Below, one piece after another: positions 1 to 41,687 of a stretch of DNA of 41,687 nt. Numbering within the stretch: the first letter of the stretch is position 1; the number at the start of each line of letters is the position of its first letter. Source of the DNA: an uncultured Elusimicrobia bacterium (lineage in GTDB: Bacteria; Elusimicrobiota; Elusimicrobia; Elusimicrobiales; UBA9959); NCBI GenBank assembly GCA_903889965.1, contig CAISZM010000034.1, positions 1-41,687 of the forward strand. Direction: 5' to 3'. The position numbers and the translations under genes are program-made. Below the pieces are notes generated by a model. It had not been told where the DNA came from. It was given only the letters and a program-made list of their open reading frames with translations, and did no database searches.

Positions 1-2532
1 CGCGACAGCGAAGACAGAATGCGCCTGCTCCTGAATTCCACCGCCGAGGCTATATACGGCATAGACCTTAAAGGCGACTGCACTTTCTGCAATGATTCCT
101 GCGTCAGGCTGCTCGGGTACAAAAGCCCGCAGGAACTGCTCGGCAGGAACATGCACTGGCAGATCCATCATAAGCGCCCCGACGGGACGCCCTTCCCCGT
201 AGAGGAATGCCGCATCTTCCAGGCGTTCAGAAAAGGCGAGAACGCGCACGTGGACGACGAAGTGCTCTGGCGGGCCGACGGCACCTGTTTCCCCGCCGAA
301 TACTGGTCTTATCCCACGAGAAAGGACGGCGATATCTCCGGCGCCGTAGTGACTTTCTTCGACATCACGGAGCGCAGGCGGGCGGCCGCGGCGCTTCAGG
401 AGAGCGAGGCCAACTTCCGCACCTTCTTCGAATCCCTCGGGGACCTGATCTTCGTGGGCGATAAGGCCGGGCGCATCCTTTTCACCAATTCCGCGGTGAC
501 TAAGAATTTGGGTTACTCTGCCGAAGAGCTGTCGGCCATGGGGATCCTGGACGTTCACCCTAAGGATTCCCGCGCCGAAGCCGAAGCTGTTTTCGCGGCC
601 ATGTTCCGCGGCGAAAAGGACGTCTGCCCCCTGCCGCTAGTCAGGAAGGACGACTCGCTTATGCCCGTAGAAACGCGGGTCTGGTTCGGGAAATGGAACG
701 GCAGCGACTGTATTTTCGGCCTGTCGAAGGACCTGACGGCGCAGCAGGAAGCGCAGCAGCGCTTCGAGAAACTGTTCAGGAACAACCCGGCCCTTATGGC
801 TATCTCCTCTCTCCCGGACCGGCGCTTCTCGGACGTAAACGAGGCCTTCATCAAGACCCTGGGCTACACCCGGGGCGAACTCATAGGCCGGACCGCGGCC
901 GAGCTCGGCCTGTTCCCCCAGGCGGGGCAGCAGGAAGCGGTGGCGGACAGGCTGCAAGCCGAAGGCCGCGTTCAGGACTTCGAACTGCAAGTGCGGCGCA
1001 AGGACGGCACGCTGCTCTACGGCCTCTTTTCGGGCGAAATGATCCGCAGTCAGAACAGACAGTTCTTCCTGACCGTGATGATCGATATCACCGAGCGCAA
1101 GCGGGCGGAGGACGCGCTGCTCCTGGCGAAGGCCGAAGCTGAGAGCGCCAACCGCGCCAAGAGCGATTTCCTCGCGTCCATGAGCCACGAAATACGCACC
1201 CCGCTCAACGCAATAGTCGGCATGTCCGAGCTTATCGAGGAGGCCGTTCTCAACGTGGAACAGCGGCAGTACCTGAGCATTCAACGCAGCGCCAGCGACG
1301 CCCTGCTTTCCCTCGTAAACAATATACTCGACATCTCCAAGATAGAGGCAGGCAAGGTGGAGATGGAGAAGATACCCTTCAACCTTGAGGAACTCGTCAG
1401 CAAGGTCTGCGAGCTGGTGCTCATGTTTTCGGTGCAGGACACCGGTATCGGGATAGCCGCTGATAAACTGGATTCCGTGTTCGAAAAATTCATGCAGGCC
1501 GACTCTTCCACTACGCGCAAATACGGCGGGACGGGACTTGGGCTGCCCATTTCCAAGATGCTGGTGCAGCTGATGGGCGGCCGGATCTGGGTGGAGAGTA
1601 CGCCCGGAGTAGGCACGGTTTTCCATTTTACATTGAAGCTCGGCTTCCAGAAGGACAAAACGGCCGTTTACCTGCCTAAGATCGATGTTAAAGAACTTAA
1701 AGGACTGCGTTTCCTCGTGGTTGACGACAACCTGACAAGCCGCATCATCATGCGCGAGATAATACAGAGCTGGGGCGCTTCCTCGGAAGACGCCCCCGAA
1801 GGTGTTGCCGGCCTCGCCAAGATAGCTGAGGCGCAGCGGAAAGGGCAGCCTTTCAGCGGCGTCTTCGTGGATTTCAACATGCCCGGCATGGACGGCTACG
1901 AGTTCTGCCGCAGGCTCATGTCCGAAGATGCCATCCAGCCCAAGCCGGCTGTGGCGGTGGCGACTTCGGATACTGTGCGCTTCAAGAAGGACGATTTCCG
2001 CGCCCTGGGAGTAAAGACGCACCTTGTGAAGCCGGTGCGCAAGCAGTCGCTGCTGCAGGGGGCGCTGGAGATGCTGGCCGGCGGCCGCGTGGAGTTCTTC
2101 GCCGCGCCCGCTGGAGATATCACAAAGGGACAGGTTCCCCCGATCTCGCTCCTTATCGTTGACGATTCCGACGACAACCGGATACTTATGTCCTCCTTCC
2201 TGAAAGGCACCAGCGTGCAGCTCACACTGGCCGAAGACGGTCCCCGCGGGCTCGAAAAATTCCGCTCCGGGAAATACGACGTCGTGTTCATGGATATACA
2301 GATGCCGGGCATGGACGGTTTCGAGGCCGTGCGAAGGCTGCGCGAGCTGGAAAAGACCGAGAACCGCGCCAAGACGCGGGTGGTGGCGCTGACCGCCATG
2401 GCCACCCGCGAGGATATCGACAAGGCGCACAATGCAGGCTTCGACGATTACCTGACCAAGCCGATAAGGAAAAATACCTTTTACAGTTATCTTGTCGGAT
2501 TAGAGCGTAAAGGCGGTTCACAGCAGGGATAA
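1..2532 (+). CDS. Hybrid histidine kinase, PAS-PAS-PAS-HisKA-(defective HATPase)-REC-REC, 5' end missing
   Basis: The reading frame is open to the first base of the window (codons before the ATG at 19 read RDSEDR), so the gene starts upstream. Counting from that ATG, three PAS domains lie at about 1-120, 125-240 and 245-360, each of the first and third closing with a DITER-type motif. HisKA follows with SHEIRTP near 388, the His being the phosphoacceptor. Two receiver domains come next: about 560-690 (acceptor Asp in [11 protein letters not shown]) and 708-830 (acceptor Asp in [11 protein letters not shown]). No membrane segment is visible, so the visible part looks cytosolic. The ATPase domain is odd: the HisKA-linker sequence [12 protein letters not shown] runs straight into [13 protein letters not shown] near 464-475, so the N box and surrounding strands (roughly 90 residues) are absent, while the G1 (DTGIGI) and G2 (GGTGLGL) boxes remain. 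It may be unable to autophosphorylate. Confidence 0.9.
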
Positions 2533-2567
2533 CCGGAAGCCTGCGGCTTGCGGAAGGGAAAATACTG

Positions 2568-3437
2568 ATGCGAAAACCTTTGGTCTGCGGCCTCCTGGCG
2601 GTAGCGGCGCTTTTATGCGTGGCGCCGGCCCCTGCCCGCGCCGAATTCAAGCCATTCGGCGCCGCGGCCACCGCGATGCCCCCCCTGAATTTCTGCGCTT
2701 CGGGAAAACTTATCGTTTACACCGGCAGCTGCTCTCCGGCCGGGAAAATGAAGGACGTGATAAGCGCGAAGGCATGCAATGACGTGACGTCTGTCCTTCT
2801 TGACGGGCTGCCGCTCCTCTACCCGAATGCCGAGGTCGAACATTACTCCGACCTTACGGCCGAGGAAGTTATGAACAGCCTTATGCGGCCCGGCGTGCTT
2901 GGTTTTTTCTTCGTGGGCGAGGGCGACGTAAAGGGCGCCTTTATAACCGGTCCGGGACGCGAACGGGTTTACCCGGACGCCTCCGCCTGCCTGTCCTATT
3001 TCGATCTTTTCGCGGGTTTCACCTCGCACAGCAAATATTCGCCGGCCATGAGCGCGCCCAAGTCCGAGCGCGCACTGGTGCTCAGCCGCACGCAGATCAT
3101 TTACGGCACCGCCGGGGCGATGCCCGATTCCTGGCCCAAGCTTTGTAAACCCATGATCAGCCTGGTCTATCCAACGCGCACCTTCTCGGGCCGCATGAAG
3201 GGCGATGCGAAAAAATTCATGGATATGCTGCTGGATGAAAAACGCAGGCAAGTCCTTAAAACGCTGGCCGCCATATGCGACCATTGCCAGGAACATCTGG
3301 CGGCTAACGACGATCTGGCCAGGTTCTGCCCCCCCAATTCCGACGCCTGCACTGTGCGGGATATAACCGCCGGCTCCGGCCAGTTCATACTTCAGAACTA
3401 CTGCCGCGCATACGGCCCCGTAGCCTCCCCCCAGTGA
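2568..3437 (+). CDS. Secreted cysteine-containing protein of unknown function
   Basis: A 289-residue protein not assigned to a family. It opens with a classical signal peptide (MRKPL, hydrophobic core, cleavage likely after APARA near residue 25), so the mature protein is exported. The body has about nine cysteines, including a CDHCQ pair, and a central segment (about 90-135) with alternating hydrophobic strands around GVLGFFFVGEGD and TGPGRERVYPDASAC. Its layout loosely recalls caspase-like or CHAT folds, but the Gly-His-Gly catalytic motif is not present, so this is only an impression. It starts 35 nt after the kinase stop with a GGAAGGGA-like ribosome binding site and may be co-transcribed with the kinase. 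Coding is well supported by the signal peptide and lack of a better frame. Confidence 0.7.
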   Translation: MRKPLVCGLLAVAALLCVAPAPARAEFKPFGAAATAMPPLNFCASGKLIVYTGSCSPAGKMKDVISAKACNDVTSVLLDGLPLLYPNAEVEHYSDLTAEEVMNSLMRPGVLGFFFVGEGDVKGAFITGPGRERVYPDASACLSYFDLFAGFTSHSKYSPAMSAPKSERALVLSRTQIIYGTAGAMPDSWPKLCKPMISLVYPTRTFSGRMKGDAKKFMDMLLDEKRRQVLKTLAAICDHCQEHLAANDDLARFCPPNSDACTVRDITAGSGQFILQNYCRAYGPVASPQ

Positions 3438-3583
3438 ACCCGGCCCAAAAACATTTATGCGTCCGCGACACTACGCTGACGCGGCCGCATGCTAGACTAT
3501 TCATGTGCCCCGGATAACCGACCCGCCGTCCAGCCTCGTTGCGTTCGTTCTGCCGCGGATCTTATGCGGGTCACGGAGGACCT

Positions 3584-5071
3584 ATGGCTAAGCGCATTTC
3601 CAAATCGCAGTTCATGATGGGGTTGCAGTGCCTTAAAAGGCTGTGGCTTTACAACTGCCGGAAGGACCTCCTGCCGCCGGTCGACCCCGGCACGCAGAGG
3701 CTTTTCGACGAGGGGCACGCCGTGGACGAACTGTCCCGGGGCTATTATAAAGGCGGCAGGCTGGTGGCTTTCGACCACAGGCAGCTGCAGCACGCCCTGA
3801 AGCACACGGCCTGGCTTATGGAGAACGGAGCGAAGCTGATATACGAAGGCGCCTTCGCCGCCGGCGGCGCGCTAATCCGCTGCGACATGCTCAAAAAGAA
3901 CGCGGACTCGGGCTGGGACCTGATAGAGGTAAAAAGCTCGACGGATGTCAGAGAGGAGCACCTGCCGGACGCCGCCCTTCAGCGCTATGTGCTGGAGGAG
4001 GCCGGCATAAAAATAAAAAAAGTATGGCTGATGCACATAAACAGGGAATTTGTGAAACAGGGGGCTGTAGACCCTAAAAAGTTCTTCAGAAAAAAAGACA
4101 TCACGGCGGAGACGTCCGCCATTATGCCCGCGGTAAAAGAGGACCTGGGCAGGTTCATAGAGGCGCTGTGCGAAACCGGCGAGCCGGAGATCTCCATAGG
4201 CCGCCATTGTTCCGCGCCGTACGAGTGCGGCTTTCGCGCCCATTGCTGGAAGAACGTGCCGGAATATTCCATCTACGACATCCCCCGCCTCTCCTGGGAA
4301 AAGAAGAACACGCTCAAGGCTATGGGTATAATGAATTTCCGCGATGTGCCTGAAACCTTCGACCTGAACGATGCGCAGAAGCTTTACCTGCGGACAGAAA
4401 AGTCCGGACGCCCCGTGATAGACAGGGCCGCGCTGTCAGAGTTCCTTGAAAGCCTGAAATACCCGTTATACCACCTGGACTTTGAAACGCTGATGCCCGC
4501 CATACCGCTCTATGACGGTTCGCGCCCCTACCAGCAGATCCCCTTCCAGGCTTCACTGCACATACAGGACGCGCCTGGCGCCGAACCGCGCCACCTTGAA
4601 TATCTCGGCGATCCGGGCGGGGATCCCAGGCCCGGGCTTATCGCCTTCCTGATAAAAAGCATCGGCCCCGGCGGGTCGCTGCTGGCTTATAACGCCGCTT
4701 TCGAGGCGGCGCGTCTTAAAGAACTTGCCGGGGACTTTCCGGCCCTGAAGGGCGCGCTCGCCGGGTTTGCGGAGCGCATGCTGGACCTGATGAACCCATT
4801 CCAGCGGCAGGCATACGTCGACCCGCAGTTCCGGGGCCGGTACTCCATAAAAGTAATACTGCCCGCGCTGGTGCCCGGTATGTCATACAAAGGCCTGGCC
4901 ATAGGGAACGGCGGCGCGGCGCAGCTCGCCTACTGCAATATGGTATATGGGAAATTAAATCCCGCCGAGGCTGAACAGACCCGGCGGGACCTTAAGGTTT
5001 ACTGCGGCCAGGACACCATGGCCATGGTGAAGATACTCGAGAAGCTTTATGCCGAGGCAGAACCCCGGTAA
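3584..5071 (+). CDS. DUF2779 protein: Fe-S PD-(D/E)XK nuclease fused to DEDD exonuclease-like domain
   Basis: A 495-residue protein recognised as the DUF2779 family. The N-terminal half looks like a Cas4/AddB-type nuclease: RCDML near 98 and the D-x-IEVKSS element near 114-118 give the Asp and Glu-x-Lys catalytic set, and one early Cys (residue about 16, in GLQCLKRLW) plus three later ones (about 208, 214, 220 in C-x5-C-x5-C) fit a four-cysteine [4Fe-4S] clasp. The C-terminal half has HLDFETL near 299 (D-x-E), AYNAAFE near 367 and CGQDTMAM near 474, matching an RNase H-like 3'-5' exonuclease fold. The start at 3584 is chosen over an upstream in-frame ATG because GGAGGA lies just before it. 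It runs into a convergent gene 10 nt away. The substrate is unknown; a role in DNA repair or processing is inferred. Confidence 0.85.
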   Translation: MAKRISKSQFMMGLQCLKRLWLYNCRKDLLPPVDPGTQRLFDEGHAVDELSRGYYKGGRLVAFDHRQLQHALKHTAWLMENGAKLIYEGAFAAGGALIRCDMLKKNADSGWDLIEVKSSTDVREEHLPDAALQRYVLEEAGIKIKKVWLMHINREFVKQGAVDPKKFFRKKDITAETSAIMPAVKEDLGRFIEALCETGEPEISIGRHCSAPYECGFRAHCWKNVPEYSIYDIPRLSWEKKNTLKAMGIMNFRDVPETFDLNDAQKLYLRTEKSGRPVIDRAALSEFLESLKYPLYHLDFETLMPAIPLYDGSRPYQQIPFQASLHIQDAPGAEPRHLEYLGDPGGDPRPGLIAFLIKSIGPGGSLLAYNAAFEAARLKELAGDFPALKGALAGFAERMLDLMNPFQRQAYVDPQFRGRYSIKVILPALVPGMSYKGLAIGNGGAAQLAYCNMVYGKLNPAEAEQTRRDLKVYCGQDTMAMVKILEKLYAEAEPR

Positions 5072-5081
5072 GCGGCTTTTA

Positions 5082-5477
5082 TCAGATCTTCTTGTGAGGG
5101 GCTTCCGGCTTGCCCATGCCGGGCATTTTCCCCATCTCGGGCATAGCCGGCATCTCCGGCGCGTTCTGCTGCATCATGGATTCGGGACATATCCTGTGGT
5201 GCCGGAGGGTCTTGATCCTGCCGCCTATTCCCCAGACAAGGCCCAGCAGGCCCAGAACTAAAAGTACCCAGCCCAGTACCTGGCCAGCGCGCTTCACGCA
5301 GTTCACGGTCTCTTTGACCGCGTGGTGCAGCACCCAGTAACCGATAACCGCAAGCGCGGCGTAAAAAGCGCCTGACGCGTGCCAGCTGCCGTAGCCCCGG
5401 CCGCCGCCGTGCATGCACATGGCGTTCGCCGCCATGGGCAGACCGAATATAAATAATGCAGTAACGATCTTTTTCAT
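5082..5477 (-). CDS. Small exported membrane protein with Met-rich tail
   Basis: A 131-residue protein of unknown function. It begins with a signal peptide (MKKIVTALFIFG..., cleavage likely after MAANA), then a short Cys/His/Gly segment (MCMHGGGRGYG), two hydrophobic helices at about 35-55 and 66-87, and a C-terminal tail rich in Met and Pro (PEMPAMPEMGKMPGMGKP) ending in HKK. Met-rich periplasmic tails are known to bind copper or silver in other families, so metal handling is a reasonable guess but nothing more. A clear AGGAGGG ribosome binding site precedes the ATG. It stands alone, convergent with the DUF2779 gene. Confidence 0.75.
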   Translation of the reverse strand: MKKIVTALFIFGLPMAANAMCMHGGGRGYGSWHASGAFYAALAVIGYWVLHHAVKETVNCVKRAGQVLGWVLLVLGLLGLVWGIGGRIKTLRHHRICPESMMQQNAPEMPAMPEMGKMPGMGKPEAPHKKI

Positions 5478-5674
5478 TTTCCCTCCTGTTAACCGATATT
5501 CGCTAGTCTACGATATTTGCGGGCTCAAAGAAAGCGAGCGCCGCGGCTTCACCGGCCCGCCGGGCCCGGCCGGCTGGATATTCTAAAGGCGGGATAAATG
5601 TCAAGGTCCTTCAAGTCCGGGAAAACGGGGAGGTCTATCCAGCGGAGAAGGGCAGCTTCCGGCGGCCGGGTCGG

Positions 5675-6073
5675 TCAGGGCTTGGCCGGGCGCGGTCCCG
5701 GTCCGAGTATCTTCCTGACCTCCGCAGTGATGCTGTCCACGCTGTCGTCCTTGCACAGCATGCGGCAAACTTGCGGGAAACGGGCTATCTCGTTGCGGTT
5801 GCGGTGTGTGAAATGGGTAGCCGTGATCACTACCACGGGCACCGAGGCTAGCGAAGGGTACTTCTGGAACTCGGCGAGCATCTGTATGCCGTCCATTTCG
5901 GGCATGCCTATGTCGGTTATTACCAGGGCGGGAATGGCTTCCCGGCAGAGCCGCAGGCCGTCCAGGCCGTTGCTCCCCGTGGCTATGTCGAAATCGGCGT
6001 CGAGCGTTGCCGAGAGAAGGGCGGCGAATATCTCGTTGTCCTCCAGTATCACTATTCTCGGTTTTCCTTCCAT
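5675..6073 (-). CDS. Single-domain response regulator (REC only)
   Basis: A 132-residue CheY-like receiver with no output domain. It has the acidic pair in ILEDNE, the acceptor Asp in VITDIGMPEMDG, the Thr of VVITATH, and a Lys in MLCKDDS where the usual Lys-Pro is expected; the Pro is missing. A longer frame would use a TTG at 6091, but the ATG at 6073 is preferred because the receiver fold begins right after it and a TATACT hexamer lies 9 nt upstream, which would make a longer leader impossible. Its partner kinase is unknown; the partial hybrid kinase at the window start is the nearest candidate but lies several genes away. Confidence 0.85.
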   Translation of the reverse strand: MEGKPRIVILEDNEIFAALLSATLDADFDIATGSNGLDGLRLCREAIPALVITDIGMPEMDGIQMLAEFQKYPSLASVPVVVITATHFTHRNRNEIARFPQVCRMLCKDDSVDSITAEVRKILGPGPRPAKP

Positions 6074-6082
6074 AGTCAGGAT

Positions 6083-6088
6083 AGTATA
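6083..6088 (-). promoter_or_regulatory. Candidate -10 hexamer of the receiver gene
   Basis: On the minus strand this reads TATACT and ends 9 nt before the ATG at 6073. No convincing -35 or ribosome binding site is seen, consistent with a very short or absent 5' leader. Confidence 0.4.
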
Positions 6089-6204
6089 CAAAAACTTTTC
6101 ACCGCTGGCGGTTATAATAGCCGCGCCGGCAATAATTTTATCTTTTCATCCCCGGCTTGGCAATCCGCCCCGTCCCCGGAAATGTGCGCCTGTGCCATAA
6201 TTTA

Positions 6205-6210
6205 TACAAT
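6205..6210 (+). promoter_or_regulatory. Candidate -10 hexamer of the sbcD-like gene
   Basis: TACAAT (within TATACAAT) lies 15 nt before the ATG at 6226, with GTAAGG between them as a weak ribosome binding site. No clear -35 is visible. Confidence 0.35.
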
Positions 6211-6225
6211 ATCCCCGTAAGGCTT

Positions 6226-7326
6226 ATGACAAAGATCCTGCATACCGCGGATTTGCACCTGAAGGGCGGCGAAGAGCAGCGCTACTGCTTTTCGGTGCTC
6301 GACGAGATAATAGCGCTCGCGCTTTCCGAGAAGGTCCGCTGTCTTGTCATCTCCGGGGACCTGTTCGATTCCTTCGCCGATTTCGAGGCCTTGCGCAGGG
6401 AAGTCTGTCTCAGGCTGAAACCGCTGTCGGACTCCGGCTGCGAAATCGTATATATTCCCGGGAACCACGAAATGCGCGGAGGACCGGCGGACCTCTCGGC
6501 CTATAACCTGGATCCCGTCAAGTTTTATGCCCGCCCTCCCTTTGCCCTGGCGGAGGCGGGCGGCGTGGAGTTCCTCTGCGTGCCGCACGCTGCAAACTAC
6601 GACGGCTACCGGGATTGGAATATCCCCCAAAAAAAGCCGGGGGCCGCGCGCGTGGCCGTCCTTCACGCCCTCAATTCGACCATATACACAGGGCCGGACG
6701 CCGAAGCCGACGCGAAGGCCGGCGTAATAGACGACGGATTTTTCAGTTTTTTTTCGATAGACTATGCCGCAATGGGCCATGTGCACGCCGGCCGCGAACA
6801 GGCGCTTGGCGGAGCCGTGGTTTGCTACCCCGGCTCTCCCCGCGTTTGGCGCGCCCACCCGCGGGAGGCTGGCCCCAGGTCCGTATGCCTGATAGAAACC
6901 GGCGGATCTTCGCTGACCCCGCGCAGGGTGGAAATAAAGTCGGCCGGGCAATACCGGGAATACGCCCTGCCGCTGGAACTTAACGGCGCGCCGGCGGAGT
7001 CCGCGGTAAAAAGACTTGAGGACGGGATAGGAAGTCTCGATCTTGTCTGCGTCAGGCTGACCGGGGTCGTCGAAGACGAAAACGCGGCCAGGGCCTCGGG
7101 GGCTTCCCTTTGCGCGCGCCTGAAAGCCCGGGCCCGCCAGGTTTATGTCGAGCCGGAGCCCATCGTAGCGGCAGATCTCTCCTCCAACGGCCTCACCAGG
7201 GCTTTCCTGGCCGAAATAGACCTGGTGAAACCCGCTGAGCCGCAGGGCGCCGAATACCGGCGCTGGCTGCTGGCGCGGCAATACGGGCTTGAAGCGCTGG
7301 CCGGGCGCATAGCGGGGGCCCAATGA
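6226..7326 (+). CDS. sbcD: SbcD/Mre11/YhaO-like metallophosphoesterase
   Basis: A 366-residue calcineurin-like phosphoesterase of the DNA-repair exonuclease type. Metal-binding motifs appear in order: ADLHL (about 8-12), SGDLFD (about 43-48), PGNHE (about 78-82), LHA (about 146) and GHVHAG (about 184-189). These ligate two metal ions in Mre11/SbcD nucleases. The ATG at 6226 is preferred to a TTG further up because the fold starts immediately with KILHTADLH. The stop overlaps the start of the next gene by ATGA, so the two are translationally coupled and almost certainly act as a nuclease-ATPase complex in processing DNA ends or hairpins. Its length is close to that of SbcD and YhaO. Confidence 0.88.
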   Translation: MTKILHTADLHLKGGEEQRYCFSVLDEIIALALSEKVRCLVISGDLFDSFADFEALRREVCLRLKPLSDSGCEIVYIPGNHEMRGGPADLSAYNLDPVKFYARPPFALAEAGGVEFLCVPHAANYDGYRDWNIPQKKPGAARVAVLHALNSTIYTGPDAEADAKAGVIDDGFFSFFSIDYAAMGHVHAGREQALGGAVVCYPGSPRVWRAHPREAGPRSVCLIETGGSSLTPRRVEIKSAGQYREYALPLELNGAPAESAVKRLEDGIGSLDLVCVRLTGVVEDENAARASGASLCARLKARARQVYVEPEPIVAADLSSNGLTRAFLAEIDLVKPAEPQGAEYRRWLLARQYGLEALAGRIAGAQ

Positions 7327-9611
7327 TAAAAAGCCTTGCGCTGAATAATTTCGGCAAATTCTCCGGATATCCCCCCCTGGACTTTGGCTCTTTCACCGTG
7401 ATCACCGGCCCGAACGAGGCCGGGAAAACCACTATATTCGACGCGCTTCTGCACAACCTTTGCCCGGACTCAAGGAAAAAAGACCGGCGGGCGGGGAAGA
7501 GTCTTGAGGAGCGCTACGGAGCGCAGCGCGATTCTTCTTTAATTTGGGAAAAAGGCTCCGCTCCCTTGTCCTTCGACTCTACTGAATTCCTTGAGATCTT
7601 CGCCGTGCGCGGCGGAGATATCAGCGTAACCGCGGCCAAAGGAAAGTCATGGGAGACAATAGCAGAAAGCCGCCTTCTCACCTCCGGGCTGGACCCTAAA
7701 CAGATAGCGGCCGGGCTTCGGTACCAGGCGGAAACTAAGAGCAAAGATTCAGCGCAGGCTGAAATTTTAGGTCTTCAAAAAGTCATTGGGGCAGCTAAAA
7801 CCGCGCTGGCGGAAATGAAGTCCAGGCGGGATTCGATAATTGGCGGCGGGGCGGAACAGGCAGAGCTGGAGGCCGCCATTAAAAATAAAAAGGAAACGCT
7901 GGCGGCCAAGGCGGCGGAGCTCCAGGCGCTGCAAGGAGAGATAGATAAGCTGGCCTCAGCCGGTAAGCTTAAGGCCGCGCTGGCGGGCATAAAGGCCCTG
8001 CGGGAATTTAAAGAAGCGGGTGACGAGCTTGCTGCCCTGGCCGCCTTCGCCAGGAATGAGACGCCGGCTTACCTGGCGTTAAAAGGCAGGCAGCTGGAAG
8101 CTGAAAAGGCCGCGGTTTCCGCCGAAGCCGCGTTGTCGGAAAAACGGTCCGCGCTTTCCGCCTCGAATTCGGCGCTGTCCCTGTTGGCTTCACGGGAACG
8201 GTCTTTAAAGCCGCGCAAAGAACTGGCCGAGTCCATTTCCGCGAAAGTAACCGCCTTCGCTTCGGAACCGCTGTCTTCAACCCGCGTCAGCCGCCCTGTG
8301 CGCTGGGCCATCTGGGCAGCCGGAGCGGCGCTGGCCTGTTTTGTGGCTTATTCAGGGGGTAATCCCGGAGCCTATGCCGCGGCGGCCGCTATTTTTATAG
8401 CTTCCGTATGGGTTGGTCTTACGCTGTCCGCGCGGCCGGTCTCGACTTTACGGGCTCCGGCCGAGGTTAAGAAATTCCTGGCCGGGCTCGCCTCGGACTG
8501 GGCCGGTGTTTCTCCGGAGCCCTTCCCGGCTCTGGATCTGGAAGCTGCGCGGGTCTATTTAGCCGGCGCGGCGGCCGGTTACGCGTCCGCCCTCGAAATG
8601 CTTTCCGCCAAGGCCGCAGAGAACGCCGTACTTGAGGCAGGGGTCAAAATGGCCGAACAGAACCTTGAGGTCCTGAAAGAGGGCCAGGCCTCCGCGAAGT
8701 CCGACGCCGAAGCCTGGCTTAAGGCGCGCGGCTGCTCCTCCGAAGAGGATTACCGCGGGAAAATCAGCGCTTATGAAAACGCGTCGGCGCGGGCAAGCGC
8801 GCTCGCCCTTAGCGTCTCCGGTTTCAGGCAGAAAAACGGCAGCACAGGCGATGAAGATCTGAAAAATACCCTGTTCATCGAAAAAGAAGCGCTGGACCGC
8901 AGGGGCGTGGATCCGGACCTGGCCGATGAACCGGAATTGGAGCGTCTTAATAAACGCGCGGCAACGCTCGTCGCCGAAAAAGATGCTCTTACCGCGGCCG
9001 TTAATGCGGCGGACAGGGAATTGGAGTCCAGGCGCGCGGCTTCGGGAGCCCGTCTTGAGGGCCTGCCGGAAAGGATAAACCGGGCCGAAACCGAGATCGC
9101 CGCCGCCACGGACGATATCATTTCCCTGGAGCTGCGGATCCAGGCCTACATTCTGGCCGCCGGTATCTTTGATAAATTGGCTGATAGTTCCGCGCTCGCT
9201 TTTACCGAGCTGGGTAAAGAGGTTTCCGCCACGCTTTCGGCGGTACTGCCGAGCGCCCGGACCGAATTCAGGGTCTTTGACGCTCACGAGGCCTCTCTTA
9301 GCGACGCAGGCGGAAACATCCGGCAGATAAAGCAGCTTTCCTCCGGCACCAGGGACCTCTTTATGCTTGCGGCGCGCCTTACCATGGCGAAGAAAGCCAG
9401 GACGGATAAAACCGGTAAATTGTCACCCGCCCTGCTGGTGCTGGACGAACCTTTCTACACGCTGGACCCGGCGCGCACCGGGGCCGCGCTGAAACTGCTG
9501 GCGTCTTTCCAGGAGGCAACAGGCTGGCAGATAATAATACTCACCAAAGACCCGGCCATACGCGCGCTCGCGGGCGGTATCAAGCCGGCGATCACCGGGA
9601 TAGATCTTTAA
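7323..9611 (+). CDS. SbcC/Rad50/YhaN-like ATPase with membrane hairpin
   Basis: A 762-residue ABC-type SMC-like ATPase. Walker A is GPNEAGKTT at about 28-36, the signature LSSGTRD near 672 and Walker B LLVLDEP near 704, with Ala/Glu-rich coiled coil between. At about 324-369, in the middle of the coiled coil, two hydrophobic helices (WAIWAAGAALACFVAY and AAAAAIFIASVWVGL) sit where Rad50 and SbcC carry their zinc-hook CxxC; no CxxC is present. This matches the YhaN type, which is predicted to be membrane attached. It is shorter than E. coli SbcC (about 1,050 residues). It is coupled by ATGA overlap to the phosphoesterase upstream, and the pair is likely a membrane-tethered DNA end-processing complex. 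Confidence 0.88.
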   Translation: MIKSLALNNFGKFSGYPPLDFGSFTVITGPNEAGKTTIFDALLHNLCPDSRKKDRRAGKSLEERYGAQRDSSLIWEKGSAPLSFDSTEFLEIFAVRGGDISVTAAKGKSWETIAESRLLTSGLDPKQIAAGLRYQAETKSKDSAQAEILGLQKVIGAAKTALAEMKSRRDSIIGGGAEQAELEAAIKNKKETLAAKAAELQALQGEIDKLASAGKLKAALAGIKALREFKEAGDELAALAAFARNETPAYLALKGRQLEAEKAAVSAEAALSEKRSALSASNSALSLLASRERSLKPRKELAESISAKVTAFASEPLSSTRVSRPVRWAIWAAGAALACFVAYSGGNPGAYAAAAAIFIASVWVGLTLSARPVSTLRAPAEVKKFLAGLASDWAGVSPEPFPALDLEAARVYLAGAAAGYASALEMLSAKAAENAVLEAGVKMAEQNLEVLKEGQASAKSDAEAWLKARGCSSEEDYRGKISAYENASARASALALSVSGFRQKNGSTGDEDLKNTLFIEKEALDRRGVDPDLADEPELERLNKRAATLVAEKDALTAAVNAADRELESRRAASGARLEGLPERINRAETEIAAATDDIISLELRIQAYILAAGIFDKLADSSALAFTELGKEVSATLSAVLPSARTEFRVFDAHEASLSDAGGNIRQIKQLSSGTRDLFMLAARLTMAKKARTDKTGKLSPALLVLDEPFYTLDPARTGAALKLLASFQEATGWQIIILTKDPAIRALAGGIKPAITGIDL

Positions 9612-9613
9612 GG

Positions 9614-9639
9614 GCGGCCTCCCCGGCGGGAAGGCCGCG
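9614..9639. terminator. GC-rich inverted repeat after the sbcC-like gene
   Basis: GCGGCCT and AGGCCGC form a 7-bp stem around a 12-nt spacer just after the stop at 9611. There is no T tract, so factor-independent termination is doubtful. It also lies downstream of the convergent dioxygenase gene. Confidence 0.3.
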
Positions 9640-9706
9640 GACACCGAAGTCTAACTGAATATTGAGGTTAAGCTTTACGGGGCGCTATTTTATACGCTCC
9701 GTGTTC

Positions 9707-10477
9707 CTAGCCGAATTGTATTGCGCGCATGGAGAGAGAGGCGTGCTGATAGCCTTCGTAGGGGTAGGAGGCTTTGTCTTCTCCGCCCGCGCCAAGCGCC
9801 ACCAGGAAGGGCCAGTAATGGTCCGCCGTGGGAACGGCCAGATTCCCGCCCGGCATATCTTCGTAGGCCGCAAGTTCGGCCCTGCGGCCGCCGTCGATAT
9901 ATTCCTTAACCTTTAAGTCGAAAGCCAGGTTCCAGTCCTCCGGAGGCGCGGCGATGTCCCGGTCCATAAGCTCCAGGTTGTGTACTATATTGCCGCTCCC
10001 TATTATCAGGACGCCCTCGCCGCGGAGCCGGGCCAGGCGGCGGCCAAGGTCGTAGTGATATTTTCCGGCGGCGGGGTAATCAACGCTCAATTGGCAGACC
10101 GGAACATCCGCCCCCGGGTAAAGCATGCGCAGGACCGTCCATGCCCCGTGGTCCAAACCGCGGCCGGTAATTAAAGGGGCCGGCCGAAAAAGAGCGGCAG
10201 TTCTATCCGCGGCCGTTCTGGCCGGAGGCGGGGCGTAAGTTATGCGGTAAAGCTCTTCGGGAAATCCGCGGAAGTCGTATATTGTTTCGAACTCCGCGGC
10301 CCCGCTCAGGAGCAGTTCCCCTTCTGTAAGCCAATGCGCGGAAACGCAGAGTATGGCCCTGGGTTTGGGCAGGCCTTCGCCCAGCCGCGCCATCGCCCGC
10401 GTAAACTGGTTGTCCAGCATCGCGTTCATCGGCGAGCCGTGTCCTATGAAGAGGACAGGAAGTTTGTCTTTTTCCAT
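9707..10477 (-). CDS. ygiD: Extradiol ring-cleavage dioxygenase, DODA/YgiD type
   Basis: A 256-residue protein of the class III extradiol dioxygenase LigB-like/DODA family. Metal ligands and family motifs are visible: FIGHGSPMNAM near the N-terminus, CVSAHW near 50, GSGNIVHNL near 165-173 and YQHASLSMRAIQFG at the C-terminus. Homologues in bacteria are annotated as 4,5-DOPA dioxygenase, although the physiological substrate is generally unknown. A GTG at 10495 would extend it into the upstream gene; the ATG at 10477, 5 nt after the rhodanese stop, is preferred because LPVLFIGHGSP follows directly. It is the last gene of a four-gene minus-strand operon. Confidence 0.9.
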   Translation of the reverse strand: MEKDKLPVLFIGHGSPMNAMLDNQFTRAMARLGEGLPKPRAILCVSAHWLTEGELLLSGAAEFETIYDFRGFPEELYRITYAPPPARTAADRTAALFRPAPLITGRGLDHGAWTVLRMLYPGADVPVCQLSVDYPAAGKYHYDLGRRLARLRGEGVLIIGSGNIVHNLELMDRDIAAPPEDWNLAFDLKVKEYIDGGRRAELAAYEDMPGGNLAVPTADHYWPFLVALGAGGEDKASYPYEGYQHASLSMRAIQFG

Positions 10478-10482
10478 TAAGT

Positions 10483-11043
10483 TCAGCCGCAGCACCCGCC
10501 GTTGCAGCCGGTTTCGGGCTTGGTTTTATTCCAGGGCATGGCCGCAAGCAGCAGCGCGAGTCCGCAGAAGCCGGTTATACCGGCGAAGACGAGTCCCGCC
10601 CCGACGAAGGCCGCCACCCACGCGACGCGCGGGTTAAAAGCTAAACTCAGCAGCGCGGAGGAAAGAACCAGCGCGCCCGTTAATATCTGGACCTGGCGCA
10701 TTATCGGCAGGCGGCCGGTCTTCCCTGTGACTACGGGGTTCCCCCGCTTTTTCCACTCGACCAATCCGCCCGCGTAGACCTCTGTTTTTATCTGCCCGCC
10801 GAAGCCCAGCCTGTTTACCTGCTCTTTGGCGAGGCGCGCCCGGTTCCCGCCGCGGCACATGATAATGACCTTTTTGCCGGTCATGCCCTGGAGGACGCCC
10901 GGGGCCATATGGGCGAATTGCGACAGCGGGACCCAGACCGAACCCGCTATATGCTCGGCCGCGAATTCATCCTGCTCCCTGACGTCGAGTATTATGTTTT
11001 CCATATTTGTTGCCGGGCCGGAGCCGCGGTTCAGGCGGTCCAT
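10483..11043 (-). CDS. Rhodanese domain fused to DUF2892 membrane domain (YgaP-like)
   Basis: A 186-residue protein. The N-terminal rhodanese domain shows LDVREQDEFAAEHI and the active-site loop CRGGNRA, whose Cys carries persulfide in sulfurtransferases. The C-terminal DUF2892 part has two membrane helices (about 118-138 and 142-170). It ends in a Cys/Gly tail (CNGGCCG) which may bind metal or sulfur. The arrangement matches YgaP, a membrane rhodanese. The ATG at 11043 lies 2 nt after the upstream stop; an in-frame ATG at 11004 is an alternative that would trim 13 residues. A role in sulfur transfer at the membrane is inferred from the family. Confidence 0.88.
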   Translation of the reverse strand: MDRLNRGSGPATNMENIILDVREQDEFAAEHIAGSVWVPLSQFAHMAPGVLQGMTGKKVIIMCRGGNRARLAKEQVNRLGFGGQIKTEVYAGGLVEWKKRGNPVVTGKTGRLPIMRQVQILTGALVLSSALLSLAFNPRVAWVAAFVGAGLVFAGITGFCGLALLLAAMPWNKTKPETGCNGGCCG

Positions 11044-11045
11044 CC

Positions 11046-12803
11046 TTATAATTTGAATTTAGGCAGTTTAAGCTTTCCCGGGACGAGGTTCTTCAACAGG
11101 CCATCTCCGCCCGCTCCGAGCTTCCCTTCCGTGTCCTTCAGTCTGGCTCCGAGTTCGGCCTCTTTTGAGGCAGCCAGGCCGTCCAGTTTCGAACGGTAGG
11201 GTTGAAGGGCCTCGTCGATCTTTTTCTGGGCCGCGTCCTGCGCCTTTTTAACTTCCGCGCCCATTACCCCGGCAAAGGCCTTGGACAGGCCGCTGGCGAG
11301 GTCGGTGTTTACCGAAAGTCCAGGTGCCTTGATCGTGCCGGTTATTTCAGCCCCTATAAGCGCCGAGGAAATGCCGGCGAAGGAGGATTCCAGGGCCGAA
11401 CGGAGCGGCGCGGACTTTATGCCGTCCGCCTGCGGCTTGAACGAAGCCCCGGCAAGGCGCATGGAAGCTTTGCCATCCAACTGCTGTCCATCGGTCTTAA
11501 GCGCGGCGTCAAAAGAGGCGGAGGCCCCGGTTATTTTCAGCATGAAAGACGACGGCGAGCCCAGCAACAGCTCCTTTACCGGCATGCCCGCGTAGAGCAG
11601 CCGCGAGTCGGTCTTTATCTGCGCCCCGCTGGCGTCAACCGAGGCTTTGAAATCCAGCCTGCGCGCTCCGGCGCCGCCTTTAACCATCACGACGGTGGGG
11701 CGGCCGTAGATCCGCGGCTGCGTGGTAAGCCCCTCTATGGCGCCGCTGTACTCGAGCGGTGCATCCAGGCCCAGCTCTCCGGAGAGGGCGAGCTTCCGCA
11801 CCAGTACGGAGGGGTAGGTATTCTCTTTCAGGAAATGCACTACGCGGCCTCTGCGTGCCTCGTTCTGCTGCACCCCCTTGGCGTTCGAGGGCATGTATTT
11901 TCTGGCGAGTTTCATCCATTTGACGCACTGTGCCGTTTTTTCAGCTATGAGCGGGCCGGCCAGCATACGGGCTATGGACCGGGTGTCGAACGCCGGCAGT
12001 TTCATCTTGGCCATAACGGCGGACAAGTCCTTCCTGCGCGCCTCATCCACGGCCTTGAAAGAATCTTTCGCTTTGGCCAGGGCGGCCTCGGCGCCGGTCT
12101 TGTCGTTTTTGAACTCGGCGGTTAGCGCTTTCACTTCTTTCGCGATCTCGGCGTATTCTTTCGCCTGCTCGGCGAAGTCGCTTTCGCCTTTTGCCTTTTC
12201 ATAGCGGGCTTTCAGGGCGCTCAGGCCGTCCTGGTACTTCTGGGTGTTCAGGCGCTCTGAAATATCCTTGTAGTCCCGGCTGTAATCTTCCGCAAGCTGT
12301 TTGGCGAGCTTCACTGATCCGAGGTCGTCCGGGCTTATCTTGTAATCCGCCATGACTCCTGATTTTATGTCGGCAGCGCGCTCCAGGGCGAAGCCGGCCG
12401 CTTCTTTCTTTAACCCCTCCGCCAGCTCTGAAGGCGCCTCCCTGACAAATGGAAGCTTGCCGGAGGTTTTCCTGGGAGTTCCGAAACGCAGGCCTGAAAG
12501 CGAGGCGTTGTCCACCACAAGTTTTTTCTCAAGCAGGGGCGCGCCTTCGGCGGAGAAGGAGAGTTCGGAGAACTCCACCAGGTTGCGGTATTCGGCTCCG
12601 GAGTCCGCCACGGCGAAGCCGGTAAGCCTCAAAGACGGGTGCAGGAAGGTGGTGTGCAGCGCCGCTATTTCCACTTTGGCCTTCGCGCCTTTTTCCAGGC
12701 CTTTTATTATCCCCCACTTCACCAGGGGGTCGAAGGCAAAAAAGAAAAAAGCCCAGACGAAGGCGAGCAGGACCAGCCGGGGGAGGATATATGAGCGGCG
12801 CAT
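11046..12803 (-). CDS. TIGR03545 family membrane-anchored protein
   Basis: A 585-residue protein recognised as TIGR03545, a family usually found next to TIGR03546, as here. The N-terminus has a single hydrophobic anchor (LVLLAFVWAFFFFAFDPLV); the rest is expected outside the cytoplasm. The domain after the anchor (about 20-120) recalls AsmA-like proteins. A long charged coiled-coil region (about 120-270, many KAK/AEQAKEYAE patterns) is followed by beta-rich sequence and a final Ala/Lys-rich helix. The start ATG at 12803 overlaps the upstream stop by one base (TAATG), so the two genes are coupled. The function is unknown; an envelope or lipid-transport role is only a guess from AsmA resemblance. 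Confidence 0.85.
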   Translation of the reverse strand: MRRSYILPRLVLLAFVWAFFFFAFDPLVKWGIIKGLEKGAKAKVEIAALHTTFLHPSLRLTGFAVADSGAEYRNLVEFSELSFSAEGAPLLEKKLVVDNASLSGLRFGTPRKTSGKLPFVREAPSELAEGLKKEAAGFALERAADIKSGVMADYKISPDDLGSVKLAKQLAEDYSRDYKDISERLNTQKYQDGLSALKARYEKAKGESDFAEQAKEYAEIAKEVKALTAEFKNDKTGAEAALAKAKDSFKAVDEARRKDLSAVMAKMKLPAFDTRSIARMLAGPLIAEKTAQCVKWMKLARKYMPSNAKGVQQNEARRGRVVHFLKENTYPSVLVRKLALSGELGLDAPLEYSGAIEGLTTQPRIYGRPTVVMVKGGAGARRLDFKASVDASGAQIKTDSRLLYAGMPVKELLLGSPSSFMLKITGASASFDAALKTDGQQLDGKASMRLAGASFKPQADGIKSAPLRSALESSFAGISSALIGAEITGTIKAPGLSVNTDLASGLSKAFAGVMGAEVKKAQDAAQKKIDEALQPYRSKLDGLAASKEAELGARLKDTEGKLGAGGDGLLKNLVPGKLKLPKFKL

Positions 12804-13315
12804 TATAAGGCCCCCTTGAAGTACCAGTCCAGCACCCACGAGGCTTTTAGGCCTTTTACTATTTTCGATCTAACCAGCCTCTCCCGGAACCTTTCATTGT
12901 AAAAGGTTCCGAAGCGCTTGCCGGCCAGGTATACCGGGGCCAGCAGCAGCGCGCCCAGCACGAGGCCGCCGGGGACAACGGTGTTGTTGAAACCGGTCCA
13001 CGGGATGATGGGAGTATTGTAGAGCCTGGTCCACAGGGGCCGCAGTGTCTCACTGGTGAGCAGGGCGTAGCCGATGGGGTCCGTTATTTTATCCAGGAGC
13101 GGGTTGGCAAGGCTGACGGCGCAGGCGGTGATAAGGGCCATGGGGATGTTGACGCGCGTGGCCATGAGCAATACTATGAGGAGCTGGGCGGTGAGGGTGG
13201 CTTTGGGCATCAGTCCTATGAACAATCCGAGGACTATGCCGGCGCCGATCTGGCGCGGGTTGGTGTCGCTTGTGAGGCCCTGTATGAACTGGCGGATAAG
13301 GCTTAATGGGGTCAT
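12803..13315 (-). CDS. TIGR03546 (DUF2062-like) membrane protein
   Basis: A 170-residue integral membrane protein recognised as TIGR03546. Motifs typical of the DUF2062 group are IGAGIVLGLFIGLMPK near 21-36 and the polar SLANPLLD near 68-75; about three to four membrane helices are visible. It is the first gene of the four-gene operon leading to TIGR03545, the rhodanese and the dioxygenase. An AAGG-type ribosome binding site precedes the ATG, with TTAATATATTAA upstream as an AT-rich possible -10 region. The function is unknown. Confidence 0.85.
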   Translation of the reverse strand: MTPLSLIRQFIQGLTSDTNPRQIGAGIVLGLFIGLMPKATLTAQLLIVLLMATRVNIPMALITACAVSLANPLLDKITDPIGYALLTSETLRPLWTRLYNTPIIPWTGFNNTVVPGGLVLGALLLAPVYLAGKRFGTFYNERFRERLVRSKIVKGLKASWVLDWYFKGAL

Positions 13316-13452
13316 AGCCTTAATATATTAAAACTCGCGCGGTACGGCAAGGCTGTCCGCCTGTTTTCGTTTTAGTCTTTAAGGCGAGGATATGGCCATT
13401 ATTAATAGCCACCCCGTAACCTATACCGCCCGCGGGCTCCAGGCGCAGCCTT

Positions 13453-13461
13453 TTGTATAAT
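13453..13461 (+). promoter_or_regulatory. -10 element of mntP (leaderless start)
   Basis: TTGTATAAT ends 6 nt before the ATG at 13468, so transcription would begin at or next to the start codon. No -35 hexamer or ribosome binding site is evident. The same 19 nt from TTTTG to GGATAT recur before the M3 peptidase gene on the other strand (28423-28441). Confidence 0.55.
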
Positions 13462-13467
13462 CTGGAT

Positions 13468-14037
13468 ATGAAACTTCTCGAGGTGCTGCTTATCGCGCTT
13501 GGTCTTTCCATGGACGCTTTCGCGGTGTCGCTGGCGAGCGGGGCTACGATGAAGAGGCTGCATCTTCCTAATGCCCTCAAGATGGGTCTGTTCTTCGGCG
13601 GCTTCCAGGTGGCGATGCCGGTGCTGGGCTGGGCCGCCGGTTCGGGGATGAAGGATTTTATATCGGGCTGGGACCACTGGATAGCGTTCGTCCTGCTGTC
13701 CGCCGTGGGCGGCAAGATGATCTTTGAGTCTTTTGAAATGGGGGAGGCGGAGCGCGGGAACAAGGCCAATCCGTTCGCTACCGGCGCCCTCACCGTTCTG
13801 GCTATCGCCACCAGCATAGACGCGCTGGCGGTGGGTCTGACTTTTTCGCTTCTGCGGGTCTCGATCGCGGGACCGGTGGTTATAATAGGACTGGTCACTT
13901 TCCTTATGTCGGTGGCCGGGGTGAAGATAGGTTCGGCTGGCGGCCATTTTTTCGAGCACAAAATGGAGGCCGCGGGCGGGCTGGTGCTGATATTGATAGG
14001 TGTGAAGATACTTTTCGAACACCTGCGGCTGTTCTGA
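13468..14037 (+). CDS. mntP: Manganese efflux pump MntP
   Basis: A 189-residue, six-helix membrane protein of the MntP (YebN) family, which exports Mn2+ from the cytoplasm. Two related halves each carry a conserved acidic motif: GLSMDAFAVSLASG near 13-26 and TSIDALAVGLTFS near 112-124. The ATG at 13468 is chosen over a TTG at 13453 because the latter lies inside the -10 element. The gene is monocistronic: it has its own promoter and a terminator 16 nt downstream. No yybP-ykoY manganese riboswitch is possible with so short a leader. Confidence 0.93.
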   Translation: MKLLEVLLIALGLSMDAFAVSLASGATMKRLHLPNALKMGLFFGGFQVAMPVLGWAAGSGMKDFISGWDHWIAFVLLSAVGGKMIFESFEMGEAERGNKANPFATGALTVLAIATSIDALAVGLTFSLLRVSIAGPVVIIGLVTFLMSVAGVKIGSAGGHFFEHKMEAAGGLVLILIGVKILFEHLRLF

Positions 14038-14052
14038 ATCTGGGATGGCGGC

Positions 14053-14080
14053 AACCTCAGTGCGCCTGAGGCGTTTTTTT
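14053..14080 (+). terminator. Intrinsic terminator of mntP
   Basis: CCTCAG and CTGAGG pair around a 5-nt loop and are followed, after CG, by seven T residues. Confidence 0.8.
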
Positions 14081-14156
14081 CGGCGCGATGAAATAGCCGC
14101 CATGTGCCCCGGGGTCCGGACCCGCGGTCCCGGTTTCCCGGCCCATAGCGGTTTTA

Positions 14157-14165
14157 TTGTAAAAT
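14157..14165 (+). promoter_or_regulatory. -10 element of the glpA-like operon (leaderless start)
   Basis: TTGTAAAAT ends 6 nt before the ATG at 14172, the same spacing as at mntP. No ribosome binding site lies between, so a leaderless transcript is likely. Confidence 0.5.
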
Positions 14166-14171
14166 AGCCCA

Positions 14172-15602
14172 ATGAGCCATGACGTGATCATCGTTGGCGC
14201 CGGCATAACCGGGGCCGCCATAGCCCGGGAGCTCTCGCGCTACAGACTGAAGATCCTCATACTTGAAAAGGAAGCCGAACCCGCTTTCGGCGTTTCCAAG
14301 TCCAACAGCGGGATAATCCACGCGGGCACGCAGAATCCCCCCACCTCACTTAAAGGCTGGCTTTGTGTCGAAGGCAACCGCCTGATGCGCGAGGAGTTGT
14401 CCGGGGACCTCGGCCTGAATTTTGTGCAATGCGGGCAGCTGATAGTAGTGTTCGACCTGGCTGACCTGCCGGAATTGGAAAACATAAAGACGGAGGGAGA
14501 GGCGCTGGGAGTGAAGGGCCTTGAAATCGTGGACCGGGCCTGGCTTGATAAGAACGAGCCCAATCTCGGGCCGGACGTTAAAGCCGCCCTTTACGTCCCT
14601 TCGGCCGGGATCATAAGTCCCTACCGTTTTGTCTACGCCCTCATCGAGAACGCCGTGAAGAACGGAGCGGAACTGAAGGTTTTGCATAAGGTGACAGCGA
14701 TACGTGTTAAGGGAAAAGAAGGTTTCGAGGTGGTGGCCGGAGGCGAGGTTTATCGAGCGAGGTACCTGGTGAACGCGGCCGGGCTTTACGCCGACGAGAT
14801 CTCCGCCATGGCCGGCGCCGCAACTTTTAAAATAACCCCGCGCAAAGGCGAAGAGTACCTGCTGGACAAAAAACGCGAGCATATCGCCAGACACATTGTT
14901 TTTCCTCTCCCCTCCAAGACCTCCAAGGGCATACTCATCATAAAGACCTCCGACGGCAACCCGATGATAGGGCCTACCGCGCACGATATCGGTGACAAGG
15001 AGGACCTGTCAACCTCCGACGAAGGCCTAGCGGAAGTGCTGGCCGGGGCGCGCCGCATGATGCCTTCCATTTCCGGCGGCGACATCATCGCTTATTTCGC
15101 GGGCCTCCGCCCCGTTTCCGGCAAGGACTTCGTGATACGCCACGAGGATCCCGTACCCGGGCTGGTCAATGTCGCGGGCATACAGTCCCCCGGCCTCACC
15201 TCCGCCCCGGCTATCGCCGTCATGGCGGCGGATATCCTGCGGAAGCACGGCCTGGCGCTTGAGCCCAGGGAGGAATTCCAGCGAGCCCGGCCCCGCCCGG
15301 CGCATTTGTTCCAGATACCCCCCGAGGAAACCCGCCGCCTGATAGGCAAAAATCCTTCGTACGGAGACATAGTCTGCCGCTGCGAGCTTGTTTCGGCGCA
15401 GGAGGTTCGCGACGCCGTCAAGCGCGGAGCGCGCACGCTTGACGGCGTCAAGTTCCGCACCAGGGCCCAGGCCGGCCGCTGCCACGGCGGGTTCTGCACC
15501 ACCAGGATCATGAAGATCATGCAGGAGGAACTGGGGCTGCCCGTCACCGCCATAACCAAACGGGGACCCGGTTCGGAGTTGATAAAGGAAGAACGCGAAT
15601 GA
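14172..15602 (+). CDS. GlpA-like FAD-dependent dehydrogenase with C-terminal BFD-type [2Fe-2S] domain
   Basis: A 476-residue flavoprotein of the DAO/glycerol-3-phosphate dehydrogenase family. FAD is bound by VGAGITGAAIARELSR near 6-21. The C-terminal part (about 400-460) is a BFD-like Fe-S domain: DIVCRCELV gives C-x-C and GRCHGGFC gives C-x4-C, the four cluster ligands. Together with the two flavin/cysteine genes downstream it matches the GlpA-oxidoreductase-DUF1667 gene sets of anaerobes. Oxidation of glycerol 3-phosphate or a related 2-hydroxyacid is likely, but the substrate cannot be fixed from sequence. The stop overlaps the next gene by ATGA. Confidence 0.88.
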   Translation: MSHDVIIVGAGITGAAIARELSRYRLKILILEKEAEPAFGVSKSNSGIIHAGTQNPPTSLKGWLCVEGNRLMREELSGDLGLNFVQCGQLIVVFDLADLPELENIKTEGEALGVKGLEIVDRAWLDKNEPNLGPDVKAALYVPSAGIISPYRFVYALIENAVKNGAELKVLHKVTAIRVKGKEGFEVVAGGEVYRARYLVNAAGLYADEISAMAGAATFKITPRKGEEYLLDKKREHIARHIVFPLPSKTSKGILIIKTSDGNPMIGPTAHDIGDKEDLSTSDEGLAEVLAGARRMMPSISGGDIIAYFAGLRPVSGKDFVIRHEDPVPGLVNVAGIQSPGLTSAPAIAVMAADILRKHGLALEPREEFQRARPRPAHLFQIPPEETRRLIGKNPSYGDIVCRCELVSAQEVRDAVKRGARTLDGVKFRTRAQAGRCHGGFCTTRIMKIMQEELGLPVTAITKRGPGSELIKEERE

Positions 15603-15832
15603 ACCTCATCTATTTACGCCCGACCGCGTCTAAAGCCCGCAAGTTCATGAAGAAAAAACTGCGCGGCGGCGAAGGCGCCTCCATATACGACATAGAGGAC
15701 GGCGATTGCTGCCTGGCCCCGGCCCTGTCAGGGCGCCGCGATTATATGCTGACTTTCCTTAACGATGTTTCCCCGGAAATGCTGGCGTTCATATACCGCA
15801 GCGGAATGTGGGCGGGGATGAGCCTGAACTGA
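15599..15832 (+). CDS. Small protein of unknown function in flavoprotein operon
   Basis: A 77-residue protein, not recognised. The ATGA overlap with the GlpA-like gene and its place inside the operon support its being real. It starts with MNLIYLRPTASKARKF, has a basic stretch KFMKKKLRGG, a central acidic DIEDGDCC, and ends in MWAGMSLN. No signal peptide or membrane helix is visible, so it is likely cytosolic. It could be a small accessory to the dehydrogenase, perhaps of a DUF4911-like type, but that comparison is weak. Confidence 0.65.
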   Translation: MNLIYLRPTASKARKFMKKKLRGGEGASIYDIEDGDCCLAPALSGRRDYMLTFLNDVSPEMLAFIYRSGMWAGMSLN

Positions 15833-15833
15833 C

Positions 15834-15949
15834 GGATTTCAGGATTTAAGATTCAAGATTATAAGATTGAAGATTGTCAGCTCGAAGTATTGAAGATTAT
15901 CAGATTTAAGATTGAAGGTTAAAGATTTGGAAAAGTACTGAAGACTTTA
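15834..15949. repeat. AT-rich degenerate AAGATT repeat tract inside an operon
   Basis: About ten GATT cores occur 7-11 nt apart in variants of AAGATTnA (for example GGATTTAAGATTCAAGATT and AGATTTAAGATTGAAGG). Its base composition is far more AT-rich than the flanks. It fills the gap between the 77-aa gene and the next oxidoreductase, holds no gene of its own, and is not CRISPR-like because there are no distinct spacers. Confidence 0.75.
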
Positions 15950-15956
15950 GAGCGAT

Positions 15957-16940
15957 ATGGAAACAAGAGATCTGATTATCGTGGGAGGCGGACCGGCCGG
16001 CATGGCGGCGGCTTTGGCCGCGCGCGCGGCCGGTGTCGGGGACGTGCTCCTTCTCGAACGCGACCAGCACCTGGGCGGAATACTGAATCAATGCATACAC
16101 CCCGGGTTCGGCCTGCATCATTTTAAGGCGGAACTGACCGGTCCTGAATACGCCGACCGTTTCGTAGAGCTGGTAAAAGGGGATCCCGGCATAGAGGTCC
16201 GCCTCCGTTCTTTCGCGGTAAAACTCACGAAAGACAGGGAGCTCTCTTTCCTGCGTCCGGGCGCCCTTGAAGAGGTTAAAGCCCGGGCCGTTATACTGGC
16301 GACCGGCTGCCGCGAACGCACCCGTGAAATGATACTCATTCCCGGCTCCCGCCCGGCCGGTGTTTATCCCGCCGGTCTCGCCCAGAAGATGGTCAATATT
16401 GAAGGCTGGATACCCGGCAGGGAAGCCGTTATAATCGGCTCCGGGGACATAGGCCTGATAATGGCGCGCCGCATGGCGCTTGAAGGCGTTAAGGTGAAAG
16501 CGGTGGTGGAGATACAGAAAACCAGCCGCGGGCTGGTCCGCAACGTCGTGCAGTGCCTTGAGGATTTCGGCATCCCGCTTTACTTCCAGCACAGGGTGGC
16601 GGCTATACGCGGCCGCGACCGCGTCGAGAGCGTCGACGTGGTCAGGGTGGACGACGGGCTTAAGGATATACCCGGTTCGGGTTTCAAGATAACCTGCGAC
16701 ACGGCGCTGATATCGGTGGGGCTTATCCCTGAAAACGAACTGCTTGAGATGGCTGGCGCCGAAATAGACCGCAGAACCAACACCCCGGTAGCCGCGGAAG
16801 TGAATCTGACCTCGATTCCCGGAGTTTTCGCCTGCGGCAACGCCTGCAAGGTCTACGACCTGGTGGACTGGGTCACGCGCGACAGCGGCGTGGCCGGCAG
16901 GATGGCCGCGGAATATCTTGCCGGGGGCAAAGCTGTTTAG
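15957..16940 (+). CDS. NAD(P)/FAD-dependent oxidoreductase of the GlpA/DUF1667 cluster
   Basis: A 327-residue two-dinucleotide-fold flavoprotein. FAD is bound by IVGGGPAGMAAALAARAAG near 7-25, NAD(P) by IIGSGDIGLIMARR near 157-170, and the closing flavin motif is GVFACGNACKVYDLVD near 287-302. The thioredoxin reductase CxxC active site is absent, so it is not a disulfide reductase; it likely passes electrons between the GlpA-like subunit and NAD(P) or another carrier. It lies between the AAGATT tract and the DUF1667 gene, which starts 24 nt after it. Only a weak ribosome binding site (TAGAGCG) precedes the ATG. Confidence 0.88.
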   Translation: METRDLIIVGGGPAGMAAALAARAAGVGDVLLLERDQHLGGILNQCIHPGFGLHHFKAELTGPEYADRFVELVKGDPGIEVRLRSFAVKLTKDRELSFLRPGALEEVKARAVILATGCRERTREMILIPGSRPAGVYPAGLAQKMVNIEGWIPGREAVIIGSGDIGLIMARRMALEGVKVKAVVEIQKTSRGLVRNVVQCLEDFGIPLYFQHRVAAIRGRDRVESVDVVRVDDGLKDIPGSGFKITCDTALISVGLIPENELLEMAGAEIDRRTNTPVAAEVNLTSIPGVFACGNACKVYDLVDWVTRDSGVAGRMAAEYLAGGKAV

Positions 16941-16964
16941 CGGCTAAGCAAGTTCGGGAATATT

Positions 16965-17327
16965 ATGAAAAGAATTATGACCTGCATAGAATGCCCTCAG
17001 GGCTGCAGGCTGGAAATAGAGACTGACGGTTCCCGCGTAGCAGGCGTAACGGGCCAGAAGTGCCCCCGCGGCGCGAAATACGCCCGCCAGGAAATAGAAT
17101 CCCCCATGCGCACCCTCACGACCTCGGTGCTGACGCGCGGGCTGGAATTAAAAATGCTGCCGGTACGCACCTCCCGGCCCATACCCAAGGGCAGTATTTT
17201 TGAGGCTATGGAAGCGGTGAAAAGGATAGTGGTGACTTCGCCGGTAAAGGCCGGCGCCGTGGTAGCGCCGAACTTCCTGGGCCTGGGGGCGGACCTGGTG
17301 GCCTGCCGGAGTATAGCTAAACTTTGA
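16965..17327 (+). CDS. DUF1667 domain protein
   Basis: A 120-residue protein of the DUF1667 family. The N-terminus has two cysteine pairs, CIECPQGC and KCPRGAKYA, resembling a small Fe-S or zinc site like that of molybdoenzyme N-termini; the remainder (TLTTSVLTRG, PVRTSRPIPKG) matches the family core. DUF1667 proteins typically follow GlpA-like and NAD/FAD oxidoreductase genes, as here, and are thought to be a third subunit. It ends the operon and is convergent with a PAS sensor gene 43 nt away, with no clear terminator between. Confidence 0.9.
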   Translation: MKRIMTCIECPQGCRLEIETDGSRVAGVTGQKCPRGAKYARQEIESPMRTLTTSVLTRGLELKMLPVRTSRPIPKGSIFEAMEAVKRIVVTSPVKAGAVVAPNFLGLGADLVACRSIAKL

Positions 17328-17370
17328 GCTGGGGGCTGCCGGCTATGCGGCGCGGCGACTTCAAAAGGGT

Positions 17371-18366
17371 TTACTCCTCCCCTTCCTTCTCCTTGCCTTC
17401 CTTGAACCAGGTTTCCTTCCCGTACAGTTCCTCCATGCAGTCCTTGCAGAGCCCGTGCGTGAACCGCGCGTCAGAGTGCTTTTCCAGGTAGATCTCCACT
17501 TTCTCCCAGAACCCCTTATCGTCCCGGATCTTCTTGCATTTGGCGCAGATGGGTATGAGGCCGCGCAGCGCTTTGACTTCTTTTACCGTCTCTTCCATCT
17601 TCTTGCGCTCGCTGATGTCGCGGACATTCGCCAGCAGGTATCTTTTATTGTCTATATCGATGCTTTTTACGCTTGATTCCACCGGGAAGGTGGTCCCGTC
17701 CGACCTGCGATGACTGCGCTCAACCAGCAGGGTGCCGTAGTTCGTCGCGTCTTTCAGCAGGTGCCGCCATTCATCCGGGTCAAGGGGAGGGGCTATTATG
17801 TCATTAGCCGTCATGCGAAGCAGCGTCTTGCGCGTATAGCCGAGGCTGCGGCAGGCGGTTTCGTTTACGTCCAGAATAGAGCCGTCCTCCGGGCTGACCA
17901 CAAAGATCGCGTCGCTGGACCGCTCCAGCAGGGTGCGGAAAAGGAGCAGGCCCTCGTTGGCTTTCCGGATCTCGGTGATATCGTTGATTATGCCTATAAG
18001 TACGTCGTCCCCGTTGGCGTTCTTGAAAACTTTCTTGCGCGTGACGATAGTGTGTTTTACTCCGGAAGCGTCGGTAAAAAACTCTTCGTTAATGTTATCT
18101 CCGCGTGTTTTGAAGGCCTGGTCATCCAGCTTCCAGAAAACATCGGCCTGCTCTTTCGGAAAAAAATCATAATCGCTTTTGCCGATCAACTCGTCCATGT
18201 CGTGGCCCATGAAATCGCATAGGGCCTTGTTGAGATATGTCCAGCGGTGCTGCTTGTCTTTGGCGAATACCGGCGCGGTGATGGCGTCAAGCATCTGCGC
18301 CAGCAGGTGAGGGTCCGTGATAAGGTTGGCAGGCGCCGGGCCCGGTAGTTTTGCGGATTTTTTCAT
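17371..18366 (-). CDS. Double-PAS sensor with C-terminal Cys4 domain, no kinase
   Basis: A 331-residue protein. PAS 1 lies at about 20-135 (DAITAPVFAKDKQHRW at its start), PAS 2 at about 145-265 (LERSSDAIFVVSPEDG, ending with NVRDISERKK). The last 65 residues form a recurrent module with LRGLIPICAKCKKIRDD and GLCKDCMEELYG, that is two C-x2-C pairs that could bind metal. There is no kinase, cyclase or DNA-binding domain, so how the signal leaves the protein is unknown. The ATG at 18366 is preferred: GGGGG lies 5 nt upstream and TATAAT 22 nt upstream; longer in-frame extensions lack both. Confidence 0.85.
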   Translation of the reverse strand: MKKSAKLPGPAPANLITDPHLLAQMLDAITAPVFAKDKQHRWTYLNKALCDFMGHDMDELIGKSDYDFFPKEQADVFWKLDDQAFKTRGDNINEEFFTDASGVKHTIVTRKKVFKNANGDDVLIGIINDITEIRKANEGLLLFRTLLERSSDAIFVVSPEDGSILDVNETACRSLGYTRKTLLRMTANDIIAPPLDPDEWRHLLKDATNYGTLLVERSHRRSDGTTFPVESSVKSIDIDNKRYLLANVRDISERKKMEETVKEVKALRGLIPICAKCKKIRDDKGFWEKVEIYLEKHSDARFTHGLCKDCMEELYGKETWFKEGKEKEGEE

Positions 18367-18387
18367 ATGTCCCCCTTCGCTTATTCT

Positions 18388-18393
18388 ATTATA
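18388..18393 (-). promoter_or_regulatory. -10 hexamer of the PAS sensor gene
   Basis: TATAAT on the minus strand, 21 nt before the ATG at 18366, with a GGGGG ribosome binding site between. It lies next to a possible forward promoter for the Ehr operon. Confidence 0.5.
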
Positions 18394-18405
18394 AAACGGG
18401 AGCGT

Positions 18406-18435
18406 TTGACACGCGGAGGGCTTATTTTTTAGATT
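18406..18435 (+). promoter_or_regulatory. Candidate sigma70-type promoter of the Ehr operon
   Basis: TTGACA at 18406-18411 and TAGATT at 18430-18435 are 18 nt apart, giving a leader of about 77 nt before the first Ehr gene. A closer TATAAG at 18494-18499 is an alternative -10. Confidence 0.35.
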
Positions 18436-18518
18436 ATATATGCCGCCGCGGTCAGTAATTGATGGCCCGACACACCACCTCACGGCGCAAACTTTATAAG
18501 GTTCTTTTTTAACAGTCC

Positions 18519-20486
18519 ATGCTACTGGTCCTGCTTTCTTTTGTGATCCTCCTTGCAAGCGCCGTTGCCGCGCTTTGTCTTGGCGGACGCCCGTCGCGGG
18601 CGCAGGACGCGGGCGCTTACGGCGCGGTGGCGGCTTCCATCGCCGGCCTCATACCGTCCGTGCAAACGCTGTTGTCGGGGAGGACGGAAACTCTTTCTCT
18701 CCCCTGGCCTGTTCCGCTCGGGTCCTTTTCCCTTACGCTTGACCCGCTTTCGGCTTTCTTCCTGGTCCCGGTCTTCACGCTGACCGCCCTCTCGGCCGTC
18801 TACGGAGTGGATTATCTGAAGGCCTACTCGGGCAGGAAGCCGCTGGGCCTGGTCTGGGCCGCCTTCAATACGCTCACCGCCGCCATGGCGCTGGTGTTCA
18901 CCTCCTCGAACGCCGTGCTGTTCATGCTGGGCTGGGAGCTGATGGCCGCCGCCTCCTTCATCCTGGTGCTGTTCGAACACGAAAAAGCTCAGACGCGAAA
19001 AGCCGCGTTCATATACCTGGCCGCCGGCGGGGCCGGGGCGCTGCTGCTGATGGCGGTTTTTGCGCTGCTCGGATCGGGTTCGGCCACGCTTGATTTTTCA
19101 TCGTTTCACTCCCCTTCCCGCGCCGCAGCTTCGGCCGTTTTCCTCCTGGCCCTTTGCGGTTTCGGGCTGAAGGCCGGTTTCATCCCGCTGCACGTCTGGC
19201 TGCCCGAGGCTCACCCCGCCGCCCCCAGCCAGGTTTCCGCGGTGATGAGCGGCGTGATGATAAAGACGGGCATCTATGGGATCATAAGGATACTGGGTTT
19301 CCTGCGGCCCTGGGAAGAGTGGTGGGGCTGGGCGCTTCTTATTATCGGCGCCGGCTCCTGCGTGCTGGGCGCTCTTTTCGCCCTGGCGCAGCACGAATTG
19401 AAAAGGGTGCTGGCATATTCGAGCATCGAGAATATAGGTATTATACTGCTGGCTGCGGGGCTTGGCGTCATCGGCGTAACCCGCGGGGCGCCTGAACTGG
19501 CCGCCCTGGCCTTCGCCGGGGCGCTGCTTCATGTTTTCAACCATTCACTTTTCAAGGGCCTTCTTTTTATGGGCGCGGGCTCCGTGCTGCACGGGGCGGG
19601 AACGGCGGAGCTGGAGGCCCTGGGCGGGCTCTCCAAACGTATGCGCGCTTCCGCCGTGTTTTTCCTGGCCGGTTCCGCCGCCGCCTGCGCGCTTCCGCCC
19701 TTTAACGGTCTTGCTGGAGAATTTCTTATATACGCGGGCGCGCTGCGGGGGATCAATTTCCCTGCTTCCGTGGCGCTCGCGGGGGTAGCGGCCGGGCTGG
19801 TCCTGGCGGTGGCCGGGGTGCTCGCGGCGGCCGCCTTCGTCCGCGCCGGAGGGACTGTCTTCCTGGGGGAGCCGCGCTCGGAACGCGCCGCCGGGGCGCA
19901 TGAGTCCGGGCCTCTCATGTTGTTCGCTATGGGCGCGCTCGCGCTGCTTTGCCTGGTGTCCGGCCTTGCCGCTCCTTTCCTGCTTGGGCCCCTTGCTTTC
20001 GCCGTAAGTTCCGGCTTTGGTCCGCTTTACGGCTTTACCGCCGGTATCCAGGGCGCGGCGCCGCTGGTTTATGTTTCCGCCGGCGGCCTTCTGCTGCTTG
20101 CCATGGCGGCCATTGCCGCGGCCAAGAGGAAGGTTTTCCTGCGCGGCAAAAAACCGGCGGAAGGCGTGACCTGGGACTGCGGCTACGCCGTCCCCACGGC
20201 CCGTATGCAGTACGGCGCCTCCTCTTTCTCCCAGCCGCTTACGGATTTTTTCCAGCCCATACTCCGCAAGATAGGCCAGTACCCCGTTATCTCGGAATAT
20301 TTCCCCGGCAAGGCCTCCTTCTCGCGCGAGGCGCAGGCGGTTTTTTACAATGAACTTTACGCCCCCGCGGCTTTCCGCATAAGGGAGCTGGCGTACAGGT
20401 TCAGCTGGCTGCAGCACGGCCGCCTTCAGATCTATATAATGTACATCGTGGTCACGCTCATGGGGCTTCTGCTATGGAAATTGTAA
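18519..20486 (+). CDS. Ehr/Hyf-type antiporter-like subunit (HyfB/NuoL family)
   Basis: A 655-residue membrane protein with many helices, homologous to HyfB, MrpD and NuoL/M/N ion-pumping subunits. Conserved pumping residues are seen: Glu in LFMLGWELMAAASF, Lys in GFGLKAGFIPLHVWLPEAH, and Lys in ELKRVLAYSSIENIG. The C-terminal cytosolic element with TWDCGYAVPTARMQY and FSQPLTDFF is typical of HyfB proteins. It is first in a six-gene complex and overlaps the next gene by 13 nt. It would move protons or sodium ions, driven by redox work in the peripheral arm. No ribosome binding site is evident before the ATG. Confidence 0.9.
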   Translation: MLLVLLSFVILLASAVAALCLGGRPSRAQDAGAYGAVAASIAGLIPSVQTLLSGRTETLSLPWPVPLGSFSLTLDPLSAFFLVPVFTLTALSAVYGVDYLKAYSGRKPLGLVWAAFNTLTAAMALVFTSSNAVLFMLGWELMAAASFILVLFEHEKAQTRKAAFIYLAAGGAGALLLMAVFALLGSGSATLDFSSFHSPSRAAASAVFLLALCGFGLKAGFIPLHVWLPEAHPAAPSQVSAVMSGVMIKTGIYGIIRILGFLRPWEEWWGWALLIIGAGSCVLGALFALAQHELKRVLAYSSIENIGIILLAAGLGVIGVTRGAPELAALAFAGALLHVFNHSLFKGLLFMGAGSVLHGAGTAELEALGGLSKRMRASAVFFLAGSAAACALPPFNGLAGEFLIYAGALRGINFPASVALAGVAAGLVLAVAGVLAAAAFVRAGGTVFLGEPRSERAAGAHESGPLMLFAMGALALLCLVSGLAAPFLLGPLAFAVSSGFGPLYGFTAGIQGAAPLVYVSAGGLLLLAMAAIAAAKRKVFLRGKKPAEGVTWDCGYAVPTARMQYGASSFSQPLTDFFQPILRKIGQYPVISEYFPGKASFSREAQAVFYNELYAPAAFRIRELAYRFSWLQHGRLQIYIMYIVVTLMGLLLWKL

Positions 20487-21400
20487 AGCCTATTTCCCAG
20501 TACCTGGCGGTAATGATCCTTTCGCCGCTCCTGCCCGGAGTGATCAACCGCGTAAAAGCGTTCTTCGCGGGGCGCCAGGGCCCCCCGCTTCTCCAGCTCT
20601 ACTACGACCTGTATAAGCTTTTCAATAAGACCCCCGTTTACAGCCGCACCACTACCTGGGTGTTCAGGGCCGGGCCGGTGGCGGGCGTGGCCGCTCTGGT
20701 TACGGCGCTGGCGGTCCTGCCTTTCGCCGGCAGGCCCTCTTTCCTGGCTTTCGACGGCGACTTTATTTTCATCATCTACTTGCTGGGCCTGGCAAGGTTC
20801 GCCACCGTGCTGGCCGCGCTGGACACGGGGTCGGCTTTCGAGGGAATGGGCTCAAGCCGCGAGATGCAGTTCGCGGTCTTTTCCGAACCGGCTTTTTTCC
20901 TGGGGCTGGCGGCGCTGGCGCGTATTACCGGGCATACTTCCCTGCCGGGGATGTTCGCCGCTCTCACCGGGGATACTTGGCGCGCGGCCGCACCTGTGCT
21001 GGCGCTGCTGACGGTCTCGTTCTTTATAGTTCTGCTGGCCGAAAACTCGCGTGTGCCGGCAGACGATCCGAATACCCACCTGGAGCTGACCATGATACAC
21101 GAGGCGATGGCGCTGGACCATAGCGGCCCGGATCTCGGCTACATCCTTTACGGGGCTTCGCTTAAGTTGTGGCTCTTCGGCTCGCTGATAGGCTCGATGC
21201 TGCTGCCGCATTCCGGCTCCTGGGCCTGCGACTGCGGTCTATTCGTGCTGCTGATGCTCTGCGTGGCCGTAGGGGTAGGATTGGTCGAATCTGTGATGGC
21301 CCGCCTGCGCCTCATCAATGTGCCGTATATGCTCATTACGGCCTTTGCCTTCTCGGCGCTGGCGCTTATTTTTCAAATGGGAAGGCCGGTGAAAGGATGA
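20474..21400 (+). CDS. Ehr/Hyf-type subunit C (NuoH family)
   Basis: A 308-residue integral membrane protein of the NuoH/HyfC family, which joins the peripheral redox arm to the membrane arm. Typical sequence includes GRQGPPLLQLYYDLYKLF near 32-50, FEGMGSSREMQF near 118-129, and the acidic loop AENSRVPADDPNTHLELTMIHEA near 188-212. About eight helices are visible. The start overlaps the upstream gene by 13 nt, implying coupled translation. Confidence 0.92.
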   Translation: MEIVKPISQYLAVMILSPLLPGVINRVKAFFAGRQGPPLLQLYYDLYKLFNKTPVYSRTTTWVFRAGPVAGVAALVTALAVLPFAGRPSFLAFDGDFIFIIYLLGLARFATVLAALDTGSAFEGMGSSREMQFAVFSEPAFFLGLAALARITGHTSLPGMFAALTGDTWRAAAPVLALLTVSFFIVLLAENSRVPADDPNTHLELTMIHEAMALDHSGPDLGYILYGASLKLWLFGSLIGSMLLPHSGSWACDCGLFVLLMLCVAVGVGLVESVMARLRLINVPYMLITAFAFSALALIFQMGRPVKG

Positions 21401-21420
21401 CAGGCCGGGAAAGAAACTAA

Positions 21421-22086
21421 ATGCATACCTTCGCGGAACTTACTATCGTTTTCATCGTGCTGCTGGACCTTTCGCTGGCAGTGGCGGGCTCTCTTTCCTA
21501 CTGCATCAAGCTGGTGGCCCTGCAGGGCGTCGTGGCCGGGCTGCTGCCGCTGCTGGCCGCCTCGGGAGCGCCGCACGCGAGGGCGGTGCTATTTGCAGCG
21601 GTGATCGTCGGGCTGAAGGGCGCGGTTTTCCCCTGGCTCCTTATGCGGGCGCGCGACAAGTCCGGGGCGCGCAAGGATGTGGAGCCGCTGATCAGCTATC
21701 CGGCCTCCATACTGCTCTGCCTCGGGGCCTTTGTCGCAGCGTCCTGGCTGGGCTCGCGCCTTCCCCTCCCCGAGACGCATGTCGCGTGGATAGTGCCGGC
21801 TTCACTGGCCACTATATTTACCGGGTTCCTGCTGATAACCACGCGCAGCAAGGCTATCTCGCAGGTGCTGGGCTATCTAGTGATAGAGAACGGGATCTAT
21901 ATCTTCGGCCTGGCACTCTTCGTTGAGCAGCCGATGATGGTGGAACTTGCTATACTCCTGGACGTGTTCGTGGCGGTGTTCGTGATGGGCATAGCCATCT
22001 TCCATATAAGCAGGGAGTTCGACCACATCGATACGGCGGAACTCTCGGAGCTCAACGACTGGCGCCGAGGGGAGTACGGCAAATGA
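21421..22086 (+). CDS. Ehr/Hyf-type subunit E (HyfE, NuoK-like)
   Basis: A 221-residue membrane protein matching HyfE, whose C-terminal part is NuoK-like. Features are about seven helices, a conserved acidic residue in GYLVIENGIYIFGLAL, and a cytosolic end with DHIDTAELSELNDW. It starts 20 nt after the subunit C gene and its stop overlaps the next gene (ATGA). It belongs to the membrane arm. Confidence 0.88.
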   Translation: MHTFAELTIVFIVLLDLSLAVAGSLSYCIKLVALQGVVAGLLPLLAASGAPHARAVLFAAVIVGLKGAVFPWLLMRARDKSGARKDVEPLISYPASILLCLGAFVAASWLGSRLPLPETHVAWIVPASLATIFTGFLLITTRSKAISQVLGYLVIENGIYIFGLALFVEQPMMVELAILLDVFVAVFVMGIAIFHISREFDHIDTAELSELNDWRRGEYGK

Positions 22087-23564
22087 TAAAATCACTGTTG
22101 CTGCTGCCGCTGGCCTCCGGAGTTATGGCTTTTCTTATGCGCGGCGACGCTCCGCGCCGCCAGTTGCTTCTCTGGACAGCCCGCCTGCATTTTCTTCTTA
22201 CGGCGCTCGTTATCTACACGCGGTTGGCCTCCGGAGAGCAGGCCGAGGTTTCCGCCTGGTTCGGTTACGATTCCCTGGGAGTTTTTTTTCTGGGGATCAC
22301 CTCGCTGCTGTTCCTGGGCGCGTCGCATTATGCCGTCGCCTACCTGGCTTCGGAGAAGCGCGACCCCGGCGAGGACTTCGGTGACGGGTCTATTTTTACT
22401 AACGCGCCCGAGGCAGTGTTCACCGGCTGCCTGCTCCTCTTCCTCGCTTCGATGACCGCCGTGACGGCCAGCCGGCACATGGGCCTTCTGTGGGCTTCGG
22501 TGGAGGCCACCACCCTTTTGAGCGCGCCGCTCATATATTTCCACCGCCACAGGCGTTCGCTTGAGGCCACGTGGAAGTACCTGCTGATCTGCTCGGTCGG
22601 CATAGCCCTGGCCCTGATGGGTAATTTGTTCCTGGGCGCGGCAGGCCTCAAGACCGGCGCCGGCCTGGACGTTGGCGGCCTGCTGGCCAAGGCCGCGCTC
22701 CTGGACAAGCCACTGCTGAAGGCCGCCTTTTTATTTCTCTTCGTAGGTTATGGCACCAAGATGGGCATCTCCCCCTTCCATACCTGGCTGCCTGACGCGC
22801 ATAGCGAGGCCCCGGCCGTGGTTTCCGCCCTGCTTTCCGGTGCGCTGCTCAACTGCGCCTTCCTTGGGATACTTCGGGCGAACGCCGTTTGCGCGCGGGC
22901 CGGCCTGGCCGATTTTACCGGGGGAATACTGGTGATCTTCGGTCTTTTTTCCCTGGTGACCGCGGCTTTGTTCATGCTGGGGCAGAGGGATTATAAGCGC
23001 ATGCTGGCCTACTCGAGCATCGAGCATATGGGCATACTGGCCCTCGGCGCAGGCCTGGGCGGCGGCGCGCTATTCGCGTCCATGCTGGGAGCGCTCAGCC
23101 ATTCCCTGACCAAGGCCGGGCTGTTCTTCACTTCCGGGTCGGTGCTGGCCTCCGAAAAGACGAAGCGTATATCCGAAGTGAGCGGCCTTTGGCGCCGCGC
23201 TCCCCGCACCGCCGCGCTCTGGCTTGCCGGATTCTTTCTCATTACCGGCATGCCGCCCTCCGGAATATTCCTTTCCAAGTTCCTTATACTTAAAGAGGCT
23301 ATAGCCCTGAAGGACTACTGGCTGGCCGGCGCTTACCTGTTCTTCCTCGCGCTGCTTTTCGCCGGTATGGCCCGGGTTTTTATCGGCATGACCTTCGGCG
23401 AGCGCGCGGCAAAGCCCGGGGAAAAGCCCTACGCGGAGCCGGGCGGCATGCTGGCCCCGGCGGCGGCGTTCTTCATCTGCGTTATACTGGCCGGCCTTTT
23501 TATCCCGGGCTGGCTGAACGCCCTGATGAAGGCGGCCGCCCTTAACGCGGCGGGAGGGATATGA
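22083..23564 (+). CDS. Ehr/Hyf-type antiporter-like subunit (HyfF/NuoL family)
   Basis: A 493-residue second antiporter-like subunit, shorter than HyfB. Conserved elements are Glu in LLWASVEATTLLSAPL, Lys in GYGTKMGISPFHTWLPDAH and Lys in DYKRMLAYSSIEHMG. It starts by ATGA overlap with HyfE and overlaps the large-subunit gene at its end. Two antiporter-like subunits suggest at least two ion-translocation channels. Confidence 0.9.
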   Translation: MIKSLLLLPLASGVMAFLMRGDAPRRQLLLWTARLHFLLTALVIYTRLASGEQAEVSAWFGYDSLGVFFLGITSLLFLGASHYAVAYLASEKRDPGEDFGDGSIFTNAPEAVFTGCLLLFLASMTAVTASRHMGLLWASVEATTLLSAPLIYFHRHRRSLEATWKYLLICSVGIALALMGNLFLGAAGLKTGAGLDVGGLLAKAALLDKPLLKAAFLFLFVGYGTKMGISPFHTWLPDAHSEAPAVVSALLSGALLNCAFLGILRANAVCARAGLADFTGGILVIFGLFSLVTAALFMLGQRDYKRMLAYSSIEHMGILALGAGLGGGALFASMLGALSHSLTKAGLFFTSGSVLASEKTKRISEVSGLWRRAPRTAALWLAGFFLITGMPPSGIFLSKFLILKEAIALKDYWLAGAYLFFLALLFAGMARVFIGMTFGERAAKPGEKPYAEPGGMLAPAAAFFICVILAGLFIPGWLNALMKAAALNAAGGI

Positions 23565-25012
23565 AAATAAACCATCTCTCCAGTTTCGACTTCGGCGCGT
23601 CCGATATGGATTCGGGGATATTTTTCGAGACGGCCGCCTCGCGCCTGTCAGCCGGCGGCAGGGCCGTGGCTTATTTCGCGCTGCCCGATGGCGCTTCTTC
23701 CCGGCTTGTTATGTGCGTGGCCTTCGACCGGGAAGGCCGCCTCGAGGTCTATTCGACCCTTGTCCGCCGGCCTTTCCGCTCCCTCACTCCCTCCTTCCCG
23801 CAGCTCCACCTCTTCGAACGGGAGATCTACGAGCAGAGCGGCCTTAAGCCGGAGGGGCATCCCTGGCTTAAGCCGATACGCTTCAACACTCCCGGCTCGG
23901 TGCCGGGGGTGGCTGATTATTTTAAAGTGCACGGCGTGCAGGTGCACGAGGTGGCCGTCGGACCGGTTCACGCTGGAGTTATAGAGCCCGGCCATTTCCG
24001 CTTCCAGTGCCACGGCGAGCACGTTTTTCACCTCGAGATCATGCTGGGTTACCAGCACCGCGGCGTTGAAAAACGGTTTATAGGCGGCCCGGACGGCCGC
24101 TCCATACATTATGCCGAGACGCTGGCAGGAGACACAAGCATAGGCCACGGCTGGGCTTACTGCGGCGCGATCGAGGCGCTGGCCGGGGTAAATCCCCCTG
24201 CGCGGGCGCAGGTCCTGCGCGGGCTGATGCTGGAACTTGAGCGCATGGCCAACCACACGGGCGACCTTGGCGCGCTTGCGGGCGACGTGGCGTTCCTGCC
24301 CACCGCCTCTTTTTGCGGACGCCTTCGCGGGGACCTCCTTAATATGTCCGCGCTGGTCTGCGGCAACCGCTTCGGAAGGAATATGTTGAAGCCCGGAGGG
24401 GTTAATTTCGACCTCGACCAGGAACTCGTTAAGGAACTTAAACTGCGCCTCGAGAATACTTTGCGCGACGCGGAGAATGCCGTGGCCCTGCTTTGGGAAA
24501 CAGGCTCGGTCATCGAAAGGTTCGAAGGTACGGGCGTACTTGTGAAGGAAGCGGCAGAAGGACTGGGGATAGTCGGCCCCGCGGCGAGGGCTTCCGGCGT
24601 AGGCCTGGACACCCGCCGCAACTTCTCCTGCGGGCCCTACGAGGATTTTACCATGTCCGTATCGGGCAGCGGCGACGTTTACTCGCGCGCCTACGTGCGC
24701 TGGCTGGAGATACAGAAGTCCGCCGAGCTCGTGCGCGGCTGGCTGGACGCCCTGCCCGAAGGGCGGATCGAGGCTGAATGCGGGGAGCTTAAGCCCGACA
24801 GCGCGGCCGTTTCGCTGGTAGAGGGCTGGCGCGGCCAGATCTGCCATTTCGCCGTTACAGGGCGGGACGGGAAGCTGCGGCATTACAAGGTAGTGGACCC
24901 GTCGTTCCACAACTGGCAGGCCTTGGCGATGGCGCTCCGGAACGGGGAGATATCCGATTTCCCCGTCTGCAACAAGAGCTTTAACCTTTCCTATTGCGGA
25001 AGGGATCTTTAG
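23561..25012 (+). CDS. Ehr catalytic-type large subunit, NuoCD/HyfG-like, lacking Ni-Fe ligands
   Basis: A 483-residue protein with an N-terminal NuoC-like part (EREIYEQSGLKPEGHPWLKP near 88-107) fused to a NuoD/HyfG-like part. In [NiFe] hydrogenases of group 4 the metal centre is held by a CGxC motif after ER and a DPCxxC motif at the C-terminus. Here these read ETLAGDTSIGH near 185 and VVDPSFHNWQ near 444, so all four Cys are replaced by Ala, Thr, Ser and Asn. The C-terminal FPVCNKSFNLSYCGRDL resembles the NuoD end and shows no protease-processed tail. This marks an energy-converting hydrogenase-related (Ehr) complex that cannot make H2. The fold and the contacts to the small subunit are otherwise intact. 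Confidence 0.9.
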   Translation: MKINHLSSFDFGASDMDSGIFFETAASRLSAGGRAVAYFALPDGASSRLVMCVAFDREGRLEVYSTLVRRPFRSLTPSFPQLHLFEREIYEQSGLKPEGHPWLKPIRFNTPGSVPGVADYFKVHGVQVHEVAVGPVHAGVIEPGHFRFQCHGEHVFHLEIMLGYQHRGVEKRFIGGPDGRSIHYAETLAGDTSIGHGWAYCGAIEALAGVNPPARAQVLRGLMLELERMANHTGDLGALAGDVAFLPTASFCGRLRGDLLNMSALVCGNRFGRNMLKPGGVNFDLDQELVKELKLRLENTLRDAENAVALLWETGSVIERFEGTGVLVKEAAEGLGIVGPAARASGVGLDTRRNFSCGPYEDFTMSVSGSGDVYSRAYVRWLEIQKSAELVRGWLDALPEGRIEAECGELKPDSAAVSLVEGWRGQICHFAVTGRDGKLRHYKVVDPSFHNWQALAMALRNGEISDFPVCNKSFNLSYCGRDL

Positions 25013-25052
25013 GACGTAAATAGAAATAGTCCTGTTACAGGCGTTTGAAATT

Positions 25053-25790
25053 ATGATCAAGTCGATAATCGCTAGATTAAAACAGGGTTACCGGACCATG
25101 CCCTTCCCTCCGGCGCACATGAACCTGCCTGCGCGCTACCTGGGCCTTCCCAGGATCAAGTCCCCCGAACTTGCGGGAGCGGCCGCCGCCTGCCCTTACG
25201 GCGCTATTTCTTCGGGGCCGGAAGCCGGGCTGGATATGGGGCGCTGCATTTTCTGCGGTGAGTGCGCCAAGGCGGCGCCCGGCGCGGTGGAGTTCACGAA
25301 GGATTACCGGCTTTGCGCGCGAAGCCCCGGCGGCCTGATAGTGCGGGACAAGGATTTTAAGAGGGCAGAGGCGCTCAAGGGAGAGCTGAGGCGCATTTTC
25401 AGGCGCTCCTTCCGGCTGCGGGTTGTCAGCGCCGGAGGCTGCAACGGCTGCGAGTCCGACTGCAATGTGCTGCAGACGGTAGGGTTCGACCTGGGCCGGT
25501 TCGGAGTTCAGTTCACGGCTTCGCCCCGGCACGCCGACGGTATCCTCATTACCGGCCCGGTGGCGAGGAATATGGAATTGGCGCTGCGCAAGACTTATGC
25601 GGCGGTTTCTTCTCCGAAGGTGGTTATCGCCTGCGGGGCCTGCGCGATAGCCGGCGGGCCTTATGCGGGGCACGAAGAATGCGCCGGCATACCCGCCGAC
25701 ATACCCGTCGACCTCTATATCCCGGGCTGCCCCCCCCATCCGTTGACCATCCTGGACGGCATACTGCGCCTCATCGGCCGGATCGACTGA
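25053..25790 (+). CDS. Ehr small subunit (NuoB/HyfI-like) with fused single-cluster ferredoxin domain
   Basis: A 245-residue protein. The first 120 residues are a ferredoxin-like (HyfH-type) domain in which one cluster is left: AACPYGAI supplies one Cys and CIFCGEC three, while the position expected to supply the fourth Cys of the other cluster is Ala (AKAAPGAV). The rest is NuoB/HyfI-like with the proximal [4Fe-4S] ligands in GGCNGCES, ACGAC and PGCPPHP. Separate HyfH and HyfI genes are normally present, so this is a fusion. It is the last gene of the operon, 40 nt after the large subunit. Confidence 0.88.
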   Translation: MIKSIIARLKQGYRTMPFPPAHMNLPARYLGLPRIKSPELAGAAAACPYGAISSGPEAGLDMGRCIFCGECAKAAPGAVEFTKDYRLCARSPGGLIVRDKDFKRAEALKGELRRIFRRSFRLRVVSAGGCNGCESDCNVLQTVGFDLGRFGVQFTASPRHADGILITGPVARNMELALRKTYAAVSSPKVVIACGACAIAGGPYAGHEECAGIPADIPVDLYIPGCPPHPLTILDGILRLIGRID

Positions 25791-25831
25791 TTTCCCCGGC
25801 CCGGCAGGACCCCGCCGGTCTCCGCCGGGAT

Positions 25832-25850
25832 CCCCGGACGTTGACCGGGG
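25832..25850 (+). terminator. Weak terminator-like hairpin after the Ehr operon
   Basis: CCCCGG and CCGGGG form a 6-bp stem with a 7-nt loop, followed by AAGTTTAAAA. There is no proper T tract, so this is only a possible terminator. Confidence 0.35.
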
Positions 25851-25904
25851 AAGTTTAAAAGTATAGGATTACACCGGGGTCCAACGCGGTATCCTGGAGG
25901 AAAA

Positions 25905-26528
25905 ATGAAAATTCTTGTGGTTTATTACTCGATGTACGGGCATGTTTACCAGATGGCGGAAGCCGCAGTTGAAGGAGCAAAGTCCGTTCCCGGCGCGGAG
26001 GTGTCGCTGAAGCGGGTGCCGGAAACGCTGCCGCACGAGATCCTGAAAAGCATGGGGGCCGTGGATACCCAGAAGGCGCAGGCCTGGGTGCAGGTCTGCA
26101 CTACGGATGATCTGGCGGCCGCGGACGCCATAATCTTCGGAACGCCTACGCGCTTCGGCAACATGTGCGGCCAGATGCGCCAGTTCCTGGATTCTACCGG
26201 CGGGCTCTGGTTAAAAGGCGCGCTGACAGGCAAGATCGGCAGCGTCATGGTCAGTTCCGCCACGCAGCACGGAGGGCAGGAATCTACGATACTTTCGTTC
26301 CATACCACCCTGCTGCACCACGGCATGATAATAGCGGGGCTCCCGTACAGCTTCCAGGGGCAGACCGGGTTTTCGGAAGTTTCCGGCGGCTCGCCTTACG
26401 GCGCGACTACTATCGCCGGGGGGCATGGTGAAAGGATGCCCAGCAAGAACGAGCTTGAAGCGGCCCGCTATCAGGGCAGATATGTCACCCGGCTGGCGGA
26501 GAGACTGGCCGGTTTTAAGGTGGGATAG
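25905..26528 (+). CDS. wrbA: NAD(P)H:quinone oxidoreductase WrbA
   Basis: A 207-residue flavodoxin-like protein of the WrbA family, which binds FMN and reduces quinones by two electrons. The FMN phosphate loop is [11 protein letters not shown] near 7-17; [10 protein letters not shown] near 79-88, [10 protein letters not shown] near 118-127 and the C-terminal [12 protein letters not shown] near 176 are characteristic. A strong TGGAGGA ribosome binding site precedes the ATG. It is monocistronic with a terminator shared with the convergent peptidase gene. It probably protects against oxidative damage from quinones. Confidence 0.95.
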
Positions 26529-26538
26529 CGCTCCCGCG

Positions 26539-26577
26539 AAATAAAAAAACCCCGGTATACCCGGGGTTTTTTTATTT
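26539..26577. terminator. Bidirectional terminator between wrbA and pepF
   Basis: A perfect 17-bp inverted repeat (A-rich arm 26539-26555, T-rich arm 26561-26577) around a 5-nt loop, with a GC core CCCCGG/CCGGGG and T tracts on both strands. It serves both convergent genes. Confidence 0.92.
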
Positions 26578-26583
26578 CAGGTT

Positions 26584-28404
26584 TCACTTTGCGGTTTTTA
26601 TTTTGCCTAGGAGTTTTTTGTACCGGGCCAGCGGCACGGCCAGGCCCTTTATGGCCGTTTCCCAGAAAGCGGGATCCCCGATGTCCGCCCCGAGGCTGCG
26701 CCGGGCCACGTTTTCGGTAGTGTCCGAGCCTGTCAGCTTGAGGAAAGCCTCGTACTTCGGCAGAAAAGCAGGGCCCTCCGCCTTGAACTTATGGAACAGC
26801 GTAGCAGCCATCAGGAAGCCGAAGGTGTACGGGAAGTTATAGAAGGACACGTCGGCCATGTAGAAATGCAGCTTGGAGGCCCAGAACATCGGATCTTCCC
26901 CTCCCGGCTCGAGCGCCGTACCGAATATCCGCCGCTGGGCCGCGGACATGAGCTCTTTCATCCTGGGAACGGAGACTTCGCCCGCCCGCCGCTCCTCGTA
27001 AAATGCCTTTTCGAATTCAAAACGCACGGTTATGTCCAGTATGGTCACGGCCGCGCCGGTTAAGTATTCGTCGAGCATTATCAGTTTCTGCGATCCGGAC
27101 ACTTCGGGGTCGGCCTGTATCCCCTCGGCCAGCAGGTGCTCGCCGAATATGGAGGCGGTTTCCGCCAGCGGCATAGGGTATTCCGCCGCCCAGGGCCTCA
27201 TGTTCTCGAGGAGGTGGCTGTGCCAGGCGTGGCCCATCTCGTGGGCCAGAGTGTTTACGTCGCCAAGCGAGCCGTTGAAGGTCATGTAGACATTCTGCTC
27301 GCGGGCCAGTTTGGAACCCGTGCAGAAAGCCCCCGGACGCTTGCCGCCGCGGGCTTCGCTCTCAAGCCAGCCCTTGCCGAGAAAGTCCCGGTAGTATTGT
27401 CCCAGGGCCGGGTAAACGCGGCTGAAGGCGGCCGATACCTTGGCTGAGCCCTCCTCCCAGGTGTATAGCCGGGAATCCTTGAGCGGCAGGGGCGCCTCGC
27501 GCTCAAAAAAAGCTATTCCGCTGCGGCCCATGGCGGCGGCCTTGGCGCGCAGGATGTCGCGTACCGGACCGAGGTTGCGGTTAACAGCCTCGTACATGGC
27601 GTCCAGCGTGCGGCGCTTTATGCCGGCCCCGAAGAGCGCCGGTTCGAGGTAGTTCTTTACGCCGCGGCGGTGATAAAGCGTAAGCCGTGTTCCGGCGAGG
27701 GCGTTCAGGGCGGCGGCGCAGGGGTCCTCTATGGAGGCCCAGGCCTTATTGCCTCCCTCGAAAGCCGCGCGGCCGACGGCGCGGTCGCCATCGGACATTA
27801 GGGCGCGCCAGCGGGAGATGGGGAGGCGTTCTTTTTTTCCACCGGGCCAGGCCATGTCGAATTCAAGTCTGGAAGAGATCTTGTTGTACAGGCGCTCCCA
27901 GGACTGGAAGCCGTCCACCCCCAGGTCGGCGGCCAGCTTCTCTTCGGCGGGCGTCATGGTGCGGCGGGCCTGTTCGCGGGCGCGATTCAGCGCGTGCGCG
28001 GCGTCGCTCAATCTTTCCCTTTTTACGAAGGCGGCGAATACCTTTTCCGGGGCGTCCTTGAACGCCCGGAGCATGTCCACGCCGAACTTCGAGTATTCGG
28101 CGGCTATCGAGTAGAGCGCCGCGCTCTCCGAAGCGTATTCGTCCTTCCCCGCGTCGGCGGCTTCGAGGCAGCCGACATATGAAATTACATGCTGCAGCCG
28201 GGTCTCGGCGTTTTCCGCGGCAAGTATAAGTTTTTCCCATTCACCGGCTGTGCGCGCCGAGAGCGGGGCCAGAACGGAGGCCTTTTTTTGCAGCGATGAA
28301 ATATCGGCCGTCAGTCTTTTTTTAAATTTTTGCATCTCCGGCCCTTTGAAGGCAGGAAAATAACCCTTCAGGTCCCACCGTACGCCGCGAGTTTTACCGG
28401 TCAT
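26584..28404 (-). CDS. pepF: M3 family oligoendopeptidase (PepF-like)
   Basis: A 606-residue cytosolic zinc metallopeptidase of the M3 family. The zinc site HEMGH lies near 386-390, with the third ligand Glu in AETASIFGEHLL about 25 residues later. The N-terminal part (LKGYFPAF, helical DISSLQKKASVL) matches the PepF_N domain, and a conserved YNFPYTFGFLM lies near 528. It cleaves short peptides inside the cell. The length is normal for PepF. The ATG is preceded by GGGAGGA, and TATAAT (28431-28436, minus strand) lies 26 nt upstream. Confidence 0.93.
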   Translation of the reverse strand: MTGKTRGVRWDLKGYFPAFKGPEMQKFKKRLTADISSLQKKASVLAPLSARTAGEWEKLILAAENAETRLQHVISYVGCLEAADAGKDEYASESAALYSIAAEYSKFGVDMLRAFKDAPEKVFAAFVKRERLSDAAHALNRAREQARRTMTPAEEKLAADLGVDGFQSWERLYNKISSRLEFDMAWPGGKKERLPISRWRALMSDGDRAVGRAAFEGGNKAWASIEDPCAAALNALAGTRLTLYHRRGVKNYLEPALFGAGIKRRTLDAMYEAVNRNLGPVRDILRAKAAAMGRSGIAFFEREAPLPLKDSRLYTWEEGSAKVSAAFSRVYPALGQYYRDFLGKGWLESEARGGKRPGAFCTGSKLAREQNVYMTFNGSLGDVNTLAHEMGHAWHSHLLENMRPWAAEYPMPLAETASIFGEHLLAEGIQADPEVSGSQKLIMLDEYLTGAAVTILDITVRFEFEKAFYEERRAGEVSVPRMKELMSAAQRRIFGTALEPGGEDPMFWASKLHFYMADVSFYNFPYTFGFLMAATLFHKFKAEGPAFLPKYEAFLKLTGSDTTENVARRSLGADIGDPAFWETAIKGLAVPLARYKKLLGKIKTAK

Positions 28405-28430
28405 AGGAATCCTCCCGCCAAGATATCCAG

Positions 28431-28436
28431 ATTATA
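28431..28436 (-). promoter_or_regulatory. -10 hexamer of pepF
   Basis: TATAAT on the minus strand within a 19-nt string identical to the mntP promoter. Here the start codon lies 26 nt further on, after a GGGAGGA ribosome binding site. Confidence 0.5.
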
Positions 28437-28459
28437 CAAAAGCTGTTTGGATCCGTGTT

Positions 28460-30022
28460 TTAGTGGTCAGAAGCCTGCAGGGCGGCCTGTGTCTTGATAT
28501 GGCGCGTGCCGCGGAAAAAGAATATCAGCGGGATAGAGAGGAGGGCCGTGTAGGCGAGCCACCGGAAGCAGTCCATGAACGAGAGCAGTACCGCCTGCGA
28601 CACAACGCTTTTGTACGCCAGCCCGTATGCGGCCATGGGATTCTGCGTCAGGCTTTGCACCCGGGCGGCCCATAGCTGGAACTGGGCGCTGTAGGCGTTC
28701 ACGTTGGAAGCCAGCGCCGATTGATGCACTTGCGCCATGCGGGCCTGCATGGTGAACATAAGCGATATCCCGATGCTGGCGCCGATGTTCCTGAGCAGGT
28801 TAAAAATGCCGCTGGCCTGTTGTATGTCGGATTGGCGCATATTGGCCATGGTAAGAGTTGTCAGGGGCACAAAGATGAATCCCATCATCATGCCGTTGAA
28901 TAAAAGCGGGACCATGAGGTTGGCTTTGGCCACGTTCAGGTTCAACCCGGAGAGCACTACCAGGGTAATTGCTATCCCCGTGAAGCCTGTAATTATCATC
29001 ACGCGATTGCCCAGTTTCGACACCAGCTTGCTTATTATAAGCATGGATATCAGGGATCCTATGCCGCGCGGCATCATGGCCATCCCGCTCTGGAAAGCCG
29101 GGTAGCCAAGGAGCTGCTGCATAAAGATCGGCATGAGGGCGGTGGAGCCCATCAGCACAGCACCCAGCACGGCCATGAGGAAAGTGCCGAGCGCCAGGTT
29201 GCGTCCTTTCAGCAGGCGCAGGTTCATGAAAGGGTGCTGCCTCCTGAGCTCCCACCAGGCGAAGATGGGGAAAGCCAGCGAGAACAGCACTGTGCCGAAT
29301 CGTATCCAGTTATCAGCCAGCCAGTCCACCTCCTGCCCCTTGTCTATCACCAACTGGAAGGCGCCCAGTCCTATGACCATCAGTATAAGCCCCGTGTAGT
29401 CTATGCTGGCGCCCGAGGCGCGCTTGAGATAGGGCGGGTCTTCGAGGAACATCTGCTGCATCACCAGGCCGAGTATGCCTATGGGCAGGTTTATGTAAAA
29501 GATCCAGCGCCAGGAAAAATTATCCGTTATCCAGCCGCCGAGTATTGGCCCGATTATGGGGGCCACAACTATACCCATGCCGTACGCGGCCATGGCGGTG
29601 GTGCGTTTCTCCTGCGGGAAGCTCTCAAGCAGTATGGCCTGGGACATGGGCTGCAGACCGCCGCCGCCGATGCCCTGGAGTATGCGGGCCAGTATCAGCT
29701 GGGGAAGGGTCTGCGCCATTCCGCAGAGCATTGACGAGATGGTGAACAGCGCCACGGATATGGCCATGTAGCGCTTCCTGCCTATAAAGGAACTGATCCA
29801 GCTCGAGGCGGCGAGCACCAGGGCGCCGGCCACAAGGTAGCTTGTCAGCACCCAGGAGACCTCGTGAGTGGAGGCAGAGAGCCCGCCGGCGATATGCGGC
29901 AGCGAGACATTGGCCACCGAGGTGTCCAGCACCTGCATGAAAGTCGTCAGCAGCACGGAGAAGCCCACCAGCCACGGGGAGTGGCTGGGTTTCCAGTGTT
30001 CGTACTGCTGCGGTTGGCTCAT
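28460..30022 (-). CDS. emrB: DHA2 family MFS efflux transporter (EmrB/QacA type)
   Basis: A 520-residue protein with about 14 membrane helices. Family motifs are visible: LDTSVANVSLPHIAGGL near 33-49 (motif D1), GRKRYMAISVALF near 87-99 (motif A) and GMGIVVAPIIGPILGG near 148-163 (motif C, typical of antiporters). It exports drugs or other toxic organics in exchange for protons. Its start overlaps the end of emrA by ATGA; it is the last gene of the marR-tolC-emrA-emrB operon. Named by similarity; the substrate is unknown. Confidence 0.93.
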   Translation of the reverse strand: MSQPQQYEHWKPSHSPWLVGFSVLLTTFMQVLDTSVANVSLPHIAGGLSASTHEVSWVLTSYLVAGALVLAASSWISSFIGRKRYMAISVALFTISSMLCGMAQTLPQLILARILQGIGGGGLQPMSQAILLESFPQEKRTTAMAAYGMGIVVAPIIGPILGGWITDNFSWRWIFYINLPIGILGLVMQQMFLEDPPYLKRASGASIDYTGLILMVIGLGAFQLVIDKGQEVDWLADNWIRFGTVLFSLAFPIFAWWELRRQHPFMNLRLLKGRNLALGTFLMAVLGAVLMGSTALMPIFMQQLLGYPAFQSGMAMMPRGIGSLISMLIISKLVSKLGNRVMIITGFTGIAITLVVLSGLNLNVAKANLMVPLLFNGMMMGFIFVPLTTLTMANMRQSDIQQASGIFNLLRNIGASIGISLMFTMQARMAQVHQSALASNVNAYSAQFQLWAARVQSLTQNPMAAYGLAYKSVVSQAVLLSFMDCFRWLAYTALLSIPLIFFFRGTRHIKTQAALQASDH

Positions 30023-30903
30023 TTTATATGGATGGTGGGCTCGACCGACATGCCGGGCACAAGCATCAGGCCGGGGGGCAACCCGTCGAAAACTATTTTC
30101 ACGGGAACGCGCTGAACCACCTTCACGAAGTTTCCCGTGGCGTTCTCCGCAGGCAGCAGGCTGAACCTGCCGCCGGTACCGGATTGGATGCTGTCCACAT
30201 GGGCCTTAAGGTTCAGGTCCGGGAAGGCGTCGACTTTTACTGTGACGGCCTGGCCGGGATGCACCCTGGTCAGCTGGGTTTCCTTGAAATTGGCGACTAC
30301 CCAGACCTCGTCGGTCACTATGGCCATGAGCGGCTGTCCGATCTGCACAAAGGCGCGTATCTCGGCGTTCTTCTTGGTGACCTTGCCGGCCTCGGGCGCG
30401 GTTATTTTCGTGTAGGTCAGGTCGAGTTCAGCCGCGGACATCTTTTTTGCGGCCAATTCCGCCCGGGCTTTCAGCACCTCGGCGTCAGCCACGGCTTTTT
30501 CGTATGCCTGGCGCGAGATATCGTCGCGCTCGTACAACTGCGCGGACCTGACCGCGTCCGCGGCGGCGCGCGCCGCGTCGGCCTTGGCGGCTTCCATTTC
30601 GGCTTCGGCCTGGTCCAGCTTCACCTGGTAGTCCCGGGGGTCTATGCGCGCGAGCGGCGCGCCTTTCTCTACGTGCTGATTGTCGTCCACGTTCACCTCC
30701 AGAAGCTGCCCCGCCACCTTCGAGCTTATCGGGATGGCGTGGGCCTCTATGGCGGCGTCGTCGGTGCTCTCGTGTGCGGACGCGTGAAGCCAGTAGGCCG
30801 CGGTTGCGCCGATCAGCAGCGCGCCCAAAACCGCAAGCACGCCCCAGTGGGGAGTTTTAACGCGGGGCTTGTGCGGCGCGGAGTCCGTGGTGTTGTCGTT
30901 CAT
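30019..30903 (-). CDS. emrA: EmrA-like periplasmic adaptor (HlyD family)
   Basis: A 294-residue membrane fusion protein. One N-terminal helix (VLAVLGALLIGATAAYWL near 27-44) anchors it; then the first half of the lipoyl domain (HAIPISSKVAGQLLEVNVDDNQ), an Ala/Glu-rich helical hairpin (about 95-165), and the second half (ITAPEAGKVTKKNAEIRAFV). It links the EmrB pump to the outer membrane channel. It starts 19 nt after tolC stops and overlaps emrB. Confidence 0.93.
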   Translation of the reverse strand: MNDNTTDSAPHKPRVKTPHWGVLAVLGALLIGATAAYWLHASAHESTDDAAIEAHAIPISSKVAGQLLEVNVDDNQHVEKGAPLARIDPRDYQVKLDQAEAEMEAAKADAARAAADAVRSAQLYERDDISRQAYEKAVADAEVLKARAELAAKKMSAAELDLTYTKITAPEAGKVTKKNAEIRAFVQIGQPLMAIVTDEVWVVANFKETQLTRVHPGQAVTVKVDAFPDLNLKAHVDSIQSGTGGRFSLLPAENATGNFVKVVQRVPVKIVFDGLPPGLMLVPGMSVEPTIHIK

Positions 30904-30922
30904 TGAGTTCTCCTCATTACCG

Positions 30923-32227
30923 TCAGAATTTAAAACCCCTCATCCTGCCCATAGCCAGCGCCAGGCGTATGCCGGCCTCCTTATTGCGGGAGAGGGTGTC
31001 TACAAGGCTGTCGCGGGCGCGCGAGAGCGAGGTCTGGGCGTCCACAAGCTCCACGTTATCCCCCACCCCGGCGGCAAAACGGTCGCGCGTCATATTAAGC
31101 TGCTGCGAGGCCATGGTGACAGTCATGGAGGCTGTAGAGACTTCCTGCGCGGAAGCCTTTACCCGGCAAAGGGCGGCGAGGGTTTCCTCCTCTACCTGGG
31201 CTGCGGCGTCGTCGAGAAGGCTTTGCGCCCTGCTTACGCCCGCTTCGGCCCCGTCTATTCCCGCGTCCACGCGCCCGCCGGCCAGCAGCGGAACTTTCAG
31301 CGATACGGCGATGTCCCCTACCAGTTTGGCCTCGTGGTCCGGGTTGTTGCCGTTCATGGCGGCGTTGCCCGAAAATGCTACCGACGGGATACGGGCCGCC
31401 CTGGCTGCTTTAAGTGCGTAGCTCCCGGCCGAAAGGTCGGCGCGGGCCATCTCAAGTTCTACGCGCGACGTCATGGCGCGCTGCACGGCGTCATCCGTCT
31501 GCGGGGCTTCGAGGCCCGTAAAATCAAGAGTTTCGGTCAGGCGCAGTTCTTCCCGGAAAGGCAGCCCGAGCAGGTGTTTAAGGCGCAGCTGCGCCTCCTC
31601 AAGCGCTGTCTGGGCGCGGCTTACTCGCATGTTTTCTTCCGCCTCGAGAGTGCGCGAGCGAAGCACGTCGAGGCCGGTGGCGGTCCCGGCTTCGTGCTTG
31701 CCTTCCGCGAGTTCCCGCAGGCTTGAGGCCAGCTGCAGGCCGGAGACTGCGGAGCTTACGGCCGCGCTGGAGCGCAGCACTTCTATGTAGGACATCGCGG
31801 CAGCCGCAGAAACCTGCTCCGCGGCCAGGTCCACGCGCAGCCTGGAGGAGCGTTCCTCCTCGGAGCGCGAGCGGGCAGTATTCCTTGCGGACAGGTCCAG
31901 CACGGTCTGGACCATACGCAGCCTCGCGTCGAAAGTATTGAACGGCCCGAGCATATAGATATCCCCGCCGGGGCCGTAGCCGAAACCCATAGCTGTGAGG
32001 TTTTCCTTAAAAGTCCTGGTCTGGGTTATGGAGAACTCCACCTGCGGCAGCAGCTGCGAAGCGGCGACAAGGGCTTCTGCCTTTTTGGCGGCGCCTGCGG
32101 CTTTGGCAAGGCGCATGTAAAGGTTCCTGTCCAGCGCCAATTCAACCCCGCGAGCCATGCTCAGGTCTTCGGCGCGGCAGGCGGGGGCGGCCAGCAGTAT
32201 AAGGATAAGCAGTTGGGTTATTTTCAT
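30923..32227 (-). CDS. tolC: TolC-family outer membrane efflux protein
   Basis: A 434-residue protein with a signal peptide (MKITQLLILILLAAPACRA; the Cys could allow lipidation, as in some TolC relatives). Two long coiled-coil halves typical of the outer membrane factor family carry the conserved DVLRSRTLEAEE and AGVGDNVELVDAQTSLSRAR repeats. Its presence implies a two-membrane envelope. The ATG overlaps the marR stop by ATGA, and AGGAA serves as ribosome binding site. Confidence 0.92.
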   Translation of the reverse strand: MKITQLLILILLAAPACRAEDLSMARGVELALDRNLYMRLAKAAGAAKKAEALVAASQLLPQVEFSITQTRTFKENLTAMGFGYGPGGDIYMLGPFNTFDARLRMVQTVLDLSARNTARSRSEEERSSRLRVDLAAEQVSAAAAMSYIEVLRSSAAVSSAVSGLQLASSLRELAEGKHEAGTATGLDVLRSRTLEAEENMRVSRAQTALEEAQLRLKHLLGLPFREELRLTETLDFTGLEAPQTDDAVQRAMTSRVELEMARADLSAGSYALKAARAARIPSVAFSGNAAMNGNNPDHEAKLVGDIAVSLKVPLLAGGRVDAGIDGAEAGVSRAQSLLDDAAAQVEEETLAALCRVKASAQEVSTASMTVTMASQQLNMTRDRFAAGVGDNVELVDAQTSLSRARDSLVDTLSRNKEAGIRLALAMGRMRGFKF

Positions 32228-32745
32228 ATTTTCCTGAAGGCGGGCAGATTCGCGTTCACTTTATCCAGCAGGCTGGTGAACTCGGCCTTTTCGGCGCAGG
32301 AAAGGCCGGACATAAGCTCAGAAATACGCCGCAGCCTCCGGGGCGCCAGCGAGTCTATAAGCCGGGCGCCTTTCGAAGTGAGCGCGACCATGATAGAACG
32401 GCGGTCTTTCTCGCAGGGCAGTCTGCGCGCCAGGCCGGCCATCTCTATGCCGTCCACCAGGCCCGTTACTGTGGCTCTCCCCACCCCCAGCGCGTCCGCG
32501 AGGTTCATGGGGTGCAGGCCTGCCTTCCCCGCACGGCGCAGGTGCAGCAGGAGGCGGAAGCGGGCCTGCGAGACGCCTTCCCTGGCCAGCGAGGAATTTA
32601 CGGCCGACAGTATGTCGGAGGAGGTCCCGAGCAGCGCGCTGAAGGCCTCCATGGCTTTAAGGTCGGTCCCGGGGTACACGGTTGCCAAGCCGTCCAGCTT
32701 CGAGCCGCGGGGCATGTTCTTTAACAGGAATTTGCTGCGGTCCAT
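32224..32745 (-). CDS. MarR family transcriptional regulator
   Basis: A 173-residue winged-helix regulator. The DNA-reading helix is in LADALGVGRATVTGLVDGI near 82-100 and the wing has RLPCEKDRRSIMVALT. It heads the tolC-emrA-emrB operon and most likely represses it through the inverted repeat upstream, being released by the exported compounds. The ATG is preceded by AGGGAG, with a TATAAT at 32775-32780 on the minus strand. Confidence 0.93.
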   Translation of the reverse strand: MDRSKFLLKNMPRGSKLDGLATVYPGTDLKAMEAFSALLGTSSDILSAVNSSLAREGVSQARFRLLLHLRRAGKAGLHPMNLADALGVGRATVTGLVDGIEMAGLARRLPCEKDRRSIMVALTSKGARLIDSLAPRRLRRISELMSGLSCAEKAEFTSLLDKVNANLPAFRKI

Positions 32746-32759
32746 GTCAGGCTCCCTAT

Positions 32760-32794
32760 ATAGTTCGGTTCCATATTATATGTTTTCTAACTAT
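32760..32794 (-). promoter_or_regulatory. Promoter and candidate operator of the marR efflux operon
   Basis: ATAGTT and AACTAT form inverted half-sites flanking the near-palindrome ATATAATAT, which holds the TATAAT -10 element. The minus-strand half-site TAGTTAG resembles known MarR-family operator halves. A protein bound here would cover the promoter. Confidence 0.45.
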
Positions 32795-32811
32795 CGTGGT
32801 CAAATGGCCGC

Positions 32812-32845
32812 AAAAAAAAAGACCCGGCCTGCCGGGTCTTTTTTC
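32812..32845 (-). terminator. Terminator of the first DEAD-box helicase gene
   Basis: AAAAAAGACCCGGC pairs with GCCGGGTCTTTTTT around a two-base loop, with T tracts on both strands. It lies 30 nt after the helicase stop. Confidence 0.88.
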
Positions 32846-32874
32846 GTTTTTAGCTGTCCCTGTCGTGCCGGGCT

Positions 32875-34605
32875 TTACTCGTTCTTGTAGTCCTTCTTGC
32901 TTTTCTTCAGGAATCTGGAGAACCAGTTCCCGGCCGCGGGCGGCTTGTTCCCTGCCCCGGGGTTGGCATCGGGCCTGCCCTGGCGGGCGGAAGGCCGGCG
33001 CCTGGGTTCGTCAAAATATGGTGACGGGCTCACTATGCCGCCGTGCTGTCCGGGGCGCGCGCCGTAGCCGTCCGGCCCCGTACGCCTGCTGTTTCCCCTG
33101 GCCCTGGAACCTTCGTCGCGCCGCATGGGGGCGCGGCCGGACGCGGGGCGGGGTGCGCCGCCAGCCGTATCCTGCCTGCGGGGAGAAAAACCTCCCGGCC
33201 TGTCCTGACGGCGATAGTCCCTGCGGCCGCCGCCCTGTCCCGGTCTGTCCTGCCTCTGAAAATCTCTCCGGGGACGGCCGTGAGCGGGCCGGTCCTGCGT
33301 GCCGTGTTCTTGCCCGGGGCGCTGCTGCCCGGGACTTGCCGGCCCGCGGTCCTGCCGCTCCGGGGGACGCGGCTGCTGGCGCGCAGGAGAGGCAGGCCGC
33401 TGGTGGTGCTGTTCACCGGGGCGGCGCTTCTCACCGGGCTGGCTAGGACCTTCGGGGCCGCCGAACTCCGCGGCGCTGATGTCGGGAAATGTTGAAACAA
33501 GGAGCGGCATCCGTATAAGGCGCTCGATGCTGCGCACGTCCTTCCTCTGGTCGGGCGAGGCGAACGTGATGGCACGGCCCGGCTGACCGGCGCGCCCGGT
33601 GCGGCCTATGCGGTGCACATAATTTTCTTCCTCGTCCGGAAGGTCGTAGTTTATCACAAGCTCTATGCCGGTCACGTCTATGCCCCGCGCGGCTATATCG
33701 GTGGCTACGAGCACGCGGTATTTGCCGGACTTGAAACCTTCCAAAGCCTCGCGGCGCTGGGCCAGGGAGCGGTTGGAGTGTATCTCGGCCGCGTTATGCG
33801 GCATTTCCCTTATGGCGCGGGCTATCTTCTTCGCGCTGTGCTTCGTGCGGACGAAGAGCAGGACGCTTCCCCAGTATTTATCGAGCAGCTTCGCTAGCAG
33901 CGCGCTTTTGTCGCCGCGGTCCACTATGAAAAGTTCCTGTTCCACCTTGTCTACTACCGTGCCGGAGCGGGCCACCTCGATGCGCACCGGAAGTTTCATG
34001 TGGGCCGATGCCAGCTTCATGATAGCGTCGGGCATCGTGGCCGAAAAAAGCATCGTCTGCCGGTCCCTGGGCAACGCGGCGATTATCTTCTTGATCTGGG
34101 GCGCAAAACCCATGTCGAACATCCGGTCGGCCTCGTCCAACACGAGCACGCGCACTCCCCCGAGGTTCACGTTGCGCTGGTTAATATGGTCGATGAGCCT
34201 GCCGGGGGTGGCTATTATTATCCGGGGATTCTTGCGAAGTTCCTGGACCTGACGGCCGGAGCTTTCCCCCCCGATTATTATGGCGGCGTTCATCCCCATC
34301 AGCGGGGCGAACAGCCGCACCACCTCGGCCACCTGCATCGCCAGCTCGCGCGTGGGCACCAGCACCAAGCCTTTCCCGTCCCGGGCGGCCAGCTGCTGTA
34401 TCATGGGTATCGCGAAAGCTATGGTTTTCCCGGTCCCGGTCTGGGCTATGCCCACCATATCCTTGCCTTCGGCAGCGGCCGGTATGGCTCGGGCCTGTAT
34501 AGGTGTCGGGACAGTGAATTTAAGCGCGTCCAAAGCGGCGAGAAGTTTAGGTGCTATCCCCAGGCCGTAGAAGCCTGTTGCGGGTGTTGGTGTTGTGTCG
34601 GTCAT
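32875..34605 (-). CDS. DEAD-box RNA helicase, RhlE-like, with long Arg/Gly/Gln-rich tail
   Basis: A 576-residue ATP-dependent RNA helicase. Motifs in order: PTPIQ (Q motif), AQTGTGKT near 54-61, PTRELA, TPGRLIDH, DEADRMFDMGF near 155, SAT, and HRIGRTGRAGQ. The core ends near 370. The tail of about 200 residues is disordered and basic, with repeated RQDRPG-type units, many RR, RG and PR pairs; such tails hold RNA and can drive condensates. A GATAAT lies 5 nt before the ATG with no ribosome binding site. A paralogue with a short tail lies at 37010-38278. Confidence 0.93.
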   Translation of the reverse strand: MTDTTPTPATGFYGLGIAPKLLAALDALKFTVPTPIQARAIPAAAEGKDMVGIAQTGTGKTIAFAIPMIQQLAARDGKGLVLVPTRELAMQVAEVVRLFAPLMGMNAAIIIGGESSGRQVQELRKNPRIIIATPGRLIDHINQRNVNLGGVRVLVLDEADRMFDMGFAPQIKKIIAALPRDRQTMLFSATMPDAIMKLASAHMKLPVRIEVARSGTVVDKVEQELFIVDRGDKSALLAKLLDKYWGSVLLFVRTKHSAKKIARAIREMPHNAAEIHSNRSLAQRREALEGFKSGKYRVLVATDIAARGIDVTGIELVINYDLPDEEENYVHRIGRTGRAGQPGRAITFASPDQRKDVRSIERLIRMPLLVSTFPDISAAEFGGPEGPSQPGEKRRPGEQHHQRPASPARQQPRPPERQDRGPASPGQQRPGQEHGTQDRPAHGRPRRDFQRQDRPGQGGGRRDYRRQDRPGGFSPRRQDTAGGAPRPASGRAPMRRDEGSRARGNSRRTGPDGYGARPGQHGGIVSPSPYFDEPRRRPSARQGRPDANPGAGNKPPAAGNWFSRFLKKSKKDYKNE

Positions 34606-34610
34606 ATACC

Positions 34611-34616
34611 ATTATC
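34611..34616 (-). promoter_or_regulatory. -10 element of the first helicase gene (leaderless start)
   Basis: GATAAT on the minus strand ends 5 nt before the ATG at 34605. Confidence 0.45.
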
Positions 34617-34643
34617 CCATATATGCGGGTGCGCGTGTAGTGC

Positions 34644-34649
34644 TATAAT
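34644..34649 (+). promoter_or_regulatory. -10 element of the 34657 gene (leaderless start)
   Basis: TATAAT within the palindrome TATAATTATA ends 7 nt before the ATG at 34657, with no ribosome binding site. Confidence 0.45.
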
Positions 34650-34656
34650 TATACGG

Positions 34657-35163
34657 ATGAAAACGCTGATATTTTTTGCGCTCCTGGCCTCCGCCGGCGC
34701 CGTCTTTTCGGCCGTTTCCACGGAGGTACGCGTGACCGGTCTGGAACATCGCGTGACCAAAGTTGAAAAACGCGTGACCAGGATAGAACGCGGCGGTGCG
34801 GCCGCCCCCGCCAGGGTCTTTTCAAAAAAGAAGGGGCAGCCGGAGGACCCCATAGCCGTATATTTACTGAGGAAGACGCAGGTCATCGGCAAAGAAAAGA
34901 TGGGCCTGATCCTTTACCTGGAGTTCGAGAATACCGCGCATATCCGCTATTACGCCTTCAACGGCAACCTGGTTTTCACCGACGAGAACGGCGCGGGTAT
35001 CTGGAACACTGCATACGCCTACAGCGAGCCGCTCATGCCGGGGAGCAGGGCCAAGGCCTCGGTGGTGTTGCCCAGCACGCAGACCCGGGAATACTTGAAA
35101 TTCATCAGGGCGAAAAAAATACGGGTAAAACTGGAAAAACAGGAAGTTTACGGGCCGCCGTAG
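34657..35163 (+). CDS. Exported protein with short coiled coil, unknown function
   Basis: A 168-residue protein, not recognised. It has a signal peptide (MKTLIFFALLASAGAVFS), then a short heptad-like segment (TGLEHRVTKVEKRVTRIERG) in which the RVT unit repeats about every seven to eight residues, and a beta-rich domain (about 60-165) with LILYLEFENTAHIRYYAF and FTDENGAGIW. A much longer open frame continues upstream, but it is antisense to the helicase gene and lacks support; the ATG at 34657 is taken because the signal peptide and TATAAT element fit it. It is likely periplasmic. Confidence 0.72.
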   Translation: MKTLIFFALLASAGAVFSAVSTEVRVTGLEHRVTKVEKRVTRIERGGAAAPARVFSKKKGQPEDPIAVYLLRKTQVIGKEKMGLILYLEFENTAHIRYYAFNGNLVFTDENGAGIWNTAYAYSEPLMPGSRAKASVVLPSTQTREYLKFIRAKKIRVKLEKQEVYGPP

Positions 35164-35168
35164 GAGGC

Positions 35169-35642
35169 CTACTTTTCAAGCCGCGGCAGTTCCCTTATCA
35201 GTTTCGGGGTCACATTCAGGCGGTACCAGCGGGCCGTAGCCGCTTTGTGCAGCTGTCCTTCCGGGCACACCTTTTCAAAACCGAAGCGCACGTGGCAGCA
35301 GATGGTCACCAGGTTGTCGTCGTCGCAGGAATACCAGATCTGTGAAGCGCCGCGCTCTATGGCGTGGCGTATGCGGGCGCCTGTCAGCTGTTTGGCTATC
35401 CCCATCTCGCGCAGTTCGGGCTTTACCCGCAGCCCGTCCATTATCCAGCGCCCTTTCTCCCTGTATATCACGCTGTGGCCGGCGATCTCTTCCCCGGCGT
35501 ACGCCGCGAAGTAGGCGTGAGGTTTCCTGCCCAGCCTCTTTATCCCGCACCCGGAGTAAAAAACGTCAAAGCGGTCCTTCCAGGCATTGTCCTCCCGGTC
35601 GACCTTTCTTATGGTGATTATATTCCCGGCAGAGTCCGTCAT
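35169..35642 (-). CDS. GNAT family N-acetyltransferase
   Basis: A 157-residue GNAT-fold acetyltransferase. The acetyl-CoA loop is seen as VKPELREMGIAKQLTGARI near 73-91, with RWIMDGLRV as the preceding strand and WYSCDDDN as the next. The acceptor is unknown. It is convergent with the 34657 gene (5 nt apart) and divergent from an exported PLD nuclease. The start has a TATACT hexamer 7 nt upstream and no ribosome binding site. Confidence 0.85.
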   Translation of the reverse strand: MTDSAGNIITIRKVDREDNAWKDRFDVFYSGCGIKRLGRKPHAYFAAYAGEEIAGHSVIYREKGRWIMDGLRVKPELREMGIAKQLTGARIRHAIERGASQIWYSCDDDNLVTICCHVRFGFEKVCPEGQLHKAATARWYRLNVTPKLIRELPRLEK

Positions 35643-35649
35643 AATAAAA

Positions 35650-35655
35650 AGTATA
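35650..35655 (-). promoter_or_regulatory. -10 element of the GNAT gene (leaderless start)
   Basis: TATACT on the minus strand ends 7 nt before the ATG at 35642. Confidence 0.45.
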
Positions 35656-35683
35656 CAGGAAAATGCGCCGTCTGCAATCGGCC

Positions 35684-35735
35684 ATTAGCCCCATTGCGGC
35701 ATAGGCCCAATACCCCCGCGTCTTTAGGACTAATG
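35684..35735. promoter_or_regulatory. TAGGCCC-type motif array between GNAT and PLD nuclease genes
   Basis: Three related elements follow one another: ATTAGCCCCATTG (35684), ATAGGCCCAATA (35701) and TTAGGACTAATG (35724), their TAG cores 16 and 23 nt apart. A 14-nt string TGCGGCATAGGCCC (35695-35708) recurs inverted at 40316-40329, also between a GNAT and an exported nuclease gene. A regulator binding site is the simplest reading. Confidence 0.4.
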
Positions 35736-35809
35736 CCTCTTATCCCCCGCGGCCGCGGATGGTAATATATTACGTAATCCTGAAAGCACTGCGGGTACGG
35801 AGGTTAATA

Positions 35810-36946
35810 GTGAAAAAGATATTTGGTTCCATGCTGCTCGTTCTTCTTGCCGCTCCTGCGGCGTTCTCCTCCGGCTTTCCCCTCGAATCGGTAACGCTCA
35901 ATAATTTCCCGCCCGCCCGGACAACGGCGGCGCCCGAGCCGGTTTATGACAGGGCCGGCTATGACTGGACCGGCCTGCCGGCCTATATATTCACCGAGCA
36001 GGAGAGGGTCTCGAGCGCGGTGACCGGCGCCATCGGGCGCACGCAGTCCACCCTGGACGTGGCCCTCTACAACCTCCAGATACCGGACGCCTCAGCGGCG
36101 CTCCTGAAAGCCAGGGAACGCGGCGTCAAGGTGCGGGTGATCCTGGATTACGAACACGTGTACCCAAAGGCGGGCAAGGAGATGCAGGACCTGATAGACG
36201 CGGGTATGGACGTGCGCGTGATGAAGGGCCGGGGCGGTTCCGGCTCCATGCACTGCAAGTTCGCTATCTTCGACGGTCAGCTCCTGGAGACCGGCTCCGC
36301 CAACTGGAGCCTTTCGGCCGAGAACGCCAGCTACGAGAACCTTATGTTCGTTTCGGATCCCCGCATCATACAGGGCTACCAGGCCGATTTTAACTGGATG
36401 TGGGCGCAGGCGAAACCCGCCGGAGCTGCGGATAGCGTTTCCGCCAGGCCGACCGCCCCTCCCTCTGACCCCAGTCCCTCGGTGTCTTTTAACGGCACGT
36501 CCCTGCCCAATTACTCTTTCTCCCCGCGCGGCGGAACTGAGGCTTGGATCATAAAGGCCGTGGACGCCGCCCGCGCGGAAGTGGACGTGGCCATGTTCTC
36601 TTTTACTTCGCGCCCCATAATGGATTCACTTAACAGGGCCGCGGTACGCGGCGTCAAAGTTAAGCTCCTGCTTTACGCGAAATCGGCTTTTCCCTTCCGG
36701 GAGGAAGTTAAGAAGAACGGCATAGTGGTGCGGTTGAAGTATGGACGCGTGGAGGCCGGGCTGATGCATAACAAGTACGCCGTGCTGGACAATGCCATGC
36801 TTATCAACGGGTCTTTCAACTGGTCCGCTACGGCGGAGGAACTCAACACCGAGAACACCATATTCACGCTGGTTCCGGAATATGTGGCTCCCTACAAGGC
36901 CGAGTTCGACAGGCTCTTTACGCAGGGGTTTCCGCTTAAAGATTGA
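35810..36946 (+). CDS. Exported phospholipase D-family nuclease/phosphodiesterase
   Basis: A 378-residue protein starting at GTG 35810, chosen because GGAGG lies 6 nt upstream and a signal peptide (KKIFGSMLLVLLAAPAAFSSG) follows at once. Two PLD-like domains each have an HKD motif: HCKFAIFDG near 147 with GSANWS after it, and HNKYAVLDN near 319 with GSFNWS. Both are complete, so one active site can form at their interface. Such proteins cleave DNA or phospholipid phosphodiesters; nuclease activity is more likely given the closeness to Nuc-type PLDs. A Pro/Ser/Ala linker separates the halves (about 205-230). Confidence 0.9.
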   Translation: MKKIFGSMLLVLLAAPAAFSSGFPLESVTLNNFPPARTTAAPEPVYDRAGYDWTGLPAYIFTEQERVSSAVTGAIGRTQSTLDVALYNLQIPDASAALLKARERGVKVRVILDYEHVYPKAGKEMQDLIDAGMDVRVMKGRGGSGSMHCKFAIFDGQLLETGSANWSLSAENASYENLMFVSDPRIIQGYQADFNWMWAQAKPAGAADSVSARPTAPPSDPSPSVSFNGTSLPNYSFSPRGGTEAWIIKAVDAARAEVDVAMFSFTSRPIMDSLNRAAVRGVKVKLLLYAKSAFPFREEVKKNGIVVRLKYGRVEAGLMHNKYAVLDNAMLINGSFNWSATAEELNTENTIFTLVPEYVAPYKAEFDRLFTQGFPLKD

Positions 36947-36961
36947 CAGGTCTCGTGGTCC

Positions 36962-36999
36962 AAAATAAAAAGGCCGCCGAAAGGCGGCCTTTTTATTTT
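36962..36999. terminator. Bidirectional terminator between PLD nuclease and second helicase
   Basis: A perfect 17-bp inverted repeat with a GAAA tetraloop; GC core GGCCGCC/GGCGGCC and AT-rich ends giving T tracts on both strands. It serves both convergent genes. Confidence 0.93.
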
Positions 37000-37009
37000 G
37001 AGGCTGGCT

Positions 37010-38278
37010 TTACCTGCGGCGTCGTCCCCCTCCGCCAGGCCTGCGCGCCGAGCGCTGGTTCCACCCGCGGTTCGTGGCGGCGTGGTCATATCCCCATAAT
37101 GTTTCCGCCGGTATTTCCGGGTGCGTCATCTGGGAAAGCGGTATGCCGGTCAGGGTTTCTATACTGCGCACGTCGCTGCCCTGCTCGGGAGTCGCGAAAG
37201 TTATCGCGCGGCCGGGCTGCCCGGCGCGGCCGGTGCGGCCTATACGGTGCACGTACGCGTCGTCTTCGGAGGGCAGTTCGTAGTTAATGACCAGCTCTAT
37301 GCCGGTTACGTCTATGCCCCGCGCGGCTATATCGGTCGCCACCAGTATGCGGTATTTGCCGGATTTAAAGCCCGCCATGGCGTCTTTACGCTGGCCCATA
37401 GTACGGTCAGAATGTATCTCCGCCACGTGGTGGCCCATATAGGAGAGTATCTGCGTCACCTTAGCGGCATCATATCTTGTTTCCACGAAGATCAGCACCG
37501 TGCCCGCATATTTTTCGAGCAGCTTGGAGAGGAGAAGCGGCTTGGAACTGCTGCGCACGACATAAAGTTCCTGCGTTACGTTGTCGGCGGCGGTGCCGGA
37601 TTTGGCCACCTCTATGCGGATCGGCAGTTTCATGTGCTGGCTGGCGAGCCGCATAACCTCGTCGGGGATGGTGGCGGAGAACAGCATCGTCTGCCTTTCC
37701 CTGGGAAGGCAGCGTATGATGCGGTTTATCTGCGGCGCGAAGCCCATGTCGAACATCCGGTCGGCTTCGTCCAGAACGAGTATGCGCGCGTCGTGCACCT
37801 TGAGCGCGCCAGCCTGTATGTGGTCATTGACGCGGCCGGGGGTGCCTATGATAATGCGCGCTTTGCGGTTAAGGTCTCTCAGCTGGCCTTCCTTCCCTTC
37901 GCCGCCTATCAGGCAGGCCACGCCCATGTTAAAGGCCGGCGCGAAATCGCGGCAGACTTCGGCCACCTGCAGCGCGAGTTCGCGTGTGGGCAGAAGGACC
38001 AGCGCTTTTCCCGGCCCTGCGGCCAGGCGCTGTATCATCGGTATGGAGAAGGCGATGGTCTTGCCGGTGCCGGTCTGGGCTATGCCGACCATGTCCTTGC
38101 CTTCGGTGGCTATGCGTATCGCTTTTTCCTGTATAGGGGTGGGGACGACGAACCCTTTTTTATCCAGGATGTCCATAAGCTTCGGGGCTATCCCCAGGCC
38201 GTAGAACCCGGACGCCGCTTTTTTAAGCCCCAGGGTATGAAGGGCTTTGATGCCTATTTTTTTCAGTAGTCGTTTCAT
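37010..38278 (-). CDS. DEAD-box RNA helicase, RhlE-like, short basic tail
   Basis: A 422-residue helicase closely similar to the one at 32875-34605 (both share GFYGLGIAPKL, AQTGTGKTIAF, DEADRMFDMGFAPQI and HRIGRTGRAGQPGRAITFA). It has an extra basic N-terminus (MKRLLKKIGIKALHTLGLKK) and only a short C-terminal tail ending in RRPGGGGRRRR. The duplication is therefore of the core, with tails that differ. TATAAT lies 11 nt before the ATG, with no good ribosome binding site. It probably acts in RNA unwinding or ribosome assembly. Confidence 0.93.
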   Translation of the reverse strand: MKRLLKKIGIKALHTLGLKKAASGFYGLGIAPKLMDILDKKGFVVPTPIQEKAIRIATEGKDMVGIAQTGTGKTIAFSIPMIQRLAAGPGKALVLLPTRELALQVAEVCRDFAPAFNMGVACLIGGEGKEGQLRDLNRKARIIIGTPGRVNDHIQAGALKVHDARILVLDEADRMFDMGFAPQINRIIRCLPRERQTMLFSATIPDEVMRLASQHMKLPIRIEVAKSGTAADNVTQELYVVRSSSKPLLLSKLLEKYAGTVLIFVETRYDAAKVTQILSYMGHHVAEIHSDRTMGQRKDAMAGFKSGKYRILVATDIAARGIDVTGIELVINYELPSEDDAYVHRIGRTGRAGQPGRAITFATPEQGSDVRSIETLTGIPLSQMTHPEIPAETLWGYDHAATNRGWNQRSARRPGGGGRRRR

Positions 38279-38289
38279 ATTGTCTCTAT

Positions 38290-38295
38290 ATTATA
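38290..38295 (-). promoter_or_regulatory. -10 hexamer of the second helicase gene
   Basis: TATAAT on the minus strand ends 11 nt before the ATG at 38278, implying a leader of only a few bases. Confidence 0.45.
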
Positions 38296-38360
38296 TTCTT
38301 TTTCCACCCTCCTCGTCGGCGAAAGTCGCAGGCTTTAACCCGCGGCCGACGGGGCGGGGC

Positions 38361-39770
38361 TCAGTTAAGCTCAAAGACCTCGCCCATTGCGGGGCATTTT
38401 ACGTTCTTCACGCCATCGGCGGCGAGTGCCGCGGAAAGGGCCGACCTGGCCTCCGGGTCGCCGTGCACCAGGAAGATCCCGCGCGCCGGGTTTACGGCCT
38501 TTATGAAAACGGAAAGATCAGCCTTGTCGGCGTGCGAGGAAAAGGTGTGCATCGTCTCCACGCGGGCCCAAACTTCATGCTCCATGCCGAAGATCTTGAC
38601 CTTCTTTATCCCGTCCTGCAGTTTGCGGCCGAGCGTTCCGGCTGCCTGGTATCCTACCAGCAGTATGGTGGTGCTTTCGGTCCCGATATTGTTGCGCAGG
38701 TGGTGCAGCACGCGGCCTCCTTCGCACATGCCGGAGGCGGAAATTATCAGCATGGGTCCGCTTTTATTATTAAGGGACTGTGACTCCTCTTTGGAGCGCA
38801 GGTAGCGTATATAGTCGAAGCCGAAGGGGTCTCCGTCCATCCGCGCGTAGGCTTTGAATTTGTCGTCGAAACAGAAGTCTTCGCGGCGCTTGTTGAAGAT
38901 CTCCGTAAGGCTTATCGCCATGGGACTGTCGACGTAGATGGGGATTTCGGGCACGGACTTGTCCCGCCGGAGCTTGTCGATTATAAAAATTATTTCCTGC
39001 GTCCGCTCCAGCGCGAAGCTGGGGATCACTATCTTGCCGTTCTCTTTTACCGCCCTTTTTATCACCCCGGCCAGCTTGCCCGCCGCGTCCTCCAGCTTTT
39101 CGTGCAGGCGGTCGCCGTAGGTGCTCTCTATGATCAGGTAATCCACCCCTTCCGGCGCCGCTGGGGTTTCCAGCAGCAGGGCTTCCTGGCGGCCCAGGTC
39201 GCCGGTGTAAAGGATCCTGCGGCGGCCGCCGGAGGTTTCCAGATCCAGCTGCGTCATCGCCGAGCCCATCACGTGGCCGGCGTTAAGGAATCTGGCGGTT
39301 ACTCCCGGCGCGGGCTCGAAGTCGGAATTGTAATCGGTCGGTTTCATATGGCCGAGCGCCAGCGCCGCGTCTTCCTCGGTATAGAGAGGCTCTATGGAGA
39401 GATGCTCCGCGGCGTGGATCTTGTTATAGAACTGGGCGTCCGCCACCTGCAGGCGCGAGGAATCGGCAAGCATGACCGCGGTTATCTCCGCGGTGCCGCT
39501 GGTGGCGTAAAGCGGCGCGTCGCAGCCGTTGCGGTAGAGCAGCGGCATAAGTCCGCAGTGGTCCACGTGCGCGTGGCTGAGCATTACCGCGTCCACGGAG
39601 GCGGGCGGAAAGGTAAAGGTCCTGTTTTTCGAGTCCGCGTCGCTGCGGTGCCCCTGGAACATGCCGCAGTCCAGCAGGATAGTGCTGCCGTTAGCCTCGA
39701 GCAGATGCCGGGAACCGGTCACCTCGCCGGCAGCCCCGAGAAATGATATTTTTGCCTTATTGTTGTTCAT
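38361..39770 (-). CDS. Beta-CASP metallo-beta-lactamase ribonuclease
   Basis: A 469-residue RNA-processing nuclease of the beta-CASP family (Ysh1/CPSF73-like, as in Thermus TTHA0252). Metal motifs: LLDCGMF, SHAHVDHCG near 64-72, NAGHVMGSAM near 166, YTGDLG near 192. Beta-CASP motifs: IESTYGDR (A), GMCEGGRVLHHL (B) and TFSSHADK (C). No KH domain or signal peptide is seen. It should cleave RNA in the cytosol with zinc. The ATG overlaps the stop of the upstream GNAT gene (ATGA), and AAGGA is the ribosome binding site. Confidence 0.93.
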   Translation of the reverse strand: MNNNKAKISFLGAAGEVTGSRHLLEANGSTILLDCGMFQGHRSDADSKNRTFTFPPASVDAVMLSHAHVDHCGLMPLLYRNGCDAPLYATSGTAEITAVMLADSSRLQVADAQFYNKIHAAEHLSIEPLYTEEDAALALGHMKPTDYNSDFEPAPGVTARFLNAGHVMGSAMTQLDLETSGGRRRILYTGDLGRQEALLLETPAAPEGVDYLIIESTYGDRLHEKLEDAAGKLAGVIKRAVKENGKIVIPSFALERTQEIIFIIDKLRRDKSVPEIPIYVDSPMAISLTEIFNKRREDFCFDDKFKAYARMDGDPFGFDYIRYLRSKEESQSLNNKSGPMLIISASGMCEGGRVLHHLRNNIGTESTTILLVGYQAAGTLGRKLQDGIKKVKIFGMEHEVWARVETMHTFSSHADKADLSVFIKAVNPARGIFLVHGDPEARSALSAALAADGVKNVKCPAMGEVFELN

Positions 39771-40255
39771 GGTTTCCTTTTATACGCGCGTTTGAAAGAA
39801 AGCAGCGGTCCCGTAGTCTTGCGCAATAACAGCTCGTCCGAACCTTTAACCAGAAAATCCTTCAGTACCCCGGTTTTTTTGTAGCCCAGCCTTTTGTAAA
39901 ACCGGAGCGCGTCCTTGTTGAACGATGAGACGCAGAGGAAAACGTTGGGGGATACTGCGGCTATGCGCCGTTCGGCGCGCAGCATCAGCCGCGCGCCCAG
40001 CCCCATGTCCCTGCAGCCGGGCGCGACGCATAGCGCCCGGATGTAACCTTTCAGCGTGCCGTACATAATTATCTGCACGAGGCCGCGTATTTCACTGCCG
40101 TCCCTGGCTGCGTATAGTTCCCCGAAAGGGGCTTTAACGGAATTAAGGCATCGGTCATACGTAATGCCAAGCCTTTTCCAAGGGTCGGAGGCGGCCATCA
40201 ACCTGGCAGCGGCGGCGTGATCTGAAGGAGAGCGGAGTCTGGAAATTTTTAACAT
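39767..40255 (-). CDS. GNAT family N-acetyltransferase
   Basis: A 162-residue GNAT protein. The acetyl-CoA loop is VAPGCRDMGLGARLMLRAERR near 91-111, and the last motif FNKDALRFYKRLGYKKTG near 125-142 is characteristic. The ATG at 40255 is preferred to an upstream one at 40354: the fold starts there and a TATTAT hexamer lies 10 nt before it. The gene leads a two-gene operon with the beta-CASP ribonuclease and is divergent from an exported endonuclease. Its substrate is unknown. Confidence 0.85.
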   Translation of the reverse strand: MLKISRLRSPSDHAAAARLMAASDPWKRLGITYDRCLNSVKAPFGELYAARDGSEIRGLVQIIMYGTLKGYIRALCVAPGCRDMGLGARLMLRAERRIAAVSPNVFLCVSSFNKDALRFYKRLGYKKTGVLKDFLVKGSDELLLRKTTGPLLSFKRAYKRKP

Positions 40256-40315
40256 CTCTATATCAATAATATCAAGTTTGAGCCGGAATTTCCGCAAATT
40301 ATTTGATTCCTGCCA

Positions 40316-40366
40316 GGGCCTATGCCGCATATAGGTCCTTTGGCCCTTGCACAATGGGCCCTATTC
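40316..40366. promoter_or_regulatory. Second TAGGCCC-type motif array, between GNAT and endonuclease I genes
   Basis: Elements GGGCCTATGCCGCA (40316-40329, exact inverse of the 14-nt string at 35695-35708), ATAGGTCCTTTGGCCC (40330) and CAATGGGCCCTATT (40352) follow one another. TATAAT of the nuclease promoter begins at 40374. Confidence 0.4.
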
Positions 40367-40373
40367 CCTAAAC

Positions 40374-40379
40374 TATAAT
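40374..40379 (+). promoter_or_regulatory. -10 hexamer of the endonuclease gene
   Basis: TATAAT lies 31 nt before the TTG start at 40411; a GGAGGAG ribosome binding site lies between. TTGCAC at 40347 is too far away for a good -35. Confidence 0.5.
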
Positions 40380-40410
40380 TGGTTTAAGTTAAGCTGGCGG
40401 TGGAGGAGCA

Positions 40411-41307
40411 TTGAAAAGCTTCGTTGGATTTTTCTCCCTTGCTGTTTTCAGCCTGCTGCCTTTCTCGCCCCCGGGGGCCACTGCGGCGACAGCTATTGAA
40501 GCGCTGCGATACTCGGCCGCGGGTTCTTATTCCGGCGAACTTCCCCTCCCGCAAGCGCCCCTTCTCTATAACTACGCTCCGGCGCGGGGATCCCGCAACT
40601 CCCTCTCCGGTGAACAGCTTTTTGACTACCTGCACACGGCTACCGTTCCCGCCCCCCGTAAATTCGAGCCTTCATACAAGGCCTCCAAGGCGTTTATGTA
40701 CTCCAGGGCCGACAATACCGGCTGCGACGGCGGTCCCGGCATCATAACCTTTTACTCGCAGGTTTGCGCCAGCGGCTCAAGCTCTAAAGGTGAAGATTAC
40801 AAGGAGGTGACCGACCGGGACGGGGATGGCGTGATAGACACCTTCATAAACGCTGAGCATATATGGCCGCAGAGTTTTTTTAACGATGCGCTTCCCATGG
40901 TCGCAGACCTGCATCATATCGTCCCAAGTTTTTATACGTCCAACGAGCGCCGCGCCAACTTAAAGTACGCAAAGGTATCCAAGGCTTTATACAGCACGCT
41001 GTCCGGTTCCAAGCTGGGGCGTGAGGGGTTCGAGCCGGCCGACGCGGTAAAGGGGAACGTGGCCAGGGCTATTTTTTACTTTATAGTGCGCTATAGCGAC
41101 AGGAACATAAGGCAGGGCATGGACTATAACGACTTCTGGACCAGGAACGTTCCGATGTTCCTGGAATGGAACCGCCAGGACCCGCCCGACGACAATGAGC
41201 GCCGGCGAAACGATCTCATCGAGGGTTTCCAGGGCAACCGCAACCCTTTTATAGATAATCCCGGGCTGGCCGACCAGATCGGCGCTGGCGTTTTCCAGGC
41301 CCACTAA
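40411..41307 (+). CDS. Secreted endonuclease I family nuclease (EndA/NucM type)
   Basis: A 298-residue protein of the Endonuclease_1 family. It starts at TTG 40411 with GGAGGAG just upstream and a signal peptide (KSFVGFFSLAVFSLLPF, cleavage after ATAA or close by). The family core is clear: EHIWPQSFF near 148, DLHHIVPS near 165 with the catalytic His, NERRANLKYA near 178, and the C-terminal DDNERRRNDLIEGFQGNRNPFID. An EF-hand-like loop DRDGDGVID near 134-142 may bind calcium. It should degrade DNA or RNA outside the cytoplasm, for nutrient recovery or DNA uptake. Confidence 0.92.
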   Translation: MKSFVGFFSLAVFSLLPFSPPGATAATAIEALRYSAAGSYSGELPLPQAPLLYNYAPARGSRNSLSGEQLFDYLHTATVPAPRKFEPSYKASKAFMYSRADNTGCDGGPGIITFYSQVCASGSSSKGEDYKEVTDRDGDGVIDTFINAEHIWPQSFFNDALPMVADLHHIVPSFYTSNERRANLKYAKVSKALYSTLSGSKLGREGFEPADAVKGNVARAIFYFIVRYSDRNIRQGMDYNDFWTRNVPMFLEWNRQDPPDDNERRRNDLIEGFQGNRNPFIDNPGLADQIGAGVFQAH

Positions 41308-41377
41308 AACAACGATTGTCATGCGTAGAGCCTGACCACTTCCCAAAACAGGAAACCGCAGTAAAAACCTAAAAATT

Positions 41378-41386
41378 TTGTATAAT
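41378..41386 (+). promoter_or_regulatory. -10 element of the tRNA-Asn gene
   Basis: TTGTATAAT, the same form as at mntP, ends 13 nt before the tRNA. Confidence 0.55.
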
Positions 41387-41399
41387 TATAAAGCAGTAT

Positions 41400-41471
41400 T
41401 CGCCGGTAGCTCAATGGTGGAGCATTCGGCTGTTAACCGAAGGGTTGCTGGTTCGAGTCCAGCCCGGCGAG
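41400..41471 (+). tRNA. tRNA-Asn (anticodon GTT)
   Basis: The full cloverleaf can be drawn: acceptor stem TCGCCGG/CCGGCGA, D arm GCTC/GAGC, anticodon stem TTCGG/CCGAA with loop CTGTTAA (anticodon GTT), T arm GCTGG/CCAGC with loop TTCGAGT, and discriminator base G. The 3' CCA is not encoded, so it must be added by the CCA-adding enzyme. Confidence 0.97.
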
Positions 41472-41514
41472 CAAATTTAAAAAGCCCCATTCCGATGGGG
41501 CTTTTTAAATTTGC
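41471..41514 (+). terminator. Terminator of tRNA-Asn
   Basis: A perfect 20-bp inverted repeat with loop TCCG (arms 41471-41490 and 41495-41514), with AGCCCCAT/ATGGGGCT core followed by five T residues. Its first base is the tRNA discriminator. Confidence 0.92.
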
Positions 41515-41568
41515 TACCCGGGTTGTTAGACTTAAACCCCCTCCCGGTTCGCGTCGCGCCGGCGCGAC
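41497..41568. repeat. 72-bp direct repeat, copy 1
   Basis: Identical to 41616-41687. It begins in the right arm of the tRNA terminator (GGGGCTTTTT) and ends with the perfect 16-nt palindrome GTCGCGCCGGCGCGAC (41553-41568). No coding frame is seen. Confidence 0.95.
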
Positions 41569-41615
41569 ACTCTTGTCCAGCCTTATAATTCCAACTCAAA
41601 TAAATCGCCAACCAA

Positions 41616-41687
41616 GGGGCTTTTTAAATTTGCTACCCGGGTTGTTAGACTTAAACCCCCTCCCGGTTCGCGTCGCGCCGGCGCGAC
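41616..41687. repeat. 72-bp direct repeat, copy 2, reaching the window end
   Basis: Exact copy of 41497-41568 at a 119-nt offset, again ending in the 16-nt palindrome, which is the last base of the window. The 47-nt spacer (41569-41615) has CCTTATAATTCC but no recognisable gene. It may be a tandem array cut off here or a contig-end assembly effect. Confidence 0.95.

Follow-up and report, generated by a model that had tools for sequence, protein, structure and literature searches.

The Ehr complex of Geobacter sulfurreducens is encoded by seven genes (GSU0739-45), and the names EhrA-1, EhrC, EhrL and EhrS are in use for Geobacter Ehr subunits (PMC7894505). The function of Ehr was still called unknown in a 2025 paper (PMC12342949). 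Homologous machinery is found in E. coli formate hydrogenlyase and hydrogenase 4 (HycE, HyfG), in Mbh and Mbx, and in complex I. The large subunit of Mbx/MBS has a partial CxxC.

A six-gene Ehr locus

The window, by which we mean the whole 41,687-nucleotide stretch of an uncultured Elusimicrobia genome that was analysed, carries six genes at 18519-25790, all on the same (+) strand and almost gapless. Inspection of the open reading frames returned the coordinates given in an earlier note on this DNA, and the Pfam and NCBIfam identities agree with the Hyf/Nuo order that it had described, which matches E. coli hyfB-C-E-F-G-(H)I minus hyfA and hyfD. The first gene (18519..20486) encodes an EhrA-type, NuoL/HyfB-like antiporter subunit of 655 aa (PF00361, 4.4e-49; NCBIfam hydrogenase 4 subunit B, 5.7e-171, under its cut-off), followed by a NuoH/HyfC-like membrane subunit of 308 aa (20474..21400; PF00146, 2.3e-32), an EhrC-type HyfE/NuoK-like subunit of 221 aa (21421..22086; NCBIfam hydrogenase 4 membrane subunit, 2.2e-15, under its cut-off) and a NuoN/HyfF-like antiporter subunit of 493 aa (22083..23564; PF00361, 2.7e-50). 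The large subunit, EhrL, is a NuoC-NuoD fusion of 483 aa (23561..25012; PF00346 and PF00329; phmmer match to 7z0s_E, 1.5e-39), and the small subunit, EhrS, joins a ferredoxin-type domain to a NuoB-like domain in 245 aa (25053..25790; PF01058, 3.4e-25; NCBIfam PRK12387 FHL iron-sulfur subunit over residues 1-91, 2e-06, under its cut-off). NCBIfam scores below the curated cut-offs are as expected of a diverged relative. Mrp/Nuo-like membrane subunits and a NuoB-like small subunit are thus encoded together, as is characteristic of Ehr. Against one close relative (L020), dN/dS was 0.08-0.14 for the five genes compared (L, H, N, CD and IB; the HyfE-like gene was left out).

In a tree of large subunits, EhrL of the window and 125 other Ehr sequences form one clade of 126 rows (SH-aLRT 100) that includes Geobacter and Geomonas, placing the window with Geobacter-type Ehr. 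The group next to this clade is E. coli HycE/HyfG, and NuoD lies apart, so that EhrL falls inside neither the true hydrogenases nor NuoD. A predicted structure model of EhrL, which informs on fold alone (pLDDT is below 50 at the C-terminal residues 479-483 and at 105-164), is nearest to HycE, and HycE also gives the best profile score (330 bits, with 228 for MbhL, 6cfw_L, and 142 for MbxL, 6u8y_L). Taken with the missing ligand cysteines described below, the tree, fold and profile strongly support the Ehr identity proposed in the earlier note, and the six genes encode a genuine, intact Ehr complex.

Compared through Geomonas and Geobacter loci, the window shares its subunits with Geobacter Ehr (52-55% for EhrL), but it has one NuoL-like copy where Geomonas L132 has two. 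The likeness to E. coli formate hydrogenlyase and hydrogenase 4 comprises the top structural and profile match, the NuoC-D fusion and the order of the membrane genes, whereas the window lacks the NiFe cysteines, a HyfA/HycB-like gene and the C-terminal maturation tail, has HyfH and HyfI fused and shows no formate dehydrogenase. Mbh and Mbx belong to the same superfamily but score clearly lower, and the six-gene operon is without small Mrp-type subunits. With complex I, represented by the Nuo of the same genome (contig C40) and that of E. coli, the window has homologues of the D, B, H, K, L and N core in common; however, its operon lacks NuoA and NuoEFG, the quinone residues His38 and Tyr87 are replaced, and it lies far off in the tree.

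Replacement of the NiFe ligands in EhrL

Alignment bears out the earlier claim that all four NiFe cysteines are replaced, with one of the two sites relocated. ETLAGDTSIGH, proposed as the first Cys-x2-Cys site, aligns with DRVCGICGFAH of HycE, so that C-G-I-C is replaced by A-G-D-T (residues 189-192; 24125..24136, +). DPSFHN (residues 446-451; 24896..24913, +), which had been taken for the second site, is largely conserved but aligns with AATYAN of HycE and lies 26-31 residues upstream of the true site, and was rejected. The true site is at the C-terminus, where the last 11 residues of EhrL, SFNLSYCGRDL, align with SLDPCYSCTDR of HycE and with AIDPCMSCTDR of a hydrogenase encoded in the same genome, the latter aligning in turn with SLDPVMGDVDR of T. 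thermophilus Nqo4. Here S-Y-C-G (residues 477-480; 24989..25000, +), within NKSFNLSYCGRDL, occupies the place of the CxxC. The ligand positions fall on Ser477 and Gly480, with Cys479 in between and off register, so it still holds that EhrL has no ligand cysteine: this group 4 hydrogenase-like large subunit has neither of the two NiFe-binding CxxC motifs. Across 144 Ehr large subunits, column C241 holds A in 113, S in 17, C in 11 and D in 3, and column C244 holds T in 117, S in 14, A in 10, N in 2 and V in 1; columns C531 and C534 are S and G, respectively, in 143/143 (one incomplete row left out).

Since Cys479 sits within the former CxxC, and Asp191 and Ser477 are potential ligands, one could imagine a hydrogenase whose metal is bound in an unusual way (by Ser/Cys479/Asp). 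We regard this as hardly credible, because residue 479 is poorly kept (C in 18, A in 13, S in 6 and P in 4 of 41 Ehr sequences), the chain ends in DL or DR without a maturation tail, and of 58 high-quality genomes with Ehr in the phylum, 21 have no HypD over the cut-off, which argues that NiFe maturation is not required. On the other side, the association between Ehr and HypD in the phylum is positive (37/58 versus 40/133), though it probably reflects shared ancestry.

The earlier note had seen no maturation gene and no formate dehydrogenase nearby, and none was recognised by a Pfam scan of the 28 ORFs in the window. In the genome as a whole, where HypD was the maturation gene searched, HypD is present (contig C7) and is accounted for by a true group 4 hydrogenase on contig C16, which has CGIC and CMSC. 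A separate Nuo operon with its own NuoD, NuoEFG and NuoA lies on contig C40, and the idea that the window encodes the genome's sole complex-I-like machine was therefore rejected.

An invariant pocket without the quinone residues

Residues N471, K472, S473, F474, S477, Y478, G480 and D482 are invariant in 41/41 Ehr sequences from outside the window's clade, none of which was found by motif. The quinone residues of complex I NuoD, which we take to be H38 and Y87, correspond to Ile141 and Gly190 in 144/144 Ehr large subunits; both His and Tyr are retained in NuoD of E. coli and of the same genome. The Ehr pocket has constant residues of its own and, judged from these alignments, is predicted to serve neither as a NiFe site nor as a canonical complex-I-type quinone site.

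Some forms of complex I without NuoEFG act as ferredoxin (or flavodoxin):menaquinone oxidoreductases, and the complex I fold of Ehr would suit the same role. A quinone pool is likely in this organism, as its genome encodes a UbiA prenyltransferase over the cut-off in addition to the Nuo operon. However, the change of both headgroup residues to Ile and Gly throughout Ehr argues against menaquinone as the acceptor, and we consider this role unlikely. A UbiA match is also absent in 4 of the 58 high-quality Ehr genomes and weak (5.4e-4) in a fifth, two of the five coming from one family; this is a weak argument against a quinone, since a few misses are expected from genome incompleteness alone.

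Loss of the N6a cluster in EhrS

The first reading had overlooked that the ferredoxin-domain/NuoB fusion encoded by the last gene carries an incomplete cysteine set. When EhrS is aligned to the columns of HycF/HycG and HyfH/HyfI, Cys47, Cys65, Cys68 and Cys71 (25191..25265, +) form a single complete [4Fe-4S] set of the N6b type. Following complex I structures, we take N6a to be C1-C3 plus C8 and N6b to be C4-C7; on this assignment the N6a set is absent from EhrS of the window and N6b and N2 are retained, as in 24/24 sequences of its clade. All eight cysteines are kept in NuoI of the same genome and in the ferredoxin-type ORF beside its hydrogenase. Geomonas L128 and L132, in contrast, have N6a, while Geobacter argillaceus L147 also lacks most of it. 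The Ehr class was already known; the predicted loss of the whole N6a cluster, a new wiring variant, appears to be what is new here.

An alignment census that tolerated shifts of 1-2 columns at C1 and C2 found, outside the window's clade, Ehr lacking N6a alone, Ehr lacking N6a and N6b, and Ehr lacking N2, although 132 of the 136 scorable small subunits retain N2. The tree shows at least 8 changes of N6a, 2 of N6b and 4 of N2. Losses of N6a with C5-C7 kept numbered 30 by alignment versus 34 by regex, the differing loci being L103, L147, L151 and L160. Within the genus to which the window belongs, two genomes have other Ehr types: L038 retains N6a, and L039 (class B) is without the ferredoxin domain. 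Stripped forms that lack N6b or N2 are hard to reconcile with one common electron wire.

Conserved pump residues and a recurrent regulator gene

With NuoL and NuoN genes separated, also in loci that are cut off, the NuoL-like subunit (143 Ehr sequences) keeps E140 in 141/141, K218, H338, H342 and K346 in 143/143 and E401 in 142/143, and the NuoN-like subunit keeps K165, K226 and K344 in 137/137 and E141 in 134/137. The NuoH-like subunit has E138, D197, E204 and E210 in 127/127, together with H202, an Ehr-specific His (127/127) at a position occupied by Glu in Hyf and NuoH; in the HyfE/NuoK-like subunit, E156 is kept in 123/125, E175 in 124/125 and D181 in 125/125. Under the same separation, an EIIA-Ntr-like regulator gene lies within or adjoins the Ehr operon in 46/71 loci.

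In other bacteria, EIIA-Ntr is a regulator of K+ transport. The frequency of this gene, and the fact that each of N6a, N6b and N2 is missing in some Ehr yet the pump residues are kept, would fit a mainly Mrp-like ion transporter whose redox parts are vestigial or regulatory. The near-universal retention of N2 and the invariance of the pocket residues nevertheless suggest chemistry, and we judge a transporter of this kind very unlikely.

Neighbouring genes and the direction of electron flow

Upstream of Ehr lies a triad of genes (14172..17327, +) for a GlpA-like protein (DAO+BFD), an FAD/NAD oxidoreductase and DUF1667, found by a neighbour scan. Among the 18 loci L020-L037, four with too little contig were left out (L021, L027, L031 and L034); the triad is upstream in 13 of the 14 assessable loci (L035 shows just DUF1667 and the terminal part of the FAD gene) and absent in L037. 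Outside the window's clade it occurs in 1 of 40 further loci of the phylum (L059, GlpA at the stretch edge), and the named scan found it in 2 of 80 loci, L096, a member of the window's clade, and L098, on the same contig as L059. General synteny can account for the pattern, as PepF is also present in 8/18 loci. The triad weakly suggests a possible electron source; as proof of function it was rejected, being nearly absent outside the window's clade.

Ehr could also run in reverse, using the ion-motive force to reduce ferredoxin with electrons from an NADH-linked flavoprotein, formate or glycerol-3-phosphate. A Geobacter proteomic study found all Ehr subunits to be more abundant in cells grown on formate than in cultures that contained hydrogen, and suggested that Ehr takes part in reverse electron transport (PMC7894505). 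Its authors also considered that Ehr might be connected with H2 production from formate, which would speak against the non-NiFe pump proposed below (PMC7894505). The triad would supply such electrons here, but its near confinement to one clade, with synteny as a possible explanation, and the want of a recognisable formate dehydrogenase among the scanned ORFs of the window weigh against reverse operation, which we hold to be quite improbable.

Downstream, at 25905..26528 (+), Pfam, NCBIfam and the neighbour scan place a WrbA-type NAD(P)H:quinone oxidoreductase gene; a WrbA-type gene lies near Ehr in some relatives and is not part of the complex. A comparison of 116 Ehr loci from beyond the window's clade, whose flanks were limited and uneven in length, found no family of iron-sulfur or flavin partners recurring in at least 4 of them, which fits the earlier suggestion that partners are encoded elsewhere or soluble. 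Enzyme families that did recur in at least 4 of them look, by eye, like glutamate dehydrogenase (6) and PEP carboxykinase (4).

Proposed mechanism and implications

We propose, giving it about an even chance, that the window encodes Ehr as a six-subunit, membrane-bound ion pump of the complex I type, in which electrons would pass from a soluble low-potential donor through N6b and N2 to a non-NiFe, non-quinone pocket. The donor, most likely a protein such as ferredoxin, would dock on the ferredoxin domain of EhrS and, because the outermost cluster N6a is lost in this lineage, would have to hand its electrons straight to N6b. From N6b and N2, both predicted clusters, electrons may reach the pocket at the L/S interface, the place of the NiFe centre in hydrogenases, and reduce a candidate substrate there; the energy released could be used by the four membrane subunits to translocate H+ or Na+. 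The conserved pump residues and the Fe-S input domain support the ferredoxin-fed ion pump of the earlier note, of which donor, acceptor and ion are all putative.

On a broader and distinctly doubtful reading, Ehr would represent a third type of catalysis within the complex I superfamily, with its own invariant pocket (GD ... NKSF[ND]LSYxGxD, C-terminal) that is neither NiFe nor quinone. The Fe-S wire would be dispensable, lineages having shed N6a, N6a and N6b, or N2; energy would enter through a soluble reactant at the pocket or be non-redox, and control would be of the PTS-Ntr type in many phyla.

Ehr complexes are found in numerous phyla of bacteria, the 77 named loci used here covering 15 named phyla, with 7 loci having no phylum. 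The census of residues and clusters translates the question of their function into testable points, namely an invariant pocket of neither the NiFe nor the quinone kind, an Fe-S wire reduced to a minimum and an EIIA-type regulator gene that recurs among loci. Stripped Ehr, in which N2 is the sole cluster or is itself missing, serve as natural mutants and could reveal whether outside electrons are needed.

Identity of the Ehr complex

The genome from which the window derives comprises 2.24 Mb in 87 contigs (completeness estimate 90.2%), and the window is the whole of one of these, C34. At 18519-25790 (+), six genes lie head to tail, as the earlier note had described. They encode NuoL/HyfB-like, NuoH-like, HyfE-like and NuoN/HyfF-like membrane proteins, a NuoC-NuoD fusion (23561-25012), and a protein with an N-terminal ferredoxin-type part followed by a NuoB part (25053-25790). 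The gene order is that of E. coli hyf, but hyf additionally contains hyfA and hyfD, and hyfH and hyfI are separate genes there. The names EhrA-1, EhrC, EhrL, and EhrS appear for Geobacter in passages of PMC7894505, and we adopted EhrL and EhrS for the last two genes of the window operon. In a GTDB scan, EhrL was 83% identical to that of Elusimicrobia bacterium GWB2_63_22, and relatives named there assign the genome to Elusimicrobiota. For five of the six genes (L, H, N, CD, and IB), comparison with one relative (L020) gave dN/dS of 0.08-0.14 at dS of 0.8-1.15, and the complex, judged by its sequence, is not decaying.

Ehr is a class already established in the literature, described in part of PMC6349859 as complexes without the NiFe residues that are suspected of coupling cytoplasmic redox reactions to charge translocation; excerpts of PMC7304191 and PMC10284858 describe versions from CPR bacteria and comammox organisms, respectively. 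We built a tree of 134 large subunits (126 Ehr, HycE and HyfG, two NuoD, and four other hydrogenase-type sequences) by a quick method without bootstrap, with the window's clade cut to 7 of its 24 intact members. One branch holds all 126 Ehr, with an SH-aLRT of 100. HycE and HyfG adjoin it, a sister relation that is less sure than the Ehr clade itself because long branches meet at the join. Ehr subdivides into class A (113 rows, the window among them), class B (12 rows), and L133_1, which stands alone. A profile of 18 Ehr scored 330 bits with HycE, 228 with MbhL, and 142 with MbxL, and the predicted EhrL fold (mean pLDDT 82) had HycE as its top match (TM 0.82). The single branch, the HycE-like profile and fold, and the lack of a four-Cys set in all 144 Ehr large subunits aligned uphold the identification as Ehr, which we regard as nearly certain.

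The EhrL pocket matches neither a NiFe site nor a complex I quinone site

EhrL was aligned to HycE, HyfG, the true hydrogenase of the same genome, and NuoD. At the columns of the first CxxC ligand motif it reads A-G-D-T, in agreement with the site ETLAGDTSIGH named in the earlier note. That note was right in recognizing and naming an Ehr complex, but it misplaced the second Cys site. The alignment rules out DPSFHN: the C-terminal CxxC aligns to S-Y-C-G within SFNLSYCGRDL, the last eleven residues, opposite SLDPCYSCTDR in HycE (Nqo4 ends in SLDPVMGDVDR). Both ligand positions here are non-Cys and Cys479 is out of register, so the loss of all four NiFe Cys in the window protein stands.

From 147 extracted large subunits, L093, L094, and L095 were removed because they have the hydrogenase Cys (they also fall outside Ehr in the tree), leaving 144 Ehr. 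In the alignment, none of the 144 carries the four NiFe Cys together. The first ligand position is Cys in 11/144 and the second in 0/144. In the 143 sequences that reach the last two positions (L037 ends early with its contig), the third is always Ser and the fourth always Gly. One Desulfotomaculum EhrL is reported, in a portion of PMC3569383, to retain the four Cys. The motif N[KR]S...SY.G.D occurs near the C-terminus in 143/144. Since 78 of the 144 came from a scan with DFP..NKS among its two search patterns, a cleaner test of conservation is a set of 41 loci chosen from the matches of a whole-protein search of the phylum, none of them in the window's clade; 39 belong to other genera, and L038 and L039 come from two genomes of the window's genus with divergent Ehr. 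Here N471, K472, S473, F474, S477, Y478, G480, and D482 are each present in 41/41, and residue 191 is Asp in 38 and Glu in 3.

His38 and Tyr87 of Nqo4, which we take to be the quinone-binding residues, were placed via the gapless first block of the EhrL-Nqo4 alignment and correspond to Ile141 and Gly190 of the window EhrL. All 144 Ehr have Ile and Gly in these columns, where E. coli NuoCD and the NuoD of the same genome have His and Tyr. With the quinone His and Tyr replaced and the NiFe Cys gone, the EhrL pocket is thus neither a NiFe site nor a complex-I-type quinone site.

The Fe-S wire of EhrS varies

The ferredoxin-type part of the window EhrS contains Cys47, 65, 68, and 71, exactly the set of one cluster (C4-C7 in the Cys order of the domain), N6b in complex I naming; the Cys of the second set (C1-C3 and C8), that of N6a, are replaced. 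We aligned 142 small subunits and scored 136, leaving out the hydrogenase loci L093-L095, L080_1 and L149 (broken by contig ends), and L172 (split over two frames). N6a, N6b, and N2 are all complete in 83/136, and 3 more keep three of the four N6a Cys. N6a is gone and the other clusters are complete in 30; two further subunits, L103 and L147, are mixed. Both N6a and N6b are gone in 14, namely 11 class B subunits without the domain and L171, L173, and L175, in which it persists as a Cys-poor shell. N2 is gone in 3 (L102, L154, and L156) and half gone in L148. In these (partly in L148) PGCPP has become PGWPP, with loss of the N2 Cys and both ferredoxin clusters intact; they come from Planctomycetales, Opitutae, and Verrucomicrobiia MAGs. 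Class B EhrS (L082-L092, L039) had no ferredoxin domain in 11/11 read, leaving N2 as the only predicted cluster, and no other ORF with CxxCxxCxxxC was found near the class B Ehr in six loci inspected.

N6a is absent from 24/24 members of the window's clade, which are at least 70% identical and all belong to the window's genus. Two further genomes of this genus have Ehr of other types, L038 with N6a and L039 of class B. Neighbouring genera of the family show both states: N6a is missing from L056 and L059 and present in L057 and L058. Mapped on the tree, N6a shows at least 8 changes (over 108 class A rows), N6b 2, and N2 4; weak support at many forks makes these counts rough. NuoI of the window's own genome, like a ferredoxin-type ORF beside its true hydrogenase, has all eight Cys, so that the loss of N6a is specific to Ehr there.

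Membrane subunits

In a residue census, charged residues common to Hyf or Nuo were retained in nearly all Ehr: E140 (141/141), K218 (143/143), K346 (143/143), and E401 (142/143) in the NuoL-like subunit; E141 (134/137), K226 (137/137), and K344 (137/137) in the NuoN-like; E138 and E204 (each 127/127) in the NuoH-like; and E156 (123/125) and E175 (124/125) in the HyfE-like. The NuoH-like subunit also has an Ehr-specific His202 (127/127), where NuoH and Hyf have Glu.

Genomic context, candidate partners, and a candidate regulator

Besides Ehr, the genome has HypD and a Nuo operon in which the ten subunit genes tested for (A, B, C, D, E, F, G, H, I, and L) were all identified. It further encodes a true group 4 [NiFe] hydrogenase, in which both CGIC and CMSC are present (operon at 8437-16287 of contig C16); the large subunit of this hydrogenase is closest to MbhL, and antiporter-like subunits accompany it. 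Across the phylum, with Ehr called as the best match at E <= 1e-60, 82/340 genomes are positive. HypD over the cut-off is missing in 21 of the 58 of these that are >= 90% complete and <= 5% contaminated, and NiFe maturation is thus not a requirement of Ehr.

No partner family of iron-sulfur or flavin proteins recurred in 4 or more of the 116 Ehr loci that fall outside the window's clade. In the window, genes for a GlpA-like protein (DAO+BFD), an FAD/NAD oxidoreductase, and DUF1667 lie at 14172-17327. This triad is upstream of Ehr in 13/14 assessable loci of the window's clade. In a neighbouring genus, one genome has it downstream (L059 and L098, which are a single contig). We regard the triad as a lead and not as proof. 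Three loci (L075, L080, and L133) have two complete or near-complete Ehr operons on one contig, divergent in L080.

Homologues of a PtsN-like HTH_17-PTS_EIIA_2 fusion of ~235 aa (L073:3389-4093, + strand) occur in 62 loci. Class A loci that could be assessed and are not part of the window's clade number 71. In 36 of them the gene precedes the first Ehr gene on the same strand, no more than 300 bp upstream; it sits within the operon ahead of the NuoH-like gene in 10 and elsewhere in L147, and it is missing from 24. It was found in 0/15 loci of the window's clade and 0/10 class B loci, and the protein has no match in the window's own genome. The phosphorylatable His of the EIIA part matched by pattern in 48/62, with ~10 more by eye. 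This protein likely regulates Ehr where it occurs.

Implications

According to PMC7894505, the role of Ehr in Geobacter had never been investigated as of 2020, and a 2025 paper (PMC12342949) still calls its function unknown. A limited literature search found no publication on cluster loss in Ehr or on an adjoining EIIA-type regulator. Within the reach of this search, both the wiring variant and the description of the pocket at residue level are new, and the kind of complex itself is known. We propose that the complex would act as a redox-driven ion pump, supplied by a soluble low-potential donor, and that its acceptor would be neither H2-linked nor a canonical quinone; we consider this the most likely mechanism, and give it roughly equal chances of being right or wrong.
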